DNA of 33,810 nt from a bacterium (GCA_039961635.1 JABRWB010000095.1:1-33810); one strand, 5' to 3'; shown: positions 1-33,810, numbered from the stretch's first letter. Notes: generated by a model not told the origin, from the letters alone. Made by a program: numbers and translations.

Positions 1-127
1 CGCCGATCGCGCCCTCGGCCATCACCAGCCCCCGCGACGGAAGCTTCGCGCTCGCGCCCGCGGGCAGCCGCAGAATCGTCCACGGGCCGATATTTTCCAG
101 CCTGGCTTTAAATTTAACGGGCGGCAT
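1..127 (-). CDS. DUF1905-domain protein, N-terminal part (partial, runs off the window)
   Basis: The minus strand reads from ATG at 127 to the window edge: MPPVKFKARLENIGPWTILR and then LPAGASAKLPSRG and VMAEGAIG. This matches the start of the DUF1905 family, whose members open with a K-F-x-A-x-L-E core, then W-T-I-L-x-L-P and a conserved K-L-P-S-R-G motif. Family members are small beta-barrel proteins, often fused to a YdeI/OmpD-associated domain; their biochemical role is not established. A GGGGA ribosome-binding sequence lies about 8 bases before the ATG. Only 42 residues are visible, so the presence of a C-terminal domain cannot be judged. Confidence 0.8.
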   Translation of the reverse strand, partial: MPPVKFKARLENIGPWTILRLPAGASAKLPSRGLVMAEGAIG

Positions 128-199
128 GTTTGCGTTCCCCGCTGTTGATTACCCGAAATCCGCGCGCCTTTGTGTCTTCGTGTCTTCGTGGTTTATTTC

Positions 200-218
200 G
201 GGCGGCTGCCAGCCGCCC
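200..218. repeat. REP-like palindrome, copy 1
   Basis: A perfect 8-bp inverted repeat, GGGCGGCT and AGCCGCCC, surrounds a GCC loop. It is preceded by TTC and followed by CTGCTA. A second palindrome of the same layout lies at 477-495, so the two probably belong to one dispersed family. It sits directly behind the DUF2283 stop codon and could act as a transcript-end hairpin, but no T-run follows on either strand. Confidence 0.6.
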
Positions 219-221
219 CTG

Positions 222-419
222 CTAAATCGGAATCGCGGTCGTTTCGAGCTTCGTCAGCTCGGCCACCTTGCTTGCGTTGTCTATGTCAATCCCGACAATC
301 TTCCCGTCGCTGTCGAAGTCCACGACCACTCCGGGCGCTATTTCGAGCGAATCCGCCCCGGCCTTCTCCGAGAGGTCGATGTACAAAGAATCGGTATCCG
401 AGTAGTACTTAATCTTCAT
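222..419 (-). CDS. DUF2283 family small protein
   Basis: A 65-residue protein beginning MKIKYYSDTDSLYIDL and ending in ETTAIPI. The pattern K-I-x-Y-x-x-x-x-D-x-L-Y-I-x-L near the start, then G-V-V-V-D-F-D-x-x-G-K-I-V-G-I-D-I in the middle, is the hallmark of DUF2283. The family consists of single-domain proteins of 50-80 residues with no assigned biochemical function, sometimes found near toxin-antitoxin genes. I chose ATG at 419 because family members start with M-K-I and because GGGGTG lies 6 bases upstream; an in-frame GTG at 428 would add three residues. It is flanked by two palindromic repeats and has no obvious operon partner. Confidence 0.85.
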   Translation of the reverse strand: MKIKYYSDTDSLYIDLSEKAGADSLEIAPGVVVDFDSDGKIVGIDIDNASKVAELTKLETTAIPI

Positions 420-437
420 TTCCGTCACCCAACGTTG

Positions 438-473
438 TAACTGCTAACTGTCTAACTGTCAACTGTCAACCTG
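438..473. repeat. Short tandem AACTG repeat
   Basis: AACTG occurs at 439, 446, 454 and 461, with a diverged copy AACCTG at 468, giving a period of 7-8 bases. The array lies between the DUF2283 start and the second palindrome. It has no coding or recognisable regulatory role; it may be a relic of slippage or of the adjacent palindromic element. Confidence 0.7.
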
Positions 474-476
474 TTC

Positions 477-495
477 GGGCGCACGCAGTGCGCCC
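477..495. repeat. REP-like palindrome, copy 2
   Basis: GGGCGCAC and GTGCGCCC form a perfect 8-bp stem around a GCA loop. TTC precedes it and CTACTA follows. The outer frame TTCGGGCG...CGCCCCT is shared with copy 1 at 200-218, while the inner stem bases differ in a compensated way. It lies just upstream of the TATAAT box of the next gene and would occupy that promoter's spacer. Confidence 0.6.
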
Positions 496-499
496 CTAC

Positions 500-505
500 T
501 ATAAT
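500..505 (+). promoter_or_regulatory. -10 box for a probable leaderless mRNA (GTG 512)
   Basis: A perfect TATAAT ends six bases before the GTG at 512. Transcription would then begin at or within a base or two of the start codon, and no Shine-Dalgarno sequence is present. No good -35 hexamer was found; the expected place is occupied by the palindrome at 477-495. Confidence 0.55.
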
Positions 506-511
506 TATCCC

Positions 512-1309
512 GTGGACATCCGTTCGCTCAAGATCATCTTCACCTGCGGCGGCAGGCTGGCCCCGCCGCTCGCGTCCCGCGCGCCCGGCGGCGTCAAGGC
601 GCTGCTGCCCGTCGGCGGCCGCTCGCTGCTGGAGCACGCAATCCGCGCCGCGTCCGTATTCAGCGGCTTGCAAGTATCCGGCGCCGCGGTCGTCGGCCCG
701 CCGAAAACTGCTTCCGCCATGGACGCGATCCGCATTTCCGTTTCGCCGCCGTTTGAAATCCGATTCGCGGCCGAAGGTGAGACGGTGCTTGACAACATGC
801 ACGCTGGCGCGGCGGCGCTTGCGGACATGACGGGCGATAGGCTTCTGATTATTTCGCCCGACCTGCCGTTCGTATCGGGCGATGCGCTGTTGCGGTTTGC
901 GGCTGCGGTGCCGGAGGGCGCCGACCTTGCGATGCCGCTCGTGCGCCGGGAGGATTTTTTGGACGAATTTCCGGGCGCGCCGAACAAGTTCGTGCGGCTC
1001 GTGGAGGGCGAGGTGACGCTGGGCAGCGTGCTATATATTAAAGGCGATGTTTTGCGCAAAAACACCGCATTATTCCAGGATGCGCATAACGCGCGGAAGA
1101 ATCCTGCCAAGATCGCGGGGATGCTTGGCGCGATGTTCGTGATGAAGCTTTTGGCGGGCCGCTTATCGCTGTCCGAAATCGAGCGCCGCATCGGCCAGCT
1201 CACGGACGCGAAGGTGAGCGCGGTGTTTCCGTCCGCCGCCGCGCTTGCGTACGACGTGGACGACGAGGCGAACCTGCGCTACGCGGAGGAGCGCATAGCC
1301 AAACGCTAA
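512..1309 (+). CDS. MobA-like nucleotidyltransferase
   Basis: A 265-residue protein in the GT-A/NTP-transferase fold. Residues 9-30 hold a variant of the nucleotide-binding signature (TCGGRLAPPLASRAPGGVKA, followed by LLPVGGRSLLEHAI), where the family usually has an L-A-G-G-x-G-x-R-M-G start and a K before L-L. The metal-binding acidic motif is ISPDLPFVSGDAL, and G-S-V-L-Y-I-K-G is the usual substrate-side strand. Such enzymes move a nucleotidyl group onto a cofactor, sugar or polyol phosphate; the acceptor cannot be told here. GTG 512 is preferred over GTG 488 because a TATAAT box lies between them. Its stop overlaps that of the convergent aminotransferase gene by four bases (CTAA). Confidence 0.75.
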   Translation: MDIRSLKIIFTCGGRLAPPLASRAPGGVKALLPVGGRSLLEHAIRAASVFSGLQVSGAAVVGPPKTASAMDAIRISVSPPFEIRFAAEGETVLDNMHAGAAALADMTGDRLLIISPDLPFVSGDALLRFAAAVPEGADLAMPLVRREDFLDEFPGAPNKFVRLVEGEVTLGSVLYIKGDVLRKNTALFQDAHNARKNPAKIAGMLGAMFVMKLLAGRLSLSEIERRIGQLTDAKVSAVFPSAAALAYDVDDEANLRYAEERIAKR

Positions 1310-2439
1310 CCGGTCAGATCGCGCAACGCGCTGGCGAGATTGGCGAGCCCCTGCCGCGTCTCGGCTTCCGGCGCGCCGATGGCCAATCGAAAATGTTTCG
1401 ACATTCCGTCGAAAAACCTGCCGGGGACGATTGTCGTATCGTACTTATTGCGAAGATGCATAAAAAGCCCGTCCGAGTCCAGGGAGGGGGCTGTAATTTT
1501 CGGGAAATAAACGATGCCCGCGCCCGGATCGAAGCACTCGATTCCCGGCGCAGTTGCGAGCCAGTCGAGCAATAGCTTCCGGTTTGCTTCCGCGCGGGTT
1601 TTGGAATGCGCAGTGAACCGGTCAAAATTCTCGAAAACGCGGGTTGCAATAAGCAGCGTCGGGAAACTCGAATTGCCTACTGAATAATCGATGCACCGGC
1701 GCATACGCGAAATAAGCTGCGGATTTCCAAGCGCCCATCCTGCGCGCAGCGTGCCCAGCCCGTAAACCTTCGTCAGCGAGCTTGTCGTGATTATGTTGTC
1801 TGCAAGCAGGCCCGCGGGCGCGCGGCCGTCAAACCAGAAGTCGAGATAAACCTCGTCAACTAGAGCTACTCCGCCGCGGCGGGCCATAATATCCGCAAGC
1901 GCGCGTATTTCCTCGTGCGACAACGTCGCACCGCTTGGATTGTGCGGGCTGGTCAGGATCAACAGCTTCGTTTTTTCGTCCGCGATTCTTTCTAGCTCCG
2001 CGGCGTCAATTTTCCATCCGCTTTCGTAATCGCGCGCTATTCGCTTCACTTCGACGCCGAAATACCGCCAGAGCGAAATCAGAGGCTCGTAGGTCGGCAT
2101 CTCGACGACTACGTTGTCGCCGGGGCGGACGAACGCCATCGCCGCGAGCATGTTCGCGTGGCTCGTTCCTGTTGATGCGACAACGCGGTCCGGCGACGTC
2201 CCGTGCCGCTCCGCGACTAGCGCCTCGTACCGTCGCAGGAACGCGAAATCCTCGACGGTGACTGGCAGATCCGAGATGTCGAGGCCGAATTCCTCCGGCG
2301 TGAGCGGGGATAGCCCGCTGCGGGCAAGGTTTATCTTCGCTCCGACGATGTTCGCGCGCGCCCAGTCTATGTAGCTCTCGCCTGAGTCCGCGCGTCCGGC
2401 CGCGGCCTGGGCCGCGCCCGCGCTGAAATAAGTGTTCAT
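1306..2439 (-). CDS. PLP-dependent class I/II aminotransferase
   Basis: A 377-residue fold-type I enzyme. Recognisable blocks are S-P-H-N-P-S-G for cofactor contact, D-E-V-Y-L-D-F with the Asp that pairs with the pyridine nitrogen, S-S-L-T-K-V-Y-G with the Schiff-base Lys, and F-R-L-A-I-G-A near the C terminus with the carboxylate-binding Arg. It should catalyse transamination of an amino acid in the cytoplasm; the substrate is not evident. The start is ATG 2439 with GAGGTG upstream. The open frame continues far upstream antisense to cysS, but that part is not protein-like. It is divergent from cysS and convergent with the nucleotidyltransferase. Confidence 0.9.
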   Translation of the reverse strand: MNTYFSAGAAQAAAGRADSGESYIDWARANIVGAKINLARSGLSPLTPEEFGLDISDLPVTVEDFAFLRRYEALVAERHGTSPDRVVASTGTSHANMLAAMAFVRPGDNVVVEMPTYEPLISLWRYFGVEVKRIARDYESGWKIDAAELERIADEKTKLLILTSPHNPSGATLSHEEIRALADIMARRGGVALVDEVYLDFWFDGRAPAGLLADNIITTSSLTKVYGLGTLRAGWALGNPQLISRMRRCIDYSVGNSSFPTLLIATRVFENFDRFTAHSKTRAEANRKLLLDWLATAPGIECFDPGAGIVYFPKITAPSLDSDGLFMHLRNKYDTTIVPGRFFDGMSKHFRLAIGAPEAETRQGLANLASALRDLTG

Positions 2440-2544
2440 GCCGCACCTCACGGGCGGGCACTTTATCACCGGGCGGCGACCTCGTGCTATACTTCGGCTC
2501 TCCCGAGGCCCATTTGCGGCTTCCGGCCGGTTTTGGAGGTTCCG

Positions 2545-4002
2545 TTGGCACTGCAGATCTTCAACACGCTCACGCGCAGGAAGGAGGAATTCATCCCGCG
2601 CACCCGCAATTTCGTCCGCATATACACGTGCGGGCTGACGGTGTACGACTACATGCACATCGGCCACGCGCGCACGTACATATTTTGGGACGTGTTCCGG
2701 CGTTACCTTTATTTCCGCGGCTACGAAATGATCAGCGTGCTCAATTACACCGACATCGAGGACCGCATAATCACGCGGGCGAACGAGCGCGGGATCGACT
2801 TCCGCGAGCTGACCGACGAGTTCATCGAAGCGTTCGATGAGGACTGCGACGCTCTCGGCATAATTCCGTACACCGTGCAATGCCGCGCGACCGACTACAT
2901 CCCGGAAATGATCGAAATGGTACGCGCGCTCGTGGAAAAGGGATACGCGTACGAGATCGACGGCGACGTTTATTTCGACGTTCACAAGTTTCCGGGCTAC
3001 GGATCGCTTTCCGGGCATAACGTGGAGGATTTGGAGGCGGGCGCGCGGGTGGAGGTGGACGAGCGCAAACGTCATCCCGCCGATTTCGCGCTGTGGAAGG
3101 CGGCGAAGCCGGGCGAGCCGACGTGGGATTCGCCCTGGGGCCCCGGCCGCCCCGGATGGCACATCGAGTGCAGCGTGATGAGCAGCCATTTCCTCGGGCC
3201 GCGGATGGACATCCACGGCGGCGCGGTGGACAACATGTTCCCGCACCACGAAAACGAAATCGCACAGAGCGAGGCGTATTTCGATCTCGCCGGTACGAAG
3301 GAGCGCTGGTGCAATTATTTTATGCATCCGGAGCATCTTTTGGTTGACGATGTCAAAATGTCGAAATCGCTCGGCAATTTCATCACAGCGCGCGCTCTTC
3401 TTGCCGAGCATGACGCACGCGTTATCCGGCTCGCTTTCACGCTCAATCATTACCGCACGCAGATGAGCATCAGCACCGAGGGCCTTACCAGCGCCGCCAG
3501 CGCGCTTTCGCGCATAGACAATTTCGTGCGGATCGGCTACGGGCGGCTTAAGGCACTAGAGGAGTCAAAAACAGAGGCGGATGAGAATGCGCCGCTCGCG
3601 GAGCTGGCTGCCGGTTTGCACGATAAGTTCGTACAGGCGATGGACGACGATTTGAATTGCCCCGCGGCGCTGGGCGCAATTTTCGATTTCATCAAGTCGG
3701 CCAACCAGCGCGGCTGGGAAAGCTGCGACAATCCGGCAGACATTTTCCTTTCGCTCGCAGTCATTGATGAGCTACTGGGCGTCCTGGGGATTGGCTCGGC
3801 GGCTGATTCCGGCGACAAGGCCGTCGGGGGAGAGATTGTCGGCGGTTTGATGAATCTGGTACTCGAAATCCGCAAAAAGGCCCGCGCCAGCCGGGATTTC
3901 GCCACATCGGACGCAATCCGAGACGGGCTTTCCGCGCTCGGAATCACAATCGAGGACACGGCGGACGGCGCAAGGTGGCGGTACAGTCCGGAAAGTAGTT
4001 AA
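2545..4002 (+). CDS. cysS: Cysteinyl-tRNA synthetase
   Basis: A 485-residue class I aminoacyl-tRNA synthetase that charges tRNA-Cys in the cytoplasm. It contains the zinc Cys and HIGH signature in [18 protein letters not shown], the W-H-I-E-C-S motif with the second zinc Cys, the zinc-binding [14 protein letters not shown] block, and K-M-S-K-S-L-G-N. The C-terminal DALR-type region is complete, and the length is normal (about 460-500). The start is TTG 2545, placed five bases after GGAGG; an in-frame TTG at 2533 would overlap that site. A TATACT box at 2488-2493 could be its -10, with no clear -35. The intergenic region 2440-2544 is shared with the divergent aminotransferase. Confidence 0.97.
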
Positions 4003-4012
4003 AGTCCGGGTT

Positions 4013-4041
4013 TTGGCAATACGATAACCGGCATGTATAAT
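4013..4041 (+). promoter_or_regulatory. Consensus housekeeping promoter of the STAS gene
   Basis: TTGGCA at 4013-4018 and TATAAT at 4036-4041 are separated by exactly 17 bases, a near-ideal sigma-70 type promoter. Transcription would start near 4048, giving a short leader that carries GGAG at 4051-4054. The -10 overlaps the in-frame ATG at 4040 and so argues against that start. The anti-anti-sigma gene therefore appears to be transcribed constitutively and not from a SigB-type promoter. Confidence 0.8.
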
Positions 4042-4063
4042 GGCGGCTCTGGAGCAGCAAGGT

Positions 4064-4402
4064 ATGATTGTTTTCGAGGAACACGGAGACATTCTGGTCA
4101 TCACGCTCATGGGCGAGATGACGATTTCGCGCATATCGCTCATCAAGGACAAGCTGGACGCGTTCAAGGTGGAGCGCTTCAACAAAATCGTTGTCAACCT
4201 CGAAAAGCTGACGTTTATAGACAGCTCCGGCCTGGGCACGCTCGTATTGCTTATAAAGCAGGTCAAAAACAACTTCGGCACCGTCGTGCTCTGCTCGCCC
4301 CAGGTGCAGGTGATGAAGCTCATCGAGATGGTGAAGATAAACAAATACGTCGAGATAAAGGAAAACCTCGACGAAGCGCTGAAGTATCTGCAGGGGATTT
4401 AA
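4064..4402 (+). CDS. STAS-domain anti-anti-sigma factor (RsbV/SpoIIAA-like)
   Basis: A 112-residue single STAS domain. The motif LTFIDSSGLGTL places the phosphorylatable Ser at residue 54, the equivalent of SpoIIAA Ser58 and RsbV Ser56. In this family the unphosphorylated protein binds an RsbW/SpoIIAB-type protein and frees the sigma factor. I chose ATG 4064, which follows GGAG, over ATG 4040, which lies inside the promoter. It stands alone, convergent with the next gene, but an RsbW-like protein and a SigB-like sigma factor are encoded 9 kb downstream (12388-13694) and are the natural candidate partners. That pairing is inference. Confidence 0.9.
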   Translation: MIVFEEHGDILVITLMGEMTISRISLIKDKLDAFKVERFNKIVVNLEKLTFIDSSGLGTLVLLIKQVKNNFGTVVLCSPQVQVMKLIEMVKINKYVEIKENLDEALKYLQGI

Positions 4403-4410
4403 TCCCCTTC

Positions 4411-5037
4411 CTACGGCCAATAATCCTCGGTGACGTACAAAAACTCCCCCGCGCCGATTTGCAGGTGGTACACGCCGCGCAAAACCAAATCCTCGTGCGG
4501 GTAGTAGCTTTCGAATTCAAACAGCTCATCGTCTCCGTTGAAAAACATGCTGTATCCCTGCTCGTAGAACCGCATTTCATAGCGGTTTTCCTTGGAATGG
4601 AAAATAATCTCGTACGGATAGGGCACCCAGTTGATCATGTCCTGCATGTACGTGGTGTAGCTCATCCGGTCGGTGTCATAGGCGCGGATTTCCTTTATCA
4701 CCGCGCGGCCGTCGTAGCCGCAAACGTTATGCCGCGACGTGAAACGCTTCGTGGACGGAAAGAAGTCCATTTTTATTTTCTTCACGCCTTGCCGCGTGCG
4801 CCACTCCCAGTAGAAGTAGCGCTCCTGGCAGATCGCGTGGGGCGGGCCGTAGCGGTCGACCGCGTCGCGCATCGTGGACTCGCCCGGCATAAGCCCGTCG
4901 ATGACTTTCACCAGCGTGCGCTGGTATTCGAGCGGGAACGGATTGTAGAAAACGCGGATTCCGGGCTCGCCTTGCGCGTATGCTGACGAGCAAAGCATCG
5001 CCGACGCCAACGCCGCAATCAAAATGGACTTGCGCAC
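4411..5037 (-). CDS. Secreted protein of unknown function
   Basis: A 208-residue protein that I do not recognise. It opens with a typical Sec signal peptide (MRKSILIAALASAMLCSSAYA, then Q-G-E-P), with likely cleavage after AYA. The mature part is rich in aromatic and charged residues and contains segments such as YGPPHAICQERYFYWEWRT and FHSKENRYEMRFYEQGYSMF, suggestive of a compact beta-rich periplasmic protein. Two Cys remain in the mature chain. The start is GTG 5037, which lies five bases after a perfect TATAAT on the minus strand, so the mRNA is probably leaderless. It lies downstream of the envelope-stress operon on the same strand, but with its own -10 box. Confidence 0.75.
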   Translation of the reverse strand: MRKSILIAALASAMLCSSAYAQGEPGIRVFYNPFPLEYQRTLVKVIDGLMPGESTMRDAVDRYGPPHAICQERYFYWEWRTRQGVKKIKMDFFPSTKRFTSRHNVCGYDGRAVIKEIRAYDTDRMSYTTYMQDMINWVPYPYEIIFHSKENRYEMRFYEQGYSMFFNGDDELFEFESYYPHEDLVLRGVYHLQIGAGEFLYVTEDYWP

Positions 5038-5042
5038 GATTG

Positions 5043-5048
5043 ATTATA
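5043..5048 (-). promoter_or_regulatory. -10 box for a probable leaderless mRNA (GTG 5037)
   Basis: On the minus strand TATAAT is followed by CAATC and then GTG. The five-base gap leaves no room for a ribosome-binding site if transcription starts at the usual distance. No convincing -35 hexamer was found at 16-18 bases; the region is GC-rich. Confidence 0.55.
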
Positions 5049-5085
5049 CCCCCGGCGGCGCGATTTCGGCGGGTTCAGGGACGCA

Positions 5086-6132
5086 CTATGCTTCGGTTCC
5101 GTCGGAAGAAGCCTCGCCCGCGGGCGGATCCTGCGGCGGCTCCGCCGCAGGAGCAACCTCCGCGGTATCGTCCGACGGCTTGTACGGCTCGATTTCTATG
5201 CTTCCCGCGCCGTTGTTCACTTCCACGTGAACGCGGTGCGGCGGCCCATCGTAAAATCCGGGGGCGAAGTACGCGCCGCCGCGCTCTTCTACGTCGTCGG
5301 TCGAGAGCGCGACCAGTCCGTTGCGTTCGATTGTCAACTCCACTCCGGGCGGCAGAAGCAGCTTAACGCTGGATGCGCCGGAGTTCACGTCGATCCGCGA
5401 TTCCTTTTCTCCGGATGACGGAAGCACGATGCGGACGTCGGCCGCGCCGCAGTTGATTTCCATCTTGTCGCACACGAGATGAAAAAGGTCGAGTTCCGCG
5501 TCGCACGCGCCGGTGTCGAATTCGAGATCGTACGCGGGGCCGCGCGCGAGCAGCACTTCGTAATTAGCTTTCCGGGACGAGGTTTCGAAGATATGTTCGT
5601 TGCGCGAAATTTCGACTGACAGCTTGCCGTCGCGGAATTTATCCTTGATTTTCGGCGCAGGCTCGCCCGTTTCCGCGCTGACGCTGACCACGGGACCGGC
5701 GGAATCATCATCGGCGGGGCCGAGTGTTATATCCGCCGCGCCCGTCGCGAATTCAAGCTCTACGCGCTCTACCTCCTCGCCATCCGGAGCCGACGACGAA
5801 AGCTCGGTTTGGATCAGGTTTACCGTGCGGTGCCCGCGCAGCCAGGACAGCCATCCGGTGTCCTCCGTTTGCGAAGGCGAATATCCCGTAAGAACCCAGG
5901 CGAAAACGCCGGCAACCGCAAGCGGCGAAAGGTAAACTACGGGCCAAGCGGGGCCGCGCTCGAAAATCACGTTGATTCCCGCGGTGATTAAAAGCACCGG
6001 CCACCAGCGGGCAAGCTCGCCCCAGACCCCCCACTCCACAACGTCGAACGTGTTCAATAAAAACGTGATCCCGGCGCACAGGAACAGCACGCCCGTAGTC
6101 AGCCTTCCTGCGAAATGTCTTTTTCCGTTCAT
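5086..6132 (-). CDS. LiaF-like membrane protein with C-terminal beta-repeat (Toastrack-type) domain
   Basis: A 348-residue protein. Residues 1-85 hold three or four hydrophobic segments, including G-V-L-F-L-C-A-G-I-T-F-L-L and W-W-P-V-L-L-I-T-A-G-I, the LiaI/LiaF-type membrane module. From about 115 to 320 follows an extracytoplasmic beta-rich region with repeated D-x-x-x-G-A/S-x-x-x-x patterns, such as LEFATGAADITLG, FDTGACDAELDL and VNSGASSVKLLLP, as in LiaF and DUF4097-type proteins. The tail is rich in Pro, Ala and Glu. LiaF-family proteins sense or damp envelope-stress signalling in Firmicutes. It is the last gene of the operon that starts with the ECF sigma factor. Confidence 0.8.
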   Translation of the reverse strand: MNGKRHFAGRLTTGVLFLCAGITFLLNTFDVVEWGVWGELARWWPVLLITAGINVIFERGPAWPVVYLSPLAVAGVFAWVLTGYSPSQTEDTGWLSWLRGHRTVNLIQTELSSSAPDGEEVERVELEFATGAADITLGPADDDSAGPVVSVSAETGEPAPKIKDKFRDGKLSVEISRNEHIFETSSRKANYEVLLARGPAYDLEFDTGACDAELDLFHLVCDKMEINCGAADVRIVLPSSGEKESRIDVNSGASSVKLLLPPGVELTIERNGLVALSTDDVEERGGAYFAPGFYDGPPHRVHVEVNNGAGSIEIEPYKPSDDTAEVAPAAEPPQDPPAGEASSDGTEA

Positions 6133-6136
6133 ATCT

Positions 6137-6586
6137 TCACTTCCTGGTAATGATGTACGCGCCGAGCGCGATAAGCGCCGCGCCCGCCGCGTACTCGATG
6201 GGGATATTCGGGAATCCGATGCGCAGCGCGAACAGCATCCCCAGCCCGATCAGCGCGAATCCCGCGATGCGGCGCCTGCCCGCTTCCGCTCCGGCGGCGA
6301 CTGTTCCGCCGGCCGTGCCGACAGCAGCCCCCCCCCCGTGGAGATCGCCGCCAATGGATTCATGTGACGAGTATTCGTCCGAAACATGAACGAATCCTGT
6401 CTCCTCTTTTGGAACGAGTATCATCATAATCACATAGGCGACAAATCCGATCCCGTTCACGAACGCGGCAACAATGAAAATAAGCCGGACGAGCAATGGA
6501 TCGGCGTTCAAGTATTTCGCGAGCCCTCCGCAAACGCCCGCGATCCACTTGTCGGTGCGCGATCTTGTGAGCTTCCGATCGTTCAT
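6137..6586 (-). CDS. PspC-domain membrane protein (long form)
   Basis: A 149-residue protein. Residues 3-62 form a PspC domain: K-L-x-R-S-R-x-D-K-W-I-A-G-V-C-G-G-L-A-K-Y-L, then D-P-L-L-V-R-L-I-F and a membrane segment ending V-P-K-E-E. A Gly/Ala-rich linker follows, and then two hydrophobic stretches (FALIGLGMLFALRIGFP and AAGAALIALGAYIITRK) like the LiaI-type membrane hairpin. PspC proteins act in membrane-stress responses. The linker is encoded through a run of nine G on the coding strand (6328-6336). The start overlaps the stop of the short PspC gene by ATGA, indicating translational coupling. Confidence 0.9.
   Translation of the reverse strand: MNDRKLTRSRTDKWIAGVCGGLAKYLNADPLLVRLIFIVAAFVNGIGFVAYVIMMILVPKEETGFVHVSDEYSSHESIGGDLHGGGAAVGTAGGTVAAGAEAGRRRIAGFALIGLGMLFALRIGFPNIPIEYAAGAALIALGAYIITRK
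6328..6336 (-). repeat. G9 homopolymer inside the long PspC gene
   Basis: Nine consecutive C on the plus strand, read as Gly codons in the linker of the PspC protein. Tracts of this length are prone to slippage. A one-base change would cut off the two C-terminal membrane segments and leave the PspC domain intact. Confidence 0.7.
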
Positions 6587-6804
6587 CTCGCATCACCCGC
6601 GCCGTTGACCGACGCCCGCGCCGCGGCTTCGCGGGGAATCACAATCCACGCGCCGAGGTATAACAGGAGCGCCCATCCCGAAACGAGAACCGCGCCGAGC
6701 CAGATCAACCTTACGATGCTGGGATCGAGGTCGTACACTTCCGCGATTCCGGAGCAAACACCGCCCAGCACCCCGCCGCGCTTTCTGTAAAGCTTTTTTT
6801 CCAT
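6583..6804 (-). CDS. PspC-domain protein (short form)
   Basis: A 73-residue protein made almost entirely of one PspC domain: K-K-L-Y-R-K-R-G-G-V-L-G-G-V-C-S-G-I-A-E-V-Y-D-L-D-P-S-I-V-R-L-I-W, a hydrophobic segment (LGAVLVSGWALLLYLGAWIV), and I-P-R-E. It is a single-span or re-entrant membrane protein. Two tandem PspC genes in one operon suggest that the two forms pair or divide sensing and docking roles; this is inference. It starts two bases after the stop of the preceding LiaF-like gene and overlaps the next gene by four bases. Confidence 0.92.
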   Translation of the reverse strand: MEKKLYRKRGGVLGGVCSGIAEVYDLDPSIVRLIWLGAVLVSGWALLLYLGAWIVIPREAAARASVNGAGDAR

Positions 6805-6806
6805 TT

Positions 6807-7793
6807 TCAGTACCTCACGATTTCGAACGAGGAAAGATTGGCCTCGAACTTTATTTCAACCTTGCGCTCCGCCGCTTCGAATCCGGGGGTGCGCCACTCG
6901 CCGTTTGTTTTTTCCAGGCCGGCTCGCGAGAGCTGCGCCGAGCCGAGGTTGGATTCTCCCGCGGCGCGGATGCCAGTGTCGGACGGTACAAGGACGGTGA
7001 GCTTGCCCGCATTCACTTCCACGTTCACCGTGGATTGCTGCTGAAGCCTGCCGATTTTCACGGTCACCTTGCCCGCGTTGCCTTCCAAATCCACACGCTC
7101 CACTCGGTAGGCGGAGAGGTCCAGGTCGGCAAGGCCCGCGTTCGCTTCCACCATGAATTCAAGCGGCACGGCATCAGTGAAACGCAGGTTCCAGGTGTTG
7201 TCTCCGCCCCCTAACAGGTTTACTCCGCGCTGGCCGACACGCAACGAAGTGACTATCCCGGGATTCCACGTTATTTCCGGCTCCATTATGGACGAATTCA
7301 CATCCGCTTCGAAAAATCCCGCAGTGCGGCCGCCGATCTTCAGCACGCCCGCGTTGAATTCGATATCCACCTTGCCGCGCTGCACGCCGTCCGGCATTTC
7401 GCGGATTAAATGGTATGCGGAAATCTCGCCGGCGGCGGCGCCGCCGGACTCCGAATTCACCACGACCCGGCATCCGCGCCAGCCGTTGCGCTCGCGCCGC
7501 AAAATCATATCGAGGCCGATTACGATCAAAAGCACCGGCCACCACCTGTAGATGTCGCCCGAAAAATCCACAGGGACGAAGTTGTCATACACGAGAAAGC
7601 CGCCCAGCGCGATTTGCGCGACTTGGAACGATTTCGACTGGTCGTCGCGCTCCCAGTTGTTAATCCCGCGTATGACGAAAATTAACGGCCAGCAGCGCAT
7701 AAGAATGTCGAACCACTCGCCCCCCCAGTGTATGGCAAGGATGATTGCGAGTCCGGCGATTACAAGAAGCGCTCCGAAGAAGTTCACTTTCAA
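6807..7793 (-). CDS. LiaF-like membrane protein with Toastrack-type domain
   Basis: A 328-residue protein that shares its plan with the one at 5086-6132. Residues 1-100 hold about four membrane segments, with two W-P-L/V-L-x-V-I-x-G-I/L motifs typical of the LiaI/LiaF membrane region. Residues 140-328 form a beta-rich extracytoplasmic part with patterns such as IEFNAGVLKIGG, VEANAGLADLDL, LEGNAGKVTVKIG and VEVNAGKLTVLVP. The start is TTG 7793, with GGAGGAGGAA somewhat far upstream; GTG 7787 is an alternative. It lies five bases after the DUF4097 gene, inside the ECF sigma operon. The two paralogues probably arose by duplication and then diverged. Confidence 0.82.
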   Translation of the reverse strand: MKVNFFGALLVIAGLAIILAIHWGGEWFDILMRCWPLIFVIRGINNWERDDQSKSFQVAQIALGGFLVYDNFVPVDFSGDIYRWWPVLLIVIGLDMILRRERNGWRGCRVVVNSESGGAAAGEISAYHLIREMPDGVQRGKVDIEFNAGVLKIGGRTAGFFEADVNSSIMEPEITWNPGIVTSLRVGQRGVNLLGGGDNTWNLRFTDAVPLEFMVEANAGLADLDLSAYRVERVDLEGNAGKVTVKIGRLQQQSTVNVEVNAGKLTVLVPSDTGIRAAGESNLGSAQLSRAGLEKTNGEWRTPGFEAAERKVEIKFEANLSSFEIVRY

Positions 7794-7797
7794 CCTT

Positions 7798-9264
7798 TTA
7801 TTCCTCCTCCACCGTGATGTTGCCGGTGCCCGCGGTCAGCTTTGCGGTCACTTCCCCGTCCCCCCAGGATAGGCTCGCCCCAATACCTTTGCTGACTGGA
7901 TGTGCGTTTGCGGCGTCAAGCGATATTTTTCCCGCGTTCGTCTCGGCGGTAATGGATAGCTTGTCCAGACGCGAGGCGCCGAGCGCGAGATTTCCGGTTG
8001 TCACCTTTGCGGTGAGCGATTCAAGGTCGCCCGCGTCGGTGCCGCGCACTGTTAAATTCCCGACGCCGCATGCCAGCTCGACTTCTCCCTTCACGCGCTT
8101 AAGCGTTGCGTTTCCGTTGGCAACTCTCGCCGTTACTCCGGCTTCGATACCGTCTGCGATCAGCTCGCCGGTGCCAAGCCTGATTGTTGCCGCGCCGTCA
8201 ATGCGTGAAATCGTCACGTTCCCTGCGGCGACGCTGCAAGTAAAATCTCCCGTAACTCCGGTGCAATCAAGGTTGCCTGCTCCGATTGACACTTCGGCGT
8301 CGCCGTCTATTTCATCCAGTATAACGTTTCCTGTCGCGGCGATTTTGATGTCGCCCTCGAAGCCGTAAACCGATGTGTCACCCGCGGTGATTGTTACTTC
8401 GGCATCGCCGTCGATGTTTTCGAGTTCAATACGGCCGACAAAAACGGTTGCAGTCAAAGGCCCGTTCAAATTGGACGCGAACATCGCGCCCCGAGGTAGC
8501 TCAAAATCAAAGTCGCCGTCGAGGTCTGAAGCAGAAATATCGTTGTAGCTGCCCCGCAGAACGACCGCGACGCCTTTGGGAACCGTTATCCTGCCTCGCG
8601 CACCGGCGTATGCGGAAATGTCTCTGTTTTCAAGATCGCGATCGCCTATTTTCAGAACAAGCGTCGAATCCGTGATTTTTTTACTTATTTTGAAGTTTGC
8701 CGCAAATTCCTCGAATTCCCCGTCGCTTCCCTGCTCTGCGAACAGCTCGACATCCGCCGACAGCTCCCCGCCCGAAACGAACTCGAACGTGCCCGGCCAA
8801 AGCCGGAATTCGACCGTTGTGGCCCCTTCCAAATCGAACGTTTCAATACCTAGTTTCTTCGAATGCATGGGAAACTCCGGGCTCAAGTTTTTCAGCTTGG
8901 AGCTTCCCGCGATGTCCGAAAGCTCCGTATCGCGCGTCGCCCCGAGCTTAGCGATGTCAACGCCGGAGGACGAAATCGAGTCCGCCATCTCTTCGCCAAG
9001 ACCGTGCATTTGGCGGGCCAGCTCTTCCATGGCGCGCGAGAATTCCGATGCCCCTTCTGCGATTCCCTTGCCGCTTTGCGCGAACTCTCTTCCGATTTCT
9101 CGGCCGGCCTCGCCCAGCCTTCGGCCGGTTTCGCCAATCTGGTGGCCGATGTCCGGATTCCTCCTCTTGAAGAAGAAATCAGGATGATTGTCGAAAACGG
9201 TACGGTTGATGAAAAGCCCCAAAAAGAGCCAGATCAACAGAAATAATATTTCGCGCATCTTCAT
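7798..9264 (-). CDS. DUF4097-type beta-repeat protein with N-terminal membrane anchor
   Basis: A 488-residue protein. Residues 4-20 form one membrane segment (ILFLLIWLFLGLFI). Residues 35-100 are charged and probably helical, a stalk region with repeated G-x-x-I/L-G-E and A-x-E-x-x-R. From about 140 to the end, some 10-12 beta repeats of roughly 20 residues follow, each with I-x-G-D/A-x-x-x-x-x-x-x-G-x-x-x-x-x, for example LDEIDGDAEVSIGAGNLDC. This pattern is seen in DUF4097 and Toastrack proteins and predicts a long extracytoplasmic beta structure. The start codon overlaps the stop of the B-box gene (ATGA). It is probably the main envelope-side element of the stress module. Confidence 0.8.
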   Translation of the reverse strand: MKMREILFLLIWLFLGLFINRTVFDNHPDFFFKRRNPDIGHQIGETGRRLGEAGREIGREFAQSGKGIAEGASEFSRAMEELARQMHGLGEEMADSISSSGVDIAKLGATRDTELSDIAGSSKLKNLSPEFPMHSKKLGIETFDLEGATTVEFRLWPGTFEFVSGGELSADVELFAEQGSDGEFEEFAANFKISKKITDSTLVLKIGDRDLENRDISAYAGARGRITVPKGVAVVLRGSYNDISASDLDGDFDFELPRGAMFASNLNGPLTATVFVGRIELENIDGDAEVTITAGDTSVYGFEGDIKIAATGNVILDEIDGDAEVSIGAGNLDCTGVTGDFTCSVAAGNVTISRIDGAATIRLGTGELIADGIEAGVTARVANGNATLKRVKGEVELACGVGNLTVRGTDAGDLESLTAKVTTGNLALGASRLDKLSITAETNAGKISLDAANAHPVSKGIGASLSWGDGEVTAKLTAGTGNITVEEE

Positions 9265-9824
9265 TTGCCTTTTTCTCCGTCAGCCGGATTTCCGCCGGGA
9301 GCCGCGGCCTTGCGCCCGCCGTTGTCCGACGAAACAAGAATCACTCCAAAGATCACCAGGATCGCGGGGACGATCCATTCAAGCCTCAGCACTCCCTTGA
9401 GCGGACCGGGCAGAAGCCCCACGCCGAAAAGGATCAGCAGCAAACCGGCATAAAGCCTTCCCGAAGAGTACGAAAGCCCAAGGTCATCCTCGGTCAAGAG
9501 CCGCTTGAATCCATCCCATGCTCCGAACGCATAAACAACCAAGCCGACGGCGAACAATTCCTGGCTCATCGCGTAAACGAACAAAATGAATATCGCCGCC
9601 GCCTTGAGAAACTCACCGCGAACAAGCTGGCCGAATCCTGGAATGATCAGTGAAAGGATTCCCGAAGCAGGGCTTATCTCTTTCGAGCGCGATTCCCGCT
9701 CAGCCTTGCACCTGCGGCAGATGCCTCCCGTTCCCGCTTCGGCGATGCATGTCACACAAAGCGGTTTGCCGCAAACGGAGCATTCGCCCGCGGCCTCAGT
9801 TTCAAGATGGTAAAAGCACTTCAC
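9261..9824 (-). CDS. B-box zinc-finger membrane protein
   Basis: A 187-residue protein. The first 40 residues are a B-box-like zinc finger: C3-x2-H6, C15-x2-C18, C23-x2-C26 and C36-x2-C39, with the signature CSVCGKPLCVTC. After a charged linker come about four membrane segments, from SGILSLIIPGFGQLVRGEF to RLEWIVPAILVIFGVILV; the P-G-x-G-Q motif is common in small membrane proteins of the TM2 type. The C-terminal tail is hydrophilic. The function is unknown; its place between the anti-sigma factor and the DUF4097 protein suggests a part in signal relay. It overlaps both neighbours by ATGA. Confidence 0.85.
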   Translation of the reverse strand: MKCFYHLETEAAGECSVCGKPLCVTCIAEAGTGGICRRCKAERESRSKEISPASGILSLIIPGFGQLVRGEFLKAAAIFILFVYAMSQELFAVGLVVYAFGAWDGFKRLLTEDDLGLSYSSGRLYAGLLLILFGVGLLPGPLKGVLRLEWIVPAILVIFGVILVSSDNGGRKAAAPGGNPADGEKGK

Positions 9825-10384
9825 GCAAGCCCCTCCGTCGCCGGAACCAGAGAAGTTTCGGCCTGGCTGGATTCGTCTGAACTTTCTTCGTTATTCCGTG
9901 GCTCGCCCAGCAGCGCACGCGACAGCCCCGAGATCGCTTCCTTGCCTTTCGCAATCGCGTTCGAGAAAAAGTCGGCGGAATCGCGGTACTCGTTCCCTAT
10001 GTATTTCGCACTTGCGCCTGCATAGTCCCTCAAAACGTTGCCTGCGGGAGTGGCCGAAATCAAGCCGAACGAAACCGCAAGCAGAAAAATGCTGCCCGCC
10101 GCCGCATAGCGCCAGTCGGGAATGAACCGCTCGGCGAGCCGTTCGAACATGGTCTTTTTTCTGGCCTGCTCGACGATAACGGCGAAAATCCTGTTTTCGA
10201 GAGCGATGTCGCGGTCGGAAGTCTCGGATTTAGACGCTATCGCGCCGATGGCCCGGACTTCTTCAAAGTAGCGCGTGCAGTCCGCGCACCTTTTGAGGTG
10301 CATGCTGACCATACGCATCCCGTCAATTTCCAGAGCGTCGTCGGAATACGCACTCACAAGCCTTCTGATTTCGGAGCATTTCAT
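9821..10384 (-). CDS. Membrane-bound zinc anti-sigma factor (zf-HC2)
   Basis: A 187-residue protein. The N terminus carries the zinc anti-sigma motif H-x3-C-x2-C (MHLKRCADC) preceded by MKCSEIRRLVSAYSDDAL. A single membrane segment (AAAGSIFLLAVSFGLISA) lies at about residues 94-111, and the remaining 75 residues would be outside the cytoplasm. This is the standard layout of an anti-sigma factor that holds an ECF sigma factor at the membrane and releases it on envelope stress. It follows the ECF sigma gene with an 18-base gap and is coupled to the next gene by ATGA. Confidence 0.92.
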   Translation of the reverse strand: MKCSEIRRLVSAYSDDALEIDGMRMVSMHLKRCADCTRYFEEVRAIGAIASKSETSDRDIALENRIFAVIVEQARKKTMFERLAERFIPDWRYAAAGSIFLLAVSFGLISATPAGNVLRDYAGASAKYIGNEYRDSADFFSNAIAKGKEAISGLSRALLGEPRNNEESSDESSQAETSLVPATEGLA

Positions 10385-10402
10385 ATCGTTTCACCTTCGC
10401 GG

Positions 10403-10978
10403 CTAATCGGATGCAAGACTCAACAAGTCGCCGCCGGGCACCAGCCCCTTGACGATTTCAATCCACTTCTCCCTGGCGCGGGCCAGACGGCTTCGGACGG
10501 TCCCGACCGGGATTCCCGCGGCGCGGGCGATCTCGTCATATTCCATGTCTTGGAACTCGCGGAGGATGAGGATTTCACGCAGCTTCGGCGGAAGCTTTTT
10601 CAGCGCGGCCTGGACTATTTCGGAGCGTTCCCGCCCCTTCATTTCGGCCTCGTGTTCGCCCGCTTCCCCGAGCGAATATTCCACGTCCTCGAGGTCGGTT
10701 CCGATGTGCTTCTTGTTCCTGTTCCAGGATTGGCGGCATTCGTTCACGACGATCGATGCCATCCACGAGTAGGCCTTCGAAGCGTCTCGGAGGGAGCCGA
10801 TGTTGCGCCAGACTTTGATATACGCTTCCTGAAGCGCATCTTCCGCCAGCGTTTCGCTCGACAAATAACGCCGGGCGAGACCCATTAGCGGCGTCGTGGT
10901 GAGCTTGATAAGCTCGCGCCATGCCCGCTCGTCCCTGTCCGCACAGGCTAGAACCAGACTGGTTGGAATCTGAACCAT
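10403..10978 (-). CDS. ECF (sigma-E type) RNA polymerase sigma factor
   Basis: A 191-residue group-4 sigma factor. Region 2 is seen in ARRYLSSETLAEDALQEAYI and KVWRNIGSLRD, then W-M-A-S-I-V-V-N-E-C-R. Region 4 is seen in LPPKLREILILREFQDMEYD and EIARAAGIPVGTVRSRLARA, a helix-turn-helix for the -35 element. The start is ATG 10978 (MVQIPTS); the open frame extends another 34 codons upstream, but that stretch is Arg/Gly-rich and not conserved in type. It heads the eight-gene operon that runs to 5086. No ECF-type GGAAC promoter was clearly seen in 10979-11187, so autoregulation remains open. Confidence 0.93.
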   Translation of the reverse strand: MVQIPTSLVLACADRDERAWRELIKLTTTPLMGLARRYLSSETLAEDALQEAYIKVWRNIGSLRDASKAYSWMASIVVNECRQSWNRNKKHIGTDLEDVEYSLGEAGEHEAEMKGRERSEIVQAALKKLPPKLREILILREFQDMEYDEIARAAGIPVGTVRSRLARAREKWIEIVKGLVPGGDLLSLASD

Positions 10979-11187
10979 CCGCCAAAAGGCCCATGCCCGG
11001 CGAGTCCGGGAGGAGCCCCCTTCAACTCTATCCCCAAAATCACCGGTGCGAAAGCCCTGGGGCGGCCTTGCACCTTTCAAGTTGCGCGGAGGACTTGCGC
11101 CTCCATGGTCTTTGATGGGGAGGGATGGGGCAAAAGTTCCATTTACGGCTGCCTTGCCAAAAAAGTCCGCCGTTTATTGTCGCGGCC
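10979..11187. other. Intergenic region upstream of the ECF sigma gene
   Basis: This 209-base stretch lies between the permease stop and the ECF sigma start, both on the minus strand. It should hold the operon promoter. A T6 run on the minus strand near 11160, after a poor 4-bp stem, may end the permease transcript. I see no convincing -35/-10 pair and no small gene with a ribosome-binding site. Confidence 0.4.
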
Positions 11188-12297
11188 TTATTCCGCGGCG
11201 GCGGCGGCTTCCTCCGCGCCGCCGTTCTTGCCGAGATATATCTCGACGATTACCTTGAGCACCGCAGTGATTGGGAGCGCCAGCAGCATCCCGACTATTC
11301 CGGCGACATGCGCGCCTATCATCATCGCGATTATCACGGTCAGCGGGTGCAGCTTCATCGAATGTCCCATAATCCTTGGAGCGATGAAGTAGTCATCGAG
11401 GACGCGGATCACCGCGAGGAGAACCACTACTTTCAGCGCCAGCCAGGGGCTTTCCGAAAGCCCCAGCACGACGGCCGGGATAAATCCGATAATCGGACCG
11501 ACTATCGGAATGAGACCGGTCAAACCGACGAAAGCGCCCAAAAAAAGCGGATACTTGACGCCGAGAATCGCAAGTCCCAGCGCCGCGAGCATTCCGTAAA
11601 CCAGGCAGAGCAGGATTTGGCCGCGCACGTAACCGCCAAGCGAGATGTTAATCTTGTCCAGCGCTTCGGACACAATCGGCCGGACATCGGCTCCGACGAG
11701 TTTTAGAGCGCTTTGCCTGAAAATACGAGAGTCTTTCAGAAAATAATACGCCGAAATAGGCACGATGATTAGCCCGAACAGGAAACCGCCGACCGAGTTG
11801 ACAAAGCCCACGCCGCGTGTGAAAACTTGGCCGACTACCTGGGGCAAGTTTCCTTCGAGGTATTTGAATACTTGGTCTATCCAGCCTTGCAACGACCACG
11901 TTCCCGTTTGTCCGGTGCCGAATCGAGTAAGGATTTCGTTGATGAAGACCTCTATTTTGCCCAGCGTTTCGGGAAGACTTGCGATGAAAAGAGTGAATTC
12001 CGCGGAAAGCGTCGGGATCAACAGCAAGCCCAGCCCGAGCAATCCGAGCAGGAACAGGAATAGAACGGCCAGGATAGACATCTGCCTGCCCATTTTCGTC
12101 CTGGAGCGGATGAAATCGGTAGGGGCGGCGGCGAGATAGGCAAGAAGCACGGCAAACGTGAGATAAATAAAAAGGTGGCGGATGAAGTAAACGAACGCGA
12201 AAAACAGGATTACCGAGACGACGATCATCAGCCGGCGGGCGAAAATCGCCTCCGACTTGCGCTTGACATCAATTTCGGACGTTTCCTTCCTTTCCAT
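11188..12297 (-). CDS. AI-2E family transporter (PerM/YhhT-type permease)
   Basis: A 369-residue membrane protein with about eight transmembrane segments. The C-terminal half carries the family signature: G-L-T-G-L-I-P-I-V-G-P-I-I-G-F-I-P-A-V-V-L, then V-L-D-D-Y-F-I-A-P-R-I-M-G and L-H-P-L-T-V-I-I-A-M-M-I-G. The family includes the AI-2 exporter TqsA and sodium/proton antiporters, so the substrate is open. I favour ATG 12297, with GGAGGA at a good distance, over the adjacent ATG 12300. It lies between the sigB-like gene (90 bases upstream) and the ECF operon, on the same strand. Confidence 0.92.
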   Translation of the reverse strand: MERKETSEIDVKRKSEAIFARRLMIVVSVILFFAFVYFIRHLFIYLTFAVLLAYLAAAPTDFIRSRTKMGRQMSILAVLFLFLLGLLGLGLLLIPTLSAEFTLFIASLPETLGKIEVFINEILTRFGTGQTGTWSLQGWIDQVFKYLEGNLPQVVGQVFTRGVGFVNSVGGFLFGLIIVPISAYYFLKDSRIFRQSALKLVGADVRPIVSEALDKINISLGGYVRGQILLCLVYGMLAALGLAILGVKYPLFLGAFVGLTGLIPIVGPIIGFIPAVVLGLSESPWLALKVVVLLAVIRVLDDYFIAPRIMGHSMKLHPLTVIIAMMIGAHVAGIVGMLLALPITAVLKVIVEIYLGKNGGAEEAAAAAE

Positions 12298-12387
12298 CAT
12301 TCCTCCGGCCAGTAAAGGCCGCATGTTGGATTGACCGGCGGCGGTTTTGGTTCCATCGCGGGCGCCAATCGTGCTTCCGCAAACCGA

Positions 12388-13152
12388 TCAAAATTCGAAA
12401 TCCTCCTCGCTGGCCATCGTTCTGAGCTTGGCAAGCGCGGTGCGCTGGATTCGCGAAATACACATTTGGCTGGTGTCCAGTTTATCCGCCACTTCCTTTT
12501 GAGTCAGGCCGTCGAAGAACCGCAACCTTATCACTTCGGATTCGATTTTGGTCAGCCGGCCAAGTACGAATTTCCAAGCGAGCTGTCTGTCAAGCTCGGA
12601 AGTGTCTTTGAGAGGCACCTTTTCGCTCGAAACGAACTGGCCGTACTCCTCGTCGCCGAAGTTGTCGTAAAACGACTTCGGATTGTAAGCGCTGCCCAAT
12701 TCCATCGCCTCGATCACTTCTTCGTCGGTGAGCCCGGTCGCGGCGGAAATGTCCTTGACGGACGGCTCCTGCCCCAGCTTGGCCGCGAGCAGAGATTGCG
12801 CCGTGAAAACGCGGTGACTAAGCTCTTTGAGCCTGCGGGGGACGTTGACAGCCCAGCGTTTGTCCCTGTAATGGCGCTGAATTTCGCCTCGAATCGTAGG
12901 AAAGGCGAATGTGGAAAAGCGGTTGCCCGTTTCTGGATCGTACCGGCGGATCGCGAGCAGAAGCCCGGTTAAGCCCACCTGCCGTATGTCTTCAAAGTCG
13001 GCGGGGGAAATGTTGAAGGTCTTCATAATGCTGTAAACGAGCTTTTCAAATCGCTTGACCAGCGCCGCCTCAATTTCCGGCGAAGGATGCGACTTGTACT
13101 CGCGGAAAAGTTCGAGTTCTTCGCTCTCTATCTCGGTCGGTTCGCTTGCCAT
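12388..13152 (-). CDS. SigB/SigF-family RNA polymerase sigma factor
   Basis: A 254-residue group-3 sigma factor of the SigB/SigF/SigG kind. Region 2 is FEDIRQVGLTGLLLAIRRYD followed by F-S-T-F-A-F-P-T-I-R-G-E-I-Q-R-H-Y-R-D, region 3 starts V-N-V-P-R-R-L-K-E-L, and region 4 is VIRLRFFDGLTQKEVADKLD then T-S-Q-M-C-I-S-R-I-Q-R. These features fit general stress or development sigma factors held by an RsbW-type protein, and such a gene lies just upstream. The two are separated by 116 bases with a probable terminator, so sigB may also have its own promoter; TAGAAT at 13189-13194 (minus) is a candidate -10. The ribosome-binding site is weak. Confidence 0.93.
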   Translation of the reverse strand: MASEPTEIESEELELFREYKSHPSPEIEAALVKRFEKLVYSIMKTFNISPADFEDIRQVGLTGLLLAIRRYDPETGNRFSTFAFPTIRGEIQRHYRDKRWAVNVPRRLKELSHRVFTAQSLLAAKLGQEPSVKDISAATGLTDEEVIEAMELGSAYNPKSFYDNFGDEEYGQFVSSEKVPLKDTSELDRQLAWKFVLGRLTKIESEVIRLRFFDGLTQKEVADKLDTSQMCISRIQRTALAKLRTMASEEDFEF

Positions 13153-13223
13153 AAGGCCTGTTAAATCCCGCGCGGGGCAGGGACGCCTATTCTACCAATT
13201 CCGGAAATGCGCTTGGAACGCGC

Positions 13224-13246
13224 AAAAGGGCCGGAAGACCCGGCCC
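13224..13246 (-). terminator. Weak intrinsic terminator between the RsbW-like and sigB-like genes
   Basis: On the minus strand GGGCCGG, loop GTCTT, CCGGCCC is a perfect 7-bp stem followed by TTTT. The short T-run suggests partial termination, which would lower sigma factor output relative to its antagonist. Confidence 0.6.
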
Positions 13247-13268
13247 GGGTATCTCGGTTGGATAGCGG

Positions 13269-13694
13269 CTAGGATTCGCCCCGGTAGCCGCCCGGCGTGT
13301 CGAATTTGCGCGGAAACGAAATGCCAAGCTCGATGTTCTGCTCGCCGGCGACGTTGACGATTTCCACGCCGGTGCCTTTCTCCCGAAGGAGCATCAAAAC
13401 GGGGCTTTGGGTGACCTTGCGAAGGGTACGGCTGGGGTCGGTGAGGGTGACCACCGCCCGGTCCGCGTCCACCTTCCACCTGACGCTGACTTGTCCTGCG
13501 GCGTCCCTGGCCCTTGCGACGATGTCGAGGAAAGCCTCCGAAACGGTAAGCTTGAGATCCTCGATCTCGCCCGTGGTCATGTCCCAAAGGTTGCCGATCC
13601 CCGCCACGAACAGGCGAAGCACGCTTGCGTACTCCTCCGCGGCGGGAAGCTTTATGTCAATTACGTGTTTCGAAAAGGCCTCAGTTTTGATCAT
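13269..13694 (-). CDS. RsbW/SpoIIAB-like ATP-binding anti-sigma protein, divergent
   Basis: A 141-residue GHKL-fold (HATPase) protein. The alpha-helix with the N-box reads DLKLTVSEAFLDIVARARDA. The glycine motif is E-K-G-T-G-V-E-I-V-N-V, followed by a last strand (IELGISF). In RsbW and SpoIIAB the N-box is S-E-A-x-x-N, with Asn binding magnesium; here the position is Asp. The G1 box, usually D-x-G-x-G, reads D-P-S-R-T. Kinase activity is therefore doubtful, though binding to a sigma factor may persist. It precedes the sigB-like gene on the same strand and lies behind a SigB-type promoter. The start is ATG 13694, with GGAG ten bases upstream. Confidence 0.85.
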   Translation of the reverse strand: MIKTEAFSKHVIDIKLPAAEEYASVLRLFVAGIGNLWDMTTGEIEDLKLTVSEAFLDIVARARDAAGQVSVRWKVDADRAVVTLTDPSRTLRKVTQSPVLMLLREKGTGVEIVNVAGEQNIELGISFPRKFDTPGGYRGES

Positions 13695-13757
13695 GACTAA
13701 TCAACTCCGGATAATTGCGGAAAGGCGAGGCTTAAGGCCTACCCCTCCGAGCAAGTT

Positions 13758-13783
13758 ATACCCATTCCGCAATCGCCCGAAAC
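13758..13783 (-). promoter_or_regulatory. SigB-type promoter upstream of the RsbW-like gene
   Basis: On the minus strand GTTTCG (13783-13778), 14 bases, GGGTAT (13763-13758). This matches the SigB consensus GTTTAA, 12-14 bases, GGGTAT of Bacillus, including the perfect GGGTAT. Transcription would begin near 13750, about 55 bases before the start codon. It implies positive autoregulation of the anti-sigma/sigma pair, as in the Bacillus sigB operon. Confidence 0.7.
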
Positions 13784-13837
13784 AGATAGCGGAGATTTTC
13801 AATCGCGGTTTCTTTTGGCATCTTGCTATCCACGCTC

Positions 13838-13866
13838 TTGACAAACACGGATTCCCTTGTTAAAAT
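13838..13866 (+). promoter_or_regulatory. Promoter of the 5S rRNA gene
   Basis: TTGACA (13838-13843), 17 bases, TAAAAT (13861-13866): a perfect -35 and a near-perfect -10 at ideal spacing. Transcription would begin at about 13873-13875, exactly where the mature 5S sequence begins. Confidence 0.85.
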
Positions 13867-13874
13867 ACGCGCGC

Positions 13875-13991
13875 TTTGGTGTCGATGGCGCGAGGGTCAC
13901 ACCTGGTCCCATCCCGAACCCAGCAGTTAAGCCTCGTTGCGCCGATGGTACTTGGGGGGCGACCCCCTGGGAGAGTAGGTAGTCGCCAGAG
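13875..13991 (+). rRNA. rrf: 5S ribosomal RNA
   Basis: The stretch carries the universal 5S landmarks in order: GGTGTCGATGGCG at the 5' end, the loop B/C region GGTCACACCTGGTCCCATCC, CGAACCCAGCAGTTAAGCC, GCGCCGATGGTACTTGGGGG, then a loop E/stem IV and GAGAGTAGGTAGTCGCCAGA. The 5' end (CTTTGGTG) pairs with the 3' end (CGCCAGAG). The length is about 117 bases, as expected. No 16S or 23S gene is adjacent: protein genes lie on both sides, and the RNA has its own promoter and terminator. The ends are accurate to a few bases. Confidence 0.96.
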
Positions 13992-13996
13992 CATTT

Positions 13997-14024
13997 AGCC
14001 CCGCTTTGCGGGGCTTTTTTTTTT
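13997..14024 (+). terminator. Intrinsic terminator of the 5S rRNA gene
   Basis: AGCCCCGC, loop TTT, GCGGGGCT is a perfect 8-bp GC-rich stem followed directly by ten T. It starts six bases after the end of the 5S sequence. Confidence 0.95.
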
Positions 14025-14415
14025 GCTCGATTCGCGTATCGAATGCCGGTGGAGCATCGGGATCAGCCATTCCTCCTCTTCCCATCAATTTTGCCGAGCT
14101 TAGAATGTGCGAATGTGAGAGCCCACGGAAATCGAAGCGCCACAATATTTCAAACCGGTAATCCATATCCGAAATACCATCTTGTGAAAAATCCTGTCCT
14201 TTGGCGCTTATGCCGCGAGGCCTCCAGGTCGACGCCGCCAGCTTGCTGGCTGCTCAATACAGGTGAATTCTGTCACAAACGGTATCGGGCAATGTGGGTA
14301 ATCCGGATATCAATATACTAAGTATGAGATTACCGGTTGCTTTTTGCACAAGCTGGTTTCTCACAGGCAATCCCGTCAGCCGGTTCGAGGAGGTGTCGCC
14401 CCGACGGGGACAGAA
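14025..14415. other. Intergenic control region of the respiratory operon
   Basis: About 390 bases without a convincing gene. It holds a CRP/FNR-like palindrome at 14262-14277, a TATACT box at 14314-14319, and an inverted repeat of GGTAAT (about 14297) and ATTACC (about 14329) that encloses the TATACT. Short open frames here lack coding character and ribosome-binding sites. It should contain the promoter of the operon that starts at 14416. Confidence 0.5.
14262..14277 (+). promoter_or_regulatory. Candidate CRP/FNR-family binding site
   Basis: GGTGA, six bases (ATTCTG), TCACA. It differs from the CRP palindrome TGTGA-N6-TCACA at one position only. If the TATACT at 14314 is the -10, the site is centred near -56, compatible with activation. 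No CRP/FNR gene is in the window, so the regulator is unknown. Confidence 0.4.
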
Positions 14416-15351
14416 ATGACAGATTCTTCACGGCGAAAATTCCTGAAAACGGCGGCCGGCGCGGCCGCGGCAGCGGCAACTCCTTCCGCAGCCCTTGCCT
14501 CCAGCGGAGCAAAGGGCGCGGTAATGCCCAATTCATTCGGATGCTTGTTCGACATCACGCAGTGCGTGGGCTGCCGGAGCTGCGAGGAGGCATGCAACAT
14601 CGCGAACTCGCTCCCTGCGCCTGACAAGCCGTTCGACGATCCCACGGTTCTCGATCGGGAGCGCAGGCCTAGTTCGAAGGCATTCACAGTTGTGAACCGC
14701 TATTACCCGAATCCTCCCGACCTGCACAACGAGCTCGTTCCGACGTTCGTCAAGGTGCAATGCATGCACTGCAACAAACCTTCGTGCGTTTCGGCCTGCA
14801 TAGTGGGTGCGATGGAGAAAAAAGAAGAAGGGCCGGTTTTATATGACGCTTCCAAGTGCATCGGCTGCCGCTATTGCATGGTTGCATGCCCGTTCCAGAT
14901 TCCGGCATACGAGTATCACAACTCGCTTACGCCCGAAGTGAAGAAGTGCAACTTTTGCTTTGAAAAGTACACGAAAAACGGAGAATGGCCTGCCTGCGCG
15001 CGCGCATGCCCCCGCGAAGCCATGCTATTTGGCAAGCGCGACCAACTGCTGATTCATGCCAGGAGGCTCGTGAAAAAGCATCCCGAAAGATATTCTCCTC
15101 ATATATACGGAGAATATGAGATCGGCGGCACATCTTGGATGTATCTTGCAAACGTTGATTTTGAGAAAATCGGCTTTCAGAACCTGAAACCCGAGCCGAT
15201 TCCGCTTCTTACCGAAACACTTCAGCACGGGATTTTCAGATACTTCCTTCCTCCTCTCGCGCTGTACGCGCTTCTTGGCATCGTGATGTTTGTCAAGGGT
15301 GAAAACGGAGAGAAGGATGAAGGAGCTGATGAGGGTGGCGAAGATGAATAA
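14416..15351 (+). CDS. Tat-exported four-cluster [4Fe-4S] ferredoxin subunit (HybA/HmcB-like)
   Basis: A 311-residue protein. The N terminus has a twin-arginine signal (SSRRKFLKTAAGAAAAAA). Four Cys clusters follow, for four [4Fe-4S] centres: CVGCRSCEEAC, CMHCNKPSCVSAC, CIGCRYCMVAC, and CNFCFEK with CARAC. A C-terminal hydrophobic segment (YFLPPLALYALLGIVMFV) would anchor it, as in HybA and HmcB. It would sit on the periplasmic face and carry electrons between the cytochromes and the NrfD-type subunit encoded next. The start is ATG 14416, with GGGGA upstream. It overlaps the next gene by up to 35 bases, which indicates coupling. Confidence 0.93.
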   Translation: MTDSSRRKFLKTAAGAAAAAATPSAALASSGAKGAVMPNSFGCLFDITQCVGCRSCEEACNIANSLPAPDKPFDDPTVLDRERRPSSKAFTVVNRYYPNPPDLHNELVPTFVKVQCMHCNKPSCVSACIVGAMEKKEEGPVLYDASKCIGCRYCMVACPFQIPAYEYHNSLTPEVKKCNFCFEKYTKNGEWPACARACPREAMLFGKRDQLLIHARRLVKKHPERYSPHIYGEYEIGGTSWMYLANVDFEKIGFQNLKPEPIPLLTETLQHGIFRYFLPPLALYALLGIVMFVKGENGEKDEGADEGGEDE

Positions 15352-18300
15352 CGGGAGTTCCACTCATAAGGAGTTTGTCGAGGATGCCGCGCCCGCCCGG
15401 CGTCCGTTTTTCACGACCGGCGTTTGGGTTCTCGTCGTTCTCGCGCTTGCCGGGGCGGCTGTCGCCCTCTGGCGGTTTTTCTTCGGCATCGGCAGCATAT
15501 CCAATCTTGACGACCAGCATCCATGGGGGCTTTGGATCGGAATCGACGTCGCGACAGGAGTTGCTCTGGCCGCCGGCGGTTTCACGACCGCCGCTCTGGC
15601 GCATATTCTTCACCGACATAAATACCACGTAATAACGCGCCCCGCGCTTCTTACCGCGCTTCTTGGCTACACCTTCGTCGCCATTGGGCTGCTGGTTGAT
15701 TTGGGCCGCTATTACAACATTTGGCATCCGATAATTCCTTATTACTGGCAGGGCAATTCGGTGTTGTTTGAGGTCGGCCTTTGCGTTATGTTTTATTTGA
15801 CCGTCCTATACATCGAGTTTTTGCCCGTTGTATGCGAGCGGTTCATCGGCGCGGTCAACCTTCCCGGCGCGCTTGCGCGGCTGAATAAAGCGGTGGATTC
15901 GATGCTGCGCTCGTTCCTTTCCGGTCTGAACAAAGTGATGTGGGTGTTCGTGATTTTGGGGGTCGTGCTTTCCTGCCTGCACCAGTCTTCACTTGGCTCG
16001 CTGATGCTGATCGCCCCATACAAGCTCTCTCCGCTCTGGTATACGCCAATTTTGCCGCTTCTTTTCCTTCTTTCGGCGATTGCGACCGGGTACCCAATGG
16101 TCATTGTCGAATCCATGGTGGCGGCGCGCAGCTTCGGATTTCGCCCCGAAATGAAAGTGCTGTCCCGGCTCGCGGCCATCACGCCCTGGCTGCTTGGAAT
16201 ATATCTCGCGCTCAAGGTGGGAGACTTGTTCGTTCGCGGCGCGTGGGTGCTTTTATTCGAGCCAACGCCGGTGACTTTCTCCTTTTGGGGAGAGATCACG
16301 ATCGGCGTGATAATTCCTTTCATACTTTTTCGAATTAAGGAAGTCAGAAACGACCACGGACTGTTGTTTACCGCGGCGTTTATGGTCGTCCTCGGCGTCG
16401 CATGGAACAGGGCCAACGTATTCATGATCGGTTACAACCCTCCCCACGAAGTCAAGCAATACGTGCCGGCTCTCGGCGAATTAGCGGTGACGGTCGGGCT
16501 TATTTCGACGCTGATTCTTGTCTATCGCTTCGTCGTAAACAACTTCCCCGTGCTCGCGCGCGATCTGGTGGAGGAGGCGCGCAAATCCCCCAAATGGCGC
16601 AAGTACGGCTCGGCTGCAATGGCAATTTTGTTTTCGGTGCTCGCACCGGCGTTTTTGAATGCGCCGGCGGATGCGCAGCCCGGAGACGGCGCGTCGGTGG
16701 GCTCATACCGCGGTCCCAAAACAATCGAGATGGAAACGATGGAGCTCGACTTCCCCTATGACAAATACGAACCGGTCAAGTTCAGGCACAAGTTCCATGC
16801 TCAAATTATCAAGGACTGCTCCATTTGCCACCATTATTTCGAGCGTCACGACGATCTGGCCCGCGAAATCGGAGTATCTTGCGAGGGCTGCCATTCGGGG
16901 AAGGGCGGCCGCGCCGCGTATCGCGCTCTTTCCTGCAAAACCTGCCACAGCCCCGAATTCGGCCGCTCGAATTTCGAGCGGCCAAGCCTAAAGGGAGCAA
17001 TCCACCGTCAGTGCATAGACTGCCATATCAAGTCGGCCGCCGGCCCCGTGACGTGCCAGGAATGCCACATAAAAAATGTTCCGGATCACGCCGCATACAT
17101 ATCGGAGTACAATGGCGCCAAAACATGCGAGAAATGCCATCCGGGCAAGATCGCGGAAGTGGTGAATTCAACCCACTACACGCTGACATCGAAGATTCCA
17201 ATGGATTTCCTGTTTCTGGACGAGGATGCGACAAAGCCCGCGCCGGTTGGAAGGGCCGGAATGATCCAGCACCCCAGCCCTTATTGGATGTCAATCCCTC
17301 AACTGAACTGGTTATACGTCGTTGAAGATGATCCATCCACCCCGTACTTGGACGCGGTCGGCGGATGCGGCCAGTGCCACGCGGGTACCGGATTGATGCC
17401 GTACACGGCTTTGGGATTTGAAATTGCGCCGGAAGACGAAGTCCAGAACGTCGATTGCCTGGTATGTCATTCCAAAAGCTACGAGCGAAAATACTACGCG
17501 TCGGTGTCCGGCGGGAAGCTGGTATTGAGTCAAGGCGGACCGATCATCCGAACGATACCGGTGGTGGACGGTGTTCCCGACTATTCGGTTTACACCGATG
17601 CGGCAAAGGATATCGGCCATACTTCCGCGGCCACGTGCAATCGCTGCCATGGGGAAAAAGCCGACAAGCACAGGCTGATCGCGGGCGATTCCTACGCGTT
17701 TAAGCGCGGCGTGGGTTTCGCGCAGTCCTCGGATGTGCATGCGGCACTGGGACTCACGTGCAGCGAATGCCACTACGGAGGCGGGCACACGTATAAAAGG
17801 AAGCTATCCAGCGACCTTATGACTTATTCCAACGCCCGCTTGGAGGAAGGCTGCCTGGACTGCCACAGATTCGCGCACAACGCGGATTCGATAACGCCCA
17901 TGGTGTCCAAGGTTGCCTGCACCGCTTGCCACGCGAAAAGCACGGGGGGCATTGTTTCAATCGACTTTTCCAAAACGGTCGCCGATGGAGAAAACGGACA
18001 CAAGCCGCACACCGATGTGGCAACCGAAGTTGCATCGCCCGATTGGAATCCTGAATTCCACTGGTATGCCGCAAAAGTCAAATGGCCCGACATCCCGATA
18101 GGTTCGAAGTACGATGGGATTTTATATCCTTATAAGAAAATCACGGTCAACCTTCCCGTGGATGAGCAAGGCAACCAGATTTTCCTCAGGCACAGCGTAC
18201 TTGCCGAGGGCGGCTCGGTCGAGGATGCCATCGCCGCGGGCCACGACGATTACCACAAATATATCGCCAAATTTCACGGCAATCCGATTTCTTTTGGCCT

Positions 18301-18469
18301 GCCGCCGCTTCCCGGCCCGTTCGCGGGATTCGAAAAGCGAAGCTTCCTTTATACGTTCAGCCACGGAATTTCGGTGAACGGCGCGCGCAAGTGCGGCGAA
18401 TGCCACGGCTCAAGCGCAGCGCTGGACTGGAGCTCACTGGGAATGAGCGACCCTAATCCGCAACCGTAG
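15317..18469 (+). CDS. NrfD/HybB-type quinone-interacting membrane protein fused to a 13-haem cytochrome c
   Basis: A 1050-residue fusion. Residues 1-430 form an NrfD/HybB/HmcC membrane domain with about ten transmembrane segments and the family motif L-S-C-L-H-Q-S-S-L-G-S-L in the fifth. A further hydrophobic stretch at about 428-450 (AAMAILFSVLAPAFLNAPAD) looks like an internal signal or an eleventh span and would bring the rest to the periplasm. Residues 500-1030 carry thirteen CXXCH motifs (CSICH, CEGCH, CKTCH, CIDCH, CQECH, CEKCH, CGQCH, CLVCH, CNRCH, CSECH, CLDCH, CTACH, CGECH). It could pass electrons between the quinone pool and a periplasmic haem wire. ATG 15317 has GGAG six bases upstream; ATG 15329 and 15344 are alternatives. 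There is no frameshift at the junction. Confidence 0.92.
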   Translation: MKELMRVAKMNNGSSTHKEFVEDAAPARRPFFTTGVWVLVVLALAGAAVALWRFFFGIGSISNLDDQHPWGLWIGIDVATGVALAAGGFTTAALAHILHRHKYHVITRPALLTALLGYTFVAIGLLVDLGRYYNIWHPIIPYYWQGNSVLFEVGLCVMFYLTVLYIEFLPVVCERFIGAVNLPGALARLNKAVDSMLRSFLSGLNKVMWVFVILGVVLSCLHQSSLGSLMLIAPYKLSPLWYTPILPLLFLLSAIATGYPMVIVESMVAARSFGFRPEMKVLSRLAAITPWLLGIYLALKVGDLFVRGAWVLLFEPTPVTFSFWGEITIGVIIPFILFRIKEVRNDHGLLFTAAFMVVLGVAWNRANVFMIGYNPPHEVKQYVPALGELAVTVGLISTLILVYRFVVNNFPVLARDLVEEARKSPKWRKYGSAAMAILFSVLAPAFLNAPADAQPGDGASVGSYRGPKTIEMETMELDFPYDKYEPVKFRHKFHAQIIKDCSICHHYFERHDDLAREIGVSCEGCHSGKGGRAAYRALSCKTCHSPEFGRSNFERPSLKGAIHRQCIDCHIKSAAGPVTCQECHIKNVPDHAAYISEYNGAKTCEKCHPGKIAEVVNSTHYTLTSKIPMDFLFLDEDATKPAPVGRAGMIQHPSPYWMSIPQLNWLYVVEDDPSTPYLDAVGGCGQCHAGTGLMPYTALGFEIAPEDEVQNVDCLVCHSKSYERKYYASVSGGKLVLSQGGPIIRTIPVVDGVPDYSVYTDAAKDIGHTSAATCNRCHGEKADKHRLIAGDSYAFKRGVGFAQSSDVHAALGLTCSECHYGGGHTYKRKLSSDLMTYSNARLEEGCLDCHRFAHNADSITPMVSKVACTACHAKSTGGIVSIDFSKTVADGENGHKPHTDVATEVASPDWNPEFHWYAAKVKWPDIPIGSKYDGILYPYKKITVNLPVDEQGNQIFLRHSVLAEGGSVEDAIAAGHDDYHKYIAKFHGNPISFGLPPLPGPFAGFEKRSFLYTFSHGISVNGARKCGECHGSSAALDWSSLGMSDPNPQP

Positions 18470-18595
18470 CAGAATTGGAAGGCGCTATCCCAACCGCCGC
18501 AATATTAAACATTCAGGAGTACAAATACCCGATTCATTGAAATCCGTTTCACAAGTTGTTACGATTTCCGGCGCCGCTGGAGGCGGATCGGTTTC
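18470..18595. other. Short intergenic region between two cytochrome genes
   Basis: A 126-base spacer. It holds GGAGG at about 18579, some 12 bases before the next start codon, and no clear promoter, terminator or small gene. The two cytochrome genes are probably co-transcribed. Confidence 0.4.
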
Positions 18596-19954
18596 ATGGT
18601 TGAAACGAAACGGAAGAATCATTTCCAACTTGGAAAGCGCCTGCTTAAGTACGCCGGCATCGCGTTGCTGGCGCTGATCGTTTTTACGACGGCGGGCGTC
18701 GAATACTCGCACAAACCCAGCTTTTGCAGAAGCTGTCACATAATGGAGCCATATTACAAGGCCTGGCAGGACAGCTCGCACAGGAACGTCGCCTGCGTGG
18801 ACTGCCATTTCGAGCCTGGTTGGCGAAACGAGCTGACGGGCAAGTTCCAGGCTCTAACACAGCTTGTCACCTATCTTAACGGCACATACGGCACCAACCC
18901 GTCCGCGCAGGTAAAGGACGGAAGCTGCCTGCGCAGCGGTTGCCATGAAACCCGGTTGATCGAGGGACCGATCGAGTTCAAGCGCGGAATCAAATTCGAC
19001 CACGCGGCGCATCTGAATAAGCCGGTGCGCGGAATCACCCTCAAATGCACCTCGTGCCACAGCCAGATCGTTCAGGGCAACCACATGTCGGTGACCGAAA
19101 CGGTCTGCTTCACCTGCCACTTCAAAGGCAACGTGAGCGAAACAAAGGTGCGCGACCAAAAATTCTGCACCTTTTGCCACAATCCGCCCGAAGGCCCGAT
19201 TAAAGTGGGTGACCAGGAATATCGTCACGATTATTACGTATCAATCGGAGTTGCCTGTCAGCGCTGCCACCAGGACGTGATCCGGGGCGAAGGCGAAGTG
19301 AGCTTGTCGCGTTGCATCCAATGCCATCCCGAAGAGGACAAGATGGGCAAGCGCCATGATTTCGAGTTCATGCACAACAAGCATGTAACCGAAGTCAAGA
19401 TAGAATGCTTCGACTGCCACGACGACATCAAGCACCACCTGCCTGAAAAGGGAAGTCCTCCCGTAACGAGTTGCAAGGTTTGCCACGAAGCGACCCACGA
19501 CGCGCCAACCAAGCTCTACCTGGGAATCGGCGGCAAAGGGATGGACAAGCCGATGCCCGCGCCGATGTACGTGTCGCAGGTGGACTGCATCGGTTGCCAC
19601 ACCGAGGAGGCCCGCTTTGTCAAAGGCACGCATCCTGTTACCTCCAAGGCGAGCATCGCTTCCTGCGTGACGTGCCATCCATCCGGAGGGAAGGAAGCTT
19701 ACGACAACTGGCGCAAGGCGATTCCTTCCATGCTCGCAAAGGTCGAAACCAGGATGCCCAAGGCGGAAGCACGGCTGAAGGCGATTCCGGACACCGACCC
19801 GAAGCGGGCCGAGTTGGATGCCAAGGTTGCGGACGCGAAGTACAACTATGACTTGGTGGTGAACGGGGACGCGATTCACAACATCCGGTATGCCGAAGCG
19901 TTGATGGACAAAAGCGCCGAGATGCTGGACGAAGTGATCAACTACAAGCCATAG
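18596..19954 (+). CDS. NapC/NirT-like 12-haem membrane-anchored cytochrome c
   Basis: A 452-residue protein. A membrane anchor at about residues 17-35 (YAGIALLALIVFTTAGVEY) is followed by a NapC/NirT/NrfH-type start: CRSCH-I-M-E-P-Y-Y-K-A-W, then S-S-H-R-N-V-A-C-V-D-C-H. Twelve haem motifs are seen in all, eleven CXXCH and one CX4CH (CLRSGCH, third in order). The last 80 residues lack haems and are probably helical, rich in Ala, Lys and Glu. Family members oxidise quinol and pass electrons to periplasmic partners. It is the last gene of the plus-strand operon and converges on the 8-haem lipoprotein gene with 17 bases between stops. Confidence 0.92.
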   Translation: MVETKRKNHFQLGKRLLKYAGIALLALIVFTTAGVEYSHKPSFCRSCHIMEPYYKAWQDSSHRNVACVDCHFEPGWRNELTGKFQALTQLVTYLNGTYGTNPSAQVKDGSCLRSGCHETRLIEGPIEFKRGIKFDHAAHLNKPVRGITLKCTSCHSQIVQGNHMSVTETVCFTCHFKGNVSETKVRDQKFCTFCHNPPEGPIKVGDQEYRHDYYVSIGVACQRCHQDVIRGEGEVSLSRCIQCHPEEDKMGKRHDFEFMHNKHVTEVKIECFDCHDDIKHHLPEKGSPPVTSCKVCHEATHDAPTKLYLGIGGKGMDKPMPAPMYVSQVDCIGCHTEEARFVKGTHPVTSKASIASCVTCHPSGGKEAYDNWRKAIPSMLAKVETRMPKAEARLKAIPDTDPKRAELDAKVADAKYNYDLVVNGDAIHNIRYAEALMDKSAEMLDEVINYKP

Positions 19955-19971
19955 CGGTAATCGACGCGCGG

Positions 19972-20652
19972 CTATTCGAACCGTATGCTGCGTTGCGCGT
20001 GGCAACTCATGCAAGGCTGCTGGCCGTGACACATCGTGCACCGCGCCGGATCGCCAAGCACCTGCGAAGGATGGATGCGCAGGTAATCATCGGGGTGGGG
20101 CATCTGTAATCCATGGCAGTCTATGCAGAAGCGGGTCTGGCCGTGGCATTCCGAACAGCTTTTCAAGTCTCCGCCCGTTTTGCCGTGCATGTTTATGAAT
20201 CCCTCGACCTTGTGGCTTTCGGGCTTCAATATCTGAACGTCTTTGTGGCAGGTCTTGCACGAAACAGGGATATTCCTGTCGGCGTGGCAGGCGATGCAGT
20301 CTTCTTTGACGGGCGTATATACGAGAGCGCCGTCGTTTCGATGGCAGGTGTGACAGACGATGCCTTGCGCGAAGTGCTTCTGATGGCTGAAAATCAGGTT
20401 AGGATCTTCGGTCAGAAGCGCGCCTTTGGGGTGACAGGTCCAACAGAGGTTAACGTCTTCCGCCAAATGTGCCGCCGCGAGGACAGGCGCCTTCGAAGAT
20501 TCGAAAATCCTCTTTTCCACTTGTTTGGGCGAAAATTCGGGCTTCGGCGTAACAAACAGCGAGCGCTCCTCTTCCTTGATTTTCACGCAGCCGAACAAAG
20601 TCAAAGCCGCCGCCAAAATGAGAACCGCTGCAATCGCGTTCCGGTTATTCAT
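19972..20652 (-). CDS. 8-haem cytochrome c lipoprotein
   Basis: A 226-residue protein. The N terminus is a lipoprotein signal ending in a lipobox (LTLFGC), so the mature protein starts at a lipidated Cys. Eight CXXCH motifs follow: CWTCH, CHTCH, CIACH, CKTCH, CSECH, CIDCH, CTMCH, CMSCH. Additional His residues spaced between them can serve as distal ligands. The anchor may be in the inner or outer membrane; there is no Asp at +2. It is the last gene of the minus-strand operon and overlaps the b561 gene by eight bases, with GGAGG six bases before ATG 20652. Confidence 0.92.
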   Translation of the reverse strand: MNNRNAIAAVLILAAALTLFGCVKIKEEERSLFVTPKPEFSPKQVEKRIFESSKAPVLAAAHLAEDVNLCWTCHPKGALLTEDPNLIFSHQKHFAQGIVCHTCHRNDGALVYTPVKEDCIACHADRNIPVSCKTCHKDVQILKPESHKVEGFINMHGKTGGDLKSCSECHGQTRFCIDCHGLQMPHPDDYLRIHPSQVLGDPARCTMCHGQQPCMSCHAQRSIRFE

Positions 20653-21562
20653 CAGCAGCCTCCTGTTGCGGCCCGCTGGAAGGTGCAGCCTGGTCACGGT
20701 TTTCGACACCGCCGCTTGCCAGATACGCGCGCCAGGCGGTTTCAAGCTCGTGCAGCTCGTCCGCGTGATGGTGCTCCATGGATTCGCGGTCCTCGATTCC
20801 GGTCAGCCACACCGGATTTTGCGGAAAGACCGCCGGGTGGAGATGAACGTTGAACAGGTGCCAGATGACGATCGCGAGCGCGGCCAACAGCGCTTCGTAG
20901 TCATGCAAAAGGACGCTCGCAGGAAAAGTCCACTCGGGAAGGTAATGCTGTGCGAAGACCGGAAACCACAAAACCAGTCCGGTCAGAATCATCACTGAAT
21001 TGCCCCAGACGACCGCCCAGTATTCGAATTTCTCGATGTAATTGTAGCGGGCGAATTTGGGTCGTTTTTTCAATCCTATAAAGAACAACATGTTGTCCCA
21101 GACGTCTTTGAAGTCGCGGCCCTTCGGAAGCATTTCCGTCGATCGCTTGCCCTTCCAGAATTCGTATGCGAGAAAGACGACATGGTAAATTGAAACGGCG
21201 ATAAGCAGAACGCCGCAGAAGCGGTGAAGTATTCCCGCTCCCTTGACTCCGCCCATAAAGAACATAAGAACTTTGCTTGCGGGCGACTCGGCGAATTTGA
21301 GCGGCCATCCTGTCAGTACCAGCCCGCCGAATCCGAACATGAGCAGGAAATGCTGCAAGCGGTGGTGGTAATTCCAACGCTTGTACCAGACCAGCCGGCC
21401 ATCGCCGTCGAAACGAGCATGTTCGAGCTTCGGATTAACCTTTCCGGGTCTGCCCAATTCCCGCACGAGCTCCCGGTATCGCTCGTCAAGCGCGCGACTT
21501 GCAGCCCGCCTCTCGGCTTTTCTGCGGTCGGTCCGCGACCTTCTCTCGGGTTCGCTAGCCAT
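20645..21562 (-). CDS. b561-type di-haem cytochrome b (FdnI/HydC-like)
   Basis: A 305-residue protein. After a charged, Arg-rich N-terminal region of about 60 residues come four main membrane segments. They contain the His pattern of formate dehydrogenase gamma and hydrogenase b subunits: R-W-N-Y-H-H-R-L-Q-H-F-L-L, H-R-F-C-G-V-L-L-I-A-V-S-I-Y-H-V, H-D-Y-E-A-L-L-A and I-W-H-L-F-N-V-H. These His residues would ligate two b haems and link the cytochromes to the quinone pool. The start is ATG 21562 with GGGGAGGAG upstream; it overlaps the 7-haem gene by eight bases. The long basic N terminus is unusual and would be cytoplasmic. Confidence 0.9.
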   Translation of the reverse strand: MASEPERRSRTDRRKAERRAASRALDERYRELVRELGRPGKVNPKLEHARFDGDGRLVWYKRWNYHHRLQHFLLMFGFGGLVLTGWPLKFAESPASKVLMFFMGGVKGAGILHRFCGVLLIAVSIYHVVFLAYEFWKGKRSTEMLPKGRDFKDVWDNMLFFIGLKKRPKFARYNYIEKFEYWAVVWGNSVMILTGLVLWFPVFAQHYLPEWTFPASVLLHDYEALLAALAIVIWHLFNVHLHPAVFPQNPVWLTGIEDRESMEHHHADELHELETAWRAYLASGGVENRDQAAPSSGPQQEAADE

Positions 21563-22511
21563 GACTCCTCCCCGAGATGAAATGTCTGATGAAATCCAAA
21601 AGCATATGGAACAAAAACGCGCCCATCGAAGCGAGAATCAACCAAAGGTATACTTTTTCAACGATCAGCAAAACCCGCTTCCAGGACTTTTCCTCTTCCC
21701 TGTGGCTGAACGCCTGCGCGAATCCGTACGACGCGCCGATATGGCATTTGCCGCACGTGCCCGAAAGATTTCGATCGTTCACCTGGCTGCGCGGGTCGTT
21801 TTTGGCGTAGATGTCGTGCACGCCGTGGCAGGACGAGCAGACCGCGACGGACTCGAGGCTTCCAAGCTCCTGCTTCTTGCCGTGGAAGCTCTCCTGGTAG
21901 CTTTCCATGGGGTTTTTCAGCCCGAACTTGTCCACGATCGCGGTTTCGCTATGGCACTCGGTGCAGGTGAAAGGCTGATTGTGCAGATTGACGGGCGAAT
22001 CGGGTGCGTCAACCTTCACAATGTAATGGTTGCCGTGGCAGTCGATGCAGTCGGCGGCAAGAGTATTGCCGCGCTCCAGGATGTCGGTTCCGTGGATTGA
22101 GCCGCTCCACTGCTCGGCTACCGCGGTGTGGCAACTCGCGCATGCGGCCGCGGCTTCCGGATCTCCGGGGCGCTTTTGCGCGAGCCGCTCGAAGCCGGGA
22201 GGCGCCTTCGTTTTACCGTGATGGCCGCCCTTCATGGAGATGTGGCAGGCCGTGCAACCCAGATCGCCGTGAACGGATTTCTCGAATTCGGTTTTGTCAA
22301 CGAACAGCCAGCGCCGTCCGCCGCCCGGCAGCTCCAGATAAAGCTTCGTGTCCATGTGACACGGCGCGCAGCCTTGCCCGCCGGTCATGTCGCCCGTGAC
22401 ATAGGACGGCTGCGTTTTTGCAGGTTCGGTTTTGGGATCGTCAGAGGATTGCGCGGCCGCGGCGCCTGCTGAAAGCAGCAATATCAACAAGGCGATAGGG
22501 AAGCGCATCAT
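21555..22511 (-). CDS. 7-haem cytochrome c with C-terminal membrane anchor
   Basis: A 318-residue protein. A signal peptide (MMRFPIALLILLLSAGAAAA, then Q-S-S) precedes seven CXXCH motifs: CAPCH, CTACH, CASCH, CIDCH, CTECH, CSSCH, CGKCH. A hydrophobic segment near the C terminus (VYLWLILASMGAFLFHMLLD) anchors it. The repeated S-V/I-H-G and F-H-G-K elements before the haems are like those of periplasmic multihaem reductase partners. It is likely to take electrons from or give them to the cytochrome b encoded next. Two adjacent ATG codons (22511, 22508) follow GAGGA; 22508 is better spaced. The start overlaps the stop of the upstream small gene. Confidence 0.92.
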   Translation of the reverse strand: MMRFPIALLILLLSAGAAAAQSSDDPKTEPAKTQPSYVTGDMTGGQGCAPCHMDTKLYLELPGGGRRWLFVDKTEFEKSVHGDLGCTACHISMKGGHHGKTKAPPGFERLAQKRPGDPEAAAACASCHTAVAEQWSGSIHGTDILERGNTLAADCIDCHGNHYIVKVDAPDSPVNLHNQPFTCTECHSETAIVDKFGLKNPMESYQESFHGKKQELGSLESVAVCSSCHGVHDIYAKNDPRSQVNDRNLSGTCGKCHIGASYGFAQAFSHREEEKSWKRVLLIVEKVYLWLILASMGAFLFHMLLDFIRHFISGRSHG

Positions 22512-22804
22512 TCCTCGCGCCCCTTTTGCCCGCTTCGGTGCTTTAGATAATACGCCGCGCCCGCCATCGAAGCGCAGAACGCGATGAAAATACAGAAGAA
22601 GGCCATCGTGCCGATCGCTCCCCCGATGAACCAGCCGATTTTGCCCCAAAGCTCGGAGTTGTAGTCCATTCCTAGGCGCGCGAAAAATCGGTAGCCGCCG
22701 TACGCTCCGTAGAGCAGTGTAAGAGGGATTCCGAACACGACAAAGAGGAGCGCGCCGACCGCCGCGCCCCGTTTCGTAGCCCGTTTGAAGCCGTCTCTGT
22801 CCAT
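22508..22804 (-). CDS. Small membrane protein of the cytochrome operon
   Basis: A 98-residue protein that I do not recognise. It has two membrane segments (AAVGALLFVVFGIPLTLLYG and IGGAIGTMAFFCIFIAFCAS), a basic N terminus and a basic C terminus. The first gene of the minus-strand redox operon, it overlaps the 7-haem cytochrome gene by four bases and is therefore probably translated with it. It has no haem motif. A role in assembly or as an accessory subunit is plausible but not shown. The ribosome-binding site before ATG 22804 is poor. Confidence 0.75.
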   Translation of the reverse strand: MDRDGFKRATKRGAAVGALLFVVFGIPLTLLYGAYGGYRFFARLGMDYNSELWGKIGWFIGGAIGTMAFFCIFIAFCASMAGAAYYLKHRSGQKGREE

Positions 22805-22894
22805 TCGGTAAACTGGCCGCCGGGCCTATGAGGCGCGGCTTGCCGGGATTGCGGCCCGAATCGCGGCCGCGCAAGCTGCAAACAGCCCGCGGAA

Positions 22895-22900
22895 ATTATA
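22895..22900 (-). promoter_or_regulatory. -10 box upstream of the minus-strand cytochrome operon
   Basis: A perfect TATAAT on the minus strand, about 90 bases before the first gene. The -35 region is poor (no TTGACA-like hexamer at 16-18 bases), which may mean that an activator is needed. Confidence 0.45.
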
Positions 22901-22962
22901 GTCCCGGCGCAATGAATACAGTATTTTTCGTACCGCTTTGCCTGTTTTTCACGAGAGGCGAG

Positions 22963-25629
22963 CTAATCCGGATATTTTCCCGCCTTAAAAGTATCCGCGT
23001 ACATCAGGCTGTCGTCGTAATTCCAGTCTGCATCGAAAAATCCTAGCGCTTTGGCCCCCGCTAGGCCGTGCCGGGCGATGCCCGCGCGGTCGGCCACGAG
23101 AAAATCGGGCAGCGAACTGCCGGAATACAGCGGCGTAAGCGCGGAGCAGACCGCCAGCGCGTCTTCATCCGCGGCGATGTTGACGAGAATCAAATTGTAA
23201 TCGCCGTAAGGGCTTGGATAGACCATTTCGACCGCCAGTCCGTCGCCGGAAATAAACTTATCGCCAAGCCGGACTCCATGCTCATCGTAATTGAATGGAA
23301 GTGCCGCCTTCAAATCTTCCGGAACATCGTCCCAGGTGCCGACAAGAATCAGGTTTCGCTTTTTGTCGGCTTCGGACAGCTCGCTCCAGTATTTCACCGG
23401 CGCGTAGCCGTTGCCGCGGTACCACCACCGGATCGCGGTGTTGCGGCACAGCTCAAGCGACCTCGGCCTGGTTCCGTTCGAAAGATCGACAACGATAAAC
23501 GGGCGCATGTAAGCGCGCTTGATCGGGCCGGATCGCTCCGCGTACTTTGGAAGCAGCTTGTAGTCGGGTGCGATTCTCCAAGTGCCATTTTCCTTGACAG
23601 CAATGGCAGTTTCAGATTGCGCGTCTGCAGCAAGTTTCTGCCCGTCGATGAAGAGCTTGAATGGCCAACGTCGGCTGTTTTCGGGAATGTCCAGCCTAAG
23701 CGCCGAAACATTGCTGGTCTCTATTGTTGCTCCAAAGGGTTTGTGCCAAATCACATTTCCGTTGACGTCAAAAGTGATACTTTCCCTGCTATAAATGTAT
23801 TTGGCCTTCACACGCGTTTGATCTCCATATTTCTCCTGCCCCAATACGTGAATCCAATAACTTCCATTTGAATTCGCCATATCGTAGCCTGCGAACACCA
23901 CTTCATCTGTCCAATCGCGCTTCTTATCCTTCATAAACTCCGTTATCTCCGGCGCGTCCACGCAGTCCGCGCCCGGCGTGTCGGGCGACGAGTCCCACCA
24001 ATGGCCTTCCCCCGGTACTTCCCAAAGTTTCGCGTCGTAGCCCATCTTCTGCAGCTCGCCTACGAGCAGCCGCGCGTGTGTCGCGGGCACGTTGTCGTCC
24101 GCGCCTCCGTGCACCGCCATAACCGGCACATTCATCAGGTTCGCCAGAAGCAGCTCGGTGCGATCCGGCGCGTTGCATTTGTCAAGTATATTCAGCACTT
24201 CCGGCGGCCCGAATATCTCGCTTGAGCGCATCGTGTAAGGCGTGTAAAGCTGGAACGACGCCCACCCGGCGCTAGGCACCATCGCCGCGAAAAGATCCGG
24301 CTGGGTGCATCCGATGTGCCAGCATCCATGCCCGCCCATCGAATGACCCGTGAGAATAACGCGATCTTCGTCTATGTTGAAATTGCGGAAAGCCCATGCG
24401 AGCGACTCCATCGCGTCCAGCCTGCCCCAGTCCTGCCAGTCGAATCCGAATTCGCGCCGGTTGGTAGGCGCCATCACGTACGCCCAGTCCTTTTGCGAAT
24501 ACGCGCCAACTTGGCTGTCGCTGTCCACGCCCGCGCCGTGCGTCGAAAATATCAGCGCGTACTTCTTTTCGGGATCGAAATTCAAAGGCGGCAGCACCGA
24601 AAGCTTCTGCGCGGAAAAATCCACGCGCGCGTTGTACGTGGTTCTGAAAGCCTCGTTCGGCCGGCGCACCCGGAACTTGACCGAGTACGTTTTCGACCAG
24701 CCTTCGCCGCTTAATTCAAGCGGCGCTTCGACCTCGCTTCCCTTCCAGCGATAGCCCAGCATTGAATCCTGCATCTTTGCCTGCATCGGGATTTTCAGAA
24801 CGCCGAGCGGCGGAATATTTGTTGAATCCGCGTATTGTTGGAAATATCCCAGCCCTTCAACCGGCCCAAGCGATATGCTGACGGTCTGCCATTCGTCCGT
24901 GTAATTCACGACGGGCACGCCCGCCGCGTAGTATTCGAACGTCGTGTAGTTGACCAGATCGGGAACGAGAATGTCGCTCTCGATCACTCCGCATGGCTCC
25001 GCGGGCGGCGGCTGGAGCTTGAAGGTGATTTCCTCCTCGCCCATATATCCCGAAAGCCCGACCAATATCCGGTTCACGCCTTCGTCCAACACGACCGGCT
25101 GGAGCCAGCGACTGCTTCCGTACGGATCGCCCTGGTAGCTGCGCCCGTTGATTGCGAATCCGCCTACGCCGTTCGCCAGAGCGACGGCGCGGCACGCGCG
25201 CGGCGCGGTCACATCCGCGTACGCGTACCCGCGCCACGCGATCCCGGCATGCCCCCACTCGTCCATCCGCATTTCCCAGCCGTCGTCGGGCAGGTCCAGC
25301 GTTATAGAAAGCTTTCCGCCTTCGCCAGTCGCGATATCGCCCGTCCACCCGGCCTGGCCGCCCGCGGCGAGCACGCTCGGATAGGTCTTGGCGAAGTCCG
25401 GCGGCGCCTCGGATACATCCAGGTGCGAGCCGTCCGCCAGCCACGTCGGGTCGGTTCCGCTCTCCCGGGACCCGGTCTCAAACGGGCCGAGGACGCGCCA
25501 GGACGCGGGAACCATCTCGTATTCTAGCGCGGGTAGCGCGGCAAACGCGATTCCTGCAAATTGAAGCGCAAAAAGCGCCAATATCGCATTGATTGCGATG
25601 ACCGAACGGATCAAACGAAGGGTACGCAT
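22963..25629 (-). CDS. Secreted alpha/beta-hydrolase (prolyl-oligopeptidase/esterase type)
   Basis: An 888-residue protein. A signal peptide spans residues 1-30 (SVIAINAILALFALQFAGIA). The first 300 residues are beta-rich, with no clear family. The catalytic domain follows at about 340-560: G-H-S-M-G-G-H-G holds the nucleophile Ser, G-G-A-D-D-N-V-P the Asp, and G-E-G-H-W-W the His. This layout matches secreted esterases and S9-like peptidases that act on polymers or peptides. A C-terminal region of about 320 residues is of unknown type. The substrate is unknown. It stands alone, divergent from the recombinase gene, with AGGAG six bases before ATG 25629. Confidence 0.85.
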   Translation of the reverse strand: MRTLRLIRSVIAINAILALFALQFAGIAFAALPALEYEMVPASWRVLGPFETGSRESGTDPTWLADGSHLDVSEAPPDFAKTYPSVLAAGGQAGWTGDIATGEGGKLSITLDLPDDGWEMRMDEWGHAGIAWRGYAYADVTAPRACRAVALANGVGGFAINGRSYQGDPYGSSRWLQPVVLDEGVNRILVGLSGYMGEEEITFKLQPPPAEPCGVIESDILVPDLVNYTTFEYYAAGVPVVNYTDEWQTVSISLGPVEGLGYFQQYADSTNIPPLGVLKIPMQAKMQDSMLGYRWKGSEVEAPLELSGEGWSKTYSVKFRVRRPNEAFRTTYNARVDFSAQKLSVLPPLNFDPEKKYALIFSTHGAGVDSDSQVGAYSQKDWAYVMAPTNRREFGFDWQDWGRLDAMESLAWAFRNFNIDEDRVILTGHSMGGHGCWHIGCTQPDLFAAMVPSAGWASFQLYTPYTMRSSEIFGPPEVLNILDKCNAPDRTELLLANLMNVPVMAVHGGADDNVPATHARLLVGELQKMGYDAKLWEVPGEGHWWDSSPDTPGADCVDAPEITEFMKDKKRDWTDEVVFAGYDMANSNGSYWIHVLGQEKYGDQTRVKAKYIYSRESITFDVNGNVIWHKPFGATIETSNVSALRLDIPENSRRWPFKLFIDGQKLAADAQSETAIAVKENGTWRIAPDYKLLPKYAERSGPIKRAYMRPFIVVDLSNGTRPRSLELCRNTAIRWWYRGNGYAPVKYWSELSEADKKRNLILVGTWDDVPEDLKAALPFNYDEHGVRLGDKFISGDGLAVEMVYPSPYGDYNLILVNIAADEDALAVCSALTPLYSGSSLPDFLVADRAGIARHGLAGAKALGFFDADWNYDDSLMYADTFKAGKYPD

Positions 25630-25667
25630 TCCATTCTCCTTGCAAGGGCACGCTGCTTTCGACCAAT

Positions 25668-25696
25668 ACGGTAGTCCGTTCGACGTCCCGTGTCAA
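25668..25696 (-). promoter_or_regulatory. Promoter of the secreted hydrolase gene
   Basis: On the minus strand TTGACA (25696-25691), 17 bases, TACCGT (25673-25668). The -35 is perfect and the -10 keeps the key T, A and final T. Transcription would start about 30 bases before the start codon. Confidence 0.65.
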
Positions 25697-25724
25697 ACGG
25701 CTGTTTGTGATTCGTTTTGCGCGT

Positions 25725-25730
25725 TATACT
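25725..25730 (+). promoter_or_regulatory. -10 box for a probable leaderless mRNA (GTG 25737)
   Basis: TATACT ends six bases before the GTG at 25737, with TTAATT between and no Shine-Dalgarno sequence. The -35 position (TGTTTG) is poor. Confidence 0.5.
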
Positions 25731-25736
25731 TTAATT

Positions 25737-26639
25737 GTGGCCACGCTGTCCGCCAACGACCTGGACGCGCTCGCCGACCGCTTCGGTCAGTATCTTCTGA
25801 TCGAGGAAGGGGCGAGCCCCAACACTGCGGAGGCGTACATGCGCGACATTGCGGATTTCATTTCAGAATCAAGGCTGTCTTCCCCCGAAGATATCTCGTA
25901 CGAGGCGATCATCAAATTCCGGGAGAAGCTGTCGCTAGCGGACTCGGCCAACGCGACGATAGCTCGAAAACTGTCCGCCGTTAAAAAGCTCCTCCGGTTC
26001 CTGGAGGCTGAAAAGCTGATATCCGATTGGCCGCTTCCGCGCAGCTTCCGGCTGCCGAGGACTTTTCCGTTGCCCGAAGCCCTCCCTTACCGCGAGGTTC
26101 TGGATCTTCTGGATGCGCCCGATCCGGAGAAGCCACAGGGAATCCGCGACCGGGCGATAATGGAGCTGCTGTACGCGTCCGGGATGCGGGTGAGCGAGCT
26201 GTGCGGGATGAAACTTTCGGACATCCACCCGGACATTTTCCAGGCGTCGGTTACCGGCAAAGGGCGCAAAATGCGAACGGTGCTGTTCGGTGCGCGCGCG
26301 GTCAGCCGCGTATCGCGCTACCTTTCGGACGTGCGTCCGGTGTTCGATCCCGCGGGCGAGTTCAAAGAATTGTGGCTGGGCAGGCGCGGGCCGCTATCGC
26401 GCATTCAGGTTTACCGCCTGATAAGGGATTATGCGACGAAGGCGGGAATCCAGCGCAAGGTAAGCCCGCATACGCTTCGCCATTCATGCGCGATGCACAT
26501 GCTGGAGCGCGGCGCCGACCTTCGCATCGTCCAGGAGCTGCTTGGCCATGCAAGCCTGCGCACGGTCGTTCACTACACGCGGTACAACATCGAGGAAGGC
26601 AGGCGGATTTACGACCGCTGCCACCCGCACGGCGGGTAA
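25737..26639 (+). CDS. XerC/XerD-type tyrosine recombinase
   Basis: A 300-residue recombinase of normal length for XerC/XerD. Residues 1-90 form the SAM-like N-terminal domain (Y-L-L-I-E-E-G-A-S-P-N-T-A-E-A-Y). The catalytic domain has the Arg in GMRVSELCGMKLSDI, a Lys in V-T-G-K-G-R-K-M-R-T-V, the H-x-x-R in SPHTLRHSCAMHML, the His of L-G-H-A-S-L, and the nucleophile Tyr in V-V-H-Y-T-R-Y. Chromosome dimer resolution at dif is the likely role, with no mobile-element genes nearby. I chose GTG 25737 because the earlier in-frame GTG at 25707 lies upstream of the -10 box. Xer paralogues cannot be told apart here. Confidence 0.92.
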   Translation: MATLSANDLDALADRFGQYLLIEEGASPNTAEAYMRDIADFISESRLSSPEDISYEAIIKFREKLSLADSANATIARKLSAVKKLLRFLEAEKLISDWPLPRSFRLPRTFPLPEALPYREVLDLLDAPDPEKPQGIRDRAIMELLYASGMRVSELCGMKLSDIHPDIFQASVTGKGRKMRTVLFGARAVSRVSRYLSDVRPVFDPAGEFKELWLGRRGPLSRIQVYRLIRDYATKAGIQRKVSPHTLRHSCAMHMLERGADLRIVQELLGHASLRTVVHYTRYNIEEGRRIYDRCHPHGG

Positions 26640-26738
26640 AAATCGCTCCCGTGCGCCCCTCAAAATGGAACGCGCGGGGGCAAACGGCAATCCACCATTT
26701 GGAAGGGCGTATCCGGCCGGATTTTTCGCCTTTGATGG

Positions 26739-26767
26739 TTGTCATCGGGGCCGGAGTGATGTACAAT
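26739..26767 (+). promoter_or_regulatory. Promoter of the NfeD-flotillin operon
   Basis: TTGTCA (26739-26744), 17 bases, TACAAT (26762-26767), each one base off consensus at ideal spacing. The start would be near 26774, giving a leader of about 60 bases before ATG 26834. Confidence 0.75.
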
Positions 26768-26833
26768 CGCATGAGTGTGATTGTGCTCCGGGATGAATCC
26801 CTTCCCGGATTTCAAGGGGAAAAGGATAAGGAA

Positions 26834-27571
26834 ATGAACGGTGGAGCTGCAGGCGGATTCGAGTGGTTCGCCACTCTGTACTGGGCCTGCATGATACTGG
26901 GCGGCGGCTATGTCGTCATCCAGTTCGTGATGCTGCTTCTTGGCGGTGTAATGCACGGATTGGACTTTGGCGGGGGCCATGCGGTCGATGTCGGAGGTGG
27001 CGTAGGGGACGTGGATTTAGATGCTGCGCTGGACAGCGATATAACTTCGCATTCGCCGGGCATACATCCAACTCACGGTCAGGCCGCAACGGGAACTTCC
27101 GACATCCATATCGGGCCGTACTCGCCTATGGCGATCGCAACGTTCCTCGCGGGATTCGGCGGGATGGGCATCGCGCTGCGCGCGATTGGAATTCCGGAAG
27201 TTGCGGGCATACCCGGCGCGTTCGTCGGCGGATTGCTTTCTCTTTTGGTCGGATTCGTAGCCGCGGCGATAGTGATTGCGACTCTAAACAAATTCTTCGA
27301 GGTTACGCAGGCATCGTCCGAGTACAGCCTGAACGAAGCGATAGGCACCGAAGCCGTCGTTGAGGTGCCGATGGACGGCGCGACGATGGGTCAAATCACA
27401 TTCCACGCGGGCAGCGCGACGCGCACCGAGCCGGCAAGACCGCTCGACGCGGCGGACGCCTTCGCGCAGGGCGACAAGGTGTGGATAGTCAGCATCAAGG
27501 ACGGCGTTTTCGAAGTCGTGGACTTCGACAAGGCTCTTCATCTGAATCTTCGGACGGAGGATAATCCGTAG
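26834..27571 (+). CDS. NfeD/YuaF-like membrane protein
   Basis: A 245-residue protein. A first membrane segment (YWACMILGGGYVVIQFVMLL) is followed by a Gly, Asp and His-rich loop of about 60 residues. Two or three more segments then follow (MAIATFLAGFGGMGIALRAI and AFVGGLLSLLVGFVAAAIVI). The C-terminal 75 residues form an OB-fold-like domain (IGTEAVVEVPMDGATMGQIT, then DKVWIVSIKDGVFEV), as in NfeD proteins. NfeD/YuaF proteins are encoded beside flotillins and are thought to assist their membrane assemblies. The flotillin gene follows 81 bases downstream. ATG 26834 is preceded by AAGGA. Confidence 0.85.
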   Translation: MNGGAAGGFEWFATLYWACMILGGGYVVIQFVMLLLGGVMHGLDFGGGHAVDVGGGVGDVDLDAALDSDITSHSPGIHPTHGQAATGTSDIHIGPYSPMAIATFLAGFGGMGIALRAIGIPEVAGIPGAFVGGLLSLLVGFVAAAIVIATLNKFFEVTQASSEYSLNEAIGTEAVVEVPMDGATMGQITFHAGSATRTEPARPLDAADAFAQGDKVWIVSIKDGVFEVVDFDKALHLNLRTEDNP

Positions 27572-27652
27572 CAGGCTTCCCGATGCGCGCGAAAGCCGCG
27601 TTTTTCCGTCCATAGAGTAAATCTCCAAGGGGTAAGGAGCAAAGGAGGACCA

Positions 27653-29224
27653 ATGAGCAACGCATTATTCCATCTTAGCGAGCTGGCCGTTCTTCAAAGC
27701 AGCTTTTTCGCGGGTTTGTCCAAGGCGCTGTTTTCCGTGATCGGCGGCCTGTTCATATTGTTGCTGATCATCCTCTGGATCTGGGCCAGCCGCTACGTCA
27801 AGGTCGGCCCGAACCAGGTGCTGGTTGTCAGCGGCCGCAGGCACCGCGTGCGTACGCCGGACGGAAAGATGATCCAGCGCGGCTTCCGCGTAGTCAAAGG
27901 CGGCGGCGTTTTCGTTTGGCCGATTATCGAGAAAGTGGACGTGATGAGCCTGGAAATCATGACCATCGACGTCCGCACGCCGGAGGTTTACACCAAACTG
28001 GGTGTTCCGATTCTGGTTGACGGCATCGCGCAGATTAAAATCAAGAGCGACGACATTTCTGTCGGCACCGCGGCGGAACAATTCCTGTCGAAAGGGATAA
28101 ACGAAATCCAGCGCATCGCGCAGCAGACACTTGAAGGCCACATGCGCGCGATTATGGGTACGCTTTCCGTGGAGGACGTTTACTCGAACCGCGACGCATT
28201 CGCCCAGAAGGTTGCCGAAGTCGCGGCGACCGACATGAACCACATGGGGCTGGGGATCATCAGCTTCACGATCCGCGATGTCCGCGACAACGTGGGCTAT
28301 CTGGATTCGCTTGGCAAAGCGCGCACCGCGCAGGTCAAGCGCGACGCGCAGGTCGGCGAGGCCGAAGCGACGAGGGATGCGAACATCGCGATCGCCGAGG
28401 CTCAACGTGACGCAACCATTCGCAGCGCCATTGCTCAGCAGGAAGGTGAAACCGCCAAACTCGCGGCGCAAACCAAGGTTGCAGAAGCGACGCGGGATTA
28501 CGAAATAAACGTTGCACAGTTCACCCAGGCGACCAACTTGAAGAAGGCCGAGGCCGACCTCGCATACGACCTGCAGAAAAATACATCCATGCAGAAAGTT
28601 CGCGAGCAGGAAGTCCAGATCGAAATTGTGGAAAAAACAAAGCGCATCGAGGTTCAGAATTTGGAAATCGAGCGCAAACAGAAAGAACTTGAGTCCACCG
28701 TGTATAAGCCCGCCGAGGCGGAGAAGTACCGCATTCAACAGCTCGCGGACGCGGAGCAATACAAGCTGACGCAGGTCGCGAAGGGCGCCGCGGACGCGGA
28801 AAAGGCGCGAGGCTTCGCCGCCGCCGACGTTGTCAAGGCCCAAGGCGATGCGGAGGGCTCGGCAATCAAAGCCAAGGGTTTGTCCCAGGCGGAGGTTATC
28901 CAGGAGCAGGGTTTGGCCGAAGCCCGTGCGATGGAGCAAAAGGCCGAAGCTTGGAAGAAGTACAACGAGGCCGCGATAATCTCGCTCTTCGTCGAGAAGT
29001 TCCCGGAAATCGCGTCCGCGATAAGCGCGCCGTTATCCAAGGTGGACAAGATCGTGATGATCTCGAACGGCGACGGCGGCAGCGGAGCAAGCCGCATCAC
29101 GAAGGACGTGACCGACATCGTGGCGCAACTTCCGGTCGTACTGGAGGCAGTCACGGGGATTGACATGAAGGAGCTGGTAAAAAGACTGCCGGAAATCGGC
29201 AAGGCTTTGCCGCAGAAAGACTAG
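27653..29224 (+). CDS. Flotillin (FloT/YqiK-type SPFH protein)
   Basis: A 523-residue membrane scaffold protein. An N-terminal membrane segment at about residues 25-45 (ALFSVIGGLFILLLIILWIW) precedes an SPFH/PHB domain (about 50-230) with Y-V-K-V-G-P-N-Q-V-L-V-V-S-G. A long coiled-coil region follows (about 230-430), with repeated E-A and A-E-A elements (GEAEATRDANIAIAEAQRDA), and a hydrophobic C-terminal assembly region. Flotillins form microdomains and interact with NfeD proteins; the gene upstream is such a partner. AAAGGAGG lies just before ATG 27653. A strong terminator at 29257 ends the operon. Confidence 0.95.
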   Translation: MSNALFHLSELAVLQSSFFAGLSKALFSVIGGLFILLLIILWIWASRYVKVGPNQVLVVSGRRHRVRTPDGKMIQRGFRVVKGGGVFVWPIIEKVDVMSLEIMTIDVRTPEVYTKLGVPILVDGIAQIKIKSDDISVGTAAEQFLSKGINEIQRIAQQTLEGHMRAIMGTLSVEDVYSNRDAFAQKVAEVAATDMNHMGLGIISFTIRDVRDNVGYLDSLGKARTAQVKRDAQVGEAEATRDANIAIAEAQRDATIRSAIAQQEGETAKLAAQTKVAEATRDYEINVAQFTQATNLKKAEADLAYDLQKNTSMQKVREQEVQIEIVEKTKRIEVQNLEIERKQKELESTVYKPAEAEKYRIQQLADAEQYKLTQVAKGAADAEKARGFAAADVVKAQGDAEGSAIKAKGLSQAEVIQEQGLAEARAMEQKAEAWKKYNEAAIISLFVEKFPEIASAISAPLSKVDKIVMISNGDGGSGASRITKDVTDIVAQLPVVLEAVTGIDMKELVKRLPEIGKALPQKD

Positions 29225-29256
29225 CCCGGGGACTGATTCCGAAAGGGTACAATTGT

Positions 29257-29295
29257 GCGGTCCGGAGTATTCTATTTCCGGACCGCGTTTTTTTT
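29257..29295 (+). terminator. Strong intrinsic terminator after the flotillin gene
   Basis: GCGGTCCGGA, a ten-base loop, TCCGGACCGC: a perfect 10-bp stem followed by G and eight T (29288-29295). It ends 33 bases after the flotillin stop begins to be cleared and precedes the TPR gene start by about 22 bases. A TACAAT at 29248-29253 just before it could be a -10 for the downstream gene. Confidence 0.92.
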
Positions 29296-29317
29296 CGCGT
29301 AATCGGAGATGATGGAA

Positions 29318-30139
29318 ATGCGCAAATTTTCCAGTAAGGCGTTCTTGGCTTTGTTCGCCGGCGCTTCGTTCTTGATTTTGATTGCCGCAAATGGGAATTG
29401 CCAGCAGGCGACGGGCGGCGGAGAGCGTGCTGCCGCGACTGCCGCAGGCGTCGAGGACGAAGAGCTTGCTTTGATGGCGCTTCTTGCGGCGGACTGGACG
29501 AACGTGGAGGCGCACATGCGGTTGGGCGGCTATCGCGAGCGCCAGAACCAGCCCTCCCTCGCTGCGGCCAGTTACGAACAGGCCGCTTCGCTTTTCACCG
29601 TTTTGCTGGCTTCTCCGGACGAAAAAGCGCGCGGCTTCGCGCGCGCGGGGCTGATCGCGGCGAGCGAGCGGCTGGCGTTGATCAAGAGGGCGCCGGGGCC
29701 ATCCCCGGAGGCGTTGAAGTGGGAAGAGCAGGCGTTTTTTTTGGGAAGCGGCAATCCCGCGGTGCTGGCTTTGCTGGCGGAGGACTATCTATCGTTCAGG
29801 CGGTACAACGCGGCGCTGGCGGTTTGCGACAAGGGGGTTTCGATTCCGCCACGCGGCGATTCAGATCCGGACGCCGCCGAAGTACGGCACCTTCGCGGGA
29901 TATCTCTTTACTATTTGGGCGATTTCGACGCAAGCGCGGCCGACTACGCGGAGGCGGAAAAGCTGGGTCTCAAAACGGTCGAGCTGTACGGCAACTGGGC
30001 GTTCACGCTGGAGGGCCAGGAGCGCTGGATGGACGCGCTTGCGATGTGGACGAAGGTCGCGACAATGGACGTGCCCGCGGAAAACAAGGCGATGGTTGAA
30101 GAGCACATCGCAAAATGCAAGGGGAGGGCGGCACAGTAG
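29318..30139 (+). CDS. Secreted TPR-repeat protein
   Basis: A 273-residue protein. The N terminus is a signal peptide (AFLALFAGASFLILIAANGN), with cleavage likely before or within NCQQ. The rest consists of helical pairs with TPR spacing: A-N/D-W-T-N-V-E-A-H-M-R-L-G, Q-P-S-L-A-A-A-S-Y-E-Q-A, A-L-A-V-C-D-K-G, G-D-F-D-A-S-A-A-D-Y-A-E-A and E-R-W-M-D-A-L-A-M-W. Such proteins mediate protein contacts in the periplasm or envelope. ATG 29318 is favoured because GGAG lies nine bases upstream; ATG 29309 and 29312 are in frame but too close. The flotillin terminator separates it from the previous operon. Confidence 0.8.
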   Translation: MRKFSSKAFLALFAGASFLILIAANGNCQQATGGGERAAATAAGVEDEELALMALLAADWTNVEAHMRLGGYRERQNQPSLAAASYEQAASLFTVLLASPDEKARGFARAGLIAASERLALIKRAPGPSPEALKWEEQAFFLGSGNPAVLALLAEDYLSFRRYNAALAVCDKGVSIPPRGDSDPDAAEVRHLRGISLYYLGDFDASAADYAEAEKLGLKTVELYGNWAFTLEGQERWMDALAMWTKVATMDVPAENKAMVEEHIAKCKGRAAQ

Positions 30140-30195
30140 CTTTCGACGCGATGTGATTGCTTAGTGGTGATTTTGGGTGGCAAGGTGGAAATGTT

Positions 30196-30543
30196 ATGCT
30201 CAACGACATCAAGTATGTCCCGAAAGGATGGGGGGGGGAGTACTGGATACACAACGACGAGTTGTATTGCGGAAAGAAATTGGTGCTGAAGGCCGGCAAG
30301 CGCTGCAGCATCCACTTCCACAAACTAAAGACGGAAACGTTTTATGTCCAAAGCGGACGGCTCAAGATGGAGCTATGGCATCCCGACGGGCGCGAGGAGG
30401 TGCTAGAAATGAAGGCCGGCGACTCGCTTCATCTGCCGCCGGGATTGGTGCACCGGTTCACCGGAATCGAAGACAGCGAAATATTCGAGTTCTCGACACA
30501 GCATTTCGATTCGGACTCCTACAGAATCGAGAAGGGGGATTGA
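30196..30543 (+). CDS. Cupin-domain protein
   Basis: A 115-residue single cupin. Motif 1 reads G-K-R-C-S-I-H-F-H-K-L-K-T-E-T-F-Y-V-Q-S-G, with metal-binding His, His and Glu. Motif 2 reads G-D-S-L-H-L-P-P-G-L-V-H-R-F, with the last His. It thus keeps the full metal site and resembles small sugar-phosphate isomerase-like or sensor cupins; the substrate is unknown. I chose ATG 30196, which follows GGTGGA and gives the usual N terminus. Codons 10-13 run through nine consecutive G (30230-30238). It ends four bases before the convergent rsgA stop. Confidence 0.85.
   Translation: MLNDIKYVPKGWGGEYWIHNDELYCGKKLVLKAGKRCSIHFHKLKTETFYVQSGRLKMELWHPDGREEVLEMKAGDSLHLPPGLVHRFTGIEDSEIFEFSTQHFDSDSYRIEKGD
30230..30238 (+). 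repeat. G9 homopolymer near the start of the cupin gene
   Basis: Nine consecutive G encode the end of W and two Gly at residues 12-14. A one-base slip here would destroy almost the entire protein. It is the second G9 coding tract in the window. Confidence 0.7.
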
Positions 30544-30546
30544 GCT

Positions 30547-31482
30547 TTACCACACCTCTGCGGCGGCTAGCTCGTCGCGAAGCTTCGCCCAGCTTTCAAG
30601 CCGCGAGGCAGTGACCTCGCCGCGCGCGACCGCTTCGGCAATCGCGCATCCCTTCTGGCCTGCCGCATGCGTGCAGTCGCGAAACTCGCATTTGTGCGTG
30701 AGCGGATAAAGCTCCGGGAATAGCTGAATTAAGTCTTCGCTGTGCACGCCGGCGACGCCGAAGCTGCGGATGCCCGGCGTGTCAATCACCCACCCGCCCG
30801 CGGGATTGGCCAGCATTTTCACATGCGTCGTAGTATGCCTCCCTTTCAGCGTCTTGCCCGCGACGTCGCCCACCTTCAGCCCGAAGTCGAAAATTCGGTT
30901 CAAAATGCTCGACTTGCCCACGCCCGAATGTCCGCAGAACGCGGCGGTCTTTCCAATGATTTCGGATTCGAGCGCGTCCAGTCCCACGCCGCTCTTCGCG
31001 CTTGTCTCGATAACTCGATAACCGAGCGAGCGGTAAACATCAAGCTTTACGCACTGGCGCGAGGCTTCCGGCAGGTCAATTTTATTGAGTACGATCACAG
31101 GCGAAAGCCCGCCCGCGATTCCCGCGACAAGATACCTGTCCACGATTCCCGGTTTGACCACCGGATTGACCGAGACGACGATGCACAGCAAATCCGCGTT
31201 CGCGACTACCGGATCCAGGCGCTCTGCGTTCATCACCCATTTGCGTGCCAGCAGCGTCCGCCGCTCCAGCACCTCCTCGACAATGCCTGCGCCGTCCGCG
31301 CCGACGCGTACGCGCACGCGGTCGCCCACCGCGACGAGCGTACGATTCTCGCTGCGCTCAAGCTTCAGCCTGCCGCGCACTCTGCACGCGACTTCCCGCG
31401 CGTCCGCGCCTTCGCCGAGGCCGGCGTAAACCACGTTTCCGAGAATGCTCCTGACTGTTCCTACAAAAGTTTCGCTATCCAT
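30547..31482 (-). CDS. rsgA: Ribosome small-subunit-dependent GTPase A
   Basis: A 311-residue circularly permuted GTPase that acts in 30S subunit maturation. After an N-terminal OB-fold (R-G-R-L-K-L-E-R-S-E-N-R-T-L-V-A-V-G-D-R-V-R-V), the motifs occur in the permuted order: V-L-N-K-I-D-L (G4), G-H-S-G-V-G-K-S-S (G1) and D-T-P-G-I-R-S-F-G (G3). The C-terminal zinc site is C-E-F-R-D-C-T-H-A, then K-G-C. The start is ATG 31482, preceded by GGAAAAGGG; the open frame continues 20 codons upstream without family likeness. It is followed by the convergent cupin gene. Confidence 0.96.
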   Translation of the reverse strand: MDSETFVGTVRSILGNVVYAGLGEGADAREVACRVRGRLKLERSENRTLVAVGDRVRVRVGADGAGIVEEVLERRTLLARKWVMNAERLDPVVANADLLCIVVSVNPVVKPGIVDRYLVAGIAGGLSPVIVLNKIDLPEASRQCVKLDVYRSLGYRVIETSAKSGVGLDALESEIIGKTAAFCGHSGVGKSSILNRIFDFGLKVGDVAGKTLKGRHTTTHVKMLANPAGGWVIDTPGIRSFGVAGVHSEDLIQLFPELYPLTHKCEFRDCTHAAGQKGCAIAEAVARGEVTASRLESWAKLRDELAAAEVW

Positions 31483-31593
31483 CCCTTTTCCAATAGAACG
31501 ATTCGCGCCGGGCGGCCCGCGCGCGCCGCGGCGCGAGTGCAAGTCTGCATACGGAAAGCGCCCGCCGGGGCGCGGATGGATTGCGCGCGGGAA

Positions 31594-31641
31594 CTAGCCG
31601 CCCGCGCCCCGGAGGCCCGCAAGTCCTTTGGCAGTTTTCAT
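31594..31641 (-). CDS. Possible 15-codon leader peptide upstream of rsgA
   Basis: ATG 31641 is nine bases after a perfect AAGGAGG and opens a frame for MKTAKGLAGLRGAGG, then TAG. The stop codon lies in the loop of an inverted repeat (GCGCGGG and CCCGCGC). A candidate -10 (TAAAAT, 31693-31688 minus) lies upstream. The strong ribosome-binding site with nothing else to serve suggests real translation, for example as a leader peptide that affects rsgA 110 bases downstream. An alternative ATG at 31648 in another frame is too close to the ribosome-binding site. No homologue is known to me. Confidence 0.4.
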   Translation of the reverse strand: MKTAKGLAGLRGAGG

Positions 31642-31687
31642 CGTGCATCGCCTCCTTGAGTGAAAGATTCGCCGGAATGGCGGGATT

Positions 31688-31728
31688 ATTTTACCACTTT
31701 GGCCGCTTAAACAAACAGGTGTCATAAT
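31688..31728. promoter_or_regulatory. Divergent promoter region (rsgA leader / amidohydrolase)
   Basis: Plus strand: TTGGCC (31699-31704), 18 bases, CATAAT (31723-31728), then seven bases to ATG 31736, a leaderless layout. Minus strand: TAAAAT (31693-31688) preceded by a TTGTTT-like -35 at short spacing. The two promoters overlap and may compete. Confidence 0.5.
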
Positions 31729-31735
31729 CATCGCG

Positions 31736-33250
31736 ATGCCAGAGGTTTCGATATTTCTTTCCGACGACCTTTTCGGATTCGAGAAGGGCGAGTGGGCGAT
31801 CCGCGCCGAGGGCGGCGTCATCCGCTCGATAAAGAAGCTTTCTGACAGAAAGCCGGACGTCCCTGCTGGCGCGGCGGTGCACGACCTTCGCGGCAAAACG
31901 GTACTGCCCGGATTAATAGACAGCCATGTGCATTTAATCGGCACCGCGGTACAGATGATTACACCGTCGGTGCGCGGTATTGCGACCCTCGAAGAGCTCG
32001 ACCGCGCGATTCTCGATTCGAAACCCGAAAAGGGCAGGCTGAACAAGTTTCTCGGATTGGATTTGTCCGCGTTCCCCGACCGCGCCGCGGTGAACGCGAA
32101 GCATCTCGACTCGCTCGTAGGCGACATTCCGCTGATGCTCAAAAGCATAGAAGGCCACAGCGCGCTTTTCAATTCCGCCGGGCTTGCGATGATGCCGGTT
32201 CGCGCCGGAACGGAAGGTGTTGAGCTTGACAAGGATGGCAAAGTCACCGGCGTCGTGCGCGACGCGGCGTACGAAAATCTCGTGGACAGCGTGCACGATA
32301 CGGTAACGGACGAGGAAAAGCTGCGCGGCATGGACATCGCGATCGCGCGCGCGGCGGAGCGCGGATGCGCGGGAATCCACTGCCTGGAAGGATACGGCCA
32401 CAACCGCAGGCGCGAATTCGAGCTGATGCTTGAATACGCCAAAACCTGCCCGCTCGACCTCACGCTGTATCCGCGCACGCTCGATTTCGATCTCGTCTGC
32501 GAACTCGGCTTGCCGCGCATCGGCGGATGCGAGCTTATAGACGGCGCGATCGGCAGCTTCACCGCGGCGCTTAACGAGCCGTACGCGGTTTTCCCGGGAA
32601 AGGGCACGCTTTTCAAGAGCGACATGGATGTGCGCGACTTTTTCGCGCGCGCGTTCAGCCGAAACCTGCAGCCCTGCGTGCATGTCATAGGCGACCGCGG
32701 AATCGACCAGTGCCTTTCCGTGCTCGAATCGCTCGCCTCCGAATACAAGATCGAAAAGCACCGTCCGCGACTGGATCACTTCATAGTCGCCCGCGACGAC
32801 CAGATCGCGCGCGCGGCTCGGCTCGGAATATGCGCGGGGGTGCAGCCCGCGTTCATGGCCGCTTGGGGCGCGCGCGGCGGCAAGTACGAATGGGCGCTTG
32901 GGGCCAAGCGCTGGGAGCTGCTGCACCGCTACGGCTCGATGGTGAAAAAGGGAATGCACATCTCCGCGGGCAGCGACAGCTACATCACGCCGATAGACCC
33001 GCCCGCGGCGCTGGCCGCGATGATCCACCATCCGAACGAGAGAGAGCGCGTGGACTTCGAAACCGCGGTGCGGCTGCACACGGAAAGCTGCGCGTTCCTT
33101 GCGAAAGAGGAAAAAACGAAAGGCAAAATCGCGGCGGGATACGACGCGACGTTCACAGTCCTCGAATCCATCGAGCCGATAATCGAAAACGCGCCTGGGG
33201 AGGCGAAGATCGCGGGAGTGTGGGTGAGGGGAAAGTACGTTCAGGATTAA
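31736..33250 (+). CDS. Amidohydrolase family protein (YtcJ-like)
   Basis: A 504-residue metal-dependent hydrolase. The first metal-binding motif is L-P-G-L-I-D-S-H-V-H-L. Later come a His in I-E-G-H-S-A-L-F-N-S-A-G-L (the segment typical of the YtcJ subgroup), another in V-H-V-I-G-D-R-G-I-D-Q, L-D-H-F, and the catalytic Asp in S-A-G-S-D-S-Y-I-T-P. The C terminus closes the beta-sandwich domain (K-I-A-A-G-Y-D-A-T-F-T-V-L-E). It should hydrolyse an amide or related bond in the cytoplasm; the substrate is unknown. The start is ATG 31736, seven bases after a CATAAT box. The hicB-like gene follows in the same frame. Confidence 0.9.
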   Translation: MPEVSIFLSDDLFGFEKGEWAIRAEGGVIRSIKKLSDRKPDVPAGAAVHDLRGKTVLPGLIDSHVHLIGTAVQMITPSVRGIATLEELDRAILDSKPEKGRLNKFLGLDLSAFPDRAAVNAKHLDSLVGDIPLMLKSIEGHSALFNSAGLAMMPVRAGTEGVELDKDGKVTGVVRDAAYENLVDSVHDTVTDEEKLRGMDIAIARAAERGCAGIHCLEGYGHNRRREFELMLEYAKTCPLDLTLYPRTLDFDLVCELGLPRIGGCELIDGAIGSFTAALNEPYAVFPGKGTLFKSDMDVRDFFARAFSRNLQPCVHVIGDRGIDQCLSVLESLASEYKIEKHRPRLDHFIVARDDQIARAARLGICAGVQPAFMAAWGARGGKYEWALGAKRWELLHRYGSMVKKGMHISAGSDSYITPIDPPAALAAMIHHPNERERVDFETAVRLHTESCAFLAKEEKTKGKIAAGYDATFTVLESIEPIIENAPGEAKIAGVWVRGKYVQD

Positions 33251-33253
33251 GGG

Positions 33254-33259
33254 TATAAT
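33254..33259 (+). promoter_or_regulatory. -10 box upstream of hicB
   Basis: A perfect TATAAT within GGGTATAAT, four bases after the amidohydrolase stop. It lies twelve bases before the predicted hicB start; no -35 and no ribosome-binding site were found. Confidence 0.4.
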
Positions 33260-33271
33260 ATCCTCGATAAG

Positions 33272-33478
33272 ATAAAACTTCCGATCGTAATTTATCCAGG
33301 CGAGGACGGCTGGCTGGTCGTCGAGTGTCCCGCGATTCCCGGCTGCATCTCGCAAGGCAAGACGCGCGAAGAGGCAATCGCCAACATAGAAGACGCAATC
33401 AAGCTTTGCCTCGAAGTGCGCCGCGAAATGGGAATACCTGAAACTGTTGAGTTGACCGAGTTAGAGGTCGCCGTATAA
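33272..33478 (+). CDS. hicB: HicB-family antitoxin with a non-standard start codon
   Basis: The reading frame gives (M/I)KLPIVIYPGEDGWLVVEC followed by P-A-I-P-G-C-I-S-Q-G-K-T-R-E-E-A-I-A-N-I-E-D-A-I, the classic HicB antitoxin core, and ends at TAA just before the hicA ATG. It has 68 residues. There is no ATG, GTG or TTG between the previous in-frame stop (33248) and this core. The codon where family members have Met is ATA (33272). Either translation starts at ATA or another rare codon, or the start codon has been lost by mutation. HicB normally neutralises HicA and represses the operon. With the toxin gene broken, loss of function would be tolerated. Confidence 0.75.
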   Translation: MKLPIVIYPGEDGWLVVECPAIPGCISQGKTREEAIANIEDAIKLCLEVRREMGIPETVELTELEVAV

Positions 33479-33708
33479 ATGGGGAAGCTGCCGGTCGTGT
33501 CCGGCAGGGAACTCGTGAAAGCCCTGGCAAAATTCGGCTGGAATACCGCGAGGCAATCCAGTAGTCATATTGCGCTTGTGAAGTCGGATTCGATTTACAC
33601 GATTTCGGTCCCGATCACAAAGAAGTAGACAGGGGCACGCTCAAATGGATAATGCGTTTGGCCGGGATTTCGACCGAGGATTTGATTTCAGCCATTCGGC
33701 AAAAGTAA
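33479..33708 (+). pseudogene. hicA: HicA-type mRNA interferase toxin, frameshifted
   Basis: ATG 33479 opens MGKLPVVSGRELVKALAKFG, then W-N-T-A-R-Q-S-S-S-H-I-A-L-V-K-S-D-S-I-Y-T-I-S-V-P, a HicA toxin with the catalytic His in S-S-H-I. After codon 45 the frame reads I-T-K-K-stop (stop at 33626). Adding one base between 33613 and 33614 restores P-D-H-K-E-V-D-R-G-T-L-K-W-I-M-R-L-A-G-I-S, the expected C-terminal half, to a TAA at 33706. A single-base deletion in a CCGG or similar run thus inactivated the gene, unless it is a sequencing error. The start directly abuts the hicB stop. Confidence 0.85.
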
Positions 33709-33717
33709 GCCGCTATT

Positions 33718-33810
33718 TCATTTTGCTTTTTTCGTTTTTCCGGGGGCTTTGCCCGATTCCGTTGATTCTGGGCGGGTACGGGGCGGGCGGGAACTGATTC
33801 GCAATCCGCA
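33718..33810 (-). CDS. Possible C-terminal end of a protein (partial)
   Basis: On the minus strand one frame is open from the window edge to TGA at 33718. It encodes 30 residues ending T-E-S-G-K-A-P-G-K-T-K-K-A-K. The Pro/Lys-rich end looks like the hydrophilic tail of a protein, but such a short stretch is not proof; a second frame is also open here. The family cannot be judged. Confidence 0.3.
   Translation of the reverse strand, partial: CGLRISSRPPRTRPESTESGKAPGKTKKAK

Follow-up and report, generated by a model that had tools for sequence, protein, structure and literature searches.

A gene that joins an NrfD-type membrane protein to a 13-haem cytochrome c and may encode a subunit of a menaquinol dehydrogenase

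The window, here the whole analysed stretch of 33,810 nucleotides from a bacterial genome (GCA_039961635.1 JABRWB010000095.1:1-33810), contains a gene encoding an NrfD membrane protein and a 13-haem cytochrome in one reading frame (Table 1). The frame that ends at 18469 is free of stop codons from 15290; the ATG at 15317 was taken as its start, with the ATGs at 15329 and 15344 as further possible starts. The thirteen CXXCH motifs of the protein (hereafter the fusion protein) start at residues 501, 522, 540, 566, 580, 604, 684, 714, 774, 815, 846, 868 and 1026. Hydropathy, together with an AlphaFold model of high confidence in the NrfD part, places ten membrane helices between residues 34 and 409 and a further, eleventh hydrophobic stretch at residues 433-451, and the motif LHQSSLGSL occupies residues 221-229. 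The first-pass annotation had reported a single frame with about ten NrfD helices, this motif and then thirteen CXXCH motifs, and the frame, motif, domain and model data confirmed each of these features; the order of NrfD followed by the multihaem part was borne out by the domain matches.

Table 1 Features of the fusion gene and its neighbours in the window.
Feature	Coordinates	Strand	Basis
Fe-S subunit, HmcB/HybA-like, directly upstream of the fusion gene	14416..15351	+	HmcB, HybA and Pfam matches
Fusion gene, HybB/HmcC-type NrfD and 13-haem cytochrome	15317..18469	+	1050 aa
NrfD domain, residues 24-414, ten predicted membrane helices	15386..16558	+	PF03916, NF008133, AlphaFold model
Signal-peptide-like segment, residues 424-453 (SPKWRKYGSAAMAILFSVLAPAFLNAPADA), possible cut after Ala453	16586..16675	+	hydropathy, AxA site
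Trp427 codon TGG, where the G001 NrfD gene has a TGA stop	16595..16597	+	junction alignment with G001
Five-haem module, residues 471-590, cytochrome c7/c3 type	16727..17086	+	Cytochrome_C7, HmcA/TmcA models
Octahaem module, residues 591-1050, OTR homologue	17087..18466	+	TIGR04315, alignments, profile search, Foldseek
Met649, at the position of the OTR haem II ligand Lys56	17261..17263	+	alignment A3, 1SP3 alignment, PMC3769277 numbering
Met862, six residues N-terminal to the seventh CXXCH of the octahaem module	17900..17902	+	alignment A3
11-haem cytochrome, NrfH/NapC-like N-terminal membrane anchor	18596..19954	+	TIGR03153 NrfH 1e-16, Cytochrom_NNT 6e-13

The NrfD part matched the Pfam family PF03916 (E-value 1e-23; 84.7 bits, above the cut-off of 25.8), the HybB model NF008133 (8e-106; 354.6 bits, below the cut-off of 450) and the HmcC model NF045714 (1e-81; 275 bits, below the cut-off of 550). 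Structure comparison of the AlphaFold model placed ActC of alternative complex III and PsrC as the nearest solved folds. The full-length model is good for NrfD only, its alignment having placed cytochrome rows on the NrfD part.

The Fe-S gene, for which we chose the ATG at 14416 in a frame that opens at 14344, encodes a protein with a Tat-type signal (SRRKFLK), a C-terminal hydrophobic segment and the Pfam matches TAT_signal and Fer4_11. It scored 337 bits against the HmcB model (1e-100; cut-off 420) and 263.3 bits against the HybA model (cut-off 263). The gene order Fe-S, NrfD and multihaem cytochrome is found in nearly all relatives. The 11-haem NrfH-like cytochrome encoded downstream is a likely but unproven partner of the fusion protein. 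The converging genes on the opposite strand encode a cytochrome b and two multihaem proteins, one of 7 haems with a C-terminal helix and the other a putative lipoprotein of 8 haems. A search for MtrB/PioB porins gave no match, and its controls were silent too. Also present in the genome are genes for an NrfA-type protein and a haem-copper oxidase, and a gene of the menaquinone pathway.

The cytochrome part had been annotated as one 13-haem cytochrome. The haem count stands, and domain matches and alignments divide this part into two modules, five haems of the c7/c3 type followed by eight haems of the octahaem tetrathionate reductase (OTR) superfamily. The five-haem module (3.36 kDa per haem) matched Cytochrome_C7 at 6e-19. 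It also matched parts of HmcA and TmcA and of the 16-haem and 9-haem cytochromes of solved structure. The octahaem module matched the OTR model TIGR04315 at 2e-17 with 63.5 bits, below the cut-off of 375, and its alignment with OTR (PDB 1SP3) indicates homology from end to end with all eight CXXCH motifs kept. A profile of four sequences built free of OTRs retrieved 1SP3 as its top match (E 1e-17). With a structure model of the cytochrome part, Foldseek returned 1SP3 as the sole good match, the model being of low confidence (mean pLDDT 59.9) and its alignment having included OTRs. By the curated cut-offs, the fusion protein is neither HmcC, HybB nor OTR.

In OTR, the ligands of haem II are the CXXCH motif at residues 74-78 and Lys56 (PMC3769277). 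In the 1SP3 alignment this lysine is the first one of GKKN, and it lies beside a glycine that is invariant in our alignment of octahaem homologues (alignment A3). A conserved lysine after haem 3 (YERK in the fusion protein) had also been considered as the equivalent ligand and was dropped, since PMC3769277 gives Lys56. Unlike OTR, the fusion protein has no lysine at this position: alignment A3 shows Met649 there, Phe in the homologue from a sister genus (G001) and Met in that from another lineage (G254). Met is also found there in other octahaem homologues, and the lysine is kept in the OTRs, in three further loci (L121, L114 and L127) and in the lone octahaem protein of genome G152 (L095). 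In the same alignment, a cysteine a few residues past this position is absent from the fusion protein, G001 and G254, and the position of Met862, before haem 7, holds His in 13 of 16 octahaem homologues and Met in these three. The OTR-type active site thus looks lost in the octahaem module. Since the active-site lysine is replaced, we favour electron transfer rather than catalysis as the most likely role of the subfamily formed by the window, G001 and G254, and the lost lysine together with the His-to-Met change suggests a catalytic octahaem fold that has turned conductor.

A quinol-dependent terminal reductase would carry NrfD, a five-haem relay and a catalytic octahaem module on one chain, by analogy with the manner of working of NrfD-NrfC-NrfB-NrfA, and would act on a substrate other than tetrathionate. 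Several points agree with it: the alignment to a characterised reductase covers the whole octahaem length and every CXXCH; members of the OTR superfamily are reported to reduce several substrates; and the module has 6.84 kDa per haem as against 6.1 in OTR (PMC7096707), a value closer to the catalytic than to the electron-transfer class of that study. However, the replacement of Lys56 in all three members of the subfamily, the missing cysteine, the gap between 63.5 bits and the OTR cut-off, and the presence of a separate NrfA-type gene in the genome argue against a reductase, and we consider this alternative rather unlikely.

In G001, NrfD and the 13-haem cytochrome are encoded by two genes, with the TGA of the NrfD gene overlapping the ATG of the cytochrome gene (ATGA). 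The G001 NrfD frame has 426 amino acids and is 70-71% identical to the NrfD part of the fusion protein, and the cytochrome frame has 640 amino acids and 13 haems and is 54% identical. G254 is also split, its 13-haem homologue having 560 amino acids. The composite cytochrome of five-haem and octahaem modules is a separate neighbouring gene in both genomes. In most other relatives, adjacent genes encode the Fe-S protein, NrfD and a cytochrome that is shorter or different. At the junction, the window has AAATGGCGCA and G001 has AAATGACGCA, a short match judged by eye. The fused genes of the window and the same proteins split in a sister genus make a clean before/after pair.

A stop or frameshift near 16600-16720 had been named in advance as evidence against the fusion, and the fusion frame contains zero stops in this interval. 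It is conceivable that the consensus masks such an error and that there are in truth two genes here, as in G001. The closest relative is indeed split at the same place, the TGG of the window is one base away from the TGA of G001, and the sequence comes from a single assembly. In the other two frames, however, the nearest stops after the end of NrfD are at 16656 and 16759, and a single-base indel hidden in the sequence would thus extend NrfD as far as the signal-peptide-like segment or beyond it. Furthermore, the sole nearby ATG in the cytochrome frame, at 16619, has no Shine-Dalgarno sequence at a normal distance (GGAGGAGG lies far upstream, at 16570). A one-base indel fits neither the stops nor the start site and does not account for the fusion, and an artefact would require a substitution error. 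Independent fusions in other genomes also speak against an artefact, which we regard as very improbable.

Our search of 385 sampled genomes gave matches in 62, mostly of this NrfD type. Examination of the loci revealed NrfD with three or more haems in one frame in eleven other genomes (L010, L058, L060, L098-L103, L106 and L107). Eight of them form a clade and have 5-6 haems, two carry 3 haems, and a Deltaproteobacteria MAG (L010) has 11 haems. Like the fusion protein, they have NrfD, an extra hydrophobic segment and C-terminal haems in one frame, but they carry 3 to 11 haems and none has the octahaem module. The 13-haem version is thus the sole example of its make-up among the fusions found. 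In a tree of 40 NrfD domains made by a quick method, 12 of the sequences were fusions, and the fusion label had to change at least four times, each change being imposed by well-supported branches, in a count that does not distinguish gain from loss. On this tree the eleven are independent of the fusion protein, and NrfD-multihaem fusions have by this sequence comparison arisen several times, with at least three further independent groups. We therefore rejected the earlier reading of the architecture as unique. Nor is it a common named family in Pfam or NCBIfam, which hold no model spanning the joined architecture, either for the fusion protein or for five of the other fusions, and our literature search found no paper naming an NrfD-multihaem fusion. 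In two further loci (L095 and L096), the Fe-S gene is fused to NrfD.

NrfD proteins usually pass their electrons to separate cytochromes, and the pairings of NrfD with a cytochrome are seldom known. A natural fusion identifies the partner of NrfD and offers a single chain for structural work, and the repeated occurrence of these fusions points to a real and lasting contact between NrfD and the cytochrome.

Whether the two halves stay joined in the final protein depends on the segment between them. SPKWRKYGSAAMAILFSVLAPAFLNAPADA, followed by Gln, has a basic start, a short hydrophobic core and an AxA site (ADA), and in G001 and G254 the separately encoded cytochrome has its N-terminal signal sequence at the matching place. 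HybB-type proteins are expected to end on the cytoplasmic side of the membrane. If NrfD does so here, the segment would place the haem part in the periplasm, cut or uncut. The gene may encode a polyprotein that is translated whole and cut by signal peptidase after Ala453 into a separate NrfD and 13-haem cytochrome; the cytochrome b/c1 precursor fbcH, which is cut into two, provides a precedent. The intact look of the signal peptide and its AxA site favour such a cut. The best 19-residue hydropathy mean of the segment is 1.72, and most of the other fusions have higher values, about 1.9-2.5. However, other, older fusions retain a segment here, some of them without a good site, and it may therefore serve as an uncut anchor. 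We give the polyprotein a chance slightly under one half and rate a whole and a cut chain as about equally probable. It had been proposed that the fusion enforces a 1:1 stoichiometry and direct electron transfer within one chain; such a covalent 1:1 unit may or may not form, because the putative signal peptide between the halves could be cut. Processing would bear only on what the mature protein looks like, and a polyprotein is compatible with either a menaquinol dehydrogenase or a terminal reductase. That the chain is both uncut and catalytic, performing quinol oxidation, five-haem relay and reduction of a substrate other than tetrathionate by a working octahaem module, has in our judgement only a slim chance. 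If true, a single protein would make up almost an entire respiratory reductase.

We propose, with a probability of roughly 0.5, that the fusion protein serves as the combined membrane and cytochrome subunit in an Hmc/Nrf-like menaquinol dehydrogenase, that is, a menaquinol-to-multihaem oxidoreductase. Related operons have three genes, for an HmcB/HybA-like Fe-S protein, an NrfD of the HybB/HmcC type and a multihaem cytochrome that is secreted, of which the last two are joined here. NrfD would oxidise menaquinol, and the electrons would travel via the Fe-S subunit to the five-haem module beside the membrane, then to the octahaem module and finally out to further multihaem proteins in the periplasm, for example the 11-haem NrfH-like protein. 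The NrfD, c7/c3 and OTR-type matches, the upstream Fe-S gene and the gene order in relatives, the separately encoded composite cytochrome of G001 and G254, the menaquinone-pathway gene, the roles proposed for similar separate-gene complexes, and the replaced lysine, lost cysteine and His-to-Met change shared with G001 and G254 are consistent with this proposal, while the mass per haem of the octahaem module and the low-confidence cytochrome model count against it. We infer the direction of electron flow, the partners and the loss of catalysis; quinone reduction, in the direction of Qrc, is possible. The quinone-to-haem role given in the first-pass annotation is thus plausible, in agreement with the adjoining Fe-S gene and the menaquinone-pathway gene.

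One close comparison is with Hmc of sulfate reducers (HmcA, HmcB and HmcC), which likewise combines a co-encoded Fe-S protein, a ten-helix HmcC/HybB-type NrfD and a c3-type multihaem cytochrome. In Hmc, however, these are separate proteins, HmcA has 16 haems without an OTR-type module, and the scores obtained here are under the HmcB and HmcC cut-offs. CbcL of Geobacter resembles the fusion protein in carrying a quinone-reactive membrane domain and a multihaem cytochrome on one chain, but its membrane domain is a dihaem b-type domain instead of NrfD. In the Nrf system, a quinol dehydrogenase (NrfCD) works with NrfB, a relay of five haems, and with a multihaem protein of larger size (PMC12285233), as in the working proposed here. 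In contrast to the fusion protein, NrfA, NrfB, NrfC and NrfD are four separate proteins, NrfA belongs to another family, and the octahaem module has at most a putative active site. Complexes of the same gene kinds are described for MBNT15, Melioribacter and Methanoperedenaceae (PMC9386147, PMC7327174). In the available parts of these papers, the Fe-S/NrfD/multihaem complexes are proposed to be quinol:acceptor reductases in MBNT15 (PMC9386147) and menaquinone:cytochrome c oxidoreductases in Methanoperedenaceae (PMC7327174); their subunits are separate and those parts mention no fusion. The fusion is a variant of this known kind of electron-transfer complex, with two of the three genes joined, rather than a new type of machine.

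Among the loci sampled, NrfD fused to a class III-type cytochrome with 5-6 haems forms a well-supported clade (loci L058, L099, L060, L098, L100, L101, L102 and L103). Its members occur in several genome families and no named model for it was found in Pfam or NCBIfam, and it may merit a separate family.

The window's own genome (contig C1) encodes a second Fe-S/HybB-type NrfD pair at locus L066, with no multihaem gene seen alongside. At L065, in a genome from the window's class, a HybB-type NrfD gene is immediately adjoined by a gene for a putative lipoprotein of 545 aa with 23 CXXCH motifs.

A second quinone-type cytochrome module of three genes converges on the fusion gene in the window. In genome G152, which carries L095, a single reading frame joins homologues of the module's b-type cytochrome and 7-haem protein, with 11 and 19 haems. 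These fusions adjoin one of the Fe-S subunit with NrfD, also in a single frame; such Fe-S/NrfD fusions, of 724-732 aa, are found at both L095 and L096. Set against the window, G152 thus presents one gene neighbourhood with fusion at several joints.

Table. Positions of cytochrome and NrfD features in the window and at sampled loci
Feature	Position	Strand	Remark
7-haem cytochrome, C-terminal helix	within window 19972-22500	-	
b-type cytochrome	within window 19972-22500	-	PF01292
8-haem putative lipoprotein	within window 19972-22500	-	LFGC motif
Fe-S/NrfD fusion	L095:11071-13266	-	
Fe-S/NrfD fusion	L096:7374-9545	-	
Fused b-type cytochrome/7-haem homologues (G152)	L095:13208-15382	-	
Fused b-type cytochrome/7-haem homologues (G152)	L095:15241-18000	-	
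Fe-S/HybB-type NrfD pair	L066:5834-8199	+	
23-CXXCH putative lipoprotein	L065:4614-6248	-
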